Shown: piece by piece, positions 1 to 64,000 of the stretch
How the letters are laid out: each line of letters starts with the position of its first letter
Position numbering within the stretch: the first letter of the stretch is position 1
NCBI GenBank assembly: GCA_951800685.1
Contig: CATOJY010000006.1
Span: forward strand, 1 to 64,000
Origin: an uncultured Lachnospiraceae bacterium
Lineage (GTDB): Bacteria; Bacillota; Clostridia; Lachnospirales; Lachnospiraceae
DNA length: 64,000 nt
Reading direction: 5' to 3'
Position numbers and translations under genes: made by a program
The notes under the pieces: model-generated
The model's database searches: none
What the model was told of the DNA's origin: nothing
What the model saw: the letters and a program-made list of their open reading frames with translations, nothing else

Positions 1-222
1 TGCTTTATTAAAGTGCGCCTCAATCCTCCATATTTTGTTTTTATCCCTGAAATCCTGCTTTGCAGGTTTTCTTCTTTGTCTGGAATCAGAATTGCGAACG
101 AGCTTGGCGAGTTTCGCAATCACCTAATATCATATTCTATTTTTTCCTGCCATACAATTAAATAAATATAAACAAGTATGAAAAGAATACTTAAGCAGCC
201 GTTTCATGCGCGAAGCTGCGCA
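1..222. other. Non-coding stretch at the window edge
   Basis: I see no convincing gene here. There is an 8-bp inverted repeat (ATTGCGAA at 91-98 and TTCGCAAT at 113-120) around an unpaired centre, of unknown meaning. The stretch lies downstream of the minus-strand ROK kinase gene and its terminator. Confidence 0.5.
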
Positions 223-256
223 TAAAAAACAGCCGGCAGGAAATTCCCGCCAGCCA
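223..256 (-). terminator. Rho-independent terminator of the ROK kinase operon
   Basis: On the minus strand a G+C-rich hairpin (arms at about 230-241 and 243-254, with G-T pairs) is followed directly by a run of six T. It lies about 40 bp after the stop codon of the kinase gene, as expected for an intrinsic terminator. Confidence 0.8.
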
Positions 257-292
257 TTATGCTTCTGTCAAAATATGGCAAATATCTATCGC

Positions 293-1171
293 TTATTCAC
301 AACTGGCTTTCTCTCTTCTTGCCAGTTCCAGACATCCCATGATACCTTGATCGTCATGCAGGCTTGCCGGCACAATATAGTGCTCCATATCCGCCAGCTC
401 TTCTGTCTGAATATAGCCGCCTAACAACTGTGCCACCCTCTCCCGGATTAAAGGGAAAAGCTGCTCCTGATGCATAACACCGCCGCCAAGAATGATCATC
501 TCCGGTGAAAGAATCAGAATATAATCTACAAGCGCCTGCGCAATATAATACGCCTCCAGATCCCAGACCTCGTCCCGGTCTTTTAACTCCACTGCTTTCT
601 GCCCCCATCTTGCCTCAATCGCTGGACCTGTCGCAAGACTTTCCAGACAGTCCTTATGGTAAGGACATTTGCCTTCGTAGGTATCATCCTCTCTCCTCCT
701 GATCAATACGTGACCTGTTTCTGGATGGAGCATGCCGTGCAGAAGTTTCCCATCTATGTAAATCCCACCGCCTACTCCTGTTCCGATCGTCAGATAAATC
801 ACACATTTCTTGCCTTTGGCCTGTCCAAAAGTCACTTCGCCCAGAACAGAACCATTCACATCCGTATCAAATCCGACAGGACATCCCAACGCCTTCTGAA
901 AAGCACCCACGATGTCGTAGTTTCGCCATGCCAATTTGGGTGTGGTAGTAATATGCCCATAGTCAGGCGACTCCCTGTCCAGCTCAACGGGACCAAAACA
1001 CGCAATTCCCAAAGCGTCCACATTCTTCTCCTTGAAATAATCGATCAGTTTCGGCATGGTAATCTCCGGTGTCTCTGTCGGAATAGATACCTGCTCAAAG
1101 ATCTCCCCAGCCTCATTTCCTACGGCGCATACCATCTTGGTTCCGCCTGCCTCCAGTGCTCCCAGTCTCAT
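293..1171 (-). CDS. ROK-family sugar kinase, fructokinase type
   Basis: Cytoplasmic ATP-dependent hexose kinase of the ROK family, 292 residues, the usual length. The N-terminal phosphate-binding loop reads GALEAGGTK (4-12). The catalytic aspartate lies in DTDVNG (D104 region). The ROK zinc site is complete: His154 in HPETGH, then Cys169, His172 and Cys175 in a CxxHxxC arrangement. The ETGH and CPYHKDC forms resemble single-domain Firmicutes fructokinases (ScrK/GmuE type) more than glucokinases or NagC repressors; no helix-turn-helix domain is present. A strong AGAGGGAG site sits 5 nt before the ATG. It follows the sugar isomerase gene by 56 bp, so the two are probably cotranscribed. The exact sugar (fructose, mannose or another) cannot be read from the sequence. 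Confidence 0.88.
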   Translation of the reverse strand: MRLGALEAGGTKMVCAVGNEAGEIFEQVSIPTETPEITMPKLIDYFKEKNVDALGIACFGPVELDRESPDYGHITTTPKLAWRNYDIVGAFQKALGCPVGFDTDVNGSVLGEVTFGQAKGKKCVIYLTIGTGVGGGIYIDGKLLHGMLHPETGHVLIRRREDDTYEGKCPYHKDCLESLATGPAIEARWGQKAVELKDRDEVWDLEAYYIAQALVDYILILSPEMIILGGGVMHQEQLFPLIRERVAQLLGGYIQTEELADMEHYIVPASLHDDQGIMGCLELARREKASCE

Positions 1172-1227
1172 AATCTCCCTCTTTCCGCGCTGTCAAATGC
1201 GCTTTTTATTTTGTGTAACCTTATTTC

Positions 1228-2022
1228 CTACAAATCCATATATCCTGCTTCTTTCAGCCAAACCACTGATTTTCGCAATGCTTCTATTGTTTTGGTCTCC
1301 ACCACGCATCTGCATCCGCAAGCCTGCGCAATGCCAATCCTCTGCCGCAAATCAATCTCTCCGGTTCCCAACGTCTGATGATTCTTATGTCCATAGGCAT
1401 CATGAATATGAAAATGCCGCAGCCGCTCTTTGTGCGCCATCAGAAACGGCTCGTCTATATTGTCACACACATGGGAATGACCAATATCCCATGTCAGTGC
1501 AAACTCTGCGCTCTGCAAATAGAATTCAATAGCCTCTTTCTCAAAATTCTGGTAGCCATCCGTATTCTCAATGCATATTTGAACCCCAGATCCCCCCGCA
1601 GTCTTCTTAACCAGCGTGCAAAACTCATGAACAGCCGATAGATACTGCTCCTTATATTGCTCAAACACCCAGACTTTTGTATCTGGCAGCGTTACAAAAA
1701 TACCATGATTCATATGCATGTTCAAAAGCGGTGCCTGTATCTTATTCGCCGCTTCCAGCGCCCGGACTACCGTCCGCCTATAAGCCTCTGCCACTTCGGA
1801 ATTAAAGTCGCATACATTGAGATCCTCACTTAAATGAATTGTAAAATATATCCCATTCTCACGTGCCAAACGCAGAAAATATGCTGTGTCTTCAAGCTGA
1901 CTGACCTGATACAGGGGAAAATTCATATTCAACTCAATAAACTGCAGCCCCAGCTCTCTGCACAAAGACACTGTCTCTTCCAGATTCTTATTTTCTATTA
2001 AAGTAGGCATTCCGAAATCCAC
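1228..2022 (-). CDS. TIM-barrel sugar phosphate isomerase/epimerase
   Basis: A 264-residue protein of the xylose isomerase-like TIM-barrel superfamily (AP endonuclease 2 fold). Metal-ligand-like motifs occur in barrel order: the glutamate of CIENTDG, the aspartate and histidine of TWDIGHSH, the histidines of FHIHDAYGH, and a late glutamate in CVVETKT. The start is GTG at 2022 with GGAGGG 8 nt upstream; a TAA overlaps the region just before it, ruling out a longer form. It is the first gene of a two-gene unit with the ROK kinase, so it probably converts a sugar or sugar phosphate that the kinase produces or uses. The substrate is unknown; the family also includes inositol and tagatose epimerases. 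Confidence 0.8.
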   Translation of the reverse strand: MDFGMPTLIENKNLEETVSLCRELGLQFIELNMNFPLYQVSQLEDTAYFLRLARENGIYFTIHLSEDLNVCDFNSEVAEAYRRTVVRALEAANKIQAPLLNMHMNHGIFVTLPDTKVWVFEQYKEQYLSAVHEFCTLVKKTAGGSGVQICIENTDGYQNFEKEAIEFYLQSAEFALTWDIGHSHVCDNIDEPFLMAHKERLRHFHIHDAYGHKNHQTLGTGEIDLRQRIGIAQACGCRCVVETKTIEALRKSVVWLKEAGYMDL

Positions 2023-2228
2023 TTAGACTTCCCTCCATTCCAAAGCGGTTTCTATTGAATTGGTTATCAGGTATACTTTTGGAATTTTCCTCTCTTCTAT
2101 GCTACCATATTATAGACGCTCTTCCCACACAAATTTTTAATTTCTTCTATGCTTTTCTAAATATGTTCTTATTTAATCCCTGTTCTACCATTTTATTTTT
2201 TGTTAAGAAATCCTTTAGATTTCTGTAA

Positions 2229-2257
2229 TTGACTATTTGTTATATATGATGTATAAC
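2229..2257 (+). promoter_or_regulatory. Sigma-A-type promoter for hsp20
   Basis: TTGACT (2229-2234), a 17-bp spacer and TATAAC (2252-2257). It points at the Hsp20 gene and implies a long leader of about 170 nt. The rest of the 2023-2437 gap is A+T-rich with no gene; I saw no CIRCE element (TTAGCACTC inverted repeat). Confidence 0.6.
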
Positions 2258-2378
2258 AATTATAAACAACAAACAATATATCAGATATGCATTGGAAGAC
2301 GAAATCCGGTCATACTGATAGCAGGTAACAGCTTAGATTTCCTGACTGTTATCACAACATCTACAATAAACCAACAAC

Positions 2379-2431
2379 ATGCGGTACACCTCCTAAGCGA
2401 AGACCGCATAGTATATTTCAGAAGAGGAGTG
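2379..2431 (+). promoter_or_regulatory. Structured leader of hsp20, candidate RNA thermometer
   Basis: A perfect 7-bp stem (ATGCGGT 2379-2385 with ACCGCAT 2403-2409) closes a 17-nt loop that contains CACCTCCT (2387-2394). That loop sequence is complementary, with one bulged C, to the ribosome binding site AGGAGTG (2425-2431) of the Hsp20 gene. The binding site could therefore be masked, either by a pseudoknot or by an alternative long-range helix. Small heat-shock genes are often controlled by such heat-melted structures; here this is inference from pairing only. Confidence 0.4.
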
Positions 2432-2437
2432 ATCTAT

Positions 2438-2890
2438 ATGTTAAGACCAGCATTATTCAACAACCATACCTACAAACCTATGTTTTTCGATGACTCTTTC
2501 GATCAGATGTTTGACCATGCCTTCAAGGATTTTTGGGGCAACAACGAGCTGGCTACTTTCGACGCTTTCAAGACCGACGTAATCGATCAGGGAGACAGCT
2601 ATCTTCTCCAGGCAGAGCTGCCAGGTTTCGATAAGTCCGATATCAGCATAGACCTGAAAGATAACCTGCTCACGATCTCCGCCTCCCACAAAGAAGAAAA
2701 GAGCGATGAGGACAAAAACAAATATATCCGCAGGGAGCGCTGCTACAGCTCTTACTCCCGAAGCTTCCGCGTAAATAACGTGGAACCCGGTGATATTGAC
2801 GCATCTTATAATAATGGTATTCTGGAAGTGAAGTTCCCAAAGAAGGAGATCGCCGCTAAGGAAGAAGTCCGGAAAATCGAAGTGAAATAA
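2438..2890 (+). CDS. hsp20: Small heat-shock protein, Hsp20 family
   Basis: ATP-independent holdase chaperone of the alpha-crystallin family, 150 residues. The alpha-crystallin domain runs from about residue 44 (KTDVIDQGDSYLLQAELPGF) to about 140, with the family-typical ELPGF and the GILEVKFPK near the end. The C-terminal tail has an I-x-V motif (IEV), which in this family binds the groove of neighbouring subunits. The ATG at 2438 was chosen because GAGGAG lies 8 nt upstream; the frame stays open further upstream, but that part encodes no family sequence. It stands alone between a sigma-A-type promoter with a structured leader and a long hairpin. Resembles Hsp18 of clostridia. Confidence 0.93.
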   Translation: MLRPALFNNHTYKPMFFDDSFDQMFDHAFKDFWGNNELATFDAFKTDVIDQGDSYLLQAELPGFDKSDISIDLKDNLLTISASHKEEKSDEDKNKYIRRERCYSSYSRSFRVNNVEPGDIDASYNNGILEVKFPKKEIAAKEEVRKIEVK

Positions 2891-2902
2891 TCTTTTAGAA
2901 AA

Positions 2903-2946
2903 GAGGGTATCGCAGATCATCAAATTAGATGATGCGTGATACCCTC
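2903..2946 (+). terminator. Long hairpin after hsp20
   Basis: A nearly perfect palindrome of about 44 nt (GAGGGTATC ... GATACCCTC with an inner ATCATC/GATGAT stem) begins 13 bp after the hsp20 stop. There is no clear T-run, so it may act as a transcript-end stabiliser as well as a terminator. It also faces the end of the convergent alpha-galactosidase gene. Confidence 0.6.
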
Positions 2947-3084
2947 ACTCTATGTGCAGAAAATCCGAAATAATATATTTCAATCTTATCAGCAACCAAA
3001 CTGTCCTACTTTCATGACAACACCTGCCGATAAGGTTTACCAACTTCGGCATCCCTGACAACAGCCCTTGATCGATCTGATGGA

Positions 3085-5214
3085 TCAGACAGCCTGTATC
3101 GTCCCTGTTGTCTGTTTCAGTTTCAACTTAAACAGCCTGGCTGCCTTTTTCTGGGGCATATGAACCGACAATACCCCGTTCTCAACCTGATACGCACAGT
3201 TTCCCTTTTTCGGATAGATTACCTCCGCCTGCACGATTTCTTTTTCAAACATTAAAGGAATCTCCACATCCTGCGTACCAGGTGCGAATATGGATAAGTA
3301 TAGCGTATCTCCCGTACACAGTCCATATGCCAATGCCTGGTCCTTTATATTACCAAATCCCAGCGGAAAGAACGGCAACGCTTCTTTCACATCAGAACGG
3401 ATTTCCTTATACAGTGAAATACCCTCCTGCATTAATTGCATACTGTTCTCAGACAGTTTCCATACCATGCCGCTGACATAGGGACGCAAAAGCAGGCCAT
3501 TTACCATGTTATAGATAACATGTTCTTCTTCATCCTCATAGGGATATACCCACATACCTCCCTGCTCCGGTGTCACAGCGCTTGCCACATTCGCTGCAAT
3601 GTAAGAATTATAAATATAATCCGTCTGGTCACTGGTAGACTGCAGACTTAGAAGCTTCAACATTCCATAATCCATACGTTGTCCGCCAGAACCGCAGTTT
3701 TCAATTACCAGTTTAGGATGCCTTTCAAACATCTCCACATACCATTCGTACAAACATCTGTAATGCTCCAGGATTGCATCGGAACAACTGTCTGTATTCA
3801 GATCGCTTCCATGACCCATGGTTACATTATAATCAATCTTAAAATAACCTACCCCATAGTCTTCAATCAGCCGATCCACAACGTCGCTGCAGTATTTACG
3901 TACATCTGAATTGCGGAAATCCAGAAGATATCTTTTGTTGTCAATATGTCTCTTACCATGCCGGCAGATAAACCAGTCATCCGGCAGCTTTGCCGCCAAT
4001 TCACATGCAACGCCCATAACCTCGATCTCAAGCCATAATCCCATGATCATATTCTTACTCTTGGCATATTCGCAGATAGATTTCAGTCCATTTGGAAAAC
4101 GTTCTGGGCATTCTACCCATTCTCCCACCTTGTCCCACCAGTAGCCCCCATCATACCAACCGCAATCTAAACAGTAATATTCGCATCCTATTTCTGCCGC
4201 CTTATCAATAATCATCCGCTCTTTTTCGTCAGTCGGATCGCCCATCAGGCAATTCATATAATCATTGAACACAACGTTCAGCTTCTCATTGTCCTCATTT
4301 GGTCTGCGAATTGCACGCCGGTATGCAGTCAAAGCAGCAACCGCCTCGCTGATATCACCCTGTACTACGCCAAAAGCTGCTGGTACAGTAGCAAAAGTTT
4401 CTCCTGGTTTTAGGTTTTTCCACCAACCATTCTCCGCCTCGGTAGGACCGCTTAATGCAAGATATAGCCTTTCCCCTGGCTCCGTGCCATATTCCACATG
4501 CCATTGCCCGGAATGCTCGATCTGAAAGCAGTAGGTTTCTTCTGTCTCCCTGTCATGCGCCAGTCCCATAGGAAGATACTCGCACGAGGACCAAGAGCTT
4601 CTTCCACCATAACAATAGCGGTTATTTCCAAATCCTGGCTCATTGAACCCATTTACGGTCATGCCAGGAAGATTCAAATCCCGGATATCTTCTTTCTTCC
4701 ATTGCGCCTCGCAGCTCCAGCCGTTTAACGGCGTATAGATATCGGTTTTATCTCCATACGGCAGTTTCCCATTACAACAAAGATTCTGATACATAAAGGA
4801 GGACACATATTCTAATCCAACCGCTTCGCTGCCTCTATTCTCAAGCTCTGTCCACACCTGCACTACTGGTATGCCCTCAAAAAAGCGCATATGGTAGACT
4901 GCCTGCAAATCATATTCCGTCACTAAAAAGATCTGCAGTTCTTTTCCTTTCTCCCACATTTCTATCCTATGTTCTTTATAGTGGAAATCCAGAGATGCAC
5001 TGCTTGCATTATGCTTGTAGGCATGCATCCCCCTCGTTCCTTTTCCTGTCAGCTGAACTTCCACGATCGGGCTGACAACTTCCTGATCTTCCTGCTGTCC
5101 AGTCCTGCTTTCCACCTGTTCCGGACGAAAACTGTTTAGTTCCACCACACCATCCTCCCGGATCCGGAACGCAACTGTCAATCCATTCTCCTGGATGATA
5201 ATCCTTCTATCCAT
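3085..5214 (-). CDS. Alpha-galactosidase, GH36 family
   Basis: Retaining alpha-galactosidase that removes terminal alpha-galactosyl groups from raffinose-type sugars and melibiose; 709 residues, usual for the large GH36 form. An N-terminal beta-sandwich (about 1-300) precedes the TIM barrel. The likely nucleophile is Asp461 in FKIDYN, and the likely acid/base is Asp529 in SDQTD. CLDCGWYDGG (348-357) is also typical of the family. There is no signal peptide, so the enzyme is cytoplasmic and works on imported oligosaccharides. GGAAGGAG lies about 10 nt before the ATG. It is the last gene of the operon SBP - permease - permease - YesL - GH36, which supplies its substrate. Confidence 0.92.
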   Translation of the reverse strand: MDRRIIIQENGLTVAFRIREDGVVELNSFRPEQVESRTGQQEDQEVVSPIVEVQLTGKGTRGMHAYKHNASSASLDFHYKEHRIEMWEKGKELQIFLVTEYDLQAVYHMRFFEGIPVVQVWTELENRGSEAVGLEYVSSFMYQNLCCNGKLPYGDKTDIYTPLNGWSCEAQWKKEDIRDLNLPGMTVNGFNEPGFGNNRYCYGGRSSWSSCEYLPMGLAHDRETEETYCFQIEHSGQWHVEYGTEPGERLYLALSGPTEAENGWWKNLKPGETFATVPAAFGVVQGDISEAVAALTAYRRAIRRPNEDNEKLNVVFNDYMNCLMGDPTDEKERMIIDKAAEIGCEYYCLDCGWYDGGYWWDKVGEWVECPERFPNGLKSICEYAKSKNMIMGLWLEIEVMGVACELAAKLPDDWFICRHGKRHIDNKRYLLDFRNSDVRKYCSDVVDRLIEDYGVGYFKIDYNVTMGHGSDLNTDSCSDAILEHYRCLYEWYVEMFERHPKLVIENCGSGGQRMDYGMLKLLSLQSTSDQTDYIYNSYIAANVASAVTPEQGGMWVYPYEDEEEHVIYNMVNGLLLRPYVSGMVWKLSENSMQLMQEGISLYKEIRSDVKEALPFFPLGFGNIKDQALAYGLCTGDTLYLSIFAPGTQDVEIPLMFEKEIVQAEVIYPKKGNCAYQVENGVLSVHMPQKKAARLFKLKLKQTTGTIQAV

Positions 5215-5312
5215 CTATGTAATACTCCTTCCCAATTAATTTCTATCCGCTATGATTGTCCCCTGCCAAATCTCAAGCTGATGCAGAGAACACTTTGCTG
5301 TCTTAAACTTTC

Positions 5313-5972
5313 TTAATGCTCTTCTTCCTCCAGATACCACGGTAACGCTTCTCCCTCTTTATATTTTTCCCGTTCTGCTGCCAGATACCATCGAAATACT
5401 CTTTCAATCAAGAAGGAGGATAGATAAACATACACTCCCGGTAAAATGACTAGAAAAAAAGGTATGAAATAGATTAAAATTCCAATCACCGAAAGCATGA
5501 ACAGCAATACAAATGTTATCATAAAGTGTCTCACTGACATGTGAAGCGCATACTGTATTATTCTGCCTGTCTTAAGTTGAAACCTGGACAGAACCGGAAA
5601 AATATAAGGCAGTGTAAACAGAAGCGGCGATACAATAATAATTCCGCCGGCCACAGCCATATATCCCTTTCCTTGTATCTCCCCATACCTTAAGAGATAA
5701 CTATAAAGGAAAAACAAACCGCCATACACCATATAAAGCAGCGTAATCCCTACGCCCTGTCTCAGATTAACCAAAAAAGCGTGAAGAAAAGATTTTGTAA
5801 CAGTCTCTCTCTTCCTTCTAATCACTTTAACAATCGTATAATACAGGGCGGCACTTGCCGGCCCGATTGTAACCAACGGTGCTGAAAACACAAGCCATAA
5901 GAATCCTGCCACCAGTAAATCTGTAATCTGGTCAATCATACTAAAAACCGGGGAATCCAATGTAAATTTCAA
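5313..5972 (-). CDS. YesL-like membrane protein (DUF624)
   Basis: Integral membrane protein of 219 residues with about five hydrophobic segments, matching the YesL/DUF624 family found next to CUT1 sugar transporters in Firmicutes. Its role is not known; a helper function in transporter assembly or control is usually assumed. The best start is TTG at 5972, with GGAG 5 nt upstream. It sits between the second permease gene and the alpha-galactosidase gene in the same operon. Confidence 0.8.
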   Translation of the reverse strand: MKFTLDSPVFSMIDQITDLLVAGFLWLVFSAPLVTIGPASAALYYTIVKVIRRKRETVTKSFLHAFLVNLRQGVGITLLYMVYGGLFFLYSYLLRYGEIQGKGYMAVAGGIIIVSPLLFTLPYIFPVLSRFQLKTGRIIQYALHMSVRHFMITFVLLFMLSVIGILIYFIPFFLVILPGVYVYLSSFLIERVFRWYLAAEREKYKEGEALPWYLEEEEH

Positions 5973-6009
5973 TTTTTCTCCATTTCCGCGCTGCCTTCAC
6001 CTTAACTTG

Positions 6010-6891
6010 CTAACCTTTCACAGCGCCTTCTACCTGACCCTGGATAAAATATTTCTGCAGACACAAATACACAATGACAAGCGGCATCATGCCGATCACC
6101 GCTGTCGCAGCTGCTGCGCCATAATCATTGGACACTGCTGAGAAAAATGTCTTGATGACCAGCGTAATCGTTCTCATAGATGTTTTCTGCAAGAAATAGT
6201 AAGAATACGTATACTCATTCCATACGCCAACCCCCTGCAAAATAATAACCGTAACCGTAACTGTCTTAAGCTGCGGCAGGATGATACGGAAAAATACCTG
6301 AAAATTGCTTGCTCCATCAATCGCCGCCGCTTCATCCAAAGCTACTGGTATGGAAGAAATAAAATTTGTATACAAGAAGATAACCAAGGGCAGACCAAAG
6401 GCACTGAGCACCAATACCATTCCCCAATAAGTAGATGTGGCATGAATTGTAGACATCGTGGAATAAATACCAACCAGAATCGTTAACGGGGTAATCATCA
6501 TAACAGACATAATCAGGCTTCTCACCACTTCATTCAGTTTGGATTGATTCCGTGCCAGAGCATATGCCGCCATGCATCCTACGACAATCTCCAGAAGAAG
6601 AACCAACGCTGTAATGATCAAACAATTTTTGATACCCGTAAATATCTCGCCGCTTTCAATCACCTTGCGGAAATTTTCCCAATAAATGGGATCCGGAAAT
6701 TTTATTCGGGAAGATGTATCACTAAAAGAACGAAGTGATACGTTGATGATCACATAAAATGGAAACAGGTACACAATGAATAGAAACAGGCTAATCAGAT
6801 ATTTCCACCAATCCCTTGCCCGAAATTTCATCTTTTCATCTTCAAACAACGCTGGCTGGCTGTTTTTCCGTAAATCTTTTATCTTCGCCAT
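6010..6891 (-). CDS. Sugar ABC transporter permease, MalG/MsmG type
   Basis: Inner-membrane permease subunit of a CUT1 carbohydrate importer, 293 residues with six predicted membrane spans. The cytoplasmic EAA loop reads LDEAAAIDGASNFQVFFRII, the site that docks on the ATPase. Its ATG overlaps the stop codon of the upstream permease gene (TAATG), implying translational coupling. No ATPase gene is present in this operon; in many Firmicutes a shared MsmK/MsmX-type ATPase encoded elsewhere serves several such importers. Confidence 0.92.
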   Translation of the reverse strand: MAKIKDLRKNSQPALFEDEKMKFRARDWWKYLISLFLFIVYLFPFYVIINVSLRSFSDTSSRIKFPDPIYWENFRKVIESGEIFTGIKNCLIITALVLLLEIVVGCMAAYALARNQSKLNEVVRSLIMSVMMITPLTILVGIYSTMSTIHATSTYWGMVLVLSAFGLPLVIFLYTNFISSIPVALDEAAAIDGASNFQVFFRIILPQLKTVTVTVIILQGVGVWNEYTYSYYFLQKTSMRTITLVIKTFFSAVSNDYGAAAATAVIGMMPLVIVYLCLQKYFIQGQVEGAVKG

Positions 6892-7763
6892 TAAAGTTCA
6901 ACCTCCTTTTTCCGGAAATACGCATTAACGATCATAGAAATGACCATGATCATCACGAAAGAAAATACACCGATCGCTGCCGCATAACCAGCCCTCTCAG
7001 CATCAAAATAGCGATTGGCGATATAAGTCGCAAGGGAATGCGTCTTTTTTGCAGGACCTCCATCGGTCAAAGCGATGATCACATCGTATAGTTTCAATCC
7101 GCCGATCAGATTATAAATTACGGAAGAAGAAAGCGCCGGAATCAAAAGAGGCAGGATGATATGACGAAATCTTTCCCACGCAGACGCACCATCCACAGTT
7201 GCCGCCTCTATGTAGGACTGTGACACCCCTTGAATGCCTGCCAGATAGATTACCATACTGACACCTACAAACTGCCATGTATTGATGAATACAATAACTG
7301 CAATGGCCGAAGTACCGTTTCCAAGCCAATCATAACCCGCCATACCAAGCGATGCCATAATATCATTGATCACGCCGCCCTTTAACTGGAAGAAGAAATA
7401 CATGATATATCCCATGACAAGACCCGATATCATCGCAGGCATATAGATGACTGTCCTGACCATCCCTCTGCCTTTAAATTTAGTATTCAAAAACATTGCC
7501 ATAGTAAGTCCGATCACCTGCTGGAAAAAAGTACATGCAAAACCATAGATAAGCGTATTGCGCAAAGATGAAAGAAATACTTTATCCTTGAACATAGAGA
7601 CATAATTGGAAATACCTACAAAATCCTTGTTCACAGAATAACCGTTCCATTTAAAAAAAGACAAATACACTGCATAACACAATGGATATGCAATAAACGC
7701 CAGCATAATGATCACTGCAGGCATGTAAAACCAGTTGAGTTTTCGTTTCCTTGTACCAGTCAT
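6891..7763 (-). CDS. Sugar ABC transporter permease, MalF/MsmF type
   Basis: Partner permease of the CUT1 importer, 290 residues with six predicted membrane spans and an EAA-type loop (YIEAATVDGASAWERFRHI). The start at 7763 was preferred because AGGAG lies 5 nt upstream of ATG-ACT-GGT. A longer reading from 7826 adds 21 residues but has a poorer site. It follows the binding-protein gene and is coupled to the next permease gene. Confidence 0.9.
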   Translation of the reverse strand: MTGTRKRKLNWFYMPAVIIMLAFIAYPLCYAVYLSFFKWNGYSVNKDFVGISNYVSMFKDKVFLSSLRNTLIYGFACTFFQQVIGLTMAMFLNTKFKGRGMVRTVIYMPAMISGLVMGYIMYFFFQLKGGVINDIMASLGMAGYDWLGNGTSAIAVIVFINTWQFVGVSMVIYLAGIQGVSQSYIEAATVDGASAWERFRHIILPLLIPALSSSVIYNLIGGLKLYDVIIALTDGGPAKKTHSLATYIANRYFDAERAGYAAAIGVFSFVMIMVISMIVNAYFRKKEVEL

Positions 7764-7886
7764 AAACACTCCTATCCGCATAGATGACAAAGGCAGCAAG
7801 GACTCCTGTTCCTGAAAAGACGCCATGCGTTCCTATCCAGTTTTGGAGTCCTTTATATTACTATGTTATATTGCTGCTTTCACCTC

Positions 7887-9293
7887 TTAATTGCCCATTA
7901 AATCGCTATAGTTATCCTGTACCATTCCCATAGCCTCTTCCTTGCTGGTTTCTGGATCGCCATCAGCAAGCAATGTCCCAAGGGAATCTCCCATAACACT
8001 CCACATGCCGCTGGGAAGATACTCGCGGTCAAAGAAGTTGTCGTAAACCAGATCACCATCAAACTGTGCCTGTGCTTCTTTAAAAGCATTGGTCGTATAA
8101 GCAGCCAAGTCATTTTCATCTAACACCGTATCTGTCAGACCAGGAATACCACCATCGATCTTAACAACCTGAACTGCAATCTCCGGACGTGCCAGATATT
8201 CTAAAAGCTGTTTGCACTGATCTGCATACTCAGTATCTTTCCAGATACCAAAGCAACTGAAATTCCCCTCTCCTGTACCGAAGTAAGACGCCGTGCTGTC
8301 ATCCTTAGCCGGAACCGGAAGAATACCGATATTTGCTTCTTCATTATAAGCAAGTATGGATGGAATCATTTCCGTAGAGTACAGGGCAAATCCACCTTCT
8401 CCATTCGCAAGTGCACTGCAGATATCATCTTTTTTGCCACTTACATAATCTTCATTAAAGAAGCCAGACGTAAACCAATCACTCACCATCTGAAAACTGT
8501 CGGCGCCGTCTACTGTAAAGTCGAAAGAGCCATCCTGTAAAGCTGCTGCCTTATTATCAGCAATATCGTTGTTAGAATAAAGCGTCGGCCAGATTACTTC
8601 CAGCATGTATGCATCAAAAGCATCTCCAAGACACAACTCGATCGGCGTCGCCTCTGTCTTGTCTGCGATTGCCTGACATGCCGCATTAAAATCATCCCAC
8701 GTACGGATCGTAGTCGGATCTACGCCTGCTGCCTCCAGAACGTCCTTATTATACATGATCGCCGCAACCGCCTGCGTGATTGGCAATATGAAAAGTTCCC
8801 CGTTATCATTGGTAATAACATCTTTCAGTCCAGCGTCAATATTTGCAACCCAGGGCTGGTCACTCAGATCCATCATATACTCACTGTAACGGATAATACT
8901 CCACCCATGGGTTACCCACATATCCGGCAGATCACCTGAAGACATACGTGTCTTCATCGCTGACTCATAATCGTCCCCGCCATTATAAATCGTAACATCA
9001 ATTCCTGTTTCCGCTGTAAAATCTTTGATCAATCCTTCGAAAACAGCAAAATCTTCTGTGGCAAGGTTATAGGCAAGTTCAAGCCCACTCCCGTCACCGC
9101 CAGACGCCGCACTTTCCGTTTCCTCTCCACTGGCCGCTCCCGCACTTTCAGTCTCTTCTGCTGCTTCTTCCGGGGCTGCCGCCTCAGAGGGTGTATCTCC
9201 GGTACCGCCTGTGCCACTACCAGAGCCACCGCATGCCGTAAGCGACAAAACCATCGCCACACATAACAGTCCACTAATTAATTTCTTTTTCAT
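7887..9293 (-). CDS. Sugar ABC transporter substrate-binding lipoprotein
   Basis: Extracellular solute-binding protein of family 1 that captures the oligosaccharide for the two permeases downstream. The 468-residue form starts at MKKKLISGLL with AAGGAG 5 nt upstream. A lipoprotein signal peptide ends in LTAC, with Cys21 the lipidated residue, followed by a Gly/Ser/Glu/Ala-rich linker to about residue 65. The cargo is not readable from the sequence, but the alpha-galactosidase in the same operon points to raffinose-family sugars or melibiose. The frame remains open upstream to 9425, without family sequence. Confidence 0.92.
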   Translation of the reverse strand: MKKKLISGLLCVAMVLSLTACGGSGSGTGGTGDTPSEAAAPEEAAEETESAGAASGEETESAASGGDGSGLELAYNLATEDFAVFEGLIKDFTAETGIDVTIYNGGDDYESAMKTRMSSGDLPDMWVTHGWSIIRYSEYMMDLSDQPWVANIDAGLKDVITNDNGELFILPITQAVAAIMYNKDVLEAAGVDPTTIRTWDDFNAACQAIADKTEATPIELCLGDAFDAYMLEVIWPTLYSNNDIADNKAAALQDGSFDFTVDGADSFQMVSDWFTSGFFNEDYVSGKKDDICSALANGEGGFALYSTEMIPSILAYNEEANIGILPVPAKDDSTASYFGTGEGNFSCFGIWKDTEYADQCKQLLEYLARPEIAVQVVKIDGGIPGLTDTVLDENDLAAYTTNAFKEAQAQFDGDLVYDNFFDREYLPSGMWSVMGDSLGTLLADGDPETSKEEAMGMVQDNYSDLMGN

Positions 9294-9431
9294 ACGGTCT
9301 CCTTTCACATACCAAACAATTAAATTGCTCTTATCGTTCGTATATAGTTGCACATTTACTACTCTTTTCCTGCGCATTAGAAAATTCTTCGTGCAAACCA
9401 TATAGTTTTCTCGAACTTCCACCATGGTTAC

Positions 9432-9461
9432 TTGACATTATAACAGACCGCACTCTATAAT
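9432..9461 (+). promoter_or_regulatory. Promoter for the AraC regulator at 9514
   Basis: TTGACA (9432-9437), an 18-bp spacer and TATAAT (9456-9461) point to the plus-strand AraC gene. The site lies in the 220-bp gap shared with the divergent transporter operon, where the regulator would be expected to bind. Confidence 0.65.
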
Positions 9462-9513
9462 AATTCATAATTAACTTTTAAAACCACACAATTATTGCCG
9501 AGGTTATCCGCCT

Positions 9514-10383
9514 ATGTTCTATGAAAACAAACCGGAATTTTTTATCCTTTATAACGAAACGAGACCTTTACAATATCCACTCCATATCCATTCCTATATT
9601 GAATATGTCCATGTCATAAAGGGTATCGTCGGCATGCAGATCGGTGAGAAAGATTACGCTTTGGAGCCAGGAGATATCGCTTTGGTTTTCCCAAACATTC
9701 CCCACAAATACCGGTCTCTTTCCGCCGCCCATGAAATCCAGTTCTACATCATGAACTCTTCCGTAGAAATCCTGCCCATGCACAAAATGGATCTTCTTGG
9801 CAAGTATCCCCACATGCCGGTTGTACATCCTTCACCACTGCATGCAGATATTCTCTATGCCGAAAAAAGGCTTTTTGAATTGACGGCAAAACCAGAAAAT
9901 ACACCCATGATTTCCTCTCTCACTTCCCTCATTTTATGCCATATTTTTCCCATGCTTTCACTTAATAATTTTGAAAGTACCCCCCCCCTTGATCTTACGA
10001 GCAAGATCATTGCCTACATTGGAAATAACTTTCAGGAAGAAATTACACTTCCACTGTTAGCAAAGAAATTTGGGGTCGGAAAATACACTCTTTCACGTAT
10101 TTTTTCTAATGTGTTGGGAATCAGTCTGCCTGCTTATCTGAATTCACTTCGGATGGATTATGCCACTTATCTGTTGCTGCGCACAGATATGGATATTATT
10201 AATGTGGCTATGGAATCCGGCTATCATAACCAGCAGACCTTCAACAGAATCTTTAAAAGCGCAAAGGGTTGTACCCCCAAGGAATATAGACAAGTACACA
10301 GACAATCGAATATGGCCCACCAATCTACCCCGGCTGCACCACAAAGCTGTGGCGCATACAATCCTCATCCGCCCTTACTATAA
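9514..10383 (+). CDS. AraC-family regulator of the alpha-galactoside operon
   Basis: Transcription factor of 289 residues. An N-terminal cupin-like sensor half (YPLHIHSYIEYVHVIKG, with the histidines typical of the AraC cupin) is followed by a C-terminal double helix-turn-helix from about residue 165 to 265 (LAKKFGVGKYTLSRIFSNVLG and AMESGYHNQQTFNRIFKSAKG). It is divergent from the transporter/GH36 operon and probably activates it in response to sugar. The start codon has only a weak GAGG-like site. The C-terminal 20 residues are a low-complexity Pro/Ser tail. Confidence 0.87.
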   Translation: MFYENKPEFFILYNETRPLQYPLHIHSYIEYVHVIKGIVGMQIGEKDYALEPGDIALVFPNIPHKYRSLSAAHEIQFYIMNSSVEILPMHKMDLLGKYPHMPVVHPSPLHADILYAEKRLFELTAKPENTPMISSLTSLILCHIFPMLSLNNFESTPPLDLTSKIIAYIGNNFQEEITLPLLAKKFGVGKYTLSRIFSNVLGISLPAYLNSLRMDYATYLLLRTDMDIINVAMESGYHNQQTFNRIFKSAKGCTPKEYRQVHRQSNMAHQSTPAAPQSCGAYNPHPPLL

Positions 10384-10444
10384 GAGCAAATACCATTCCC
10401 CGCCTTCCTGTAAGATTCTGAAATGTCGCGAACCCAAATATTCC

Positions 10445-11317
10445 CTAGATTTGGAATTTCAAATATCCTTCTTTCTTTACGTACTTGCGAAATTGGGCCG
10501 GCGACATTTTCATATGTTTCCGAAAAACCTTCTGGAAATAATTTGTGGAAGAAAATCCACACGCAGTGCTGATTTGGGCAAGCTGTACAGATGTACTGCT
10601 TAACAGATCCACTGCCTTTTCCAGGCGCAGCTTCGTCAAGTATTCACTTGGTCTCATTCCCGTTGCCTTATAAAACTCGCGGGACAGATGACTCTGACTG
10701 ACATGACACATTTCCGCCACATCACTGATCCCTGACGGTTTTGCGAACAGCTGTTCCATGTACTCTTTCGCCTCTGTAACCAGAAGCGGCTCTGCCTTTT
10801 CCCCCTCTTTTCCTGTATCACAAAGGGCACACAGAAAAGAAAACACCATACTTCCGAGCAGAAACGGATTTTCATTCGGACGTTTCGCCTGTCCATGCAG
10901 TTCAAACAACAACTCAATGGCTCTGCTATAGACAGGGACGGAAATAATCCTGCCTAAATGATTCTCAATATAACGACAATACTCTTCTGCTGCACCTCCT
11001 TCAAATAGTAAATAGATAAATTCCCATGGCGCTTCATTCTTCTCTTTGTCAAAATAATAGCACTCTGATCCTGGAAGCTTTAAGAAGAATCCCGTCCCTT
11101 GCCCAACAATCTCTTCCTTCCCGCTGATCTTAACGGTTCCGCTGCCGCTTAAGGTATACTGGAATAGATAGCAGTCCGGACGATTGTCATTTGCCCAGAA
11201 ATAAGCGTCTGTACTGCATCTTTCCTTTCCTACAGCATGCAGTCTTACTACCGGATGTTCTACATCATTTAAGAAATGAAATGCATAATTTTCCTTTTTA
11301 TCTTCTTTTTTACACAT
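10445..11317 (-). CDS. AraC-family regulator next to the GH4 gene
   Basis: Transcription factor of about 290 residues: an N-terminal cupin-like ligand domain (about 1-150) and a C-terminal AraC helix-turn-helix pair (VAEMCHVSQSHLSREFYKATG and ISTACGFSSTNYFQKVFRKHM). A GAGG site precedes both a TTG (11320) and an ATG (11317); I list the ATG. It is divergent from the GH4 glycosidase gene with about 160 bp between, so it is the likely regulator of that gene. Confidence 0.87.
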   Translation of the reverse strand: MCKKEDKKENYAFHFLNDVEHPVVRLHAVGKERCSTDAYFWANDNRPDCYLFQYTLSGSGTVKISGKEEIVGQGTGFFLKLPGSECYYFDKEKNEAPWEFIYLLFEGGAAEEYCRYIENHLGRIISVPVYSRAIELLFELHGQAKRPNENPFLLGSMVFSFLCALCDTGKEGEKAEPLLVTEAKEYMEQLFAKPSGISDVAEMCHVSQSHLSREFYKATGMRPSEYLTKLRLEKAVDLLSSTSVQLAQISTACGFSSTNYFQKVFRKHMKMSPAQFRKYVKKEGYLKFQI

Positions 11318-11478
11318 CAAAAAATTACCTCTTTTATCAAATACTTACCGTTGCAAACTTCCTCTACTCTATCTATGATTAGATTAAAAGAGCTGTTTAT
11401 TTGGTTTATAGTTATCTGATCATATCATAAGATGCAGAAGCGGTAAACCGTCAAAATTTTACTTAAGGAGGACTTTTT

Positions 11479-12957
11479 ATGTCATTTAAAGTTGCTTTTA
11501 TCGGCGCCGGGAGCATCGGTTTCACCAGAGGCCTTCTGACCGATTTGTTGACTGTTCCTGAATTTCATGATATCGAGGTAGCCTTCACAGACATTAATGC
11601 AGATAATCTGCGTATGGTCACGCAGCTGTGTCAGAGGGATATCGATGAAAACGGATTACACATTAAGATCCATGCCACTCTGGACCGCAGAGAAGCCTTC
11701 ACAGACGCCAAATATGTCATTAACTGTGTCAGGGTCGGTATGTTGGAAGCCTTTGCGACGGACGTCGAAATCCCGTTGAAATACGGTGTTGACCAGTGTG
11801 TTGGCGATACTCTCTGTATTGGCGGCATTATGTACGGGCAACGAGGCATACCAACGCTTCTTTCCTTCTGCAAGGACATCAGGGAAGTGGCGGCGCCCGG
11901 TTGCATTCTGCTCAACTATTCTAACCCTAACGCAATGCTTACCTGGGCATGCAATAAATACGGCAAGGTGAAAACATACGGACTCTGCCATGGTGTACAA
12001 CATGGCCATGAGCAGATTGCCAGGGCACTTGGTAGAGACAAGAAAGACGTGGACATCATCTGTGCTGGTCTAAACCATCAGACGTGGTATATCAGCGTCA
12101 AGACAGATGGCATCGAACGGACGGGTGAACTTTATGAACTGATGGAAAAGGCAGAATTTTCTAAAGACGAGAATATCCGTTTGGATGTGATGAAAAACTT
12201 CGGTTATTATTCCACGGAATCCAACGGACACCTCTCCGAATACCTGATGTGGTACAGGAAGCGTCCAGAAGACATGGAGCAGTGGATCAACTACAGCAAC
12301 TGGATCCAGGGTGAGACAGCCGGCTATCTGCGCGTCTGCAAGGAGAGTCGTAACTGGTTCGAGACAGACTTTCCTAACTGGCTCAACGAACCTGCCAAGA
12401 AATTCTCACCAGAAACCCGTTCCACCGAGCATGGCAGTTACATTATCGAGAGCTTAGAGACCGGAAGAGTCTATCGGGGACATTTCAATATCATGAACGA
12501 GGGTACTATCACGAATCTTCCAGATGAATGCGTTGTGGAAGTGCCTTGCTACGTAGACTACAACGGCATCTCTGTTCCCAAGGTAGGCGACCTGCCTTTA
12601 GGATGTGCAGCAATCTGCTCCCAGAGTGTCTGGGTACAGAAACTTGCCGTAGAAGCTGCAGTCCATGCAGATCTGAACTTACTGCGCCAGGCTGCTATGA
12701 TGGATCCACTGACAGGCGCTGTCTGTACTCCAGATGAGATCAAACAGATGTTAGATGAGATGCTCGTTGCAAATGAACAGTGGCTGCCCCAGTATCAGGA
12801 AGTGATCGAGGACGCTAAGAAACGCCTCACGCATCAAACAGTACCTTACCGCCCGGTAAAAGGGTTTACTCTAAAGGCGAAAACCGTAGAGGAAATGGCG
12901 GCGGAAAAGGAAAAATATAGAGCTATGGCGGCCGCAGCTGCAAAAGAAAACGTATAG
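11479..12957 (+). CDS. GH4 family glycosidase (alpha-galactosidase/alpha-glucosidase-like)
   Basis: NAD- and metal-dependent glycosidase of family GH4, which cleaves by a redox-elimination mechanism in the cytoplasm; 492 residues. The Rossmann motif GAGSIGFTRG is at 9-18, the NYSNPNA motif at 146-152, and the metal-binding Cys/His at C170-H171 and H200 (GLNHQTW). The residue after the catalytic Cys-His pair is often used to predict the substrate; here it reads CHGV, which is neither the CHSV usual for alpha-galactosidases nor CHEV for alpha-glucosidases, and CHG forms are known from uronidases. The substrate call is therefore open. AAGGAGG lies 7 nt before the ATG. It is controlled in all likelihood by the divergent AraC gene. 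Confidence 0.85.
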   Translation: MSFKVAFIGAGSIGFTRGLLTDLLTVPEFHDIEVAFTDINADNLRMVTQLCQRDIDENGLHIKIHATLDRREAFTDAKYVINCVRVGMLEAFATDVEIPLKYGVDQCVGDTLCIGGIMYGQRGIPTLLSFCKDIREVAAPGCILLNYSNPNAMLTWACNKYGKVKTYGLCHGVQHGHEQIARALGRDKKDVDIICAGLNHQTWYISVKTDGIERTGELYELMEKAEFSKDENIRLDVMKNFGYYSTESNGHLSEYLMWYRKRPEDMEQWINYSNWIQGETAGYLRVCKESRNWFETDFPNWLNEPAKKFSPETRSTEHGSYIIESLETGRVYRGHFNIMNEGTITNLPDECVVEVPCYVDYNGISVPKVGDLPLGCAAICSQSVWVQKLAVEAAVHADLNLLRQAAMMDPLTGAVCTPDEIKQMLDEMLVANEQWLPQYQEVIEDAKKRLTHQTVPYRPVKGFTLKAKTVEEMAAEKEKYRAMAAAAAKENV

Positions 12958-12981
12958 AGCATCCTTTTTGTTCCTTCTCGT

Positions 12982-13026
12982 ATAACGGTTTTCTAAGGCA
13001 TTTATAACACCTTAGAAAATCGTTAT
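12982..13026. terminator. Bidirectional hairpin between GH4 and the vWA gene
   Basis: A stem of about 17 bp (ATAACGGTTTTCTAAGG paired with CCTTAGAAAATCGTTAT) with a short loop lies between the convergent GH4 and von Willebrand A genes. The A/T-rich flanks of the stem could serve as a terminator tail in either direction. Confidence 0.75.
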
Positions 13027-13045
13027 CGCTTTTATACGTTATGAT

Positions 13046-14857
13046 TTACCGCATTGTACTATAAATCACCTCCACCAGTTCCCTAAACTCTTCTCTATAT
13101 TTATCCGTCAATTCCATAGACCGTAGCGTTTTGTCCACATGATACATAGAGGCCCCTTCCGGATACCTGCTGTGTGAAGCCAGAAGACCAAACTCCGCCA
13201 CTACGGCGGCAAAAACAAAGTCTTCATCCGGCTTTGACGTATAGCTCTCATACCCTATCGGATACTCCAGAATAGAGCTATCCTTCTCCGCGGGACGTTT
13301 ATAACGGATACTGAGCGTCATCCACTCCTTCATCGAAGCAGGCAGATTTCTCACACCGTCAAACTTCCCATTGTCTAATTCCTGCCTGTATTCTTTGCTG
13401 TATTTCAGATCTTCAATCTCTTCCTCCGATATGCTGCCGGAAGAATTTTTTAACACAATTTCATAGAGTGCTGTCACGCTGTGCCCTGCTCCAATCTCTC
13501 CTGCATCTTTCGTGTCATCGTGAAAGTCCTCGCGCCTCATTGTCCGGTTCTCATATCCAAGCAAACGGTAACTTTCTATCACCGCCGGATTAAATTCCAC
13601 CTGAAACTTCACATCCTTACATATGGTGAGTAAAGTCGCGCACATTTCTTCTACCAAAACTTTCTTCGCTTCCTGCAGGCTGTCAATATAAGCATAATTG
13701 CCATTACCCTGATCGGCCAATGTTTCCATTTTATTATCCTTAATATTTCCCGTACCAAAGCCTAACACTGACAAAAAAACACCTGATTCCTTTTTCTCCG
13801 TGATCAGATCCCCAAGCTCTTCCTCCGTAGTCATCCCGATATTCAAATCCCCATCCGTCGCCAGAATAACGCGGTTATTCCCTCCTGGTATAAAATGTGC
13901 CTCCGCCAACGCATAGGCTGTCTCTATTCCTTTGCTGCCGTAAGTCCCACCATCAGCTGACAGTGAGTTGACCGCTTTCACGATCTTCTGCGTCTCACTG
14001 CCCCTAACGCCGTCTAGCACTGTCTGTGTGTCCGCGGCATATGTCACAATGGAAACCCTGTCTCTGCTTGTCAAATTCTCAGCCAAAAGCCCAAAAGACT
14101 CCTGTAAAAGAGGCAGCTTATCAAAATCACCCATAGATCCCGACACATCCAGCAAAAATACCAGATTTGACGGCGGTGCCTGGGAATAATCGATATCCTG
14201 TGTTCTTAATCCGATCATCAGAAGCTCTGCTTCCTCATTCCAAGGGCATCTGCTAATCTGCGTCGTAATACCGAAAGGTTCCTTCCCTGTTGGTCCTTTA
14301 TGATTATAACTGAAATAATTAACTAATTCCTCAAGCCGTACCGCTCCCTCCGGAATACTGTCTAATGTATATCCTTCCCTGATCAGACGTCTAAGATTGC
14401 TGTAAGAAGCTGTATCTACATCTGCTGCAAAGGTAGATAACGGTTCTTCCATCACCAAGGCAAACCCCTTCTCTTCCCATTCGCTGTATTCCTCCGAGAA
14501 TCCGGCATCCGGCGTCCAATCATAGGAATAACAGGAATCCAGATAACTTTCCTCCTTGCTTCTTTTTTGCTCGGCCTCACATAAGTCGTTTATACCACCC
14601 GTGTCAGCAGCAGAATCAAATGATTCCTCAGCTGCTTCTTCTTCCGCTACCTCTTCTTTAGCTGGAGCTGGGGCTGTTCCTGCTTCCTCCTGTTTTGCTG
14701 CAGAATTCCCCTCTTCTATTACCCCGGCATTTTCTGTCTCTACCGGTTCCTCTCCTGCCGAACTGTCTGTTCCTCCACTCTTTCTACATCCCGACAGAGT
14801 AATCACACCTGCCAGGCAGACTGCAGTTATCCTCGCTGCATAATTTCTCTTTTTCAT
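13046..14857 (-). CDS. von Willebrand factor A domain lipoprotein, YfbK-like
   Basis: Surface lipoprotein of 603 residues. The signal peptide ends in LSGC (Cys24), followed by a Glu/Ala-rich linker of about 60 residues. The vWF-type A domain begins near residue 230 with a complete MIDAS start DVSGSM (237-242) and later metal-site residues (ATDGD). N- and C-terminal flanks match the YfbK arrangement (vWF_N before and DUF3520-like after the A domain). Such domains bind proteins in a metal-dependent way; the partner is unknown. GGAGGAGG lies 7 nt before the ATG. It lies 191 bp downstream of the sigma/anti-sigma pair and has a possible ECF-type promoter of its own, so it is a candidate target of that sigma factor. 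Confidence 0.85.
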   Translation of the reverse strand: MKKRNYAARITAVCLAGVITLSGCRKSGGTDSSAGEEPVETENAGVIEEGNSAAKQEEAGTAPAPAKEEVAEEEAAEESFDSAADTGGINDLCEAEQKRSKEESYLDSCYSYDWTPDAGFSEEYSEWEEKGFALVMEEPLSTFAADVDTASYSNLRRLIREGYTLDSIPEGAVRLEELVNYFSYNHKGPTGKEPFGITTQISRCPWNEEAELLMIGLRTQDIDYSQAPPSNLVFLLDVSGSMGDFDKLPLLQESFGLLAENLTSRDRVSIVTYAADTQTVLDGVRGSETQKIVKAVNSLSADGGTYGSKGIETAYALAEAHFIPGGNNRVILATDGDLNIGMTTEEELGDLITEKKESGVFLSVLGFGTGNIKDNKMETLADQGNGNYAYIDSLQEAKKVLVEEMCATLLTICKDVKFQVEFNPAVIESYRLLGYENRTMRREDFHDDTKDAGEIGAGHSVTALYEIVLKNSSGSISEEEIEDLKYSKEYRQELDNGKFDGVRNLPASMKEWMTLSIRYKRPAEKDSSILEYPIGYESYTSKPDEDFVFAAVVAEFGLLASHSRYPEGASMYHVDKTLRSMELTDKYREEFRELVEVIYSTMR

Positions 14858-14968
14858 AGCTTTTCCTCCTCCGTAAGTCTGGTAAGTTTATGACTGTGCC
14901 AATCTACAGGCACAATGCCGCCTTGTAACCGACTAGATATCTTCCCTGTTACGTTACCCTTACCTGTA

Positions 14969-14996
14969 ATACCTTTCGGAACAGAAAAAAGTTGCA
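14969..14996 (-). promoter_or_regulatory. Candidate ECF sigma promoter for the vWA gene
   Basis: On the minus strand TGCAAC (14991-14996) followed by a T-run, 17 bp, and GGTATTA (about 14973-14967). The AAC-plus-T-tract -35 is the style recognised by ECF factors of SigV type in Firmicutes. The -10 does not contain the usual CGT, so this is only a candidate. Confidence 0.3.
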
Positions 14997-15048
14997 CTAT
15001 TGCAAAAAAATCTATTATTCAAAAACAATCTGTCTGCTGCTTGCACTT

Positions 15049-15849
15049 TCAGTCTTCATTTTGACCAGTCTCCAGAAGCAGCCCATATGCCTTCTCCAGA
15101 AATTCCTCCTGATCCTGTGCGCCGCCTGTTATAATATATTTCTTTGGGCCATACTCTACGTAAGCTTTCCAACCGTCTGGACTTACGGCTTCTATGTCTG
15201 AAAAACTGTCTGTCGTTATATAGAACAGAAGACCACAATACATTGTACTCTCTGTGTCCGACGTCCGGTAAAAATCCGGTTCCTTTGCTGCTTCCACAAT
15301 CGTCATTTTTTGCGCTGCGAGTTCTTGTTCTGCCCTTTTCACGCTCTTCTGTTTTGCCTCCTCATTTTCCCTTAAGCCATCATATAAATCGGCGCTCGCC
15401 TTATGATCTGCAAAGAAATCTTCCTTCGTTTCCTCTCCTCCGGTTTCCGCTGTGGCGCTTTCTTCTCTATATTCGTCTTCTGCTATACTGCCCGCTGTAA
15501 TTTCTCCTTCGTTCTGGAATGCCCCATCCATAGCCTTGTCCATCTCCTCTTTTGCCGGAGCCACCTCGGCTACCTCATACTCTGCTGAGGATGCCCCGCT
15601 GCTTCCTCCTGCCAGATCAGCATACAAATGCGAAAATTGCATTTTTGAAATATTGAAGATGAACACAAGCGCTGCCACCCCTGTAATAGGCATCAGCCAA
15701 CCCCAACTCTTCCTCTGCCGTCTTCTCTCTTCCTCCGCAACTGCCCTCTTTGTCTCCAGAACCAGATCAACCGGGGCATGTATCTGCGACGTCTCCTCTT
15801 GATAAATATCTTTATAAGATTCTGCCTGCTTTTTATATTGCTCTATCAT
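15049..15849 (-). CDS. Membrane protein, probable anti-sigma factor
   Basis: A 266-residue single-span membrane protein encoded directly after an ECF sigma factor gene. The N-terminal 50 residues are charged and cytoplasmic (IHAPVDLVLETKRAVAEEERRRQRK), followed by one membrane span (WLMPITGVAALVFIFNI) and an acidic, low-complexity outer region. This layout fits an anti-sigma factor, but I recognise no named anti-sigma domain such as zinc-ZAS or RsiV-type. The start is uncertain: ATG at 15849 is given; a TTG at 15900 would extend it by 17 residues and overlap the sigma gene. The outer C-terminal part (about 190-283) has some ordered sequence and could be the sensor. Confidence 0.65.
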   Translation of the reverse strand: MIEQYKKQAESYKDIYQEETSQIHAPVDLVLETKRAVAEEERRRQRKSWGWLMPITGVAALVFIFNISKMQFSHLYADLAGGSSGASSAEYEVAEVAPAKEEMDKAMDGAFQNEGEITAGSIAEDEYREESATAETGGEETKEDFFADHKASADLYDGLRENEEAKQKSVKRAEQELAAQKMTIVEAAKEPDFYRTSDTESTMYCGLLFYITTDSFSDIEAVSPDGWKAYVEYGPKKYIITGGAQDQEEFLEKAYGLLLETGQNED

Positions 15850-15874
15850 AAATATGGCTTCACTTTCTCTATGA

Positions 15875-16375
15875 TCATTTTCCTTCCCATTCTTCCCCAA
15901 GCAAGTTCCGAAGCATTTCCCTCGCCCGGTGTATCTGGGATTTCACGGTGCTCTCTTTTTGTTCCGTTAACTGTGCGATCTGCGCAACTGTTAGCTCTTC
16001 AAAATAATACAGATGTACTACAAGGCGGTATTTCGGCGGCAGTTTCTGTACTGCTGTCCGCACAGGATGTTCCTCTGCACACGCAAATACTTCATTTTCA
16101 TCTGCAATGCGCTCCGGCTCTTCCATATAATCTACATTTCGATTCCAGTACTGTTTATAATGTTTCTTCGCACAGTTAATTGTCACCCGGATCAACCAGG
16201 CTTTCACGTGCTCCCATGACTCCAGATCCTGCACATGACGCACAAGTCTAACAAACACTTCCTGAAATAAGTCATCTGCATCCGTTCTGTTCTTCATCTG
16301 TGACAAAGCCAGCCGGTAAACCATATCTGCATACCTGTCAACCGCTGCCTGTGTCGTTATTCGTTCCTCTGACAT
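15875..16375 (-). CDS. ECF RNA polymerase sigma factor
   Basis: Extracytoplasmic-function sigma-70 factor of 166 residues. Region 2 is at about 15-75 (YRLALSQMKNRTDADDLFQEVFVRL, with the family DA-DL-QE pattern), and region 4 at about 110-160 (LPPKYRLVVHLYYFEELTVAQIAQL, then the helix-turn-helix ESTVKSQIHRARE). It directs transcription of an envelope-response regulon. Its ATG lies one base after the stop codon of the serpin gene, whose last codons (GGAGGG) supply its ribosome binding site, so serpin and sigma factor are translationally linked. Confidence 0.93.
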   Translation of the reverse strand: MSEERITTQAAVDRYADMVYRLALSQMKNRTDADDLFQEVFVRLVRHVQDLESWEHVKAWLIRVTINCAKKHYKQYWNRNVDYMEEPERIADENEVFACAEEHPVRTAVQKLPPKYRLVVHLYYFEELTVAQIAQLTEQKESTVKSQIHRAREMLRNLLGEEWEGK

Positions 16376-16376
16376 G

Positions 16377-17714
16377 TTACTCTATTCCCTCCAGATTGTT
16401 TACCTGGCCCATAAACAGAATCATTCCTGTCTGTTTATCCTGGATCGTAAACAGAAACGGACGGTCCACGACAAACTCAACGTAATCATCTTCTATATCT
16501 TCCGCTGTTCCTGCCACGGCAAATTCTGTTACCGCAGCGGCCCTGCTGCCCAGCTCATCTACCTCCAGCTTTGCCTTGTGCGCTGCATTGCTGACGTAGA
16601 CATTTCCAATGCCTGGAAATTCTGCCTTAACACTATCAAAAGCATTCACCAGACCCATGCCCTCTAATAACCCGATCAGTTCATCCACCATATAGTCTGC
16701 CTGAAATTTCGGCATCCGCAGCCTTTGAATCCTCACGGTATCTGCAGCCATAAGACTTGTCAGAAAAGCATTCCTGTCCTCATTGTTCCCCCGCCAGAAC
16801 AATTCTACAGCAGAAACTTCCTGCCTATCCTCTGTCTTTTGACTTTCTGACTCTGGCGCTCCTTGCTCTTCCTGTTTCGGCATCACAATATTCATCACGA
16901 TACTGCCTTCTCCATAAGGCAGACTCAATCCGCAGAGTCCGTCTTTCTCATAATAGGAAAGCCAAATTCCTCCCTGGTGCATCATGCTCACTGTACTTTC
17001 TTCTTTGGTTCCATGGAATGTCTGTGGAGCAGTGTCATTTGCCTCAAAAGGATACGACCACTCACCATAAAAGTACACTGCATTGATTAAAGACAGAACC
17101 GTATCCTGGTCAACCTGGTCGTTAAAACTCTTGATCATCCCACCTGTATTCTCAGAAATCCACCGGTTGATCTGTTCCTTCGTCTGTTCTGGATTCTTCT
17201 TGAAATCTGCCTGATAACTCTGTACGAAATAGTATTCCTCCACTGTCGGAAGATACTTCTCATAGATGTCCTCAGAAAGTTCACACTGCTTATCAATCCA
17301 AAGAGAATTTGCACAGGTAAGTTCCTCTTCCTGAGACTCCTTTCCCAGTCCATAAAGTCCCATCTGCATGTTCCACTCCATAAGATCTGAAATATGCAGC
17401 AAATCTTCAATCTGACGTTTCGTCTCTCCCCCTGCTGCATTGTCCAACACACTGAGCGCCTGACAGAGACTGTACGGTGAAAAGAAGTAGTTCTCCCCGT
17501 CAACGGCAAGACGCTGTGCCATATCATAAGCAAACCCGTTGATCCCCTGCAGCAATGTAGCATCGTACTCTGATGCTGCAGGATAGTCCGCAACCGCCTT
17601 GTCAATCGTCCCCTGTAACTTTACAGGTTCTTCTGCAGGCCCCTGACCGTTACAGCTTGTCAGCATACTGGCCGCCATAACAGCCATGCACATATATTTT
17701 ATTTTATTTCCCAT
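16377..17714 (-). CDS. Serpin-family protease inhibitor, lipoprotein
   Basis: Serine protease inhibitor of the serpin family, 445 residues, with a lipoprotein signal ending in LTSC (Cys21), so it is probably anchored on the outer membrane face of the cell. The serpin core is intact: NYFFSPYSLCQALSVL early, NAVYFYGEWSYPF in the middle, and VDRPFLFTI near the end. The reactive loop spans about 386-416. Its hinge (G389-S-R-A-A-A-V-T) keeps the small residues needed for loop insertion, but Arg391 breaks the usual pattern, so inhibitory activity is likely but not certain. An acidic insert of about 20 residues (near 280-300) is not part of the usual core. The ATG at 17714 is preferred (AGGAGG 9 nt upstream) over TTG at 17720. 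It heads a unit with an ECF sigma factor. Confidence 0.9.
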   Translation of the reverse strand: MGNKIKYMCMAVMAASMLTSCNGQGPAEEPVKLQGTIDKAVADYPAASEYDATLLQGINGFAYDMAQRLAVDGENYFFSPYSLCQALSVLDNAAGGETKRQIEDLLHISDLMEWNMQMGLYGLGKESQEEELTCANSLWIDKQCELSEDIYEKYLPTVEEYYFVQSYQADFKKNPEQTKEQINRWISENTGGMIKSFNDQVDQDTVLSLINAVYFYGEWSYPFEANDTAPQTFHGTKEESTVSMMHQGGIWLSYYEKDGLCGLSLPYGEGSIVMNIVMPKQEEQGAPESESQKTEDRQEVSAVELFWRGNNEDRNAFLTSLMAADTVRIQRLRMPKFQADYMVDELIGLLEGMGLVNAFDSVKAEFPGIGNVYVSNAAHKAKLEVDELGSRAAAVTEFAVAGTAEDIEDDYVEFVVDRPFLFTIQDKQTGMILFMGQVNNLEGIE

Positions 17715-17771
17715 ATACAATACCCTCCTGATCCCTGTTTCGTTTCATGATTTTTTATTTTCCCTCTAAAT

Positions 17772-17806
17772 TCATAAAGACCGGCAGGACAACATCCCAC
17801 CGGCCT
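17772..17806 (-). terminator. Terminator of the GH13 gene
   Basis: A G+C-rich hairpin (GGCCGGTGGGA and TCCTGCCGGTC, with one G-T pair) followed by TCTTT on the minus strand, about 20 bp after the GH13 stop codon. Confidence 0.75.
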
Positions 17807-17827
17807 TTCTTTACGTTTCTGGTCTAC

Positions 17828-19957
17828 TTATCGATATTCCATAAAGCTGCTGATCTCCTCATCTTCATACCGCAGAATAACCGCAGAAGTTGGAGGCAGC
17901 GTAATAGAAACTTTACCAGCCTTCACCTGATATTCTTTCTCCTCGGTAGTGAACCCATCTGCAGTGGTCAGCAGTAGCTGCTTGATCGTACACTCTTTCG
18001 GAATACCCAGATACCACACGAAAAGATCTTTCGTGATTTCATATTCATTATTGTTCACGAGGATCACCGACTGTCCTTCTCTGGTGAATCTTCCATAACC
18101 AATCACATTGTAATCACTTACCATATGCTTGATGGATCCGGTAAGGAATTCCTTATATGTCTTATGAATCCGGATAGCTTCCTTGTGGAACGCAATGAGT
18201 TCCTGGTCTTCATGTCCCCATGGATACGTGCGCCTGTTATCTGGATCGGTAAATCCACATACGCCAGCCTCATCACCATAGTAAATCGTGGGCGCTCCAG
18301 GCCAGGTCATCTGAATCACTACCGCCTCCCGCATAACTGCTTTATTCACACCAGCATTGGCGGCTTCCGGGCCAAGAGTATTGGTCCTTCCCACTCTCCT
18401 GTTCGTCCTGGTCAGGAACCGGGAATGATCGTGATTAGAAAGCTCATTCATTGCCACTTGAAGAGAAGGCGTCGTGAAACTTGCGCTGTGATGCTGCATT
18501 GCTCCCCAAAAGCTGTCCGCATTGCCCCTTAAGTCCTCCCGGTAATCGTCGCTGTGTTTCTGCATACCAGTCAAAAACCAGGTCACAGGCTCCATAAAAG
18601 CATCATAATTCATCACGGTATCCCATTCATCACCCTGCAGCCAGCCCTTCGGGCTTCCATAGTGCTCCGCCAATATGATAGCATCTGGATTGACCATCTT
18701 AACCGCCTTACGGAATGCTTTCCAGAATGAATGGTTATACTCTGGTGTATGCCCTAAATCTGCTGCCACGTCAAGCCGCCAGCCGTCTACACAATAAGGC
18801 GCCGCGATCCATTTCCTGGCAACATACAAAATATAGTCTTCTAACTGCTGTGAATTCTCATAATTCAGCTTCGGCAGTGTGTCATGCCCCCACCAGCCGT
18901 CATAGGAACCATTGTAGGGCCACTTATGATTGTCATGAAATTGAAAGTACGTGTGGTAAGGACTATCCTGCGCTACATAAGCCCCCTTCTCGTATCCAGG
19001 TGCATTCTCATAAATACGTTCCCTGTCCATCCACTTGTTAAAAGAACCGCAATGATTGAACACGCCATCCAGAATGACCTTCATGCCCCTTGCATGCGCT
19101 TCCCGCACCACCTGGACAAAAAGCTCATTGCTGGCCTCCAAATTCTTCTTATTGGACACCCGGTCAATATACCTGCTGGCAAACCTGTTCTCATGCTGAT
19201 CATGACGCAGCAGCTCTCCCTCATCATGAACGATCCTGCCCACATGCGGATCAATATAATCATAATCCTGGATATCGTATTTATGATTAGAAGGTGAGAC
19301 GAATAAGGGGTTAAAATAAATAACATCCACACCCAAATCCTGCAGATAGTCCATTTTGTCAAGCACTCCCTGCAAGTCCCCGCCATAAAATTCCCGGACG
19401 CCCATTGCCGCCGGATACTTATTCCAATCCTCCACTTTAACCGTCTTATCTCCGATATACTGATATTCATTCGTCAATACATCATTAGAAGGATCGCCGT
19501 TGTAGAAACGATCCACATAAATCTGATAAAATACAGCTCCCTTCGCCCAATCCGGCGTTTTGAAACCTGGAATTAATTGGAAATGGTAATATTCATTGAT
19601 ATCTTTACAGATGCCTCTCGTGTCGTAGAAGCAGTCGATCTTACCTACCCGTACCTCGAAATAATAGATCAGTTTCTCATTATCTAACTGCACTGAATAG
19701 GAGTAATAGTCAAAGTAATTGTCTGTCTCCGTCTTTAACATAATGTGCTTCTCGCCCTTACACACGAAAAACACTCTGTCAATATTATTTCTGGCCGAAC
19801 GGAAACGAATGGTAACTTCACCATAGGCGCTCGGCTCTGGCGGATATACATAATCTTCTGTTGTATCTGAGAATAACGCTTCTTTATTGATGACCGGACG
19901 CATGCCTGCAATATACTGCTGATTCTTCTCTGCTCTCTGAAATTGGCTTATATCCAT
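17828..19957 (-). CDS. GH13 alpha-amylase-family enzyme, neopullulanase/cyclomaltodextrinase type
   Basis: Cytoplasmic alpha-glucan hydrolase of 709 residues. An N-terminal beta-sandwich (about 1-130) resembles the starch-binding domain of cyclomaltodextrinases and neopullulanases. The barrel holds the four GH13 regions: DGVFNH (297-302), GWRLDVAAD with nucleophile Asp396, ILAEHYG with acid/base Glu431, and LSNHDH with Asp510. There is no signal peptide, so it acts on imported maltodextrins or cyclodextrins. AGAGAGG lies 8 nt before the ATG. It stands alone between its own terminator and that of ftsH. Confidence 0.9.
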   Translation of the reverse strand: MDISQFQRAEKNQQYIAGMRPVINKEALFSDTTEDYVYPPEPSAYGEVTIRFRSARNNIDRVFFVCKGEKHIMLKTETDNYFDYYSYSVQLDNEKLIYYFEVRVGKIDCFYDTRGICKDINEYYHFQLIPGFKTPDWAKGAVFYQIYVDRFYNGDPSNDVLTNEYQYIGDKTVKVEDWNKYPAAMGVREFYGGDLQGVLDKMDYLQDLGVDVIYFNPLFVSPSNHKYDIQDYDYIDPHVGRIVHDEGELLRHDQHENRFASRYIDRVSNKKNLEASNELFVQVVREAHARGMKVILDGVFNHCGSFNKWMDRERIYENAPGYEKGAYVAQDSPYHTYFQFHDNHKWPYNGSYDGWWGHDTLPKLNYENSQQLEDYILYVARKWIAAPYCVDGWRLDVAADLGHTPEYNHSFWKAFRKAVKMVNPDAIILAEHYGSPKGWLQGDEWDTVMNYDAFMEPVTWFLTGMQKHSDDYREDLRGNADSFWGAMQHHSASFTTPSLQVAMNELSNHDHSRFLTRTNRRVGRTNTLGPEAANAGVNKAVMREAVVIQMTWPGAPTIYYGDEAGVCGFTDPDNRRTYPWGHEDQELIAFHKEAIRIHKTYKEFLTGSIKHMVSDYNVIGYGRFTREGQSVILVNNNEYEITKDLFVWYLGIPKECTIKQLLLTTADGFTTEEKEYQVKAGKVSITLPPTSAVILRYEDEEISSFMEYR

Positions 19958-20037
19958 GCTTTATGCCTCTCTTTAAAGTCCGTTATATATGTATTCTATA
20001 CTATCTACTGTAGATGTTCAAGAAAAAAACCAGCAAA

Positions 20038-20072
20038 GTAAAACAGACAGCTTTCGATGGCTGCCTGTTTTA
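20038..20072 (-). terminator. Terminator downstream of ftsH
   Basis: Hairpin AAACAGGCAGC/GCTGTCTGTTT with an 8-nt loop and a T-rich 3' arm on the minus strand. It lies about 165 bp after the ftsH stop, in a 280-bp gap that otherwise holds only A+T-rich sequence and presumably the GH13 promoter. Confidence 0.6.
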
Positions 20073-20237
20073 GAGAAGGTATTTCTTTCTTATGGGGTAT
20101 AGCAAAAACTATATAATGTATTGGGGGGTTACAAGTAGTATAATAGCATAGCATGTACCTGTCCACAATACTAAGGATTCACAAATATTACAAATTTGTA
20201 TGTTCGTTTTTGTATATTTTGCACAAAATCTGTTTTT

Positions 20238-22088
20238 CTATTTCATCTCCGTCTCCTCTGGCTGAGAATAGTCCGTATCAAAGAGCGCTTCGAACTCGGC
20301 ACGGTTGATCTTTTCTTTCTGAAGAAGCAGCTTCGCACAGCTATGCAGCACTTCTTCCTGTCCTAAAATGATCGCTTTCGCTTTCTCATAACAATCGTCG
20401 ATGATCACTTTCACTTCGCGGTCGATCTCACCGGAAATCACCTCGCTGTGGCTCTTGGCATGCGCCAAATCCCTTCCAATAAATACTGCATCATCGTCGT
20501 CATCATAGTTGATCACACCAATATTGTCCGACATACCATACCTGGTCACCATTCTGCGGGCAACCTGGGTTGCCCTCTTAATATCACTGGACGCCCCTGT
20601 CGTAATATCATCAAAGATGATCTCCTCCGCAATACGTCCTCCTAAAGAAACCATGATATCTTCTAACATTTTGCCCTTCGTCAGGAACATCTCATCTTTC
20701 TCTGGAAGCGGCATCGTATACCCTGCGGCGCCAATTCCGGTGGGAATGATTGACACTGTATAAACCGGCCCTACATTGGGAAGCACATGGAACAGGATCG
20801 CATGACCCGCCTCATGATAGGCCGTAATTCTTTTCTCCTTATCAGAAATAATCCGGCTCTTCTTCTCCGCACCAATGCCCACCTTGACAAAGGCTCTCTT
20901 GATATCGTCTTGTTTGACAAACACACGCTTATCCATAGCGGCGTTGATCGCCGCCTCATTCAGAAGATTCTCCAGATCTGCCCCCGTAAACCCTGCAGTT
21001 GTCTGCGCAATCTGGGACAAGTCTACATCATCTCCCAGGGGTTTGTTCTGCGCATGAACCTTCAGAATATCTTCCCGGCCTCTCACATCCGGCGCTGCCA
21101 CCGTGATCTTACGGTCGAAACGTCCCGGCCTCAAAATAGCCGGATCCAGTATGTCCACACGGTTCGTGGCTGCCATCACGATGATTCCCTCATTAATACC
21201 AAAACCGTCCATCTCGACCAACAGCTGATTCAACGTCTGCTCACGCTCATCATGGCCACCGCCCATACCTGTACCGCGTCGTCTCGCAACCGCGTCAATC
21301 TCATCAATAAAAATGATACACGGCGCATGCCGCTTCGCCTCTGCGAACATATCACGCACACGGGAGGCACCGACACCGACAAACATCTCTACGAAATCAG
21401 AACCGGAAATACTAAAGAAGGGAACATTCGCCTCTCCAGCAATCGCTTTGGCTAATAACGTCTTACCAGTACCAGGCGCTCCCTCCAGAAGAACTCCTTT
21501 CGGAATACGCGCGCCCACTTTCGTAAATTTGCCCGGTTCTCTTAAGAATTCAACGATCTCCTGCAGTTCTTCTTTCTCTTCCTTCAAGCCTGCCACACCG
21601 TCCAGTTTAATTTTATTCTCCCCGCCCATGGTCATCTTGGCGCGGCTTCTTCCGAAGTTCATCATCTTGCCGTTACCGCCGCCGTTAGCTGTATTCTGGG
21701 CATTCATCATCACAAAAAAGAAAACACAGACCACTACCACAATCAGAATCGGGAACACACTGTTTAAGAACCAGCTTTCCTCCGGTACACTCTCTACGAT
21801 AGGATCCATATCATAATTCCTGACCAATGCCTCCGCTTCCGATACATCCGTCACATACAGGACTTTCTCCTCACCGCTCTTCAATGTCACTTCCAGTGAT
21901 CCAGCCGCTGTTTCCTTATTCGGGCAGACCTTGACGATCGCCACTTCCTTATTCTCCAACTGACTGATAAACTCACCTTTCGTGTAACTGCTATCCTGCA
22001 CTCTTATCGTTCCGATCCAAACGGTAAACAGAAGCAGTCCGATAATAATTACAAAATACATATAGAAACTCTTATTATTTCTGCTCAA
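20238..22088 (-). CDS. ftsH: ATP-dependent zinc metalloprotease FtsH
   Basis: Membrane-bound AAA+ protease that degrades unfolded and regulatory proteins; works as a hexamer. The 616-residue protein has two N-terminal membrane spans (about 8-26 and 108-128) around an extracytoplasmic domain, Walker A GAPGTGKT (203-210), Walker B IIFIDEID (258-265), the AAA second region of homology ending in RPGRFDR, and the zinc site HEAGH (425-429). The start is TTG at 22088 with GAGG 6 nt upstream. It is the last gene of the tilS-hpt-ftsH group, the conserved order in Bacillus and clostridia. Confidence 0.96.
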
Positions 22089-22123
22089 GGTAAACCTCTT
22101 TCATATTACATATTTATAGGAGC

Positions 22124-22161
22124 AACCGCTCAGACATGTCTGACAGTATGCCTGAGCGGTT
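22124..22161 (-). promoter_or_regulatory. Intercistronic hairpin between hpt and ftsH
   Basis: A perfect 10-bp stem (AACCGCTCAG 22124-22133 with CTGAGCGGTT 22152-22161) in the 82-bp gap between hpt and ftsH. There is no T-run after it, so it is more likely an RNA stabilising or processing element, or a partial attenuator, than a full terminator. Confidence 0.5.
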
Positions 22162-22170
22162 ACTGAAAGA

Positions 22171-22695
22171 TCAATTAAATTTAACAATCCCAATATAAGG
22201 CAGATTCCGGTACTTCTGATCGTAATCTAAACCATATCCCACCACGAATTCATCAGGAATTTCAAATCCTGTATAATCTACTTTCACATCCACTACTCTT
22301 CTTTCTGGCTTATCAAGCAGCGTACATAACTTCACATCTGCCGGACCTCTGTCTTTCAACATCTCTAACAGATAACTCAGAGTTCTTCCAGAATCTACGA
22401 TATCCTCCACTACCAGCACATGCTTATTCAACAGAGATTCATCCAAATCCTTCACAATCTTGACCACACCACTGGATTTTGTATCCCCTCCGTAACTGGA
22501 TACCGACATAAAGTCCAAAGACACCGGCACTGTAATCCTCTTGGCAAGTTCACACATAAAGAAACTGCCTCCCTTGAGCACACAGACCAAATGCACTTGT
22601 TTGCCAGCGTAATCCTTGGAAATCTGATCACCAATCTCCTGTATTCTTCTGTCTACTTCTGCTTCGCTTAGTAATTCTTCAATTCGTTCCGCCAT
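22171..22695 (-). CDS. hpt: Hypoxanthine phosphoribosyltransferase
   Basis: Purine salvage enzyme that joins hypoxanthine (and guanine) with PRPP to give IMP or GMP. 174 residues, the usual length. The PRPP-binding motif reads VLVVEDIVDSGRTL and the base-contacting end has YRNLPYIG. The start at 22695 (MAERIEELL) has AGGAGG 5 nt upstream; the longer open frame upstream is only tilS in another frame. It overlaps the tilS 3' end by 17 bp. Confidence 0.95.
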   Translation of the reverse strand: MAERIEELLSEAEVDRRIQEIGDQISKDYAGKQVHLVCVLKGGSFFMCELAKRITVPVSLDFMSVSSYGGDTKSSGVVKIVKDLDESLLNKHVLVVEDIVDSGRTLSYLLEMLKDRGPADVKLCTLLDKPERRVVDVKVDYTGFEIPDEFVVGYGLDYDQKYRNLPYIGIVKFN

Positions 22696-24217
22696 TGCTT
22701 CCTCCTCTGAACCGTACCTGCAAGATACGTTCTGTACTTTCATCCACTTTGTAGTGCTGGCTGATCCGGTAACCAGGCACCCATAGCACATGGGATCCGT
22801 CAACCAGCAAATGCATTCTGTCACGCTGCATTTTCGGGATTTTCTCATTAATCATATATTGTTTGACAGACTTCGTATGCATCGCGGCGTCTATTGTCAG
22901 ATAGTCTCCCTGCCGTCGTGTACGCAATAACAAAGACGTAGTTATTTTATCATAATCAAACCATTTCGTATATCTATTTTGTGGAATATTTTCCTCTTTT
23001 TCAAAGAATCCAGACTCTTTTTCCAACAAAGTAATAGCAAAAGTACCTTCCCCAGGCAGAAAGATTTCCATAGGCGGTTTCATCTGGTAGACCATGCCGG
23101 AAGCTTTCTCCCTGCTCTTTTCTTCTATCAGCTTTCCATTCCCTGCTGCCTGGTACGTCACCTTCTCTGCCTTAGCCGCCTTTTGCGCCTCCCTAACCAG
23201 GTAAAGTCTGTCATATTCCTTATATGCCCTGATTCCATAAGGCAGATCTATTTCCTTGCTTCCTTCCTTAGTCAATAACTGTACCAGATCCGCGATATGC
23301 TGTCCCGTAATATCCTTCCTATACGGTGTCAGCCTTTCCATGCAGGCAAGCAATACTCTCTTATAGAGAACACAATCCTCCTGTAACAATTCTGCACTCT
23401 CAACGCACACACCTGCCATTTCAGGACGATAGGACCGGCCAATCTCCTCCGGATTGATCTCTTGCACATATTTCTCATACAAACGCCTTGTCTGTCTGTC
23501 AAGATACCCTTCCGTCTCCAGAAGAATTTCCGCTAATTGCCCCATATGCGCTACCGCTCCCAAACAGACTTCCCTTTCCGCGTAGGGCAGGATATGATGC
23601 CTGATCCGATTACGGGTATGATCATCCTCGTCGTTGGTGTGGTCTTTGCAATAAGACAACTGATTCTCCAGCAAATAGTGTGCAATCTCCGTTCTTTCCA
23701 GACATAAGACCGGCCGTATCACCGATTCCCTGACAGGCTGGATTGAACTGAGACCTTTGATCCCGCTGCCTCTGAACAAGTGGAATAGCATTGTTTCCGC
23801 CCGGTCATTACTGTTATGCGCAACTGCAATCTTTCCCGATTCTCCTTCCTGTCTCTGCTCTTCCAAAACTTCCTCAAAAGCCTGGTAGCGAAGCAGTCTT
23901 CCTGCCTCTTCTGGTGAAAGTTTTTTCTGCAGCGCATAGCCGTTCATATCCACTTTCCGCAGATAAAAGGGAACTGCCAGCTTTCGGCACAGTGACGCTA
24001 CATAGGCAGCATCCTGCACCGCCTCCGCCCTTACACTATGATCCACATGCACTACCAGCATCCTAAATCCCATTTCCTGCTGCATCTTCCAGAGCAGGTG
24101 CAGCAGACAGACAGAATCCGCACCCCCTGACACTCCCACCGCCACAACATCCCGTGCTTCTATCATATGATATTTTTCTATAAATTTTTTTACTTTTGTA
24201 TAGGTACGATCTGTCAT
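22679..24217 (-). CDS. tilS: tRNA(Ile)-lysidine synthetase
   Basis: Essential enzyme that converts C34 of the CAU-anticodon tRNA-Ile to lysidine, changing codon reading from AUG to AUA. The N-terminal PP-loop SGGADS is at 30-35 and the domain continues with HVDHSVR and HNSNDRAETMLFHLFRGSG. The C-terminal TilS domain includes the KIPKMQRDRMHLLVDG stretch. 512 residues. It lies 46 bp after the PP2C phosphatase gene and overlaps hpt, as in other Firmicutes. Confidence 0.94.
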   Translation of the reverse strand: MTDRTYTKVKKFIEKYHMIEARDVVAVGVSGGADSVCLLHLLWKMQQEMGFRMLVVHVDHSVRAEAVQDAAYVASLCRKLAVPFYLRKVDMNGYALQKKLSPEEAGRLLRYQAFEEVLEEQRQEGESGKIAVAHNSNDRAETMLFHLFRGSGIKGLSSIQPVRESVIRPVLCLERTEIAHYLLENQLSYCKDHTNDEDDHTRNRIRHHILPYAEREVCLGAVAHMGQLAEILLETEGYLDRQTRRLYEKYVQEINPEEIGRSYRPEMAGVCVESAELLQEDCVLYKRVLLACMERLTPYRKDITGQHIADLVQLLTKEGSKEIDLPYGIRAYKEYDRLYLVREAQKAAKAEKVTYQAAGNGKLIEEKSREKASGMVYQMKPPMEIFLPGEGTFAITLLEKESGFFEKEENIPQNRYTKWFDYDKITTSLLLRTRRQGDYLTIDAAMHTKSVKQYMINEKIPKMQRDRMHLLVDGSHVLWVPGYRISQHYKVDESTERILQVRFRGGSNGGTN

Positions 24218-24263
24218 TGTAACAATGCCTTATCCCTTTTCAAATTCTGTGCACTTTACAGTC

Positions 24264-25496
24264 CTAATCCTGTATCATATCTTTCTCCCAAACCCCGATT
24301 ACCAGTACCGTCATATCATCCCTGACCTGCCCGCTGCTCTGTTTTAAACAGTACGCCAGAATCTGATTCGCAATCTCATTTGGGTTCGTATATTCTATCC
24401 TCCCAATGATCTCTGGCAGCACCTCTTCCCCGATCCCCTGGGAAAGCGCATCCAGGATCCCATCAGACAACATAATTACATAGTCTCCACTCTGCAGTAC
24501 TCTATGCAGACTTTCCGTCTCAATCTGCCCAAAAACCCCCAACGGAAAATTCAGCGCTGACAACCTGTCCACCAGCCGTCCTCTTTTAATATAACTACAG
24601 GCGGCCCCTACTTTCATGAACTCACATGCGCCAGTATACATATTAATGTCACATAAGTCTAACGTAGACAGATTTTCTTCCTGCCCTGCTGCCACCAACG
24701 CACCATTGATCATCTGTACTGCTGTCTCTTTACGGAAACCAGCTTCCAGAAGTCTCTCCATCTTCTCGATCACCCGTTCTGAATCGCCGCACGCTTTCTC
24801 ACCAGACCCCATTCCATCTGACAGAATCGCAACCATTCTGCCATTCTCTGCCTCATAGAAAGAATAATTATCCCCTGATACTTGTTCATTCTCTTTCACC
24901 GCCTTAGCCACCCCAGTGAGCAGATGGAAGTTTTCTTCTTCTGTAAAATAATAGGTGCTCCAATCCGGCGTGAGATACTGCGGCGTATTCTTCGCCGCGT
25001 GCAGCCGAATATTCATCGCCACCGATATGAAATCCGCCACGTCTTCTACACAGATATGCTCTCCGAATTTTGTGTATTTTTCCGAGATGGTCTTCATCGT
25101 CAGACTGACTTCTATATGCCCATCCTCCCGTTCCAGTTCAAAAAAATTACGCAGTAGAATCCCCGATTCCCGAAGCAATTTCGACACCTGCTTGTATTTT
25201 CTTTCTCCCATAGGTCGATACAAGCAAGTTTCATGTGCCACCTCTGCCATAATATGTGCCATCTCTTTTAAATGTTCTGCCAAAAGTCCTTGATTTTCCT
25301 GCAATTTTCGCTGCCACAGGTAGTCCTGCCGATCTGCCGGATCATTATCGTTCGTCCCACCAAGACACATTTCTTCCGCTTCGAACAGATCTGCCAAATC
25401 TCTGAATGACTCTGCATAATTTAAAAGTCTCTGTCTGCCATATTCTGGTATGATCGTTATCTTATTATCATCCCTATCCTCCGTCTGTTTTTTCAT
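24264..25496 (-). CDS. spoIIE: PP2C-type protein phosphatase at the spoIIE position, without membrane domain
   Basis: Serine/threonine phosphatase of the SpoIIE/PP2C family, 410 residues, starting at MKKQTEDRDD with GGGGAGG 6 nt upstream. The C-terminal half holds the metal-binding motifs SGDNYSF (Asp209), LSDGMGSGEKA (Asp227), MLSDGILDAL and RDDMTVLV. In Bacillus subtilis SpoIIE dephosphorylates SpoIIAA to switch on sigma F in the forespore and has about 10 membrane spans before the central and phosphatase domains. Here no membrane segment is present and only about 210 bp separate it from divIC, so the membrane domain is absent, not merely missed. The N-terminal 190 residues resemble the SpoIIE central region. 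Gene order (divIC before, tilS after) supports the assignment. Confidence 0.8.
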   Translation of the reverse strand: MKKQTEDRDDNKITIIPEYGRQRLLNYAESFRDLADLFEAEEMCLGGTNDNDPADRQDYLWQRKLQENQGLLAEHLKEMAHIMAEVAHETCLYRPMGERKYKQVSKLLRESGILLRNFFELEREDGHIEVSLTMKTISEKYTKFGEHICVEDVADFISVAMNIRLHAAKNTPQYLTPDWSTYYFTEEENFHLLTGVAKAVKENEQVSGDNYSFYEAENGRMVAILSDGMGSGEKACGDSERVIEKMERLLEAGFRKETAVQMINGALVAAGQEENLSTLDLCDINMYTGACEFMKVGAACSYIKRGRLVDRLSALNFPLGVFGQIETESLHRVLQSGDYVIMLSDGILDALSQGIGEEVLPEIIGRIEYTNPNEIANQILAYCLKQSSGQVRDDMTVLVIGVWEKDMIQD

Positions 25497-25705
25497 GCAA
25501 TACCTCCCCATTTGTTTTCCTTCAAACACCACTGCATAGTGCCGCCAAAGTAATACACGGCATACAGCCGCAAATTGTCCAGATTACTCTATCTTTATCA
25601 ATATATGAGAAGGTTGTCCTATTTATTACTATAAAAATGTTCACAGACTCCAGTCTGGCAGTTCATCTCCTCCATACAAGGTATCTTGAATTATAAAAAT
25701 TTTCA

Positions 25706-25746
25706 AATAGAAAAAGCAAATCTCAGATGTCCTCCGAAATCTGCTT
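25706..25746 (-). terminator. Terminator of the divIC operon
   Basis: On the minus strand an imperfect hairpin (AAGCAGATTT with AGATTTGCTT) overlaps the divIC stop codon and is followed by TTTTTCT. It separates the yabP-yabQ-divIC unit from spoIIE; the 25533-25705 gap must then hold the spoIIE promoter, but I could not identify a convincing Spo0A box in it. Confidence 0.65.
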
Positions 25747-26050
25747 AATTCTCGTCTTTAAATATAATTTCTCCTTCGTACACAAGCCCCAGCTTATTCT
25801 TAGCAATCTCTTCCACGTACTTCTTAGTCTGGGTATATTTCTCGTACTCTTTAATCTTTTCTGTTCTCGCCTGCTCTGCTTCAATCTCCTGCATCAGGGC
25901 TTCTTCCCGTGCCATATAGGCCGTACGTTTCTCGCGAAGTTCTACACTCTTGACTGCAACCACAATCAGCATCATGATAACAACTGTGGTAACCAAAAGC
26001 ATGCCCGTACGGTTCTGGCGCTTCTTACGATATGCTGCTTTTTTTGCCAT
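25745..26050 (-). CDS. divIC: Septum formation initiator DivIC/FtsB family
   Basis: Bitopic division protein of 101 residues: a basic N-terminus, one membrane span (about 17-35), a coiled coil (about 38-75, rich in Glu and Lys), and the family ending EIAKNKLGLVYEGEIIF. It works with FtsL and DivIB at the division septum. It follows yabQ and precedes spoIIE, the B. subtilis order. The GAGGAG site is about 13 nt from the ATG, longer than usual. Confidence 0.9.
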   Translation of the reverse strand: MAKKAAYRKKRQNRTGMLLVTTVVIMMLIVVAVKSVELREKRTAYMAREEALMQEIEAEQARTEKIKEYEKYTQTKKYVEEIAKNKLGLVYEGEIIFKDEN

Positions 26051-26097
26051 GTTGTTACTGATACTCCTCTCATCTTCACAGAAATCCCCTCTCAGAG

Positions 26098-26586
26098 CTA
26101 CTGTTTACATAAAATTATTCTAATTGTTTTCAGGCAGACCGTCAACCGTTTTTTTATAAACTCCTTTACTTTTTTCAGTTTCCTTATGATCAATCGAACA
26201 AACCTTCGAATGCCGCAAAACAGCCATTTTACAGGTTTTAGCACAACTTGTATGACACGGAAAACAAACCACATTATCTTGTGTATACATGCTGACACAA
26301 GGTTGACAAAATAGTTTTTCACCAGTAATTTATAAAAAAGCATTCCAAGAGCTGCGCCCATCACGGCAAACCATCTCAGAACGCCATTGTTTTCTTTGTA
26401 TAACATATAAAAAACGCCAATTCCACAAGCAAACCAATAAAGCAGATCCTCCATGGAGATCAAAAACCTGCCATGCGTGAATAATTTTCTGCAAACTAAT
26501 ATCCAATCGTAGGCAAATGTAATGACCAGGCCCATAAGGATAGAATGGAGAAAAAAAACTACTTCCTGCACAATGTCCTGACTCAT
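26098..26586 (-). CDS. yabQ: Spore cortex biosynthesis protein YabQ
   Basis: Membrane protein of 162 residues with an N-terminal hydrophobic half (about three spans between 8 and 95) and a strongly basic C-terminal tail, as in YabQ, which is needed for spore cortex formation and locates to the outer forespore membrane in B. subtilis. The ATG at 26586 (GGGGGA about 9 nt upstream) is preferred over TTG at 26595. Position between yabP and divIC supports the call. Confidence 0.85.
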   Translation of the reverse strand: MSQDIVQEVVFFLHSILMGLVITFAYDWILVCRKLFTHGRFLISMEDLLYWFACGIGVFYMLYKENNGVLRWFAVMGAALGMLFYKLLVKNYFVNLVSACIHKIMWFVFRVIQVVLKPVKWLFCGIRRFVRLIIRKLKKVKEFIKKRLTVCLKTIRIILCKQ

Positions 26587-26631
26587 AACCGGCAATCCCC
26601 CGAAAGATTATACACAAACCAAGCAGCAAAT

Positions 26632-26922
26632 TTACTTAAATAATCTGGCAAGCAGCGATTCCCCCTTGGCCCCATATCCGACGGATTCCGAATAAGTAAA
26701 GCTGTCAATCCGGCCATCCACGTCCACTTCTCCCTTGTCTAAGGACAGCCGGCTGACATGTAATTCCGTCCCTTTGATCATCAGCATTCCCTGCTCTGTC
26801 TCAAGCAGAATCTCATTGACGTCAAACGATAATACGTCATTGACACCGCTTATGCTACATGTCCTCCTGTTGGTTAGCATCAGCTTATGCGGTTTTCTAT
26901 TCGCGCTGTTCAAGTCTTCCAT
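26632..26922 (-). CDS. yabP: Sporulation protein YabP
   Basis: Soluble sporulation protein of 96 residues of the YabP/YqfC family, recognised by the run LTGVNDVLSF-like ISGVNDVLSFDVNEILLET and the MLMIKGTELHVSRLSLDKGEV core. Start MEDLNSANRK has GGGGAGGG 5 nt upstream; the open frame further upstream is not family sequence. Probably a sigma E-dependent mother-cell gene as in B. subtilis; the promoter was not identified. Confidence 0.88.
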   Translation of the reverse strand: MEDLNSANRKPHKLMLTNRRTCSISGVNDVLSFDVNEILLETEQGMLMIKGTELHVSRLSLDKGEVDVDGRIDSFTYSESVGYGAKGESLLARLFK

Positions 26923-27047
26923 ACATACCCTCCCCTGGCAATAACACTTACATTGTATTCCTTCAGGTGCTGGCCGCTCCATCAAAGCCACACATCTCGT
27001 GGCCTTTACTTTAAATGTATGTCAGATCAAGCTTCAATATGCCTGTT

Positions 27048-27290
27048 TTATGGAAGATACCGGAATAATTCCTTTGCTTCTTCTTTCCTGACAGTCTCCT
27101 GCACATCCAAAACTTCTACTTTAACTTCTTTATTGCCAAACTGGATCATAATAATATCCCCTGTCTTTACATTAACAGACGCCTTTGCCGGTTTATCATT
27201 CACAAGTACTCTGCCTGCGTCGCAAGCCTCATTTGCTACAGTCCGTCGTTTAATCAAACGGGAAACCTTTAAATATTTATCAAGTCTCAT
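27048..27290 (-). CDS. rqcP: S4-domain RNA-binding protein RqcP (YabO)
   Basis: Small RNA-binding protein of 80 residues made of one S4 domain (MRLDKYLKVSRLIKRRTVAN at the start, GRVLVNDKPAKASVNVKTGD in the middle). In B. subtilis the homologue YabO/RqcP binds stalled 50S subunits and supports RqcH in adding alanine tails in ribosome quality control. Start MRLDKYL fits the family; AAGGTG is upstream. It lies between hup and yabP, the conserved place. Confidence 0.87.
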   Translation of the reverse strand: MRLDKYLKVSRLIKRRTVANEACDAGRVLVNDKPAKASVNVKTGDIIMIQFGNKEVKVEVLDVQETVRKEEAKELFRYLP

Positions 27291-27387
27291 TTTATACCCA
27301 CACCTTTCCTTAAAATAGTTTGATCCGCCAGGGAACCTCATATGCCGCTTTCATTGCATATTTCTCCTGAACAGATCCATACATAAT

Positions 27388-27420
27388 ACAAAAAGCCTAT
27401 ATGCATCTGCATACAGGCCT
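27388..27420 (-). terminator. Terminator of hup
   Basis: Perfect hairpin on the minus strand (GCCTGTATGC and GCATATAGGC with a 4-nt loop, one G-T pair) followed by TTTTTG, 17 bp after the hup stop. Confidence 0.88.
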
Positions 27421-27436
27421 TTACTTTCTCTCAAAA

Positions 27437-27712
27437 TTATGCGTTAAGCATGTCCTTTAATGCCTTGCCAGCCTTAAACTTAGGAGCCTTAGAAGCTGCA
27501 ATCTTCATCACTTCACCGCTCTGAGGATTTCTGCCTTCTCTTGCTGCTCTCTCGGATACTTCAAAAGTACCGAAACCAACCAACTGTACCTTGCCGCCTT
27601 TCTTCAACTCGTCAGCAACAACATCTGTAAAAGCCTTTAATGCCTTCTCCGCGTCTTTTTTGGATAATCCTGCCTGATCAGCCATAGCTGCAACTAATTC
27701 TGTTTTGTTCAT
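27437..27712 (-). CDS. hup: DNA-binding protein HU
   Basis: Histone-like nucleoid protein of 91 residues. It has the HU start [22 protein letters not shown], the dimer core [22 protein letters not shown] with the DNA-intercalating arm NPQSGE, and [16 protein letters not shown] at the end. AAGGAGG lies before the ATG. It has its own promoter and terminator, suggesting high expression independent of its neighbours. Confidence 0.96.
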
Positions 27713-27781
27713 CTTGAACTCCTCCTTAAATGAGTCTTCACTTTATTATTAGATGTTCCTCTTTTGAAACGCCTACACATA

Positions 27782-27810
27782 TTTATATACGCTTTTCCCT
27801 CTGTTGTCAA
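27782..27810 (-). promoter_or_regulatory. Strong promoter of hup
   Basis: On the minus strand TTGACA (27805-27810), a 17-bp spacer and TATAAA (27782-27787), about 70 bp before the hup ATG. A near-consensus sigma-A site. Confidence 0.8.
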
Positions 27811-27885
27811 GCAGAAAGAGGGCTTTTTTTTCGCCATTTTCGGGCATTTCCCGCATTCTCTTTTATTTACACAATATGTTGTAAA

Positions 27886-28620
27886 TTACGATTCTTCGTC
27901 CACATCATAGGTTCTGTCATATTTGTCAATCAGATCTTCTATTCTGTCTGTCAACACTTGTTCTTGTGAAATTTTGGTAATTCTGGCAATGTCAGATACC
28001 CGTATAAGAATATCCGCTATAACTTTCTCCAACTCTTTACTGTAAGGTTCGTGTCTGCACACTCTAAGTGCATCAACTGCCTCCTGCAATGCATTCACAT
28101 TCTCGTCATACGAATATCCTTTTTCATAATTCTTATCAATCTTCTTGAGTACCTTGGCCGCTCTTGTCAAAGCCGGCAGTTCTTTTGGAATTTCCTGCAG
28201 CGGAGAAACAATCCAGTCTTTATCTTTCTTCTCCTCCTTTTTAATCTCCTCCCAGTTCATAAGAGCTTCCTCAGATGTATCGGCACTGCCTGTCCCAAAC
28301 ACATGAGGATGTCTGCGCACCATCTTCCGGCCAATCTCATCTACCACATCGGACATCGCAAAAAGGCCTTCCTCCTCTGCGATCTGGGCATGCATTACTA
28401 CCTGCAAAAGCACATCCCCTAATTCTTCCCGCATATTCTCAGGATTTCCTGTCTGGTCAAAAATCCGAATGGAGGCAAGCAGCTCTGCTGCCTCCTCCAT
28501 CATACACGGTTTAAGGCTTTCATGAGTCTGCGCTCTATCCCATGGACAGCCTTTCTCTCCCCGAAGCGTTTTGATAATTTCAAGAAGATCTTTGTATGTA
28601 TATTGTTTGTTGTTCTGCAT
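27886..28620 (-). CDS. mazG: Nucleoside triphosphate pyrophosphohydrolase MazG
   Basis: House-cleaning enzyme that hydrolyses NTPs and dNTPs to monophosphates and pyrophosphate. 244 residues with two MazG units: the first holds CPWDRAQTHESLKP and the metal-binding MEEAAELLASI ... EELGDVLLQVVMH, the second lies at about 160-230. Unlike B. subtilis YabN it has no tetrapyrrole methylase domain. The ribosome binding site is weak (GGAAAT, 13 nt). It precedes hup in the conserved cluster. Confidence 0.93.
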   Translation of the reverse strand: MQNNKQYTYKDLLEIIKTLRGEKGCPWDRAQTHESLKPCMMEEAAELLASIRIFDQTGNPENMREELGDVLLQVVMHAQIAEEEGLFAMSDVVDEIGRKMVRRHPHVFGTGSADTSEEALMNWEEIKKEEKKDKDWIVSPLQEIPKELPALTRAAKVLKKIDKNYEKGYSYDENVNALQEAVDALRVCRHEPYSKELEKVIADILIRVSDIARITKISQEQVLTDRIEDLIDKYDRTYDVDEES

Positions 28621-28669
28621 GATATGAATATTTCCTTATCTGATCCAAAGAATCTCTGTCGCTCTGCTC

Positions 28670-30568
28670 CTATAGGAACCAGAGAAACTTCTTGCCAGCA
28701 GATTCCTGGGTATCCTTTTTCTCCCCCTCAGGATTTTCCGTACTCTCCTTCGAAGAATTTTCTATGCCGCCGTCTGGGGGCGTGTCTGTACTGTCATTAC
28801 TACTCGATGGTGTCTCCGTATCACTGCCTGGGGGTGTTTCTGTACTACCGCTGCTGGTCGAAGGCGTCCCTATACCATCACTTGGGGGTGTCTCCGTACT
28901 GCTGCTACTGCTCGAAGGTCCCTCTACATCACCACCTGGCGGTGTTTCTGTACCGCTTGGAGGTGTTTCCGTACTGCTACTGCTGGTCGAAGGCGTTCCT
29001 ATATCACCACCTGGGGGTGTCTCCGTACTGCTGCTACTAGTCGAAGGCGCCTCCACATCACCACCTGGCGGTGTTTCTGTGCTGCTGCTACTGCTCGAAG
29101 GTCCCTCTACATCACCACCTGGCGGCGTTTCTGTGCTGCTGCTACTGCTTGAAGGTGTCTCCGTACTATTGCTCGAAGGATTCTTCGTACTGGTAGAACT
29201 ACCGCCATTGCCGGACACTGTTTTATCTAATTTCTTCAGATCTTCAAAGGAATAAGTAACGTCCTCACCATCATTATACAAATAAATAGTATAACTCCTC
29301 GTTTCATAGCCATTCTTGCGCAATGTCACCGTATGGCTTCCTATATTCTTCTTGAAGCTGACTGGTGCGATTCCCATATAGTTACTGTCCACATATATTT
29401 CCACACCCTTAGGCGAATCAACATATACTTTATTGCCCTTCGTTGGCGTGATCGTATTCTCACTGACAGATTCCGGCGGCCTTGTTGTCTGCTCAGGATC
29501 TTTCAGATCTAATGTGTTATCGCTTACCGTAGAAGTATCTTCTTTCTTCTCTTCCAGTTCGAAAGAAATCTTCGCATATTCCGAACCCACCTGAATATAT
29601 TTCATCAAAGAATCATACCCATCTGCTTCCAGATAAACCTGGTGGATACCATAAGATAATTCTACTGCACTGCTGATATCCGTAACCTCGCCGTCTATAC
29701 TGACCTTTGCATTGCTGGGCGAAACGGAGAACAGGATCTTTCCAGTTTTATCTTTTATGATCTCAATATCTCCAACATCCAGTACCGTTTCTTTATCCCT
29801 TTCAATGACGATATCTTTCGTACTACTGATTCCTTCATTAGACAGGGCTACTTGATAACTGCCCTCAGGAACTACCAGAAGCATATCTTCTGTAATCTCC
29901 CGGATCACTGTGTTTCCTACCTCGATCCAACCGCCGATCAACGCCTGTTCGTTCCGGAGACGCAGATATCCATGTCCTTTCTCCACGTTAATACTATAAA
30001 TCTTATGATCAATTCCACGGATGGTAACCAGATCCTGCGCTACAACATCCATAACTTCCACACGTCTGCCCTCAGAAAGGATTACCGCCTCCTCAGGAAG
30101 TGCATAAGTATTCGATCCTATGTTAGCCGTATTATTGATTCCACCCAAATCATAATTCTGTATATTTTCATATACCCATGCACTGGGAGAGACTTTGAGG
30201 TTAGCAATCTGTCTTTTCCCTTTCAGGAAATTGACATCCACAACATCCCCTGGCCTGATTTGCGACATTGTCATCGGCCCGTCATATTTATCCATTATAT
30301 AAGTCGTTCCATCATAATACAGTGTATATTGCCTTCCTGTATCCATATTCATGAAAATAACACAGTTGTTCTCCTGATCTATTTCCATGACAACTGCCGT
30401 GTCAGCCGAGTCATAACTGCCCACCGTACTCACACTAAAACCAGTATCCACCACGTTATTCTCTTTATCCTTAGCCATACCGATATTGAAAGCCTGTGAA
30501 GTACATCCGGTAATCATAAGTACCAGTACCATGATGACCGTTATCAACTGTGAAATTCTTCCGTGCAT
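28670..30568 (-). CDS. PEGA-domain lipoprotein with Ser/Thr/Pro repeat tail
   Basis: Cell-surface lipoprotein of 632 residues. The signal peptide ends in ITGC (Cys22). A beta-rich region (about 55-270) is followed by two PEGA domains (about 278-338, with GIHQVYLEADGYDS, and 378-440, with GSHTVTLRKNGYET), then a low-complexity tail of imperfect 18-19-residue repeats (STETPPGG-type, about 455-610), and a short basic/hydrophobic end KKFLWFL. PEGA domains are extracellular modules linked to S-layer or wall contact; the tail looks like a wall-spanning stalk or an O-glycosylation region. Function unknown. AAGG lies 7 nt before the ATG. It is 69 bp downstream of the CotS-like gene. Confidence 0.8.
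   Translation of the reverse strand: MHGRISQLITVIMVLVLMITGCTSQAFNIGMAKDKENNVVDTGFSVSTVGSYDSADTAVVMEIDQENNCVIFMNMDTGRQYTLYYDGTTYIMDKYDGPMTMSQIRPGDVVDVNFLKGKRQIANLKVSPSAWVYENIQNYDLGGINNTANIGSNTYALPEEAVILSEGRRVEVMDVVAQDLVTIRGIDHKIYSINVEKGHGYLRLRNEQALIGGWIEVGNTVIREITEDMLLVVPEGSYQVALSNEGISSTKDIVIERDKETVLDVGDIEIIKDKTGKILFSVSPSNAKVSIDGEVTDISSAVELSYGIHQVYLEADGYDSLMKYIQVGSEYAKISFELEEKKEDTSTVSDNTLDLKDPEQTTRPPESVSENTITPTKGNKVYVDSPKGVEIYVDSNYMGIAPVSFKKNIGSHTVTLRKNGYETRSYTIYLYNDGEDVTYSFEDLKKLDKTVSGNGGSSTSTKNPSSNSTETPSSSSSSTETPPGGDVEGPSSSSSSTETPPGGDVEAPSTSSSSTETPPGGDIGTPSTSSSSTETPPSGTETPPGGDVEGPSSSSSSTETPPSDGIGTPSTSSGSTETPPGSDTETPSSSNDSTDTPPDGGIENSSKESTENPEGEKKDTQESAGKKFLWFL
28769..29173 (-). repeat. Tandem minisatellite encoding Ser/Thr/Pro repeats
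   Basis: Seven or more imperfect copies of a 54-57-bp unit inside the PEGA lipoprotein gene; STETPP starts recur near residues 478, 496, 515, 532, 557 and 575. Copies differ mainly at silent or Ser/Thr positions. Such arrays change length easily by slippage or recombination. Confidence 0.85.
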
Positions 30569-30637
30569 TTTATGTCCTTATCCTTTCTGCCAACCCATTT
30601 CCTACATTCCTATTATTTCTTCGGCATGCAAGAGACT

Positions 30638-31615
30638 CTATTTTTTAAATATATTTTCTAAAAACAACTGCTTTTCCCGTTCCTGGGCAAATAACTTCTC
30701 GATCTTCTCCATATTTCTGCCAGGAATCCATGCTTTGCCTGTATTATAATAGAAATTCACAATCTTCCAGAATTTTTCAGGATATGCTAATCGGTAATAT
30801 AACTGCCTGTAATCCTGTTCTGTCAGACTCTTCTCTCTATTATAACTCTCAAGGAGCAAATTCCCAAGTGCCTGCGACCAGTTATTTTTTTCCAAAAGTT
30901 TGCGCATAAACAGATACAAGTCACGTACCGGATAATCTCTAACACATTTCTCAAAATTAATGAGTACGTTGCCATGATCCGTGCGCAAAATATTATGGTA
31001 TTGATAGTCGCCGTGACATACCACTGGGAATTCATAGGAATCTCCCTCATAGGCATAATAACGCAATTCGTCTGTAATTTGCAAGGCATTATTCATGAAA
31101 TAATCATAATGCTTCATTAAATAAATCTCAAAATCTGTTTTCTGGCTCTTCTCCTGTAGAAATTTCCTGACCTTTTTCAGTTCCCGGTTATGCTTCTCAT
31201 ACTCATTCTCGATCCGGAAAACAGGCTGGTTGTTCAACTGCTCACAGGAAGAGAGGTCTGTTGCACAATGTAATTTCGCAAGTGTACAGACCGCCTGGCT
31301 GCACTCCTCTGAATCTCTGTAATTACATTCTCTTCCTTCATAGTAGGATTTCACTATGTATAACGTTCCATCCGAATCGGCTACCGTCAGTTCATCTTCC
31401 TTCGTCCGCAAGATAGATTCGGTCTGTACTATGCCGCTCTCATTGATATGTCTTAACAGAAAATCCTGAAATTCCACCTTATCAGCAGGTCCGCTATACT
31501 CCTTTAAAATCAACAGACCTCTGTCTGATTCACACAGGATCGCACCCCTTCCCTTCCAAGTACGATTTACCTCTATTTCATAATGATCCAATAAACTGAC
31601 ACTTCTGTCATTCAC
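30638..31615 (-). CDS. CotS-family spore coat protein kinase-like
   Basis: Aminoglycoside phosphotransferase-fold protein of about 325 residues, of the CotS/YutH spore coat family. The catalytic-loop motif is CHGDYQYHNIL; the following metal-binding motif reads INFEKC instead of IDFD, a change that I recall as common in clostridial CotS-like proteins. The RDYPVRDLYLFMRKLLEKNNW stretch is family-typical. GTG at 31615 is taken as start because GGGGGG lies 8 nt upstream and the product then begins MNDRSVSLLDHYEIEV; the frame is open to 31714 but that part runs into the duplicated terminator copy and is not family sequence. Probably active in spore formation. Confidence 0.8.
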   Translation of the reverse strand: MNDRSVSLLDHYEIEVNRTWKGRGAILCESDRGLLILKEYSGPADKVEFQDFLLRHINESGIVQTESILRTKEDELTVADSDGTLYIVKSYYEGRECNYRDSEECSQAVCTLAKLHCATDLSSCEQLNNQPVFRIENEYEKHNRELKKVRKFLQEKSQKTDFEIYLMKHYDYFMNNALQITDELRYYAYEGDSYEFPVVCHGDYQYHNILRTDHGNVLINFEKCVRDYPVRDLYLFMRKLLEKNNWSQALGNLLLESYNREKSLTEQDYRQLYYRLAYPEKFWKIVNFYYNTGKAWIPGRNMEKIEKLFAQEREKQLFLENIFKK

Positions 31616-31673
31616 GCGAATACCCCCCGCTTTGTCGTCTATCTTATCATATGAAAGTGAGGGGAAAAGTATG

Positions 31674-31744
31674 AAAAAGAGATGAAGATTTTCTAAGGTG
31701 GCACAAAACGCCACCTAAGAAATTCTATCTCATCTCTGGAAGAA
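31674..31744. repeat. 71-bp direct repeat, copy 1
   Basis: Exact 71-bp copy of 31811-31881, 137 bp away. It contains the last seven codons of cca (including the stop) and the hairpin downstream of cca, now placed in front of the CotS-like gene. Confidence 0.95.
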
Positions 31745-31764
31745 TCGCTTTACAGCGATTCTTC
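31739..31764. repeat. Perfect inverted repeat between the two copies
   Basis: GAAGAATCGCT (31739-31749), loop TTAC, AGCGATTCTTC (31754-31764). The left arm starts within the last bases of copy 1. It has no T-run and could have arisen with the duplication. Confidence 0.8.
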
Positions 31765-31810
31765 TCAAATCAGCTCTATCTTATGTATGTTGTAAGTAAT
31801 ATACCGTATC

Positions 31811-31881
31811 AAAAAGAGATGAAGATTTTCTAAGGTGGCACAAAACGCCACCTAAGAAATTCTATCTCATCTCTGGAAGAA
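31811..31881. repeat. 71-bp direct repeat, copy 2, with the cca terminator
   Basis: Identical to copy 1. This copy covers the 3' end of cca and a hairpin (arms 31828-31839 and 31847-31858, one mismatch, G+C-rich core GGTGGC) followed on the minus strand by an A/T-rich stretch ending in TTTTT. It is probably the cca terminator. Confidence 0.9.
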
Positions 31882-33190
31882 ATCTCAGTAACTCCTCCCG
31901 TGTATTTCGCTCTGGTTCTTCCAGTACAATCTCAAGCAGTCTATCAAGCGTCTGCCCAATCTCCTTGCCTGGCGGCATACCAAGGGCGATCAAATCTGTC
32001 CCTGTGACTGCCAGATCTTTTAAACAAATACATTCCTGTTTCCGGCAGATCTCCTCATAAATCTCTTGTATGTATGCCAGCTTCTCAAGCTTCTCCTTCC
32101 GCAGATAATCACTCTGCGCCAAAATATCCGCGCTCTTTACGGAAAACAACATTCTAAAGATATCTTCTCCTGTACGGTTAACCGCTCTTCTGACAGCTCC
32201 TGGAGACATTCCCACATCCTGATCATGAAAGCGCACAATCTTTGTCACCTTTCGAATCGTATCGTTATCAAATTTCAAACGACGCAGGATCTGCAATGTC
32301 ATCTGCTCGCCTACTTCTGCATGCCCTCTATTATGTGTGAGTCCTTCTGCATCGACAGTCAGAGTCTGTGGTTTTCCAATATCATGAAAAAGCATTCCTA
32401 GCCGTAATACTTTATCTGGTTCTACCTGCATCATCGAATGCAGAATATGCTCTCCCACAGTATAACAATGATGTGGATTCTTCTGTTCCGTCTCCATACA
32501 CCGGTCAAATTCCGGTAAGAACTGCTCCGTGATTCCTGTCTCATAAGCAATCCGCAAATAATCTGGATGATCTGAAACTACAAGCTTGACCAGTTCCGCC
32601 TGGATTCTTTCTGCACTGATCTGTCTGAGATTCGGCGACATTACCCTGATCGCCCTCTTCGTGTCACACTCGATCTGATAACCCAGCTGCGCAGAGAAAC
32701 GAACCGCTCGCAGCATGCGCAGCGCATCCTCCGTAAAGCGTTCCTGCGCATCACCGACACAGCGTATAATCCCCTGTCCAATATCCTGCAGTCCGCCAAA
32801 CAAATCTACCAACCCTGTCTGTTCATTATACGCCATCGCATTGATCGTAAAATCCCGGCGCTTCAGATCTTCTTCCAGACTTGCAGTAAATGTCACTTCC
32901 TTCGGGTGCCGTCCATCCTCATACTCCCCATCAATACGGTAAGTAGTTACCTCGAATCCTTCCTGATCCATCATAACCGTCACAGTACCGTGTTTGATGC
33001 CTGTATCGATCGTCCTGGAAAAGAGCTGCTTTATCGTCTCAGGCCTGGCAGACGTGGTGATATCCCAATCATTTGGAGCTCTGCCCAAAATAGAATCACG
33101 GATACAACCGCCTACAGCATACGCCTCATAGCCTGATCCAGCCAGCGTCTCTATAATCCTATGCACTTTATCAGGCAGCTGTATCCTCAT
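31862..33190 (-). CDS. cca: CCA tRNA nucleotidyltransferase
   Basis: Adds or repairs the CCA end of tRNAs, 442 residues. The class II nucleotidyltransferase head has VGGCIRDSILGR and NDWDI (metal-binding Asp41 and Asp43), then the FEVTTYRIDGEY and RRDFTINAMAYN motifs. An HD domain follows (FHDIGKP with HNRGHAEVG), as in the long Firmicutes/E. coli form. AAAGGAA lies before the ATG. It is needed here because the tRNA-Pro gene in this window does not encode CCA. Confidence 0.95.
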   Translation of the reverse strand: MRIQLPDKVHRIIETLAGSGYEAYAVGGCIRDSILGRAPNDWDITTSARPETIKQLFSRTIDTGIKHGTVTVMMDQEGFEVTTYRIDGEYEDGRHPKEVTFTASLEEDLKRRDFTINAMAYNEQTGLVDLFGGLQDIGQGIIRCVGDAQERFTEDALRMLRAVRFSAQLGYQIECDTKRAIRVMSPNLRQISAERIQAELVKLVVSDHPDYLRIAYETGITEQFLPEFDRCMETEQKNPHHCYTVGEHILHSMMQVEPDKVLRLGMLFHDIGKPQTLTVDAEGLTHNRGHAEVGEQMTLQILRRLKFDNDTIRKVTKIVRFHDQDVGMSPGAVRRAVNRTGEDIFRMLFSVKSADILAQSDYLRKEKLEKLAYIQEIYEEICRKQECICLKDLAVTGTDLIALGMPPGKEIGQTLDRLLEIVLEEPERNTREELLRFLPEMR

Positions 33191-33255
33191 AGATTCCTTT
33201 CCTCTTTGCTTTCTTATGACTTCTCATTTCCCATGGACAGCCTGCATCGGATATG

Positions 33256-33492
33256 TTAACCAATCCCTGGGCCTTTGAAAATGTCATTAATATTCTCAAG
33301 ATGAAGATCTGGTTCCTCCTCTTTAGCCAGGGAATTAACCAGCCTCTCTATTTCCTTCTTTGACATCACGCTACGGTTTCGTTCAATAAATTCTTCCTTC
33401 TCATCATCCGACATATCTACAAACCGGTCCATTGCCGCACGGTTTGTCGTCAGAGCCACTCCAAGATCTAATGGTAAATTATTGTAATCCAT
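33256..33492 (-). CDS. Small conserved protein of unknown function
   Basis: A 78-residue, acidic, probably all-helical protein (LDLGVALTTNRAAMDRFVDM, then DEKEEFIERNRSVMSKKEIERLVNSL). I do not assign it to a named family; it has the look of small clostridial orphan genes next to cca. A strong GAGGAGG site 9 nt before the ATG supports real translation. It is 65 bp upstream of cca in the same direction. Confidence 0.7.
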   Translation of the reverse strand: MDYNNLPLDLGVALTTNRAAMDRFVDMSDDEKEEFIERNRSVMSKKEIERLVNSLAKEEEPDLHLENINDIFKGPGIG

Positions 33493-33717
33493 CGTTCTTT
33501 TCCTCCTCTTGCCACATAAACATCTGTTGAATCCATTTCGCTTGATTCATCGCTCATGCATAGAATGTGAAAGAGGCATGAAAATTATACTTTCGAACTT
33601 AATTTTTATACTTTGTGATGTCTTCTATATATTACTAACACTACTACAGTATATCTGGAAATCAGGATAGACACAATCCTGTTTTTGAAATCTGCGGGAG
33701 TTACCAGCAGCCTACGC

Positions 33718-33748
33718 AACAAAGGCGGGAATATACAATATCCCCGCC
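33718..33748 (-). terminator. Terminator of the GH127 gene
   Basis: Hairpin GGCGGGGATAT/ATATTCCCGCC followed by TTTGTT on the minus strand, about 30 bp after the stop. The remaining gap 33493-33717 presumably holds the promoter of the small gene; no clear consensus was found. Confidence 0.75.
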
Positions 33749-33779
33749 CGCAGATCTTATCTTTTATAGTACTTGCTTG

Positions 33780-35714
33780 TTATTTCTTTTCCGGTATCCA
33801 CACTCTCATCTGATTCAAACCACGATTGCCCCATGCATAATAAGGAATCAAAGTAATCTGGCATTCTTCTTCTGCTGGTGCCTCATAGCTATAAAGAGTA
33901 TCATTCACTGTTTCCCGATAGCCTTCTGCATACAACTCCTGTATACCAAACAGCTTATCTGGCATAAATTCACCCACTGTAATAGCACCGCCCTTCTTCA
34001 AGGAAAGGGATAGAACGTCATTATCATTATCTACGCCTTCTGCACAGTAGATCAACGGTCCACGCTGAATCGCTGTTTTGCCTGTATTTGCAGAAACCTT
34101 ATTACATGTATATACCTTTCTGACAGGCATGCTCAGTTCTACTGTCAGCACATCGTCCGCATTGAAATCTCTGTTCAGGAACGCATATCCGCTTTCCTCC
34201 ATCTCATAAGGAACCGGTTTGCCATTCAGGCAGATCACCGTATCGGTGCTCCATGCTGGAATACGAATCGCCAGAGGAACAGACATCGTCTCCCCTTCCG
34301 GCTCAAACCGGTATGTGATTTTATTGTCATAAGGATACGTCGTCTCTAATTTGATCTTACCACCAAAAGTATCTCCCAGATCAAGTGTACCGCCAATGAA
34401 CAGATTCGAGAACAGCTTACCAGGCAGCAAATGCCATGCATATTCTGCCACAGAGGACAACAGTCTTGCTACATTGGGAGGACAGCATGCACAGGCAAAC
34501 CATTTCGGACGCACAGGAAGTGCATGTTTATGAGTCTGTGCCTCCCCGGAAATACCCGGAAGCGCTTCAAGTGGATTCACATAGAAGAACCTGGTTCCAT
34601 CAAGCTGCATCCCTGCCAAAACACAGTTATACAGAGCACGCTCCATCTCGTCCACATACTTACGGTCTCTCTCAAGATAAAGCATCTTATTGGCAAAAAA
34701 GATCAAACCAATCGCCGCACATGTTTCCGCATATGCTGTGTCATTCGGCAGATGATAGTCCTTCGTGAAGGCCTCTCCTTCATAAGCAGAACCGATTGCA
34801 CCCGTCACATACATTCTGCTCTGCGTAATATTGTTCCAGAGCGTCTTACATGCGTCTGTCAGCGTAGTATCTCCCGTCTCCATAGCAGCGTCTGCCATAC
34901 CCGTATAGAGATAGACTGCTCTCACTGCATGTCCTACCGCTTTCTTCTGCATTCTGACAGGTTCCATACACTGGTTGTATTCTTTGTCATCAGCATTGCT
35001 TCCCCATACGGACCAGCTGTTTTTTCCTTTTTCCTTCTTATAATAATCGCTGTCTACTCCTCTTACATTGATAAAGTGAAGCGCAAGTTCCTTATATTTC
35101 TCTTCCTTCGTACAACGGAACAGACGCATCAATGCCAACTCAATCTCTGGATGTCCTGGATACCCTTCTGCTCCTTCTTCAAGAAAATGTTTGTAGATAT
35201 GGTCCGCCATGCCGCACATAATCTCTAGCAGTCTGCTCTTACCCGTACACTCTGCATAAGCGACCGCCGCTTCGATCATATGACCTGCACAGTACAGCTC
35301 ATGTGCTTCATGAAGATTGGTCCACCGTTTGTATGGCTCTTTCACTGTGAAATAAGTATTCAGATAACCATCTGCATGCTGTGCACTGCCAATTAATTCT
35401 ATAATCTCGTCACACCGTTTTTCTAACTCTGGATCCGGATTCTGTGCCAGTGAATACGCAGCGCCCTCTAACCATTTCGCCACATCACTATCCTGGAAAA
35501 CCATGCCATAGAATTCGCCGTCACATTCGCCAGTGCGCAATTTCTCTGCTGCCATGCGGAAGTTCTCGATACAATGACTCTTCTCTGCACCCTCAATCCT
35601 GTCATTGAGTGCATTTTCCTGATAAGGAAGTACAACATCCTTCACCAGCTTCTCATATCTGCCCCAGAACCCATCTGTTACTTCAAACTTTTTTACCAAC
35701 TTCAAATCGCCCAT
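33780..35714 (-). CDS. Beta-L-arabinofuranosidase, GH127 family
   Basis: Cytoplasmic glycosidase of 644 residues, which in this family releases L-arabinose from beta-linked arabinofuranosides as in extensin-type glycoproteins. The (alpha/alpha)6 barrel contains AYAETCA (Glu330) and the metal-bound cysteine cluster WFACACCPPN (Cys410 and Cys411), where the first of the paired cysteines is the expected nucleophile. No signal peptide. GGAGGG lies 7 nt before the ATG. It is monocistronic, with an AraC regulator and a sugar acetyltransferase in the next unit. Released arabinose could feed the ribulokinase at 62 kb. Confidence 0.88.
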   Translation of the reverse strand: MGDLKLVKKFEVTDGFWGRYEKLVKDVVLPYQENALNDRIEGAEKSHCIENFRMAAEKLRTGECDGEFYGMVFQDSDVAKWLEGAAYSLAQNPDPELEKRCDEIIELIGSAQHADGYLNTYFTVKEPYKRWTNLHEAHELYCAGHMIEAAVAYAECTGKSRLLEIMCGMADHIYKHFLEEGAEGYPGHPEIELALMRLFRCTKEEKYKELALHFINVRGVDSDYYKKEKGKNSWSVWGSNADDKEYNQCMEPVRMQKKAVGHAVRAVYLYTGMADAAMETGDTTLTDACKTLWNNITQSRMYVTGAIGSAYEGEAFTKDYHLPNDTAYAETCAAIGLIFFANKMLYLERDRKYVDEMERALYNCVLAGMQLDGTRFFYVNPLEALPGISGEAQTHKHALPVRPKWFACACCPPNVARLLSSVAEYAWHLLPGKLFSNLFIGGTLDLGDTFGGKIKLETTYPYDNKITYRFEPEGETMSVPLAIRIPAWSTDTVICLNGKPVPYEMEESGYAFLNRDFNADDVLTVELSMPVRKVYTCNKVSANTGKTAIQRGPLIYCAEGVDNDNDVLSLSLKKGGAITVGEFMPDKLFGIQELYAEGYRETVNDTLYSYEAPAEEECQITLIPYYAWGNRGLNQMRVWIPEKK

Positions 35715-35873
35715 TTATGAACCCTCCATCTTGTCCGCCGCCATGTCGTCTGGCAATATACTACATAGCAGCTTAAATACCTTACAACTGATAATATGTA
35801 TTATAGTCTTATAATTAGGGTAATAAAATGGATATTTTTCCTGATTATTTGTATTTTTTTCTTATATCACCTT

Positions 35874-36731
35874 TTAAATTCCTGGTATATACGATTTTCG
35901 GTAATCCCGCGGCGTACATCCCTTTTCCCGGTGAAAGATTTTGCTGAAATAGAAAACATCCGAGAAACCTGTCAACTGCGCAATTTCTGCAATGGGCAAG
36001 TCTGTCTCCGTCAGAAGCTGCTCCGCCTTGTGAAGACGCAACAGAGACTGATATTCCTTGATCGTCTTCCCTACCGCCTTTTTAAATAAAGTACCGGCAT
36101 ATTTATATGATAATCCACAGCTTTGCTCAATCTGTTCCGCTGTAAATCCGTCTGCATAATGAATTCTGATGTATTCCTGAATCTGCCTCACATAACCATT
36201 CTCAGAAGTTCCTTCCTGCGGATTTCTGGCACAGGCCAGAAAAATTTGCCATAGATTGACAGAAGCCTGTGGAATATTGCCATGTACATGCGCATCCAAA
36301 AGTTTCTCAAAGTCTCTTCTGATCCGGTTCGTGCCAGAACAATCCGTCAGTTTGGGAAGTGTGATATATTTCTCATTCGCGTTCCTTTCCAGACAGACCT
36401 TCTTCTCATAATAGACGTCCCTGGGAAGCTCTATCATACGTTCCTGTGGTTCCGGGCAGTAAAAATGGGCGTAATACCAGGCCGCACCCTGCTCAAAAGG
36501 TTTCTCTCCCCAACAATGCACGCCACTCTTAAGAAAAAATAATTGCTGTGGCATGATCTGATATGCGATTCCGTCTTCAATGATCTCCATCGAACCTTGC
36601 AGCAGATAGATTGCCACATGAAAAGGCGCTGTTCTATCCGCATGAAACATAGTTCCCAGATTAATGCTGTAAGCCGCCTCACATATGAAAGGCATTGCAT
36701 TACAGGGAATTCTGAGCAGATGATTGTCCAT
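35874..36731 (-). CDS. AraC-family regulator near GH127
   Basis: Transcription factor of 285 residues: N-terminal cupin-like domain (HADRTAPFHVAIYLLQGSMEI) and C-terminal AraC DNA-binding pair (IEQSCGLSYKYAGTLFKKAVG and IAQLTGFSDVFYFSKIFHREKG). It starts 22 bp after the acetyltransferase gene, so the two form an operon. The GH127 gene lies about 160 bp further on and is a plausible target. Confidence 0.87.
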   Translation of the reverse strand: MDNHLLRIPCNAMPFICEAAYSINLGTMFHADRTAPFHVAIYLLQGSMEIIEDGIAYQIMPQQLFFLKSGVHCWGEKPFEQGAAWYYAHFYCPEPQERMIELPRDVYYEKKVCLERNANEKYITLPKLTDCSGTNRIRRDFEKLLDAHVHGNIPQASVNLWQIFLACARNPQEGTSENGYVRQIQEYIRIHYADGFTAEQIEQSCGLSYKYAGTLFKKAVGKTIKEYQSLLRLHKAEQLLTETDLPIAEIAQLTGFSDVFYFSKIFHREKGCTPRDYRKSYIPGI

Positions 36732-36753
36732 TGTTCCCTACCTCTTTCTACGA

Positions 36754-37359
36754 TCACCTATCCTTTACATCTGTTCCTTTATTGGGACGCATCACCCTGC
36801 AGGGATTCCCATAGGCTATTACATTATCAGGAATATCTTTCGTCACCACGCTGCCTGCACCGATCACTACGTTATCCCCAATCGTCACTCCTGGCATAAT
36901 GATCACACCACCACCGATCCAGACATTATTCCCGATCACAATCGGGGCTGTCTGCGTCTTACAGAATTCAAAAGAACCATCTTCTCTTGGCTCTCCAAAC
37001 CGCTCTGCCGCATCCGTAGGATGAAATGCAGTATACATCTGTACATTTGGTGCGATCAGTGCATTGTCCCCGATAATAATCCTATTATCATCTAAAAAGG
37101 TGCAATTCATATTCACTTCACAGTTATTTCCAAAATAAATGTTGTTGCCATAATCCACAAAAAAAGGCGCTGTAATCCAAAGATTCTTTCCCCTTCCCCC
37201 TAACAACTCTGTCAAGATACGCTCTTTTTCCTGTGCATTCTCAGAATCAGTCTGATTATAATCCCTCACAAGATTCTTAGCCTTATGCCACTGCGTCAAA
37301 AGCTCCTCATCCCCACAGTCATAAAGCTCTCCTGCCAGCATTTTTTCTCTTTCCGTCAC
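36754..37359 (-). CDS. Sugar O-acetyltransferase, LacA/Maa type
   Basis: Left-handed beta-helix acetyltransferase of 201 residues that transfers acetyl from acetyl-CoA to sugars such as maltose or galactosides. The Mac domain at the start (EREKMLAGELYDCGDEEL) and the hexapeptide-repeat region (IVIGNNVWIGGGVIIMPGV, TIGDNVVIGAGSVVTKDIP) are complete, with the catalytic histidine in YTAFHPTDAAER. GTG start at 37359 with AAGGAG 9 nt upstream. It leads the operon with the AraC gene. Confidence 0.9.
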   Translation of the reverse strand: MTEREKMLAGELYDCGDEELLTQWHKAKNLVRDYNQTDSENAQEKERILTELLGGRGKNLWITAPFFVDYGNNIYFGNNCEVNMNCTFLDDNRIIIGDNALIAPNVQMYTAFHPTDAAERFGEPREDGSFEFCKTQTAPIVIGNNVWIGGGVIIMPGVTIGDNVVIGAGSVVTKDIPDNVIAYGNPCRVMRPNKGTDVKDR

Positions 37360-37422
37360 TTATATGATCTCCTTTTCTGCATTGGTCATGATTATTTAGC
37401 TTATGTCTCCACAATTACGTAT

Positions 37423-37459
37423 ATCCGGTTATCCTGGATTACTCCACGATAAACCGGAT
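37423..37459. repeat. Inverted repeat after the rubrerythrin gene
   Basis: ATCCGGTTATC (from 37423) and GATAAACCGGAT (to 37459), one bulged base, with a 14-nt centre. It lies about 70 bp beyond the rubrerythrin stop and may end its transcript, although no T-run follows. Confidence 0.5.
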
Positions 37460-37528
37460 ACTCTCAATCACTACTCTTTAGTATACTTGCTCTACGACAA
37501 ATCCGCAGATCTGTCTGAGCATCTCCGA

Positions 37529-38065
37529 TCAATAGTTCTCTGCACAAACCTCAAAATAACTCTGCGGATGATTACATGTCGGACAAACTTCCGGCGCCTT
37601 TGTTCCCACTACAATATGACCGCAGTTACGGCACTCCCACACTTTAACCTCACTCTTGGAGAATACTTCCGCCATCTCAATATTCTTCAAAAGCGCACGA
37701 TATCTCTCCTCATGGTGTTTCTCGATCGCACCTACCAGACGAAACTTATCTGCCAGCTCCTTAAAACCTTCCTCCTCGGCTGTTTTCGCAAAGTTTTCAT
37801 ACATATCTGTCCATTCGAAATTCTCGCCATCTGCCGCTGCTGCCAGATTTGCTTTCGTATCGCCAATCCCGTTAAGCTCCTTAAACCACATCTTCGCATG
37901 TTCTTTCTCATTGTCCGCGGTCTTTAAGAATAACGAAGAAATTTGTTCATATCCCTCTTTCTTAGCAACAGAAGCAAAATAAGTATATTTATTTCTTGCC
38001 TGTGACTCCCCCGCAAACGCTGCTTCAAGATTCTTTTCTGTCTGTGTACCTGCGTACTTACTCAT
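37529..38065 (-). CDS. rbr: Rubrerythrin
   Basis: Cytoplasmic non-heme iron peroxidase that reduces hydrogen peroxide in anaerobes, 178 residues. The four-helix ferritin-like domain carries the diiron ligands (Glu20 in [11 protein letters not shown], Glu53 and His56 in [10 protein letters not shown], and the EKHHEERY helix). The C-terminal rubredoxin domain has Cys145/Cys148 and Cys161/Cys164. AAAGGAG is upstream. It follows the rubredoxin/glutamate-synthase-like gene and perR, which suggests shared control by peroxide. Confidence 0.96.
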
Positions 38066-38128
38066 TCTCCAACTCTCCTTTTCTTTTGTTAATATCTTAG
38101 CACTTCTCGACCAAGGAAGTATTCTCCT

Positions 38129-38165
38129 GTATAAGATCAGTCTGCAAAGCAGATTAATCTTATAC
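38129..38165 (-). terminator. Hairpin between the FMN oxidoreductase and rubrerythrin genes
   Basis: Long palindrome around CTGC-TTT-GCAG with outer arms GTATAAGAT/ATCTTATAC, touching the upstream stop codon. Possible terminator that leaves rubrerythrin under its own promoter, or an attenuator with read-through. Confidence 0.5.
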
Positions 38166-39580
38166 TATGCATGTACAATATTCGTATATTCCGAAATCTC
38201 CCTGTTGATTGTGCACAGATCCTCTGTCGACAGGGCATGGATATCCTCATGCCCTGTTATTCTTGCAAATGTTCTCAGCTCCTGGGCGGAACATTGCAGA
38301 TAGTTTGCCACTCTCTGGGCTGCTGCCTCATCATACAGCCGCCTGCGCAATTCTGGATCCTGTGTTGCCATTCCCACTGGACACATACCAGTCCCGCATA
38401 TACGATACTGCTGACATGCCGCTGCAACCATAGCTGCAGAAGCAATAGCCACAGCATCCGCTCCCATGGCAATCGCCTTAGCAAAATCCGATGAAACTCT
38501 CAATCCTCCAGTGATCACCAGATCAATCTGGGAATGCACGCTGTCCAGATATTTCCTTGCACGATAAAGCGCATAAATCGTAGGAACACTCGTAGAATCC
38601 CGTATAATTGCCGGAGACGCTCCGGTTGCACCGCCTCTCCCATCGATTGTGATAAAGTCTGGCTCTGCAAACACGCAATATTCCAAGTCTTTTTCGATCT
38701 TTCCTGCCGCAATCTTAATCCCGATTGGCCTGCCGCCGCTGCAGTCCCGTAAATTCTTCACCAGTGTTCTCAAATCTTCCTTCGTATTGATGCCAGGAAA
38801 TTTAGAGGGACTAATTACATCTTCCCCCAACGGTTTTTCACGAATCGCTGCAATCTCAGGCGTCACTTTGCTGCCCGGCAGATGACCACCCATTCCTGGT
38901 TTCGTCCCCTGTCCGATCTTAATCTCTATGGCGTCAGAAGTAGTCAGGTTTTCTGTTGTCACACTGTACAGATTCGGAACATATTCAAATATGTATTTGT
39001 GCGCTGCTGCCTTTTCTTCCGGCAGAATTCCTCCTTCACCACTACACATCGCCGTTCCCGCCATAGCGCTTCCTTTTGCCAGGGCAATCTTCGTCTCCTT
39101 CGACAACGCACCGAACGACATATGTGAAATATATACTGGCATATCAAGAACCATTGGCTTCTTAGCGTGTCTGCCAATCACAGTCTGCAAAGATACCTCT
39201 GCATGTTCTTCTAACGGCGGCGGATTCAGCTGTGCTCCCAACACAAGAATATCATCCCAATTTGGCATCTTCATCTGTGTTCCCATCGCCTCGATCGCTG
39301 GCTTTCCAGTGACGGCCATCTCATGAATTTCCTTGAAATACCGGTAATTGCTATCTGCCTTTCTCGTCTCCTTAGGATAATTCAGATCCATGCCCTGCCC
39401 AACGGCTGTAACAGTCATCTCTTCTTTCTCCTCAACTGTCTGCTCCTCTTCACCAGCCGAAACCGGCTCGAACTTCTCCACTGGCTGTTTACACATGGGA
39501 CATTCCTTCAATCCGGCAAAAGACCGCCCTTCCTTTTCTTCATCGAACTCATAGCCGCACACACTGCATTTGTACACCAT
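38165..39580 (-). CDS. Rubredoxin-fused glutamate synthase-like FMN oxidoreductase
   Basis: A 471-residue fusion. Residues 1-35 form a rubredoxin-type iron site (Cys5/Cys8 and Cys27/Cys30); after a charged linker, residues about 70-470 match the FMN-binding, glutamate-synthase central barrel (VITGGLRVSSDFAKAIAMGAD for the phosphate site, ITIDGRGGATGASP, and GGHLPGSKVTPEIA). A cysteine cluster, CRICGTGMCPVGMATQ, resembles the 3Fe-4S site of glutamate synthase. It lacks the amidotransferase domain, so it is not a complete glutamate synthase; an electron-transfer role with rubrerythrin is plausible. AGGAGGG is 7 nt before the ATG; perR ends 15 bp upstream. Confidence 0.85.
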   Translation of the reverse strand: MVYKCSVCGYEFDEEKEGRSFAGLKECPMCKQPVEKFEPVSAGEEEQTVEEKEEMTVTAVGQGMDLNYPKETRKADSNYRYFKEIHEMAVTGKPAIEAMGTQMKMPNWDDILVLGAQLNPPPLEEHAEVSLQTVIGRHAKKPMVLDMPVYISHMSFGALSKETKIALAKGSAMAGTAMCSGEGGILPEEKAAAHKYIFEYVPNLYSVTTENLTTSDAIEIKIGQGTKPGMGGHLPGSKVTPEIAAIREKPLGEDVISPSKFPGINTKEDLRTLVKNLRDCSGGRPIGIKIAAGKIEKDLEYCVFAEPDFITIDGRGGATGASPAIIRDSTSVPTIYALYRARKYLDSVHSQIDLVITGGLRVSSDFAKAIAMGADAVAIASAAMVAAACQQYRICGTGMCPVGMATQDPELRRRLYDEAAAQRVANYLQCSAQELRTFARITGHEDIHALSTEDLCTINREISEYTNIVHA

Positions 39581-39595
39581 AACCGCACCCTCCTG

Positions 39596-39970
39596 TCATT
39601 TGTCTTTCATTTCCTGTTTCCGACATTCTGGACAAAGATAAAATATTTTGAGATCATAAGACAAAATATTTTCTCCTAATTGCAATTTTAGTTTCTCTGT
39701 CAGATCTTCGAAAGACATATCCGATATTTTTCCACATCTTTTACACACCAGATGATCATGCCGCTGTATTCTGTCATAGCGGTCTGGTGAACCTTCAAGA
39801 GATACTTTTCTGATCAGTTCCTTTTCACATAACATATTCAGGTTATTATATATCGTGGCCAAAACAACACTTGGTGCCTTCCTCTTTAAAATAAGGAAGA
39901 TCTGCTCCGCTGTCATGTGATCATAGGACTCGTTTATGATATTTAAGATCATTTCTGCATATTTTTTCAT
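39596..39970 (-). CDS. perR: Peroxide-responsive repressor PerR (Fur family)
   Basis: Metal-dependent repressor of 124 residues. Aligned by eye with B. subtilis PerR it keeps all regulatory metal ligands: His18 (HMTAEQI), Asp65 (RYDR; Asp marks PerR, not Fur), His71 and His73, Asp84, plus the structural zinc cysteines 76/79 and 113/116. The helix-turn-helix is SVVLATIYNNLNMLCE. It lacks about 20 residues of the usual N-terminal helix; an in-frame TAG just before the start excludes a longer form. A perfect PerR box lies in its promoter, implying autoregulation. First gene of the unit with the rubredoxin-fused oxidoreductase. Confidence 0.9.
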   Translation of the reverse strand: MKKYAEMILNIINESYDHMTAEQIFLILKRKAPSVVLATIYNNLNMLCEKELIRKVSLEGSPDRYDRIQRHDHLVCKRCGKISDMSFEDLTEKLKLQLGENILSYDLKIFYLCPECRKQEMKDK

Positions 39971-39984
39971 ATCTCCATCCTAAA

Positions 39985-39999
39985 TTAGAATTATTCTAA
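39985..39999. promoter_or_regulatory. PerR box
   Basis: TTAGAATTATTCTAA matches the PerR consensus TTANAATNATTNTAA at every fixed position. It starts right after the -10 element of the perR promoter, where repressor binding would block transcription. Confidence 0.85.
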
Positions 40000-40027
40000 T
40001 TATAATCTTTTTTCTGGCAAAGGGCAA
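39999..40027 (-). promoter_or_regulatory. perR promoter
   Basis: On the minus strand TTGCCC (40022-40027), 17 bp, TATAAT (39999-40004), overlapping the PerR box by one base. Confidence 0.7.
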
Positions 40028-40046
40028 GTCAGTTTTTTATTTTCTC

Positions 40047-41264
40047 TTACCAGCTTTTCTCAAATATCATGCCCCAGTCTAACTGAAATGGATTATCAGA
40101 CGATGCCTTGATCTCTTCATAAATCTCCCGTCGTTCTTCACTGCTTTCTCCCGCCCAATATTCGTATCCAATAAAATAACTCTCCATAAAATCATCCCAG
40201 GAATGAAAAGCAGCCTGAATCGTTTCCGCAGTCTCCAACGACTTATCCAGAGCTTCCTCCTCTGTATAATAGCCTGCAAGGTAATAATAGCCAAGAAGTG
40301 ACATTGCACGGCTGTAATCCCATCCTGCCACAGTGTTAGGGCCATATTGTTCATATAATGTGAGCCAATCCGCATATTTCTGTGCTTCTTCCTCATCCAC
40401 TTCAAAATTTTCCAAAACTATATCAGCCCTCTCCTCTACAGGTGCATCCGCCACCCCAGCTTCCATAAGATATTCCATTTCTTCTACAAAAGAAATACGG
40501 TGCCCTTCTTGTAAAAGCCAGTCCATTGTCTCATCTGCACTTGCACGATCTGTGACTTCCCACCACTCACTCAACAGACTCTGCACAATGTTCTTACTGC
40601 TTTCATCTGCCGAAGATCCACCGAACATTGTATAGTCCCATCCATTTGACACTGTCAGAACAGCGCATGTATTGTTAAACCACTGAACAGTATCGCTGCC
40701 TCCTGCAACAGAGGTATTTTCGATCTCTGGCGCTGTTTCCTGAAAAGAAACGCACACATTATCAAAGTATTCTTCCCTTGCTGCATCAATCCTGTTCGCC
40801 ATATATAGGATGCCGTAATAAGCATACTCTGTCTGTCCATACAGAACACGGCCATCACCGGTTGAATTTTCCAACCTTACCTTACAACTGTCTGTCCCTG
40901 CTACATCCATGCCCGAAACAGATGGGCTGTCCACAGATTGGATTTCCGACATCTCCCAGGAAGTGTTCACCAATTCCTTAAAATTATCCATGTCACTGAT
41001 GTTATAAATATGTTTCGGCATCTGCGTAACAATAATTGCCTCAGATCCATTTTCACTTGCCATGGCGATCCATCCTTCTGCTGCCCAGCTTAATTCCTCC
41101 TCTACAATCCCTTCCTGTACTACCCATTCCTTATTCATTTGAATGCTTACCGTCTGGTCTTTGGAAGTAAATTCTTTCATGACCACTTCCTTACTGCCGC
41201 ATCCCGCCAGCACGACCATGACAATAAACGCGGCAATCATGCTTTTTTTCTTTACATTCTTCAT
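40047..41264 (-). CDS. Lipoprotein with C-terminal DUF1266 domain
   Basis: Predicted surface lipoprotein of 405 residues; the signal peptide ends in LAGC (Cys22). Residues about 30-170 look like a beta-rich PsbP/DUF-type module (QTVSIQMNKEWVVQEG). The C-terminal 200 residues fit DUF1266, recognised by AGWDYSRAMSLLGYYYLAGYYTEEEAL and SWDDFMESYFIGYEYWAG. No function is known for this domain. AGGAGG lies before the ATG. It is 20 bp from the perR promoter region but has its own transcription direction toward it, so read-through into perR is possible. Confidence 0.75.
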   Translation of the reverse strand: MKNVKKKSMIAAFIVMVVLAGCGSKEVVMKEFTSKDQTVSIQMNKEWVVQEGIVEEELSWAAEGWIAMASENGSEAIIVTQMPKHIYNISDMDNFKELVNTSWEMSEIQSVDSPSVSGMDVAGTDSCKVRLENSTGDGRVLYGQTEYAYYGILYMANRIDAAREEYFDNVCVSFQETAPEIENTSVAGGSDTVQWFNNTCAVLTVSNGWDYTMFGGSSADESSKNIVQSLLSEWWEVTDRASADETMDWLLQEGHRISFVEEMEYLMEAGVADAPVEERADIVLENFEVDEEEAQKYADWLTLYEQYGPNTVAGWDYSRAMSLLGYYYLAGYYTEEEALDKSLETAETIQAAFHSWDDFMESYFIGYEYWAGESSEERREIYEEIKASSDNPFQLDWGMIFEKSW

Positions 41265-41433
41265 TACCTTTTCCTCCTGAACATTTTATTTTGAGCAGCC
41301 ACTGTAAATCGTATCTGCATAGATGCTGTACTACTGGTCTATCTCTCCAGATTCTCCTTATAAATTGCAGTTATCTGTTCCCAATCCGAGTAAACGTTAT
41401 AGATCCTTTTCTCTTCCTTCTGTTTCACAACCA

Positions 41434-41622
41434 CTACCCTTCTACAACCATATTCTCCAATGCAAACTCCAGACACAGCTGCATGATCTCATTACGTGTT
41501 CTGCCAGTCTCTTTAGCAGCCCGGTCCACCTCCATCAACATATCGACCGGAAGTCTCATGGAAATGACTTTAGATTCACTCGTATATTTCTGAGTATGAA
41601 TGATGAGTTTCTTCTCTTCCAA
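41434..41622 (-). CDS. Ribbon-helix-helix DNA-binding protein
   Basis: A 62-residue protein with the MetJ/Arc/CopG pattern: a beta strand (SKVISMRLPVDM) and two helices (LMEVDRAAKETG and TRNEIMQLCLEFALENM). Start is TTG at 41622 with GGAGG 9 nt upstream. No toxin gene is adjacent, so it is not obviously an antitoxin; a small regulator is more likely. Confidence 0.75.
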   Translation of the reverse strand: MEEKKLIIHTQKYTSESKVISMRLPVDMLMEVDRAAKETGRTRNEIMQLCLEFALENMVVEG

Positions 41623-41733
41623 AATTATATACCTCCATTTATGAATACTATTTTAGTACAAATGTATTCTTGCGTCAACTGCGCTGCTTGTGCTACTATT
41701 TTCTAAATTCTGCTCAACAGGGAGGTATCCACA

Positions 41734-42654
41734 ATGAAGATTGACAGGCTTATCGGTATCTTATCCATTCTTCTACAGAAAGATATCGTCACAGCGCCCT
41801 ATCTTGCCGAACACTTCGAAGTTTCCAGACGAACCATTAACCGCGATATCGAAGATTTGTGCAAGGCTGGTATTCCTATAGTGACCAGGCAAGGAACTGG
41901 AGGAGGTATTTCTATCATGGAAAACTATCGGATAGAGCGTACCCTATTGACAACCAAGGAAATGCAGGACATCCTCGCTGGCCTGCGTAGTCTTGACAGT
42001 ATTAACGGCACCAACCGTTATGGTCAGCTTATGGAGAAACTATCCACTGGTTCTTCAGATTTTATGTCTGGCGGACAATCTGTGCTGATCGATCTTTCTT
42101 CCTGGTACAAGGACGCTCTCGCCCCCAGGATCGAACTGATCCGCAGCGCCATCGACAATTGTCTGGAACTGGATTTCCTGTACTATAGTCCTTCTGGAGA
42201 AAGTACCAGAAATATTGAGCCCTACTATCTGATTTTTCAATGGGCAAATTGGTATGTATGGGGATGGTGTAAGCAGCGCAAAGATTTTAGATTGTTCAAA
42301 TTAAACCGTATGGACAGACTACAGCAATCCAACACGCGCTTTGTGAAAAAACCTGTTCCTTTACCAGATTTAAAGACCAAACGGATCTTTCCTGGCGGTA
42401 TTCAAGTAAAGGCTTTGTTCCATGCCGAATGTAAATGGAGACTGGTAGAAGAATTCGGAACAAAATGTTTTACAGAACAGGAGAACGGAAAGTTATTATT
42501 TCATGCAGACTATACCCATAAAGAAAACCTGGTCACGTGGCTTCTCACCTTCCGTGACCAGGTAGAGCTGCTTGAACCCATAGAAATACGGGAAGAACTG
42601 CGGACGGTATTGATCAATACCTTAAAAATATATGACACCCACAAAAGCAGCTGA
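41734..42654 (+). CDS. WYL-domain transcriptional regulator, YafY type
   Basis: A 306-residue regulator: N-terminal DeoR-like helix-turn-helix (DIVTAPYLAEHFEVSRRTINRDIEDL), a middle region, and a C-terminal WYL domain from about 140 (LDFLYYSPSGESTRNIEPYYLIFQWANWYVWGWC) with a further WCX-like part. WYL domains bind ligands such as nucleotides or DNA ends. GGGAGG is 7 nt before the ATG. It is divergent from the ribbon-helix-helix gene and monocistronic; the target is unknown. Confidence 0.87.
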   Translation: MKIDRLIGILSILLQKDIVTAPYLAEHFEVSRRTINRDIEDLCKAGIPIVTRQGTGGGISIMENYRIERTLLTTKEMQDILAGLRSLDSINGTNRYGQLMEKLSTGSSDFMSGGQSVLIDLSSWYKDALAPRIELIRSAIDNCLELDFLYYSPSGESTRNIEPYYLIFQWANWYVWGWCKQRKDFRLFKLNRMDRLQQSNTRFVKKPVPLPDLKTKRIFPGGIQVKALFHAECKWRLVEEFGTKCFTEQENGKLLFHADYTHKENLVTWLLTFRDQVELLEPIEIREELRTVLINTLKIYDTHKSS

Positions 42655-42669
42655 CTCTTCTTGACACCG

Positions 42670-43059
42670 TTAGCAATCATAGACCATTCCATGACTGTCA
42701 TAATAATTCTTAATTGCTGCCTTGACTGCCTCCTCTTCCAGCACAGAACAATGCACTTTATGTGCCGGCAGACCGTCGAGCGCTTCTGTAACTGCCTTAT
42801 TCGTCAGTTTTAGAACCTCCGAAACCGGCTTTCCTTTGATCAGTTCTGTCGCCATAGAGCTTGACGCGATCGCAGAACCGCATCCGAAAGTTTCAAATTT
42901 CACATCTGTTACAACCGCATGATCAATCTTCAGATAAATCTTCATGATATCCCCGCATTTGCCATTGCCGGCTTCTCCCACACCATCTGCATTTTCTATC
43001 GATCCAACATTCCGTGGATTTCTAAAGTGATCCATCACTTTTTCACTGTATAATGCCAT
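42670..43059 (-). CDS. nifU: Iron-sulfur cluster scaffold protein NifU/IscU
   Basis: Scaffold for Fe-S assembly, 129 residues, IscU-type. The three cluster-binding cysteines lie in GNGKCGD, TFGCGSA and VHCSVLEEEAVK. The start MALYSEKVMDHF has AGGAG 7 nt upstream; the open frame before it is not family sequence. It lies 77 bp after nifS and works with it. Confidence 0.94.
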   Translation of the reverse strand: MALYSEKVMDHFRNPRNVGSIENADGVGEAGNGKCGDIMKIYLKIDHAVVTDVKFETFGCGSAIASSSMATELIKGKPVSEVLKLTNKAVTEALDGLPAHKVHCSVLEEEAVKAAIKNYYDSHGMVYDC

Positions 43060-43136
43060 ATCAGTTCTCCTCTTCCTTTCAATCATTCCTCTCAAATCCG
43101 GTGACGCCTCAGATCCGGTAGCTGCTGCACAGATCT

Positions 43137-44324
43137 CTATGGAATTAGAAACTCTCTTCTCCCATGGATCTTATCTTTCCATAGAGGTGATATATTCCGC
43201 AGATAGTCAACTATTTCCGGTACTGCACGTAATATTTCGTCTATCTCTTCTTCCGTATTATCAGCGCTAAGCGACAGCCTTAAAGAACCATGCGCAATTT
43301 CATGTGGTCTGCCAACTGCCAGCAGTACATGGCTGGGATCAAGTGATCCAGAGGTACAAGCGGAGCCGGAAGAAGCGCAGATTCCTCTGTCATCTAACAA
43401 TAAAAGCAGGCTCTCCCCTTCGATTCCTTCAAAACAGAAGTTTACATTGCCAGGCAGGCGGTTAATCATATCCCCGTTCAAGACTGAGTGAGGAATCTTA
43501 GAAAGTCCATCAATGAGACGATTCCGCAGTATCAACAATTTCCTGTTATGAGTCTCTATATTTGCGCAGGATTCCTCCAAGGCAGACGCCATACCCATGA
43601 TTGCTGGCACATTCTCTGTTCCGCCTCGTCTGCCCCGTTCCTGCGCTCCACCTTCAATCAGATTCGTCAGCCAGACCCCCTGTCTTGCATACAGCGCCCC
43701 AATTCCTTTCGGTCCATGGAACTTATGGGACGAAAGAGAAAGCATGTCTATATTTTGTTTTTGTACATCAATTTCCAGATGTCCTGCTGCCTGTACTGCA
43801 TCCGTATGAAACAATATTTTTTTCGCCCTGCATATAGCGCCGATCTCAGAAATAGGCATAACGGAACCTATTTCATTGTTGGCATACATAATCGTCACAA
43901 GACAGGTATCTTCCCTTACCGCTTCTGCTACCTGTTCCGGATACACCATACCATTTTCATGAACATCCAAAAGTTCTATCTCAAAACCTTCCTTTTCCAG
44001 TTTGCGCAGCGTATGCAGCACCGCATGATGTTCAAACGCTGAAGAAACTATATGTTTTTTCCCTGACCTCTCCCCCAATCTGGCCGCTGAAAGGATCGCC
44101 TGGTTATCTGCCTCGCTCCCACCAGAAGTGAAATAAATCTCCTTGGCCGTGGCTTTGATACAGCCAGCAATGCGTTCTCTCGCAGACTGCAGTGCCTCCG
44201 CTGCCTTCTGTCCGGCCCGATACAGACTGGAAGGATTCCCCCAAATCTCTTCCATATAAGGAAGCATCGCATGAATAGCAGCTTTGCTCATTTTTGTTGT
44301 TGCTGCATTGTCTGCATAGATCAT
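43137..44324 (-). CDS. nifS: Cysteine desulfurase NifS/IscS
   Basis: Pyridoxal phosphate enzyme that takes sulfur from cysteine for cluster assembly, 395 residues. The start MIYADNAATT is family-typical (an ATG 36 bp upstream has a poor site). The PLP lysine is Lys201 in SSHKFHGPKG, and the active-site loop cysteine is Cys323 in SSGSACTSG. It heads the nifS-nifU operon, divergent from the Rrf2 regulator. Confidence 0.95.
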   Translation of the reverse strand: MIYADNAATTKMSKAAIHAMLPYMEEIWGNPSSLYRAGQKAAEALQSARERIAGCIKATAKEIYFTSGGSEADNQAILSAARLGERSGKKHIVSSAFEHHAVLHTLRKLEKEGFEIELLDVHENGMVYPEQVAEAVREDTCLVTIMYANNEIGSVMPISEIGAICRAKKILFHTDAVQAAGHLEIDVQKQNIDMLSLSSHKFHGPKGIGALYARQGVWLTNLIEGGAQERGRRGGTENVPAIMGMASALEESCANIETHNRKLLILRNRLIDGLSKIPHSVLNGDMINRLPGNVNFCFEGIEGESLLLLLDDRGICASSGSACTSGSLDPSHVLLAVGRPHEIAHGSLRLSLSADNTEEEIDEILRAVPEIVDYLRNISPLWKDKIHGRREFLIP

Positions 44325-44380
44325 TATCTTAATCCTGCCTTTCCTTTTCCTGTCTTCCATTACTTTTCTTTTCTGAATAC

Positions 44381-44409
44381 AGAATATCTTATTAAACCTA
44401 CTTTGTCAA
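44381..44409 (-). promoter_or_regulatory. nifS promoter
   Basis: On the minus strand TTGACA (44404-44409), 17 bp, TATTCT (44381-44386). TAGGTTTA-like motifs overlap it and could be operators of the divergent Rrf2 protein. Confidence 0.7.
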
Positions 44410-44450
44410 TAGGTTAATTGGTATTATATAACCAGCCAATCCATTGCAGC

Positions 44451-44483
44451 TTGAAATTCCCTATTACCTTGTATTATAATAGG
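44451..44483 (+). promoter_or_regulatory. rrf2 promoter with overlapping inverted repeat
   Basis: TTGAAA (44451-44456), 18 bp, TATAAT (44475-44480). An inverted repeat CCTATTA (44460-44466) / TAATAGG (44477-44483) overlaps the -10, a likely operator for autoregulation. Confidence 0.6.
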
Positions 44484-44505
44484 TTTATAGAAAGAGAGGT
44501 TTATG

Positions 44506-44931
44506 ATGATTTCAACCAAAGGAAGATATGCTCTGCGTGTTATGCTTGATCTCGCACAGCAAAATCCCGATTGCTTTACACCATTAGATGAAATTGCATC
44601 CAGACAGGGAATTTCTAAGAAGTATTTAGAGATTATTCTGAAGGCTCTTGTCCAGGAAAAACTGCTTAAAGGCCTGCGTGGTAAAGGAGGCGGTTATAAA
44701 CTGACGCGTCTTCCACAAGAATATACCGTTGGCGAGATCCTGGAACTGACAGAAGGAACGCTTGCCACAGTAGCCTGTCTGCAGATGGATTCCGAACTTT
44801 GTGAAAGAGCAGATTCCTGCCTTACCCTGCCGATGTGGAAACAATATGACAAGATGGTGCATGATTTCTTTTACAATATTACATTAAAAGATTTGCTAAG
44901 CGGAAAGGACGCGGACTATCTGCAGAAATAA
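44506..44931 (+). CDS. iscR: Rrf2-family regulator, IscR-like
   Basis: Winged-helix regulator of 141 residues (MISTKGRYALRVMLDLA, wing ISKKYLEIILKALVQEKLLKGLRGKGGGYKL). Three cysteines, C91, C99 and C105, match the spacing style of the Fe-S ligands of IscR (CLQMDSELCERADSC) and favour IscR over the cysteine regulator CymR. GAGAGG lies 6 nt before the second of two tandem ATGs, which is taken as start. Divergent from nifS-nifU, which it probably represses when clusters are plentiful. Confidence 0.87.
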   Translation: MISTKGRYALRVMLDLAQQNPDCFTPLDEIASRQGISKKYLEIILKALVQEKLLKGLRGKGGGYKLTRLPQEYTVGEILELTEGTLATVACLQMDSELCERADSCLTLPMWKQYDKMVHDFFYNITLKDLLSGKDADYLQK

Positions 44932-44946
44932 ATAATATATATTAGC

Positions 44947-44970
44947 AACACGACATACAGATGTCATGTT
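44947..44970 (+). terminator. Hairpin after iscR
   Basis: AACACGACAT and ATGTCATGTT (one mismatch) around a 4-nt loop, 16 bp after the stop. No clear T-run; weak terminator or partial read-through to the next gene. Confidence 0.4.
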
Positions 44971-45017
44971 ATGCGTGATACACTACTTATAAAACACACA
45001 AAGGAGAGATTCTTCTT

Positions 45018-45650
45018 ATGAAATATCCCTGGATTGATGAATATCTATTGAAGAAACGAAGCGTTACCAAAGATCTCCAGGCTGACTGGAACTGGATCCG
45101 TTATCATATCGGTGGTAAAATGTTTGCTGCGGTCTGTCTGGACCCACAAAATAAACCCTACTATATTACTCTGAAACTGGAACCGGAGGAAGGCAGTTTT
45201 CTGCGGATACAATATGAGGATATCCTTCCAGGATATTATATGAATAAAATGCACTGGAATTCCATTAAACCAGACGGTGCAGTTCCCGATGACTTACTGA
45301 AAGACTTACTAGATAAATCCTATAATCTCGTATTAAAAAGCTTCAGCGGAAAGAAACAGCGGGAAATCCTTGGCTTAAGCTGCTGTGGCGCAGATTGTGG
45401 AAAATGCAGTTTCTATGGTTCCCTCTGTAAAGGATGTAACACTGCAAATGGCAAAGTTTTTCATGCTCCTTCTGGAAAAGCCTGTCCCATCTACAGCTGC
45501 TGTGTCCAAAACCATAAATATGTACACTGCCTGGCATGCGAAGCCCTTCCATGCTCTGTCTGGCAGGCAACAAAGGATCCTAACCTTTCCGAGCAGCAAT
45601 TTCAGGCTACCATACAGGAACGTATTCATAATTTAAAAGAATTGGTTTAA
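45018..45650 (+). CDS. Fusion of a YjbR/MmcQ domain and a cysteine-rich DUF3795 domain
   Basis: A 210-residue protein of two parts. Residues 1-115 match the YjbR/CyaY-fold MmcQ family (WIDEYLLKKRSVTKDLQADWNWIRYHIGGKMFA and the MNKMHWNSI end). Residues 116-205 are cysteine-rich (CCGADCGKCSFYGSLCKGC, CPIYSCC, HCLACEALPC) as in DUF3795, a probable zinc- or Fe-S-binding module. AAAGGAG is upstream. It is 44 bp before the GyrI-like gene, and likely cotranscribed with it. No activity is known. Confidence 0.8.
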   Translation: MKYPWIDEYLLKKRSVTKDLQADWNWIRYHIGGKMFAAVCLDPQNKPYYITLKLEPEEGSFLRIQYEDILPGYYMNKMHWNSIKPDGAVPDDLLKDLLDKSYNLVLKSFSGKKQREILGLSCCGADCGKCSFYGSLCKGCNTANGKVFHAPSGKACPIYSCCVQNHKYVHCLACEALPCSVWQATKDPNLSEQQFQATIQERIHNLKELV

Positions 45651-45694
45651 ATAGAGTTGGCTTGCATCTATATCTGTAAGAGAGGAATACGGCT

Positions 45695-46321
45695 ATGGCA
45701 TTTGATTATAAGAAAGAATATAAAGAATTTTATCTACCACCTAAAGCTCCTGTCATTCTTGAGATTCCGGAAATGAATTATATTGCTGTCAGAGGTCACG
45801 GAGATCCCAATGAGCCGGATGGTGCATATAAAACAGCAATCAGCCTTTTGTACGCCATTGCTTTCACAATCAAAATGAGCTATAAAGGCAATCATAAAAT
45901 CGATGGTTATTTCTCCTATGTAGTTCCCCCCTTAGAAGGTCTCTGGTGGCAGACTGATTGTAACCAGATCGACTACTCTCATAAGGAAGCTTTTGAATGG
46001 ATTTCCATGATCCGTTTACCCGAATTTGTAACCAGAGAGGAATTTGACTGGGCTATCCGTGAAGCCACACACAAAAAGCAAACAGATTTCACCAAGGTAG
46101 AATTCTTTCCCTATCGTGAAGGACTTTGTGTGCAGTGTATGCACATCGGCAGTTATGATAAAGAACCTGCAACGATCGAGAAGATCGAGCAGTATACCAG
46201 AGAAAAAGGTTACTGTGTTGATATCTCTGATACCCGTTTCCATCATGAGATCTATCTAAGCGATCCGAGACGGACTAAAGCAGAAAAATTACGCACAGTC
46301 ATCCGACATCCTATCCAATGA
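45695..46321 (+). CDS. GyrI-like small-molecule-binding domain protein
   Basis: A 208-residue protein with the GyrI/SOUL-like fold of the SBMBP family: PEMNYIAVRGHGDPNEPDGAYKTAISLLYAIAFTIKMS at the start and LCVQCMHIGSYDKEPATIEKIEQYTREKGY, and HHEIYLSDPRRTKAEKLRTVIRHPI near the end. Stand-alone forms (no DNA-binding domain here) are usually small-molecule hydrolases or binders. AGAGG is upstream. It pairs with the YjbR-DUF3795 gene. Confidence 0.85.
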   Translation: MAFDYKKEYKEFYLPPKAPVILEIPEMNYIAVRGHGDPNEPDGAYKTAISLLYAIAFTIKMSYKGNHKIDGYFSYVVPPLEGLWWQTDCNQIDYSHKEAFEWISMIRLPEFVTREEFDWAIREATHKKQTDFTKVEFFPYREGLCVQCMHIGSYDKEPATIEKIEQYTREKGYCVDISDTRFHHEIYLSDPRRTKAEKLRTVIRHPIQ

Positions 46322-46348
46322 TTATATTAAAAAAATTCTCAGAAAACA

Positions 46349-46378
46349 TTGACAAAACCATCTAAAATATTGTATTAT
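46349..46378 (+). promoter_or_regulatory. Promoter of the tRNA-Pro gene
   Basis: TTGACA (46349-46354), 18 bp, TATTAT (46373-46378), ending 17 bp before the tRNA. Confidence 0.75.
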
Positions 46379-46395
46379 TCTAGTTGTTCGTGATT

Positions 46396-46469
46396 CGAAG
46401 CGTGGCTCAGTTTGGTAGAGCGCTGCGTTCGGGACGCAGAGGTCGCAGGTTCAAATCCTGTCGCTTCGA
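46396..46469 (+). tRNA. tRNA-Pro (anticodon CGG)
   Basis: Complete cloverleaf: acceptor arm CGAAGCG/CGCTTCG, D arm GCTC/GAGC, anticodon stem CTGCG/CGCAG with loop TTCGGGA, T arm GCAGG/CCTGT with TTCAAAT. The CGG anticodon reads CCG proline codons. The CCA end is not encoded. It has its own promoter. Confidence 0.97.
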
Positions 46470-46582
46470 TTTTCAAGGAAGGCTGTAAACAGTCTTCTTT
46501 TTTATTTTCCAAAATTCCTACCCAAACATTGACATTCTTTTCTTTTCAGATTATAACTATGTATGGAAATGGAGGGATTATT

Positions 46583-47773
46583 ATGGAATCATACGAAATT
46601 TTAAGAGATCTCGCGATTATCCTGCTCTTTGCTAAGTGCTTCGGTATTCTTGCAAGAAAATTCAAAGCACCGCAGGTTGTGGGACAGATTATTGCAGGAC
46701 TGTTAGTAGGCCCTTGCGTGTTCGGCTGGATCACGCAGACAGAATTTATTACACAGATGGCAGAAGTAGGCGTAATTATATTGATGTTTTCTGTAGGGTT
46801 GGAATCTGACTTGAAAGAACTGATTAAGACAGGTCCGATCGCTCTTCTTATTGCCTGCGCTGGCGTCTTTACTCCTCTCGTGCTCGGTGCACTTTTATAC
46901 ATGGGCTTTTATGGAATCGCTCCCTGGGGAAGTGAAAACTTCTATAAAGCAGTCTTTATAGGCACAATCATGACAGCGACCAGTGTAAGTATTACCGTCG
47001 CCTCGTTGCAGGAACTGGGCAAGATCAAGAGCAAAGTTGGTACTACTATAGTCAGTGCCGCTATCATCGATGATGTCATCGGTATTATTGTACTCACTTT
47101 CGTCATTGGTTTTAAGAATCCAGATTCTAATCCGGTGATGGTTATTGTCAAGACAATCGCTTTCTTTGCAGTGGCGATTGTAGGCGGATTTCTTTTTTAT
47201 AAGATATTCCTTACACTCGACAATCGTTATCCTCACACACGGCGTGTTCCAATCATTGGTGTGGCTTTCTGTTTCGCCCTGTCCTATATCGCAGAGAGAT
47301 ACTTTGGGATCGCAGACATTACCGGCGCCTATGTGGCTGGCGTTATCCTCTGCAGCTTAAGTGATAATGAATACATAAAACGCAAAGTTGATGTCAGCTC
47401 TTATATGTTCTTTGGTCCGGTCTTCTTTGCGAGCATCGGTCTCAAAACTACTTTTAACAGTATGAATAGTAAGCTCATTGCTTTCTGTATCTGTTTCGTG
47501 ATCGTTGCGCTTGTTGCAAAGATTATCGGCTGCGGACTGGTCAGCAGATTATGCAAATACAACCTTGGAGATTCCCTGAAAATAGGGGTCGGTATGATGA
47601 CACGTGGCGAGGTTGCCCTGATCGTTGCACAAAAGGGGCTCGCCGCCGGGCTGCTGACAGCAGACTATTTTACAGCAGTTATCTTATTGATTCTCGTATC
47701 ATCGATCGCAACGCCGATTATCTTAAAACTACTCTACGCGCAGGATGAGAAAAAGGGAATTGTTCATGTCTGA
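46583..47773 (+). CDS. Cation/proton antiporter, CPA2 (KefB/NapA) family
   Basis: Membrane protein of 396 residues with about 12 hydrophobic spans. It keeps the family pattern PQVVGQIIAGLLVGPCVFG near the start, TATSVSITVASLQELGKIKSKVGTTIVSAAIIDDVIGI with the transport Asp pair (IDDV), and GMMTRGEVALIVAQKG near the end. It exchanges Na+ or K+ for protons across the cytoplasmic membrane. No C-terminal TrkA domain, so it is the short form. ATG at 46583 has GGAGGG 6 nt upstream; the frame is open back into the tRNA gene, which is not coding. Confidence 0.92.
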   Translation: MESYEILRDLAIILLFAKCFGILARKFKAPQVVGQIIAGLLVGPCVFGWITQTEFITQMAEVGVIILMFSVGLESDLKELIKTGPIALLIACAGVFTPLVLGALLYMGFYGIAPWGSENFYKAVFIGTIMTATSVSITVASLQELGKIKSKVGTTIVSAAIIDDVIGIIVLTFVIGFKNPDSNPVMVIVKTIAFFAVAIVGGFLFYKIFLTLDNRYPHTRRVPIIGVAFCFALSYIAERYFGIADITGAYVAGVILCSLSDNEYIKRKVDVSSYMFFGPVFFASIGLKTTFNSMNSKLIAFCICFVIVALVAKIIGCGLVSRLCKYNLGDSLKIGVGMMTRGEVALIVAQKGLAAGLLTADYFTAVILLILVSSIATPIILKLLYAQDEKKGIVHV

Positions 47774-47789
47774 TCCTCCTGCTAATGCT

Positions 47790-47828
47790 AAAACCGCTGT
47801 CTGCAATACCTTACAGACAGCGGTTTTT
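47790..47828. terminator. Bidirectional terminator between the antiporter and trxA
   Basis: Stem AAACCGCTGTCTG/CAGACAGCGGTTT with a 10-nt loop and T- and A-runs on the two sides, so it can end both convergent transcripts. Confidence 0.9.
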
Positions 47829-48145
47829 TAAATTACTTTCTTGATCTCTGCTTCCAGCTCTTCCTTAGGCATAGCGCCTACCATTGTTGCAACGTCTTTC
47901 CCATTTACGAAAATTTTCATGGTCGGAATCGACATGACACGATACATCCTTGCAAGTCCATCTTCCTCATCAATGTTACATTTTCCTACTTTCACCTTTC
48001 CGTCATAAGATTCCGCTAACTGCGCAATGACAGGCGCCATCATTTTGCATGGGCCGCACCAGTCTGCATAAAAATCTACCAGGACCGGAATCTCAGCATC
48101 CAATACCTCTTTTTCAAAATTAGCCGTTGTAAATTTGTGTTCCAT
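47828..48145 (-). CDS. trxA: Thioredoxin
   Basis: Disulfide reductase of 105 residues with the active site WCGPC at 29-33, the cis-proline in SIPTMKIF and the usual C-terminal helix. Cytoplasmic, no signal peptide. AAGGAGG is upstream. It follows trmB by 27 bp and shares a terminator with the convergent antiporter gene. Confidence 0.95.
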   Translation of the reverse strand: MEHKFTTANFEKEVLDAEIPVLVDFYADWCGPCKMMAPVIAQLAESYDGKVKVGKCNIDEEDGLARMYRVMSIPTMKIFVNGKDVATMVGAMPKEELEAEIKKVI

Positions 48146-48172
48146 CTTTTTTCCTCCTTTTGCTTCTGCTTT

Positions 48173-48811
48173 CTATCTGGCAATTACATATTTATAAATA
48201 GGATTTCCCATCGCCGAAAACTTTTCCTCATACTCTGTCATCACATTTCCTTCCATCATTTCTGCATTATGATGAAGGTCCTCCGTCATCTGCTCAAGAT
48301 GCCATCCTGCAGGTTCCAGTTCATCCAGCGCAAACTGAAAAAGATCATGATTATCTGTCTTAAATTCAATGATCCCATCCTTTTTCAGTATTTCATTATA
48401 CCGGGATAAAAATTCACGGGACGGCAATCTCCTTTTTGCATGTCTGTCCTTTGGCCACGGATCAGAGAAATTTAAATAAATCCTGTCAATCTCTCCCCTG
48501 CCGAACACATCTACAATCTCCTCAGCTTCCATTCGAATAAAGTACAGATTCGGCATAGGATCCAATTCCATCTTTTGGATTCCGCGCAGCAGCACACTGG
48601 AATATTTCTCTATTCCCAAATAATTGATTTCCGGGTTCTTTCTTGCCAGATCCATAATAAATCTACCTTTTCCCATCCCGATCTCAATCCGCACAGGATA
48701 GTCGTTTCCAAATAGTTGTTTCCAATTCCCTTTGTATTTCTCTGGCTCGTGAATAACATATGGACTTTCCGCAATGGCTTCTCTGGAACCTGATATATTT
48801 CGCAGTCTCAT
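48173..48811 (-). CDS. trmB: tRNA (guanine-N7)-methyltransferase TrmB
   Basis: SAM-dependent enzyme that makes m7G46 in tRNA, 212 residues. SAM site IEIGMGKGRFIMDLA, then NFSDPWPKDRHAKRRL and the FKTDNHDLFQFAL motif, all as in TrmB. AAGG lies about 12 nt from the ATG. First gene of trmB-trxA. Confidence 0.94.
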   Translation of the reverse strand: MRLRNISGSREAIAESPYVIHEPEKYKGNWKQLFGNDYPVRIEIGMGKGRFIMDLARKNPEINYLGIEKYSSVLLRGIQKMELDPMPNLYFIRMEAEEIVDVFGRGEIDRIYLNFSDPWPKDRHAKRRLPSREFLSRYNEILKKDGIIEFKTDNHDLFQFALDELEPAGWHLEQMTEDLHHNAEMMEGNVMTEYEEKFSAMGNPIYKYVIAR

Positions 48812-49036
48812 TCTACGTTAACGCCTTTCCAAGATCTTAATAAATACAACTATTATCTTACCATATTTGTCCTACACGTTCCATTTATAATTTTGTATTT
48901 TTTGTGAAACCTCTACTGTTTTTTTCTAAAATAGTGTATTATGATAAGCATACGTCACATGAACATAACTTTATTCATTTTCATAAAACAGATTTCTTTT
49001 ACATATACTTGTTTATTATAGAAAGGTTCAACCATT

Positions 49037-50530
49037 ATGTTTTTATCATATATCATGAAAAGAGGAAGGAAAACTGTGCCTCTTCTTCTTTCGTCCCTTA
49101 TTTTTTGTTGCGGTTTATACAGCGTTCCCCTTACTGTACATGCGACTGCCGAAGAACTGGAAGCCGCCGCCGAGGAGAGAAAAGCACTTCCTATCCAATC
49201 AAATGAAATCGATAATTGGCCTGCCGGACCTGCCATTACAGCTGAATCTGCTATTCTCATGGAAGTCAACACCGGCGCTATTTTGTATGCCAAGAATATC
49301 CACAAGAAATCTTTTCCCGCGAGCACTACTAAACTTTTAACTTGTCTGATTGTTATGGAGCAGGGTAATCTGGATGATACCGTCACCTTCTCCAATGAAG
49401 CGGTATTCAGTGTTCCTACCGGTGGTTCTAACATGGGGATGGATGTCGGGGAGGCCATTACCCTCGAACAATGTCTCTATGGTATCATGGTAGGTTCCGC
49501 CAATGAAGCAGCCAACGCTGCCGCCGAACATATCGCCGGCTCCATTGATAACTTCGTCGCTCTCATGAATGAACGTGCCGCACAGCTTGGATGCACGGAC
49601 ACTCATTTTACGAATACCAATGGACTAAATGATGAGGACCATTACACATCTGCTTACGATCTTGCGCTGATTTCATCCGCCTTCTTTCAAAATGATATGC
49701 TCCGCAAGATTGGCAACACAGACCGTTACGAATTCAAGGCAACTGCCACACAACCTGATGATTTCATCTTGAAGAACAAACACAGACTGATCACGGGAGA
49801 ACTTTCATATGATGGTATTTTGGGCGGTAAGACTGGTTACACAGATCAAGCCAGACAGACTCTTGTCACCTGCGCAGAACAGAATGGCATGCGTCTTGTC
49901 TGCGTTGTATTTATGGAAGAAACACCCAATCAATTTTCCGATACAATAGAATTATTTGATTATGGTTTTCATAATTTTCAGTTGATGAATATTTCTGAAA
50001 ATGAGGACAAATATCGGATCGAACCTTCTGGTTTTCTACAAACGGGCAATGATATTTTCGGCAGCTCCAAACCGATCCTGTCAATCGATGATAACAGTTC
50101 CGTCATTGTTCCTAACACGATTTCCTTTGACGATCTGGATTCTATAATCGATTACAGTATTTCTGATGAAAACCGTATCGCACACATCCGCTATTCCTAT
50201 CACGATGTTGATCTGGGAAGCGCCTATCTGGAATTAGCTGCAAATAATCCTTCTGCTTATGAGTTTGATACAAGTTTAAATTCTACTGATATAAGCGTAG
50301 AAAGAACAGAACAGCAATCCAGAGAATCCGCCAGGACTAACACAATCTTTATCAATGTAAAGAATATTTTAATTATTGTACTTTCTTTATCTGCTCTTGT
50401 CATACTTCTATTCATCCTGCGTGCTTTTGCTGTCAATAACCAAAATGCCAAACGCAGGCAGAACCGTGTGAAGCGTAAACAGAGACGCAGGGAGAGAATT
50501 CGTTCCGATTTCGATGATTTTGATTTTTAG
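49037..50530 (+). CDS. D-alanyl-D-alanine carboxypeptidase, S11 family
   Basis: Penicillin-binding protein of 497 residues that trims stem peptides of peptidoglycan. A signal peptide (about 11-37) precedes the SxxK motif S96-T-T-K99, the SAN motif at 154-156 and the KTG motif in LGGKTGYTDQAR. After the catalytic part (to about 300) comes a beta-rich region and a C-terminal membrane span (about 437-460) followed by a very basic tail (QNRVKRKQRRRERIR). A membrane anchor plus a long basic cytoplasmic end replaces the usual amphipathic anchor. The ATG at 49037 has AAAGG 10 nt upstream. DacF-like, with no sign of sporulation-specific control. Confidence 0.9.
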   Translation: MFLSYIMKRGRKTVPLLLSSLIFCCGLYSVPLTVHATAEELEAAAEERKALPIQSNEIDNWPAGPAITAESAILMEVNTGAILYAKNIHKKSFPASTTKLLTCLIVMEQGNLDDTVTFSNEAVFSVPTGGSNMGMDVGEAITLEQCLYGIMVGSANEAANAAAEHIAGSIDNFVALMNERAAQLGCTDTHFTNTNGLNDEDHYTSAYDLALISSAFFQNDMLRKIGNTDRYEFKATATQPDDFILKNKHRLITGELSYDGILGGKTGYTDQARQTLVTCAEQNGMRLVCVVFMEETPNQFSDTIELFDYGFHNFQLMNISENEDKYRIEPSGFLQTGNDIFGSSKPILSIDDNSSVIVPNTISFDDLDSIIDYSISDENRIAHIRYSYHDVDLGSAYLELAANNPSAYEFDTSLNSTDISVERTEQQSRESARTNTIFINVKNILIIVLSLSALVILLFILRAFAVNNQNAKRRQNRVKRKQRRRERIRSDFDDFDF

Positions 50531-50584
50531 TACAATATGTCGATTCTCTCCACTGGAAAGTATATTTTACTAGGTATAATAAGA

Positions 50585-50621
50585 CAGGCAGATTCGTGCT
50601 TTTCATGCAAGAACCTGCCTG
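50585..50621. terminator. Hairpin between dac and the exonuclease gene
   Basis: Arms CAGGCAG and CTGCCTG with an inner GTGC/GCA-type stem; it lies between two convergent genes and can form on both strands. Confidence 0.6.
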
Positions 50622-50674
50622 CCGTTATTTCCATCAGATCCTGCACTTACTGCAAGACTCTGGCTGCAAAACGA

Positions 50675-51634
50675 TCATTTCTTTTCAGCTTTACTTATAT
50701 TTTGTCTTTTCTTATACTCTTTGGATTTCTTCTGCTTCTCGCGGATTGACTCTACCTCCTCCTCTGTGATAAATTTCTCTGTCTTGACGACATAGACCAT
50801 TTTCCCTTCCGATTTGCGCAAACGGATCTTAGATTTCATATATCCGTGTCTGTCACAATACGACAAGCTGTAATAATGTTTACCATTGGAAGTAAACCAG
50901 CGGATTTTTTTACGGAGGTTTCTGCGACAGAGATAACATTTCGTCTCGTTGACTACTCTATCTTCCATCGCCTGCGCTTTATCTGCAAATCCTCTGGAAA
51001 TATATTTGACATAACTATCAAACTGCACATGCACCTCTGATTTCCGATCAACTGGAATATGGAATACATCATAAGAATAATTCTTCAAAACTTTTTTATC
51101 CAGAAGCGCTAATACCTTCGCGGTATAATAGGCGTCGCTAAAGGCACGGTGAAAAGGAATATCTTTCTCAACTTTCAAATAATCAATGGCATATTCCAAT
51201 GTTCTTCTGGATTTCTTATCTTCATAACCAATACTAAATAGTTTCTGTACATCCAGAAATGGAAACGGTCCGTCCGCCAGAGGTTTCTTACCATAATAGC
51301 GAAGGTTCCTCTGCAATTCCGTAAGATCCAAAGGCCCCCATGTGCAAAAGATATAATCCTCACCGCACCACGCAAAGAATTTCTCAACCACTTCCGGAAA
51401 AGGATGCCCCTTCTCAAGCTGCTCAATCTGAAGATGAATCAGTCTCTTAGTGATCTGATGCATCTCATGATATACCTGAGGTTTGACAAGCTCTGAAAAT
51501 TCCCCGATCATTTCCCGACGACTATTCAATTTGACAGCACCAATTTCAACAATCTCAAAAGGGAGAACCTTCGTCACTTCTTCTTCTCCGGTACTGCTCT
51601 GATTCCATTCCAAATCTAATATAATATAATCCAT
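50675..51634 (-). CDS. DEDDh-type 3'-5' exonuclease (KapD-like)
   Basis: A 319-residue protein with an N-terminal DnaQ-fold exonuclease domain (about 1-185): ExoI motif DLEWNQSS, ExoII with CTWGPLDLTELQRN, ExoIII FHRAFSDAYYTAKV. The C-terminal part holds a cysteine/histidine cluster (CYLCRRN and YCDRHG) that may bind zinc, and a lysine-rich tail. KapD in B. subtilis has an exonuclease fold and acts on the KinA sporulation pathway; the relation here is only at fold level. Its ATG follows directly the stop codon of the hybrid kinase, so it is cotranscribed. Confidence 0.82.
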   Translation of the reverse strand: MDYIILDLEWNQSSTGEEEVTKVLPFEIVEIGAVKLNSRREMIGEFSELVKPQVYHEMHQITKRLIHLQIEQLEKGHPFPEVVEKFFAWCGEDYIFCTWGPLDLTELQRNLRYYGKKPLADGPFPFLDVQKLFSIGYEDKKSRRTLEYAIDYLKVEKDIPFHRAFSDAYYTAKVLALLDKKVLKNYSYDVFHIPVDRKSEVHVQFDSYVKYISRGFADKAQAMEDRVVNETKCYLCRRNLRKKIRWFTSNGKHYYSLSYCDRHGYMKSKIRLRKSEGKMVYVVKTEKFITEEEVESIREKQKKSKEYKKRQNISKAEKK

Positions 51635-54600
51635 TTAGTTTTTCCTGTTTGCAAATATTACTTCATGCAATGTACGATACAGCTTATCTACCTCCACAGG
51701 TTTAGATAGATGTCCATTCATACCACATTCCACAGATTTCCGTAAATCGTCATCAAATGCATTCGCAGACATAGCCACGATTGGAATCATATGACAGTCC
51801 TCACGCTCCATACTACGGATCACCCTTGTCGCCTCAAGTCCATCCATCACGGGCATCATAATATCCATTAAAATTACATCATAAGTACCTGGGGAAGTCG
51901 TACCCATGCGTTCTACAGCCTCTGCACCATTATAGACACAATCTACCGTAAAATCACGTTCTTCTAACAGGGTCATCGCAATTTCTGCATTCAATTCGTT
52001 GTCTTCTACTACAAGAATACGACATCCTTTGAAGGAAATTTCTTCCTCTTTCTCTTCCTCCGCCTTGTTTTCTCCCAGTTTCAAAGGAATTGAAAAACTA
52101 AATGTACTTCCTTCGCCAGGCTCGCTCTCCAGCTGGATGTTACTGCCCATCAATTGCACCAGACGGCTGCTGATCGACAATCCCAGACCTGTACCTTGCT
52201 GCTTAGAAGGATTAATCTCAGATGCCTGTTCGAAAGACCGGAAAACTCTCTTCTGATCCTCTTTCGGAATACCGATTCCGGTATCACGCACTGCAAAATA
52301 GAAAACGGCTGTCTTTTCTTCCGTCCTGATCTCCTGAACTGTCAGCGTCACCTTTCCTTTGATTGGCGTAAATTTTACAGCATTCCCAAGCAGATTAATC
52401 AGTACCTGGCTGATTCTCATTTTGTCAGCCAACAGCCAATTATGTGTCACCTCGATATTCTGTACAAAATCTATGTTCTTAGCTGCTGCCTGCGTCATAA
52501 TCAATTCTTTGATCGTATCCAACATCTCATAGATATTAAAATCAACCAGTTCAAGTTTCATCTTGCCGCTCTCGATCTTAGACATATCCAGAATGTCGTT
52601 GATCAGTCCCAGCAGATAATTGGAAGAAGACTGTATCTTCTGTAGACAATCCAAAATTCTTTCCTGGCTCTGTTCCTGCTGCAGAGCAATCGCAGTCATA
52701 CCTATAATTCCATTCATCGGTGTACGGATCTCATGGCTCATACGGGACAGGAAATCTGACTTCGCTTTGCTTGCGATATCATGCTGCTGTTGCGCCAACT
52801 GGCTCTGAATGACTCTACCAAGTTCTGCAAGATTCTGATACTCTTCCATATTCTCCAGAATCTCCGAACCAATTCCAAGAATACAGATATTACCCATATA
52901 GTCTCCGTTGTCATACATAGGCATGACAATACCATATTGCCCCTCGTTGATACTAAGGAAACGTCTTTTTATCTCGTTCTCACTCTCTTCAGTCGAAAAA
53001 TACCGCACTTCCCGCTGTCCAAGCCATCTGAAAAATATGTCTTTCTCTTCCTGCTTATATTGTCTCACGTTTTCAGTGACATTCTCTCCGTTTTGGTGCC
53101 ATTGGTATTCCAGATAATTAGATTTAAAATCATCCCGCAGCACAGAGATCAACACATCGCTTGCCTGATAAAATCTTCCAATCTTGCAGATAATCAACAT
53201 CATCTGTGCCGGGAAGTCAGCTCCTTTGCCAAACAAATTCAAAGCAAGTGATACCAGACTGACATCTTCGCCGTAATCCAATGTATTGATATCACGTCCT
53301 AATAACGGAGGTAACTGTGCACGTTCACCCTCAGGAACATCCTCATAAGCAATATATTTTTTGGTAACACCTGGAATAACGCGGCTTTGTGCCAGTTTCG
53401 CCATACAAATAATCTTTTCACTAGTCTGGCTTTCTCCGCCATGCGCAATTCCTACATATACATCGACTTTCAATGTTTCTGCTTTGAAACTCAGCTCAAT
53501 CTTCTCAAGAAGCTGCTCTATAAATTCTACTGCTTCTTCTCTTGTACGATTCTCCAGCCATAATGTAAATTCATCCCCGTCAAGGCGCATGGCTATGATT
53601 GGCCGCCCATCCCTTTCGCTATATTCCCGGCAAACGTTAAGTGTCAGGCTCCCCAGCTCTTCCAGCACCATATCACCAAAAATGATACCATTTTTCTCAT
53701 TAATCTCCTTCAAACGATGAAGAAGCATATTAACCATAATACCATTTTTCTGATCTTTACGGCATTCTTCCATACAATGTATCCCGGCACTATAGGAATA
53801 GAGTCCCGTGATAACATCCATAGAATTCTTCCGAAGCTGTTCTTCCTCTCTTTCTTTCTGTTCCTGAATATTTCGAATACTACCTACAATCTTACGCCGT
53901 TCACCGTCTGTATCATAGACAGTCTTACCAGAAAGCGCAACCCATACAAAATCCGCATCCTCTGGCCATTTCATACGAAATTCTATAGAAAGACTGTCAG
54001 CATGACTCTTCAGCTTTTCAACTACTTCCGCGCGGTCCATATCATGAATATAATTTGGATTGATAAAACCACTTTCAAATTCTTCACATGGCCAATGACC
54101 GCTCATTGTCGCATGATTTACGATGTCAAGTATATGGTTTTCGATATCATAAGAAAAGAAAATATCTTTACTATACTCTAAAGCTACCCTGTAACGTTCT
54201 TTCTCTTCCAGAAGAATGTTTTCTGCTTCCTTCTGACTATCTGTTAACTCCTTAACTACATCGTATAACGCGTCTACTTCCAGAATATTAGAAGATTTAA
54301 ATTTCTGGAGACCAACGCTCCCTTCACTGATACATTGCATTAAATGCTGAACCGGCCGTGTCAAATGCTTTACAACGAGATAAATACCCAATACGCCAAA
54401 AAACAAACCAACCAAGATTGCCGCTGCCATCCAAATATAAAGCTGACGACTGATTCCGAAAAGGTCTCTCTCTGTATTCAACCCTAAAAGTACCCACTCT
54501 GTATTTTCATAAGGTACATTATTATTGTAAAGTTTCATAGGGCAGATCACGGCATAAATTCCCTGCTGATCCAACTTAATATTTTTCACCAGAGAGAGAT

Positions 54601-55570
54601 TTTCATATCTCGTCTCCTTCAATTCAAATGTATCGCCTATAGAACTAGCCAGATTATAGAGCAGCCCTTTCCCTACTAAGGGAATATAACTATCATCGCT
54701 CTTTCTGACAGCCAGCATATAACCTGATTGTTGGGAATCGTTCAATTCCACCACCGGAAAATAATCTGAAAACCTGCTGGCAGAAACCTCTACACCCATC
54801 ACACCATAGATCTGTTCTTCATACCGGAGAGGCAGTGAGTATGTGATCATCTCATAAGAATCCGTCATATCTTTCTGCAAGGAAAACGGCATCGACCAAT
54901 AACCCAGATTCTCTATGTCTACATCTGGATATTCCGCTCCGGCCCTCCATGGTTCATAGAAATAATTGTCCTCATCGCTGCGTCCAGCTCCATCCATATG
55001 GAAATGTGTCGTCCAACATGTATCAAGCGGTATATTCCACTCTCTGGACAACTGTTTGCTTCCTCTCTCAAGCAGCAGATCCGTGTAATTCGCCGGGGTT
55101 GTATCAGGATCAGAATCCCTGATGAAGAATCCATCAAAGTCTCCTTCTTCCTGCATATCTTTATCTGTCAATATCAGGAAAATACCTGTCGTAGAACTAT
55201 TTTGCTGCATCGCAAGAAATTCCGGAAAAATCTCTTCCAGAAAATCATTTTTCATCTCATCTGATGCAAGAAAGGTATTTATATCTGTATTTTTGTTATC
55301 TAGAAATTGTCCAAAAAACCCACTTAACAACTCTTCCTTTTCTCTGACAGATGCCCATCTCTGATTCATATCATTCTGTAGGATTACTCTTCTATTTTCT
55401 ACTAGGCGGTTCATCATGCTGCTGGAATATTCCTGCAGCATTTCTGCAGTTCTTCTAACCACCAATGTACCCATAGTAATAATACTCTGTATCAGCATAA
55501 TAATGATCAGAGGAATAAGAAAAATTCTGAATATAGAATGTTTTTTTCTTTTACGATTTCTGCTTCCCAT
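51635..55570 (-). CDS. Hybrid sensor histidine kinase with Cache, PAS, degenerate GGDEF and receiver domains
   Basis: A 1,311-residue membrane sensor. In order: membrane span (about 14-36), extracellular double-Cache sensor (about 38-375), second span (about 378-400), PAS domain (about 460-570), GGDEF-like domain (about 580-745), GAF-like region (about 770-925), HisKA with the phosphorylated His946 (SHEIRTP), ATPase domain (GLGLSISSRLV, VRDTGIGIPK), and a receiver with Asp1236 (VILMDIMMPVMDG). The GGDEF motif reads DGDEF, so cyclase activity is doubtful. The start at 55570 has AGGAG 4 nt upstream. It lies 7 bp after a solute-binding protein gene, which may supply its ligand, and after a response-regulator cyclase. 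Confidence 0.9.
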   Translation of the reverse strand: MGSRNRKRKKHSIFRIFLIPLIIIMLIQSIITMGTLVVRRTAEMLQEYSSSMMNRLVENRRVILQNDMNQRWASVREKEELLSGFFGQFLDNKNTDINTFLASDEMKNDFLEEIFPEFLAMQQNSSTTGIFLILTDKDMQEEGDFDGFFIRDSDPDTTPANYTDLLLERGSKQLSREWNIPLDTCWTTHFHMDGAGRSDEDNYFYEPWRAGAEYPDVDIENLGYWSMPFSLQKDMTDSYEMITYSLPLRYEEQIYGVMGVEVSASRFSDYFPVVELNDSQQSGYMLAVRKSDDSYIPLVGKGLLYNLASSIGDTFELKETRYENLSLVKNIKLDQQGIYAVICPMKLYNNNVPYENTEWVLLGLNTERDLFGISRQLYIWMAAAILVGLFFGVLGIYLVVKHLTRPVQHLMQCISEGSVGLQKFKSSNILEVDALYDVVKELTDSQKEAENILLEEKERYRVALEYSKDIFFSYDIENHILDIVNHATMSGHWPCEEFESGFINPNYIHDMDRAEVVEKLKSHADSLSIEFRMKWPEDADFVWVALSGKTVYDTDGERRKIVGSIRNIQEQKEREEEQLRKNSMDVITGLYSYSAGIHCMEECRKDQKNGIMVNMLLHRLKEINEKNGIIFGDMVLEELGSLTLNVCREYSERDGRPIIAMRLDGDEFTLWLENRTREEAVEFIEQLLEKIELSFKAETLKVDVYVGIAHGGESQTSEKIICMAKLAQSRVIPGVTKKYIAYEDVPEGERAQLPPLLGRDINTLDYGEDVSLVSLALNLFGKGADFPAQMMLIICKIGRFYQASDVLISVLRDDFKSNYLEYQWHQNGENVTENVRQYKQEEKDIFFRWLGQREVRYFSTEESENEIKRRFLSINEGQYGIVMPMYDNGDYMGNICILGIGSEILENMEEYQNLAELGRVIQSQLAQQQHDIASKAKSDFLSRMSHEIRTPMNGIIGMTAIALQQEQSQERILDCLQKIQSSSNYLLGLINDILDMSKIESGKMKLELVDFNIYEMLDTIKELIMTQAAAKNIDFVQNIEVTHNWLLADKMRISQVLINLLGNAVKFTPIKGKVTLTVQEIRTEEKTAVFYFAVRDTGIGIPKEDQKRVFRSFEQASEINPSKQQGTGLGLSISSRLVQLMGSNIQLESEPGEGSTFSFSIPLKLGENKAEEEKEEEISFKGCRILVVEDNELNAEIAMTLLEERDFTVDCVYNGAEAVERMGTTSPGTYDVILMDIMMPVMDGLEATRVIRSMEREDCHMIPIVAMSANAFDDDLRKSVECGMNGHLSKPVEVDKLYRTLHEVIFANRKN

Positions 55571-55577
55571 TTCGCTC

Positions 55578-57032
55578 CTACTTGCCAACTGTCTGATGCA
55601 ATGCATCACAGAAGGAATCATACCATTTTTCGAAAGCTTCCTCTGTCACATAAGGAGCCGACGCATCCTCCAGACTCTCGCCTGCCTCCATTGCTGCAAC
55701 AACATTTGCACGATCCTGCACTGCCTGATCTGCAAGATGATATTCCAATATCTTTCTTGCGGCAGAACCATTCTCAAAACTTTTGTTTGTATACAACGTC
55801 AGACCATCCATTTTTTCAAAAATAGTAGTCAGGCAGTCATACGTCTTGGGAGCCACTTCCAACTGCTTCTTTGTAATTACCTGATCTAACTTCTCAGCGC
55901 TGTTTGCTTCCTTAAGAACAGGAAGATAACCTGATACACAGCCAAACTGCAAATTATTTTCTGCTTCCGTAAACCATTTCAAAAACTCTACTGCGGCATA
56001 CTCATGCTTTTCGTCAGATTTGCTTACTACCATACCAGCCCCTTGCTGTACTGCATAATTCTGCCCTCCTTCAAAGATAGGAGCTGCCATCACAATATAT
56101 TCAATACCGTAGCTGTTATCATCCAATTCCACTTGATCAGGAAAATACATGGCCGAAGATGTGGAACCTGTATAAGCAAGCAAGTCCCCTGTCTTTACGT
56201 CATCAGAACGGAAAGAACCATAGGCTCCAAAATATCCTTTAACCATGGGTACATAGTAGTTATCCCAAAGACGATGCAATTCTTCCTTAGGCGTATTCAA
56301 GGTCAACTCTCCATTCTCTATCTGGAAAATTTCTACCCCTAACTGCTGCATACCAATGATAAAATAATTAGCTACTGCATCCCTGCCGTAAAATGCCTTG
56401 CCATCTTCCAGCACATCGGGCGTCTGCTCATCTGTCCATTCATAATACTTCTGTGATGTGGCAGCTACTCCTTCGATCGTCTTGAGATCTTCCAGAGAAG
56501 CTCCTGTTGCCTCCGCAAAAGGCTCCCAGTCTGTCTTATTAATCATCATAATTTCCGTAGACTTTGCCGTAGGAAAAATCCTGAGAGAACCGTCAGAAGC
56601 AATACGCCCCTCTTCAATGTAAGAATCTATATATTTGTCAAGTTCCTCTTTCTCCAGATAATTTGAGAGATCTGCCAAAGCACCCGATTGCTCCACTTCA
56701 TACGCCGTATCCGCATAAGAAGAAAAGATATCCGGCATGGCATCTGCTCCTACCTTACCACCAATAGAATCCCGCACCGCCGTTTCCAGATCAGAAACAG
56801 AACCCTGGCTGTACCCTTGTACATAAATACCTTTCTCCCGTCCTACCGTCTCGTTAAATTCCTCTACCAGAGCATCAAAAGCCGCCTGCTGAGAACCATT
56901 ATAGTAATGCCACACTGTCAATGATACTGGATCTCCCGGATCTAATGGACTTTTCTTACCACATCCTGTCAAAATAACAGCCATAGCTGCCGATAAACAT
57001 AGATATTTCGCTGCTCTTTTTCGATTAAACAT
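55578..57032 (-). CDS. Extracellular solute-binding lipoprotein linked to the hybrid kinase
   Basis: Family 1 solute-binding protein of 484 residues with a lipoprotein signal ending in LTGC (Cys24 by this start, MFNRKRAAKYL). The fold pattern TVWHYYNGSQQAAFDALVEEFNE and AVEFLKWFTEAENN is typical of sugar-type CUT1 binding proteins. No permease genes are near; the gene lies between a response regulator and a hybrid kinase with a Cache domain, so it more likely presents a ligand to the sensor than feeds a transporter. The ribosome binding site is GGGAAAG, weaker than average. Confidence 0.87.
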   Translation of the reverse strand: MFNRKRAAKYLCLSAAMAVILTGCGKKSPLDPGDPVSLTVWHYYNGSQQAAFDALVEEFNETVGREKGIYVQGYSQGSVSDLETAVRDSIGGKVGADAMPDIFSSYADTAYEVEQSGALADLSNYLEKEELDKYIDSYIEEGRIASDGSLRIFPTAKSTEIMMINKTDWEPFAEATGASLEDLKTIEGVAATSQKYYEWTDEQTPDVLEDGKAFYGRDAVANYFIIGMQQLGVEIFQIENGELTLNTPKEELHRLWDNYYVPMVKGYFGAYGSFRSDDVKTGDLLAYTGSTSSAMYFPDQVELDDNSYGIEYIVMAAPIFEGGQNYAVQQGAGMVVSKSDEKHEYAAVEFLKWFTEAENNLQFGCVSGYLPVLKEANSAEKLDQVITKKQLEVAPKTYDCLTTIFEKMDGLTLYTNKSFENGSAARKILEYHLADQAVQDRANVVAAMEAGESLEDASAPYVTEEAFEKWYDSFCDALHQTVGK

Positions 57033-57072
57033 ACACCATTCTTTCCCTTTCATTCTGTTATATGTAACATTT

Positions 57073-57990
57073 CTATTTTTCCCGTATCTGCTTTATTTTC
57101 TCATCAGTCCAGATCACTCTGTTGCGTCCGTATTTCTTAGCATCATACAACATAGCATCCGCAATTTTCAAATAAAAGTCATAAGAATCTCCTGCCTGCG
57201 GAATGATAGTAACGCCGCCAATACTGATTGTGACCCATTCAGAAACGGAAGGGTTATGTGGAATATGAAGATCTTCGATTGCCTGGCGGATTTTAGTCAA
57301 ATATTCAAATGTCTTCTTAGAATCTTCTTTTAACAGAATCGCAACAAATTCTTCCCCTCCATAGCGTGCGAAGAAGTCTGTATCACGTTTCAAGTAAGTA
57401 GACACTGTTTTTGCTACAGAAGCAATAACTTTATCCCCTGCAGGATGTCCGAAGGTATCATTAAATACTTTAAAACGGTCGATATCAAACATACAGATTG
57501 AGAAAGGAATCTGCAGCCGAATAGCCTCTTTCCATTTCTTTACACTATATTGATCATACTGCCGCCTATTTGGAATCCCAGTCAGCTGATCCGTCATAGA
57601 CTGATGTTCAACCTGCTTCCGATAGTGATACAGCTTGACATGGGTATTCACTCTTGCTTTTACAATTAACGGACTAAACGGTTTCGTAATATAATCAACT
57701 GCACCTAACGTAAGACCTCGTTGTTCATGCTCTATATCAGAAAGACTGCTAATCAAAATAACAGGAACACTTTGTGTAAAAATTTCCTCCTGTAATTTCT
57801 TAAGTAGTGTAAAGCCATCCATACCAGGCATAACTACGTCCAGCAGAATTAAAGAATAATCCTCTGTACATGCATATTGAAATCCATCTTCTGCAGTCTG
57901 CGCGATGGTAATATCATATTCATCGTTTAAAATATCATTTAATTGCGCCGTTAACAAAGGGCTGTCATCGATGATCAGAATTTTTTCCAT
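57073..57990 (-). CDS. Response regulator with diguanylate cyclase output (WspR/PleD type)
   Basis: A 305-residue protein: receiver domain (1-120, phosphorylated Asp51 in LLDVVMPGMDG, acid pocket DD 8-9, Lys103) and GGDEF domain (about 130-300) with the active GGEEF at 211-215. The product-inhibition site RxxD is present (Arg202, Asp205, five residues before GGEEF). It should make c-di-GMP when phosphorylated and be feedback-controlled. First gene of the unit with the binding protein and hybrid kinase, so that kinase is the likely phosphodonor. Confidence 0.93.
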   Translation of the reverse strand: MEKILIIDDSPLLTAQLNDILNDEYDITIAQTAEDGFQYACTEDYSLILLDVVMPGMDGFTLLKKLQEEIFTQSVPVILISSLSDIEHEQRGLTLGAVDYITKPFSPLIVKARVNTHVKLYHYRKQVEHQSMTDQLTGIPNRRQYDQYSVKKWKEAIRLQIPFSICMFDIDRFKVFNDTFGHPAGDKVIASVAKTVSTYLKRDTDFFARYGGEEFVAILLKEDSKKTFEYLTKIRQAIEDLHIPHNPSVSEWVTISIGGVTIIPQAGDSYDFYLKIADAMLYDAKKYGRNRVIWTDEKIKQIREK

Positions 57991-58085
57991 ATTTACCTGT
58001 CCCTTTCCTGTTTTCCATCAAAACTTATATTTCTATATTAACATCTGCGCAAGAAGTTTGCAAACTTCTTTCTTCCAATAAAAGA

Positions 58086-58115
58086 ATACCAGACCACTAA
58101 ATTGTAGTCTGGTAT
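58086..58115 (-). terminator. Terminator of the flagellin gene
   Basis: Perfect stem ATACCAGAC/GTCTGGTAT with a 12-nt loop, followed by TTCTTTTATT on the minus strand, about 30 bp after the stop. Confidence 0.8.
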
Positions 58116-58147
58116 CAAATATTCTTCAATTTACAGTTTTATTCTCT

Positions 58148-60049
58148 CTATCCCATCAAAGATAAAATCATATTCGGCTGTTGATTCGCCTGGGATAACA
58201 CAGACTGTCCTGCCTGAAGCAGAATCTGATTGATCGAATACTCTACCATCTCTTCTGCTATATCAGCATCCCTGATCAAAGATTCAGACACAGTTGTGTT
58301 CTCTACAATGTTATTTAAATTAGAGATTGTATGTTCTAATCTGTTCTGTACTGATCCATAATCACTTCTGACATGACTCACATACCCAATTGCTAACTTG
58401 ATCTCGTCAATCGCCCGCTCAGCATTTTCTACTGATCCCACATTTGTACCGGTTAGACCGAGTGCTTCTGAATCCATCCGATAGAAATTGACTGTAATAT
58501 GCTGTCCTGAATCCGCACCTACCTGAATACCTACACCATTGCTGTTTCCAGAAGAACCTCCTGGAACAACAGGGTTTTGCGGATTGTTTGGATCTGGATT
58601 CCAGTTGATATTACCGATGATCTTCCCGCCTCCAACATTCAAAGAAGGCGTAATCACTGAACCAGCCCCTCCAAGAGAAGCATAAGACAACTGTCTGACA
58701 AACGCTACAACATTGGCACCGCCTCCATTAATCGCACCTTTGAGCTGCGCTTGTGTCATACCTGTATTATCTTTTAATGCCTGCTCAAATGTTTTGCCAC
58801 CCATTAAATCCGCAAAAATTTTGTTCATTCCTGCAGCGATATTAGGACCCGTTACTGCGCCGCCGCCATTTGCCAGATATCCAGCATAGGCTGCCGCAAG
58901 ATATCCATGTCCATATGGCCTGTTATCAACAGTATATCTTTTCAGGTATTGCTGGATATTTGCATCCTGGCTGGTATCATTCGCTCCTGTCAACTGCTTC
59001 GCATAAGCAATCAGATTGTTATTCCATTGGGTAGGAAAACCGCCCCCTGCAAGCTGTGCTGTTCCCTCTTTAAACCATTCGGGAAAATAATATGCAGAGC
59101 CTTTTCTGCCTTTCGTCGCCATACCGTCAGTCATGGCAAACTGCATGACAGAATGCATGAATTCATGAGCTATCGTAGACTGCAGCGCTTCTACCCTATT
59201 ACCTGAACCTTCCGCATCCGCAGCAGTGAAATCTGCAACGTCAACTTGTATCTGTAAGTTATATCCCCTGCCAGTACTTCCATAAGTAAATCCTGCACGA
59301 GCCAATGTTTTATTCAAACCGTCTATCTTAACAACACTGATCTTAATATCCATGGTTTCATTCCCGATATTATTCTTAATAGACGGAAAAGCATCAAAAA
59401 TCTGCTTTGCTGCGTTTGGAATCAGATCCTTGACAATAACGTCCGCCAGGTTTCCTCCTCCTGAAACCGGATTCACAGCAGCACGTCCTGCTGCCTGCGT
59501 GCTTAGACTCAACATCTGCTGTGTAGACTCATCCAGGTCTTCTACCGTATATGATCCATCTTGTAAATTTAAACGTAGTGTAAAATGGCTGGTTTTTGAT
59601 TTGGAAAATCCATCCTGCGGGGAAATTCCGTCTTCTGGAAAAAGTGGTACCTCATTAAATACAGTATGTCTCGATGTAGTATCAATCTCATTCTTAATCT
59701 GTTGAAGTTCTGTATCGATCATAGATCTGTCTTCTTCAGTCCATGTACCGTTGGCTGCTTTCACCGCAAGCTCATTCGCCCTCTGCAACATGGCATGCAC
59801 TTCATTTAAGGCACCTTCCGCAGACTGCACCATAGAAATTCCATCCTGTGCATTGGCGGCTGCCTGTGTCAGACCACGGATCTGCCTGCGCATTTTCTCA
59901 GAGATTGCAAGCCCAGCCGCATCATCCGCAGACTGATTAATCCGATAGCCTGAGGATAATTTTCTGGCTGTTTTCGCATTCTTCTTATCGTTAACCCCAA
60001 ATTGCCTGCCTGCATTGATCGCGAGCATATTACTTCTAACAGAAAACAT
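58148..60049 (-). CDS. Flagellin with inserted zinc metallopeptidase domain (flagellinolysin)
   Basis: Filament protein of 633 residues, about twice a clostridial flagellin. The N-terminal D0/D1 helices (about 1-135: TARKLSSGYRINQSADDAAG, ISEKMRRQIRGLTQAAANA) and C-terminal D1/D0 (about 507-633: IQVGADSGQHITVNF to LLQAGQSVLSQANQ) are complete, so it can polymerise. In between, where flagellins vary, lies a peptidase domain (about 137-480) with the zinc motif H295-E296-F-M-H299 and a downstream glutamate (E328 in WFKEGTAQL), the gluzincin pattern. A Pro/Gly/Asn linker (about 481-506) leads back to D1. This matches the proteolytic flagellins described in several phyla. The ATG at 60049 is chosen (AGGAG 8 nt upstream) over GTG at 60055. 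Transcribed alone from a sigma-28-like promoter. No other flagellar gene is in the window. Confidence 0.93.
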   Translation of the reverse strand: MFSVRSNMLAINAGRQFGVNDKKNAKTARKLSSGYRINQSADDAAGLAISEKMRRQIRGLTQAAANAQDGISMVQSAEGALNEVHAMLQRANELAVKAANGTWTEEDRSMIDTELQQIKNEIDTTSRHTVFNEVPLFPEDGISPQDGFSKSKTSHFTLRLNLQDGSYTVEDLDESTQQMLSLSTQAAGRAAVNPVSGGGNLADVIVKDLIPNAAKQIFDAFPSIKNNIGNETMDIKISVVKIDGLNKTLARAGFTYGSTGRGYNLQIQVDVADFTAADAEGSGNRVEALQSTIAHEFMHSVMQFAMTDGMATKGRKGSAYYFPEWFKEGTAQLAGGGFPTQWNNNLIAYAKQLTGANDTSQDANIQQYLKRYTVDNRPYGHGYLAAAYAGYLANGGGAVTGPNIAAGMNKIFADLMGGKTFEQALKDNTGMTQAQLKGAINGGGANVVAFVRQLSYASLGGAGSVITPSLNVGGGKIIGNINWNPDPNNPQNPVVPGGSSGNSNGVGIQVGADSGQHITVNFYRMDSEALGLTGTNVGSVENAERAIDEIKLAIGYVSHVRSDYGSVQNRLEHTISNLNNIVENTTVSESLIRDADIAEEMVEYSINQILLQAGQSVLSQANQQPNMILSLMG

Positions 60050-60146
60050 CTTCACTTCTCCTGAGTTCCTTCTTCCAAAGCCATCCTTGCCAATATCTAT
60101 AGAGATTTCTGTTTCGAAATTATGTCGAGAATATAATGTAATATAT

Positions 60147-60174
60147 TTATCGGTAGATTAAGGTTATATAATTA
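60147..60174 (-). promoter_or_regulatory. Sigma-28 (FliA/SigD) type promoter of the flagellin gene
   Basis: On the minus strand TAAT (60171-60174), 16 bp, ACCGATAA (60147-60154); the class consensus is TAAA-N15-GCCGATAA. It starts 22 bp after the chemoreceptor stop and gives a leader of about 90 nt, which places the gene in the late motility regulon. Confidence 0.72.
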
Positions 60175-60196
60175 GATAATATTATTTATTAAAAAA

Positions 60197-62266
60197 TTAT
60201 TCCAAAGTAAATCCATTCACAATGTCCTCCAAGCTGTCTGCCATTTCTTTGTTTTCTTCGGCCTGGTTTTGAATTTCGACTGCAATATCTTCTGTACTTT
60301 CACTCTTCCTGACAATTTCATTGATAGCAGCACTATTCTGTTCTGATATATTTTTTACGTTCATAATATTATCAAAAATTTGTGTTACCGATGTCTGAAG
60401 ATCTCTGACAGAAACACCTAACTTCTCAATATGCTGTTTGATCAGTTCTACAGATGTACTGTAATCATTGGATTTCTTAGCAAAATCGCCAAAGCTCTCC
60501 AACACTTCTCCTTCCATATACTGCAGAATCGCCGCCATACATTGATTGACTTCATCAATACTGTCATTGGAAGCTTCACACATTGTCTGAATACGCGATG
60601 CAGTAGATTTAGAAGTTTCCGCCAGTCTGCTGATCTCTTCTGCTACTACAGTAAAGCCTCTTCCCATTTCACCAGAACGTGCGGCTTCGATAGCCGCATT
60701 GATGGACAATAGATTTGTCTGGTTAGAAATATCCAGAATTGCTGATGCCATGCCATTGATCTGTGACAAACTATTCAGATTTTCCAAAGCAGCACGTATA
60801 GAATGCTTTGTAGTTACCAACTGTTCGCTAGTATTCTTTAAAGAAGCATTTGCGCTTTCCCGCATTTGCATTGCATCTTCCATGATTTCATCGCTGAACT
60901 TGGAACTGCTGCGCAAGCTCTCCGCAACATCGCTGATGCAGCGATACATACTGCTAATCTCACCATTGATACTTTCGATCGCACCGCTGACATGATCCAG
61001 ACTAGAGGAAAGCTGTTGTGTCGTGCATATATTATCAGTCACACACTCTACCAGTTCAGTAGACGTCCCCCGCAGGGAAATTGCCTTCTCATTCAATTTT
61101 GTACAGCATACTCTGAGAGTTCCCAGAATATGATTCAATGACTTAATAACCTTATCAGATGCGGTGGCCATTTCTCCCAGATCATCATTTCTGTCAGCAT
61201 ATTTATGCATTTCACCTTTGTCGCTGATATTACAATCTGCAATCTGGAGCAGTGTACTTGTGATTGGTGACAATGGCTTCATAAACCTCGAAATAACAAG
61301 ATAAGTCAATATCATCAAAAATGCCAGTCCTACAACACAAAGTGTCATAAGCTCAAATCTGGCTATATTTGCAGTCGCAAAAATCTCATCGGCGGTATCT
61401 GTCAATAAAAACAGCCAGTTTCTATCTGGAAAATAATGATATGCCGCAATACTTTCCTCACCACCATCAGTATACTCTATATATTTTGTGGAATTAGACT
61501 GTGCGCCTTGCTGTTTTACTTCATCGAGAATATGAGCGATATATTCTTCCTCAGCCTTCTTCCCAAGTTTTCCTTCATCATCATTAAAAATATATTCTCC
61601 TGTCTGTGTATTGATCAGGTAATAACTTGCATTGTTCAATCCAGCCGTAGGCAAAGCATTAAGTTCCTCACGAAGGCCAGAAATGAAAATACCTGCTCCG
61701 ACCAGACCGATCGGATTTCCTCCTTCATCCAGACAAGCACGATACATGGACACAATCTGTTCCCCACTTGCCGGTGAAAAGATAAAACCTGCATTGTACA
61801 CTCCATTTGCTTCCAACATCGCTTTCTGCAGCTGTTTTAAAGAATCTCCTTCTCTCGTTGTAATACCCACTACTGCTTCATTCGTATGTGTAAGAACATG
61901 TGTGTTCCATTCGCTGGCATAGATCCCCTCCAGCCTTTCAATATCTCCACTAAACTTTTCCGTGTATTCCTGTGCTTCCGAAACCACTGATGGATCAGCA
62001 GGATGCAACATTAGATCTGTAATTTCTCCTGCTCTGCTGTATGCCGTAAGGTGGCTTTCCGCCTGACGTACATAACTTTCTATGATCTGGGAACGGTCAT
62101 CTACGATCGTCTTCATACTTTCAATCGTATTAGCACGAATATTTCCAGTGATCGTCCTGCTCATGAAAATATACAGCATAGCAAATATAATGATCTGAAG
62201 TGCCATGATGTAAGATGTAATTTTGTAAGCTACTTTCTTTTTCTGTCTCATCGCCCTGATAACCAC
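60197..62266 (-). CDS. Methyl-accepting chemotaxis protein with double-Cache sensor
   Basis: Chemoreceptor of 689 residues: membrane span (about 16-38), extracellular double-Cache domain (about 40-290), second span (about 304-326), HAMP (about 327-380) and a cytoplasmic signalling coil with the hairpin tip IEAARSGEMGRGFTVVAEEI (526-545). No CheR-binding pentapeptide at the end. Cache domains of this type often bind amino acids, organic acids or sugars. The start may be GTG at 62266 or ATG at 62251. It follows the ribulokinase stop by 18 bp, so the two appear cotranscribed. Confidence 0.93.
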   Translation of the reverse strand: MVIRAMRQKKKVAYKITSYIMALQIIIFAMLYIFMSRTITGNIRANTIESMKTIVDDRSQIIESYVRQAESHLTAYSRAGEITDLMLHPADPSVVSEAQEYTEKFSGDIERLEGIYASEWNTHVLTHTNEAVVGITTREGDSLKQLQKAMLEANGVYNAGFIFSPASGEQIVSMYRACLDEGGNPIGLVGAGIFISGLREELNALPTAGLNNASYYLINTQTGEYIFNDDEGKLGKKAEEEYIAHILDEVKQQGAQSNSTKYIEYTDGGEESIAAYHYFPDRNWLFLLTDTADEIFATANIARFELMTLCVVGLAFLMILTYLVISRFMKPLSPITSTLLQIADCNISDKGEMHKYADRNDDLGEMATASDKVIKSLNHILGTLRVCCTKLNEKAISLRGTSTELVECVTDNICTTQQLSSSLDHVSGAIESINGEISSMYRCISDVAESLRSSSKFSDEIMEDAMQMRESANASLKNTSEQLVTTKHSIRAALENLNSLSQINGMASAILDISNQTNLLSINAAIEAARSGEMGRGFTVVAEEISRLAETSKSTASRIQTMCEASNDSIDEVNQCMAAILQYMEGEVLESFGDFAKKSNDYSTSVELIKQHIEKLGVSVRDLQTSVTQIFDNIMNVKNISEQNSAAINEIVRKSESTEDIAVEIQNQAEENKEMADSLEDIVNGFTLE

Positions 62267-62284
62267 ACCTTTCTTTCCCTCTTA

Positions 62285-63976
62285 TTACCGCATCCGGCGC
62301 ATTACTTCATTGCCGCCTGTTCCAAAATAGTCATGCAGCAATTTATATTCTTTATAAAGTCTATGATAAGCCTGTGTATTTTGGGGAATTGGTTCATATT
62401 TTATCTCTCCTGTCTTTCCCATTGCCCGTGCGGCTTCCTTAACCGATGCATAACCACCTGCTGCCACCGCAGCGTAAACAGAAGCGCCAAAAGCTGATCC
62501 TTGATCCGTGGATGCAGTCAAAATCGTTTTGCCCAGTACGTCAGCATAAATTTGCATCATAAAAGGATTTTTGCTTACGATACCACCACAGGCATAAAGC
62601 TCCCTGACCATCACACCTCCTTTCTCAAATTCCTCAAAAATAGCACGCATTCCAAAAGCTGTTGCTTCCAAAAGTGCGCGGTAAATTTCCTCCGGCTTCG
62701 TTCGCAGCGTAAGTCCCAATATCATACCAGATAACTTCGAATCTGCGAGACAAGATCTGTTGCCATTCCACCAATCTAATGCAATCAAACCGCTTTCTCC
62801 AGATTTAAGTGCTGCCGCCTTTTCACAAAGCAGCATATGTACCGAAATACTTCGATCCAAAGCCTCCCTTTCATAGCTGCCCGGAACACAGTTTTGCACA
62901 AACCATTCAAAAAGATCCCCTACGGCACTTTGCCCGGCCTCATAAGCATAAAATCCTGGAATTACTGCATTTTTAACACAACCGGAGATTCCCCTTATAT
63001 AAGATAACTTTTCTGAACAGAGCAGCATACAACAGGAAGTTCCAAGAATCATCAATGCCTGATCAGGACCATCTATTCCCACTGATGGTACTGCTACATG
63101 AGCGTCAATAAGAGACGCTGCCACCACAGTGCCCATTCTCAAGCCCAATTTACTGGCTGCTTCTTCTGTCAGTCTGCCTGCACATTCCCCTACTTGCACC
63201 TCTCTTCCTTTCAACTTCTCCTTCAAAGAAGAAAGAGATGGATGAAGCGCACAAAGAAAATCTTCAGAAGGATAACCATCCTCCTCATTCCAAAGGAGCT
63301 TATAACCTGCATGGCACATACAGCGGGTTATTTCTCCTGTCAGTAGGTAAACGAGATAGTCACTTACTTCCATGAAATTATCAGCCGCCTCATATACATC
63401 TGGCGCTTTCTCTACAATTTCCATAAGTTTTGGAAGCATCCACTCTGCATTTACCTTACCACCGCAGCGCATTATAAATTTTTCTTTCCGTTTATTAGCA
63501 AGTGCTGTGATCTGACCCGCTTGTGCCTGTGCACCATGATGCTTCCATAATTTCAACTGTGCGTGTGGATTTTCTCGAAACTGCTCTGTTTTGCAAAGTG
63601 GCTTCCCACTCTCCAAAAGAGGCAGAAAAGTGGAAGAAGTAGCATCAATTCCAATGCCAATCACGTTTTCTGCCTGGCAGTTAGATTTTTCTACTACTTC
63701 ACGAACTGTATGATACATAGCGTTTATATAATCGTCAATTTCCTGAAGCGCATAATCTGCTGGCAGCTCGGTACATCCTTCTTCCCCTCCCGATAAATCT
63801 GCACCATCTGATATTGACTTTGCTACTGAACGGAGAATTCCATGTGGATAAGAATAGACGCTTTCCGCTATTACGGAGCCGTCATTGACAGAAACCAAAA
63901 CTGCTCTCGCCGAGAGTGTACCATAATCCAATCCAATAACATATTTGTCTTCCGGTATTATGCCGCTATTCCCCAT
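62285..63976 (-). CDS. araB: Ribulokinase, FGGY family
   Basis: Cytoplasmic kinase of the L-arabinose pathway (L-ribulose to L-ribulose 5-phosphate), 563 residues. FGGY motifs include VIGLDYGTLSARAVLV (ATP/phosphate site), GIGIDATSSTFLPL, the WMLPKLMEI region, SLIDAHVAVPSVG, and the C-terminal GGIVSKNPFMMQIYADVLG. The TLSAR form is characteristic of AraB as against xylulokinase. ATG at 63976 has GGAGG 5 nt upstream. First gene of a unit with the chemoreceptor; other ara genes would lie beyond the window. Confidence 0.92.
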   Translation of the reverse strand: MGNSGIIPEDKYVIGLDYGTLSARAVLVSVNDGSVIAESVYSYPHGILRSVAKSISDGADLSGGEEGCTELPADYALQEIDDYINAMYHTVREVVEKSNCQAENVIGIGIDATSSTFLPLLESGKPLCKTEQFRENPHAQLKLWKHHGAQAQAGQITALANKRKEKFIMRCGGKVNAEWMLPKLMEIVEKAPDVYEAADNFMEVSDYLVYLLTGEITRCMCHAGYKLLWNEEDGYPSEDFLCALHPSLSSLKEKLKGREVQVGECAGRLTEEAASKLGLRMGTVVAASLIDAHVAVPSVGIDGPDQALMILGTSCCMLLCSEKLSYIRGISGCVKNAVIPGFYAYEAGQSAVGDLFEWFVQNCVPGSYEREALDRSISVHMLLCEKAAALKSGESGLIALDWWNGNRSCLADSKLSGMILGLTLRTKPEEIYRALLEATAFGMRAIFEEFEKGGVMVRELYACGGIVSKNPFMMQIYADVLGKTILTASTDQGSAFGASVYAAVAAGGYASVKEAARAMGKTGEIKYEPIPQNTQAYHRLYKEYKLLHDYFGTGGNEVMRRMR

Positions 63977-64000
63977 AATAACCTCCATATTCCTTCTCTG

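Follow-up and report, generated by a model that had tools for sequence, protein, structure and literature searches.

The closest described systems are two proteolytic flagellins. In Clostridium haemolyticum, FliA(H) (MEROPS M101, clan MA) carries flagellin ends around a gluzincin whose third Glu is E262 and whose Ala at Glu+3 is A265; according to the main text of the founding paper, both the domain and the filaments are active, the enzyme is displayed on the surface, and a change of the general base abolishes activity (PMC5595980). In Hylemonella gracilis, the domain of HgrFlaMP is reported to be proteolytically active and its gene to lie outside the flagellar cluster (PMC7643111). The founding paper names the peptidase domain of clostridial collagenases (M9) as the closest homolog of flagellinolysins, at about 13% identity, and its discussion leaves undetermined which protease was ancestral to the insertion into flagellin (PMC5595980). 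Judged by its sequence, the gene studied here, which lies in a window of 64,000 nucleotides from an uncultured Lachnospiraceae bacterium (Table 1), is a flagellinolysin of MEROPS M101 and belongs to this already described kind. Like FliA(H), its product combines flagellin ends with a gluzincin bearing HExxH, a distal Glu and an Ala at Glu+3, whereas the distal Glu follows HExxH by 25 residues in FliA(H) and by 29 in the window protein. HgrFlaMP, compared with the window protein by description only, differs in its Gram-negative host but is likewise a proteolytic flagellin encoded outside the flagellar gene cluster (PMC7643111), so that a place away from that cluster, which the original prediction had read as a distinguishing mark, is not unusual.

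Table 1. Positions of the flagellinolysin gene, its parts and its neighbours in the window
Feature	Positions	Strand	Basis or remark
Flagellinolysin (proteolytic flagellin) gene	58148..60049	-	633 aa from ATG; NCBIfam NF033876, 226.8 bits
Flagellin_N (D0/D1, N-terminal)	59639..60037	-	PF00669, 124.9 bits, above cut-off
Peptidase domain, residues 202-478 from GTG	58622..59452	-	Alignment with the domains of 18 relatives, of which four are non-flagellins
HEFMH, zinc ligands and general base (predicted)	59153..59167	-	Invariant in 19/19 rows of alignment A1
EGTA, predicted third zinc ligand Glu and Ala three residues on	59057..59068	-	E, G and A invariant in A1
Gly/Ala-rich stretch, C-terminal part of the conserved peptidase domain	58655..58912	-	A1 invariant columns G183, Y189, G208, G264 (domain numbering)
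Pro/Gly/Asn-rich linker back to the flagellin core	58532..58621	-	Three-sequence alignment; length variable
Flagellin_C (D0/D1, C-terminal)	58154..58408	-	PF00700, 86 bits, above cut-off
Sigma-28-like promoter, TAAT-N16-ACCGATAA	60147..60174	-	In 2% of random 300-base stretches; 16-base spacer also at the L052, L053 and G370 copies
Chemoreceptor, MCP signal domain (dCache just under cut-off)	60197..62266	-	PF00015; not conserved beside relatives
Response regulator with GGDEF	57073..57990	-	PF00072, PF00990; not conserved beside relatives

The window gene as a flagellin

The open frame on the minus strand extends to a GTG at 60055 (58148-60055). Two codons inside it, the ATG at 60049 is preceded eight bases ahead by AGGAG and matches the starts of the relatives P0015 and P0016 in a three-sequence alignment, and the residue numbering of the original prediction is therefore right; HEFMH lies at 295-299 and the distal Glu at 328 from this ATG, or at 297-301 and 330 from the GTG. 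Complete flagellin ends around an insert with HEFMH and a Glu 29 residues on, as predicted, were confirmed by PF00669, PF00700 and the domain alignment, and no Pfam family scored above its cut-off between the two ends. The predicted flagellinolysin identity is in turn borne out by the equivalog model NF033876, which the window protein (P0001) passes with 226.8 bits at a cut-off of 205, by the invariant active-site set and by the main texts of the two family papers (PMC5595980, PMC7643111). Because NF033876 covers some of the flagellin core and the plain flagellins P0002 and P0003 reach only about 50 and 57 bits against it, most of the window score comes from the peptidase. Among 397 genomes of the family, 213 gave some match to this model, mostly through the flagellin core, and five were above the cut-off. 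P0015 passes (207.7 bits) and P0016 does not (188.6 bits); the model covers the window's clade in part, several close relatives lying just under the cut-off.

The nearest named relatives, L052 and L053 (both labelled Lachnospiraceae; L054 is labelled Eubacterium), are 69 and 68% identical over the query. The N- and C-terminal parts of the window gene's flagellin core are 83/78% identical to those of the L052 flagellinolysin and 70/66% to those of G370, but at most 63/58% to six other flagellins of its own genome (six compared, of about twelve); the whole gene therefore seems, from these comparisons, to have been inherited as one unit. A recent domain swap into one of the genome's own flagellins is disfavoured by the same six-flagellin comparison, the core being closest to flagellinolysins of other species. 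A mobile origin of the domain was rejected, relatives being absent from plasmids and, after tblastn, from viral contigs. The G+C content is 44% for the gene and 43% for the window.

The window gene probably encodes an ordinary, active flagellinolysin, and we hold it very likely that the product is a late flagellar subunit that would be made under sigma-28, exported through the flagellar secretion channel as in the two studied relatives and built into the filament as a minor component alongside the other flagellins of the genome, thereby displaying an active zinc gluzincin. The D0/D1 ends would pack into the filament and the outer domain would be the peptidase, with zinc bound by the two His of HEFMH and by Glu328 and with Glu296 as the general base, cleaving peptides and proteins in the cell's surroundings; the mucin, matrix or competitor proteins named in the original prediction may be among its targets. 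The analysis itself shows the architecture, the family membership, the conserved active site and the promoter-like site; by analogy with the studied relatives, we infer export, surface display, dependence on zinc and calcium, and activity of the window protein. Broken flagellinolysin copies among relatives (L053, G031, G338, G283) count against this explanation. On a different, unlikely reading, the protein passes the flagellar channel and then works mostly as a released protease rather than as a filament subunit. In favour of it, related proteins with this peptidase begin with what looks by eye like a signal peptide and would be secreted as free enzymes, and about a dozen other flagellin genes are present in the genome. 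However, the window protein has complete flagellin ends on both sides, and the activity of C. haemolyticum was, according to the main text, mostly removed together with the filaments by ultracentrifugation (PMC5595980), which favours a subunit of the filament.

The peptidase domain and its active site

The domain of 277 residues was aligned with those of 18 relatives (alignment A1, 19 domains). Its invariant columns include H, E, H, M, P, W, E, G, the A at E+3 and two Tyr, and the catalytic set stays invariant across the 19 domains down to 18% identity with the window's domain. It is very improbable that the outer domain is catalytically dead and serves a structural or adhesive role; one relative (G283) has lost the general base, with HGLMH in which Gly replaces it, in a gene that is also broken in frame, and another (G626) has lost the domain core through an in-frame deletion, but in a wider set of 24 proteins, selected for a motif with either HE or HG, on which no source was lost, HExxH is kept in 23, the window copy among them, and the distal Glu in all 24. 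In this set (window included), the third ligand follows the last His of HExxH by 20 to 37 residues, and the 29 residues pointed out for the window protein, which reflect four more loop residues than in L052, are accordingly not distinctive. The Gly/Ala-rich part (about 380-465) had also been held to set this copy apart; it sits inside the domain common to the 19 aligned sequences, with four invariant columns, and a special extension is thus ruled out. An Asp common to three close relatives (D272 from GTG) lies 25 residues before the first His and is a candidate for the calcium-binding Asp, which lies at 27 in FliA(H).

Against the PDB, the domain profile gave no match above chance level (best E 0.12), and the six families that Pfam lists for P0001 (E up to 1) include no M9 collagenase; compared with the window domain, M9 collagenases thus give no sequence match in Pfam or PDB, and a remote homology is possible.

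The promoter-like site and the sensory neighbours

The pattern TAAW-N16-NYCGATAW, which we take to be close to the sigma-28 consensus, precedes the window gene as well as the L052, L053 and G370 copies and is absent at L054. It was set after the sites had been seen; with this pattern, 8 of the 21 flagellin-type operons scanned (the G276 and G358 loci lie outside the scan) have a strict match and three more a loose one (11/21), against 2-2.8% of random stretches and none of six non-flagellin genes. Even the loose pattern is absent upstream of the other 10 of the 21 and of P0003. An earlier, score-based scan was weak, 7% of random stretches scoring at least as high as the window's site, and was replaced by the pattern and the relatives. 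In G054 and G097, the pattern lies ahead of a small zinc-ribbon gene, and would there place the zinc-ribbon and flagellinolysin genes together under its control.

That the Gly/Ala-rich stretch and the sensory neighbours form a distinct, chemotaxis-coupled system is very unlikely. In its favour, the next gene upstream, at 141 bases and in the same orientation, encodes a chemoreceptor; against it, the stretch is conserved peptidase, the promoter-like site separates the two genes, and neither the chemoreceptor nor the response regulator nor the binding protein of the window gave a match (tblastn at 1e-10) in the loci of 13 relatives. With the kinase and the carboxypeptidase as queries, L054 and L063 showed matches of 30-36% identity, which is the level of paralogs. 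The sensory neighbours, named in the original prediction as a further distinguishing mark, are therefore not conserved across these 13 loci, and a unit of these genes with the flagellinolysin was rejected.

Relatives outside flagellins and a linked zinc-ribbon gene

The distribution of the peptidase was followed with a domain-only profile in samples of 397 family, 391 class and 398 phylum genomes. Within the family, 24 genomes matched (own included), or 22 once the weak and seemingly unrelated matches of G052 and G249 are set aside; 18 of these have a flagellin-type copy and four (G080, G092, G293, G302) a non-flagellin copy only. G193 has a flagellin-type copy and two non-flagellin ones, and the G276 copy is of the classic type. 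Twenty class genomes matched (own included), strongly in G614 and G658, with a shortened copy in G626 and flagellins of the classic type in G421, G484 and G576 (56-64 bits); the remaining matches, at 18-23 bits, look unrelated by eye. For the phylum, the figure is 39 (own included), seven of them at 42-62 bits and flagellins where inspected, and the others at 31 bits or less. Four flagellinolysin genes (L053, L068, L071, L069) have in-frame stops or a frame change, from decay or assembly error, and that of L069 (= G283) also carries HGLMH. In G626 (L102:1198-2379), the peptidase ends inside HExxH and continues in frame into the flagellin C-terminal core, with the zinc-ribbon gene retained.

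Some relatives are not flagellins. P0009 and P0010 (both G193), P0011, P0012, P0013 and the G658 protein (loci of signal-peptide-like peptidase proteins: L057, L058, L059, L060, L061, L062 and L101) differ from the window protein in having a signal-peptide-like start, judged by eye, instead of flagellin ends, and no flagellin family was found in the five scanned, P0009-P0013 (Pfam, E 0.01). P0009, P0010, P0012 and P0013 share with the window protein a peptidase domain with the A1 invariant residues, P0011 and the G658 protein being outside A1. In BLASTP, P0001 matches P0013 over residues 207-469 (33% identity, 8e-31) and P0009 over residues 203-431 (23% identity, 4e-11); P0013 also bears a dockerin (PF00404, 41.2 bits, cut-off 22.9). 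A further non-flagellin copy, in G302, has an in-frame stop. In a tree of 35 domains, in which G276 and G097 sit on long branches and the composition of G080 is unusual, the window clade is separate from the classic type (support 100/99); classic-type flagellins reach 42-64 bits against the clade's domain profile, whereas its intact members reach 153-337. FliA(H) is grouped with the classic type by assumption, its own sequence being outside the comparison. As the window clade stands apart from the classic-type domains, its specificity may differ from theirs. In this tree, the six non-flagellin forms are spread over three separate positions, the starred branches requiring at least three changes, and constraint tests rejected a single clade both for the non-flagellin forms (p=1.7e-5) and for the flagellin-borne ones (p=1.1e-5), which suggests that the peptidase moved repeatedly between filament and secretion. 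The changes would be either three exits from flagellins or a larger number of insertions into them, and the nesting of secreted-looking relatives among flagellin-borne ones makes this traffic between contexts traceable.

A gene for a small zinc-ribbon protein (113-133 residues in 18 aligned sequences, four CxxC-type pairs mostly kept, invariant final Trp-Asp) adjoins 18 of 23 flagellin-type loci (18 family genomes, L052-L054, G614, and G626 with its peptidase core deleted) on the same strand, with gaps of 13-180 bases where measured; it is downstream in the window's own clade and G301, and upstream in other loci. The loci of this family are L016, L052, L053, L063, L066, L067 and L070-L074, and the flagellin-type loci without an adjoining copy are the window, L054, G276, G278 and G380. 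No listed family reached its cut-off (two proteins in Pfam, three in NCBIfam; for one protein, among the best 25 of 63 and of 27 matches), the protein is absent from the plasmids searched, and its tree is weakly resolved, long branches grouping together. At 60 bits or more, the protein was found in 17 of 397 genomes: 15 of these are among the 18 that carry a flagellin-type copy, and two are among the remaining 379 (Fisher p=2e-22, ignoring kinship), with some circularity since the profile was built from copies beside flagellinolysins, one from the window's own genome excepted. Of the two outsiders, G241 has the gene at a contig end and G047 has no flagellin within 1.5 kb. In the four genomes whose copies are all non-flagellin, there is no strong match; G293 has a weak one (36 bits), which is not beside a flagellin.

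A flagellinolysin has to pass through the cytoplasm of its own cell without doing harm there, and the zinc-ribbon gene is a concrete candidate for a factor that makes this possible. We suggest tentatively, and as rather less than an even chance, that the clade combines a dedicated cytoplasmic zinc-ribbon partner, which would hold the protease domain in an unfolded, zinc-free or inhibited state until export, with a peptidase that has passed repeatedly between filament proteins and secreted ones, even those of the cellulosome type. With such a partner, the secreted forms, folding outside the cell, would not need it, and the window copy would rely either on the gene located on a different contig or on no partner at all. 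Neither the link to the zinc-ribbon gene nor the non-flagellin relatives were found in print: term searches of the open-licence literature and of the main text of PMC5595980 and PMC7643111 returned nothing relevant on either the partner or the secreted relatives. The zinc-ribbon gene of the window's own genome, on contig 42 (L016:11156-11545), adjoins P0003, a 680-residue flagellin without HExxH, and the partner may therefore serve other large flagellins too; no zinc-ribbon gene lies near P0002 or the flagellins on L017-L020. The genome has fourteen Flagellin_N matches in all, on contigs 1, 8, 33, 36, 42 and 53 and in the window, or about 13 flagellins, the match on contig 36 (a 520 aa frame) resembling the hook-associated protein FlgL by eye. 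P0002 itself (L015:5275-9111) is a giant flagellin of 1278 residues in which Pfam at E 0.01 finds flagellin ends only.
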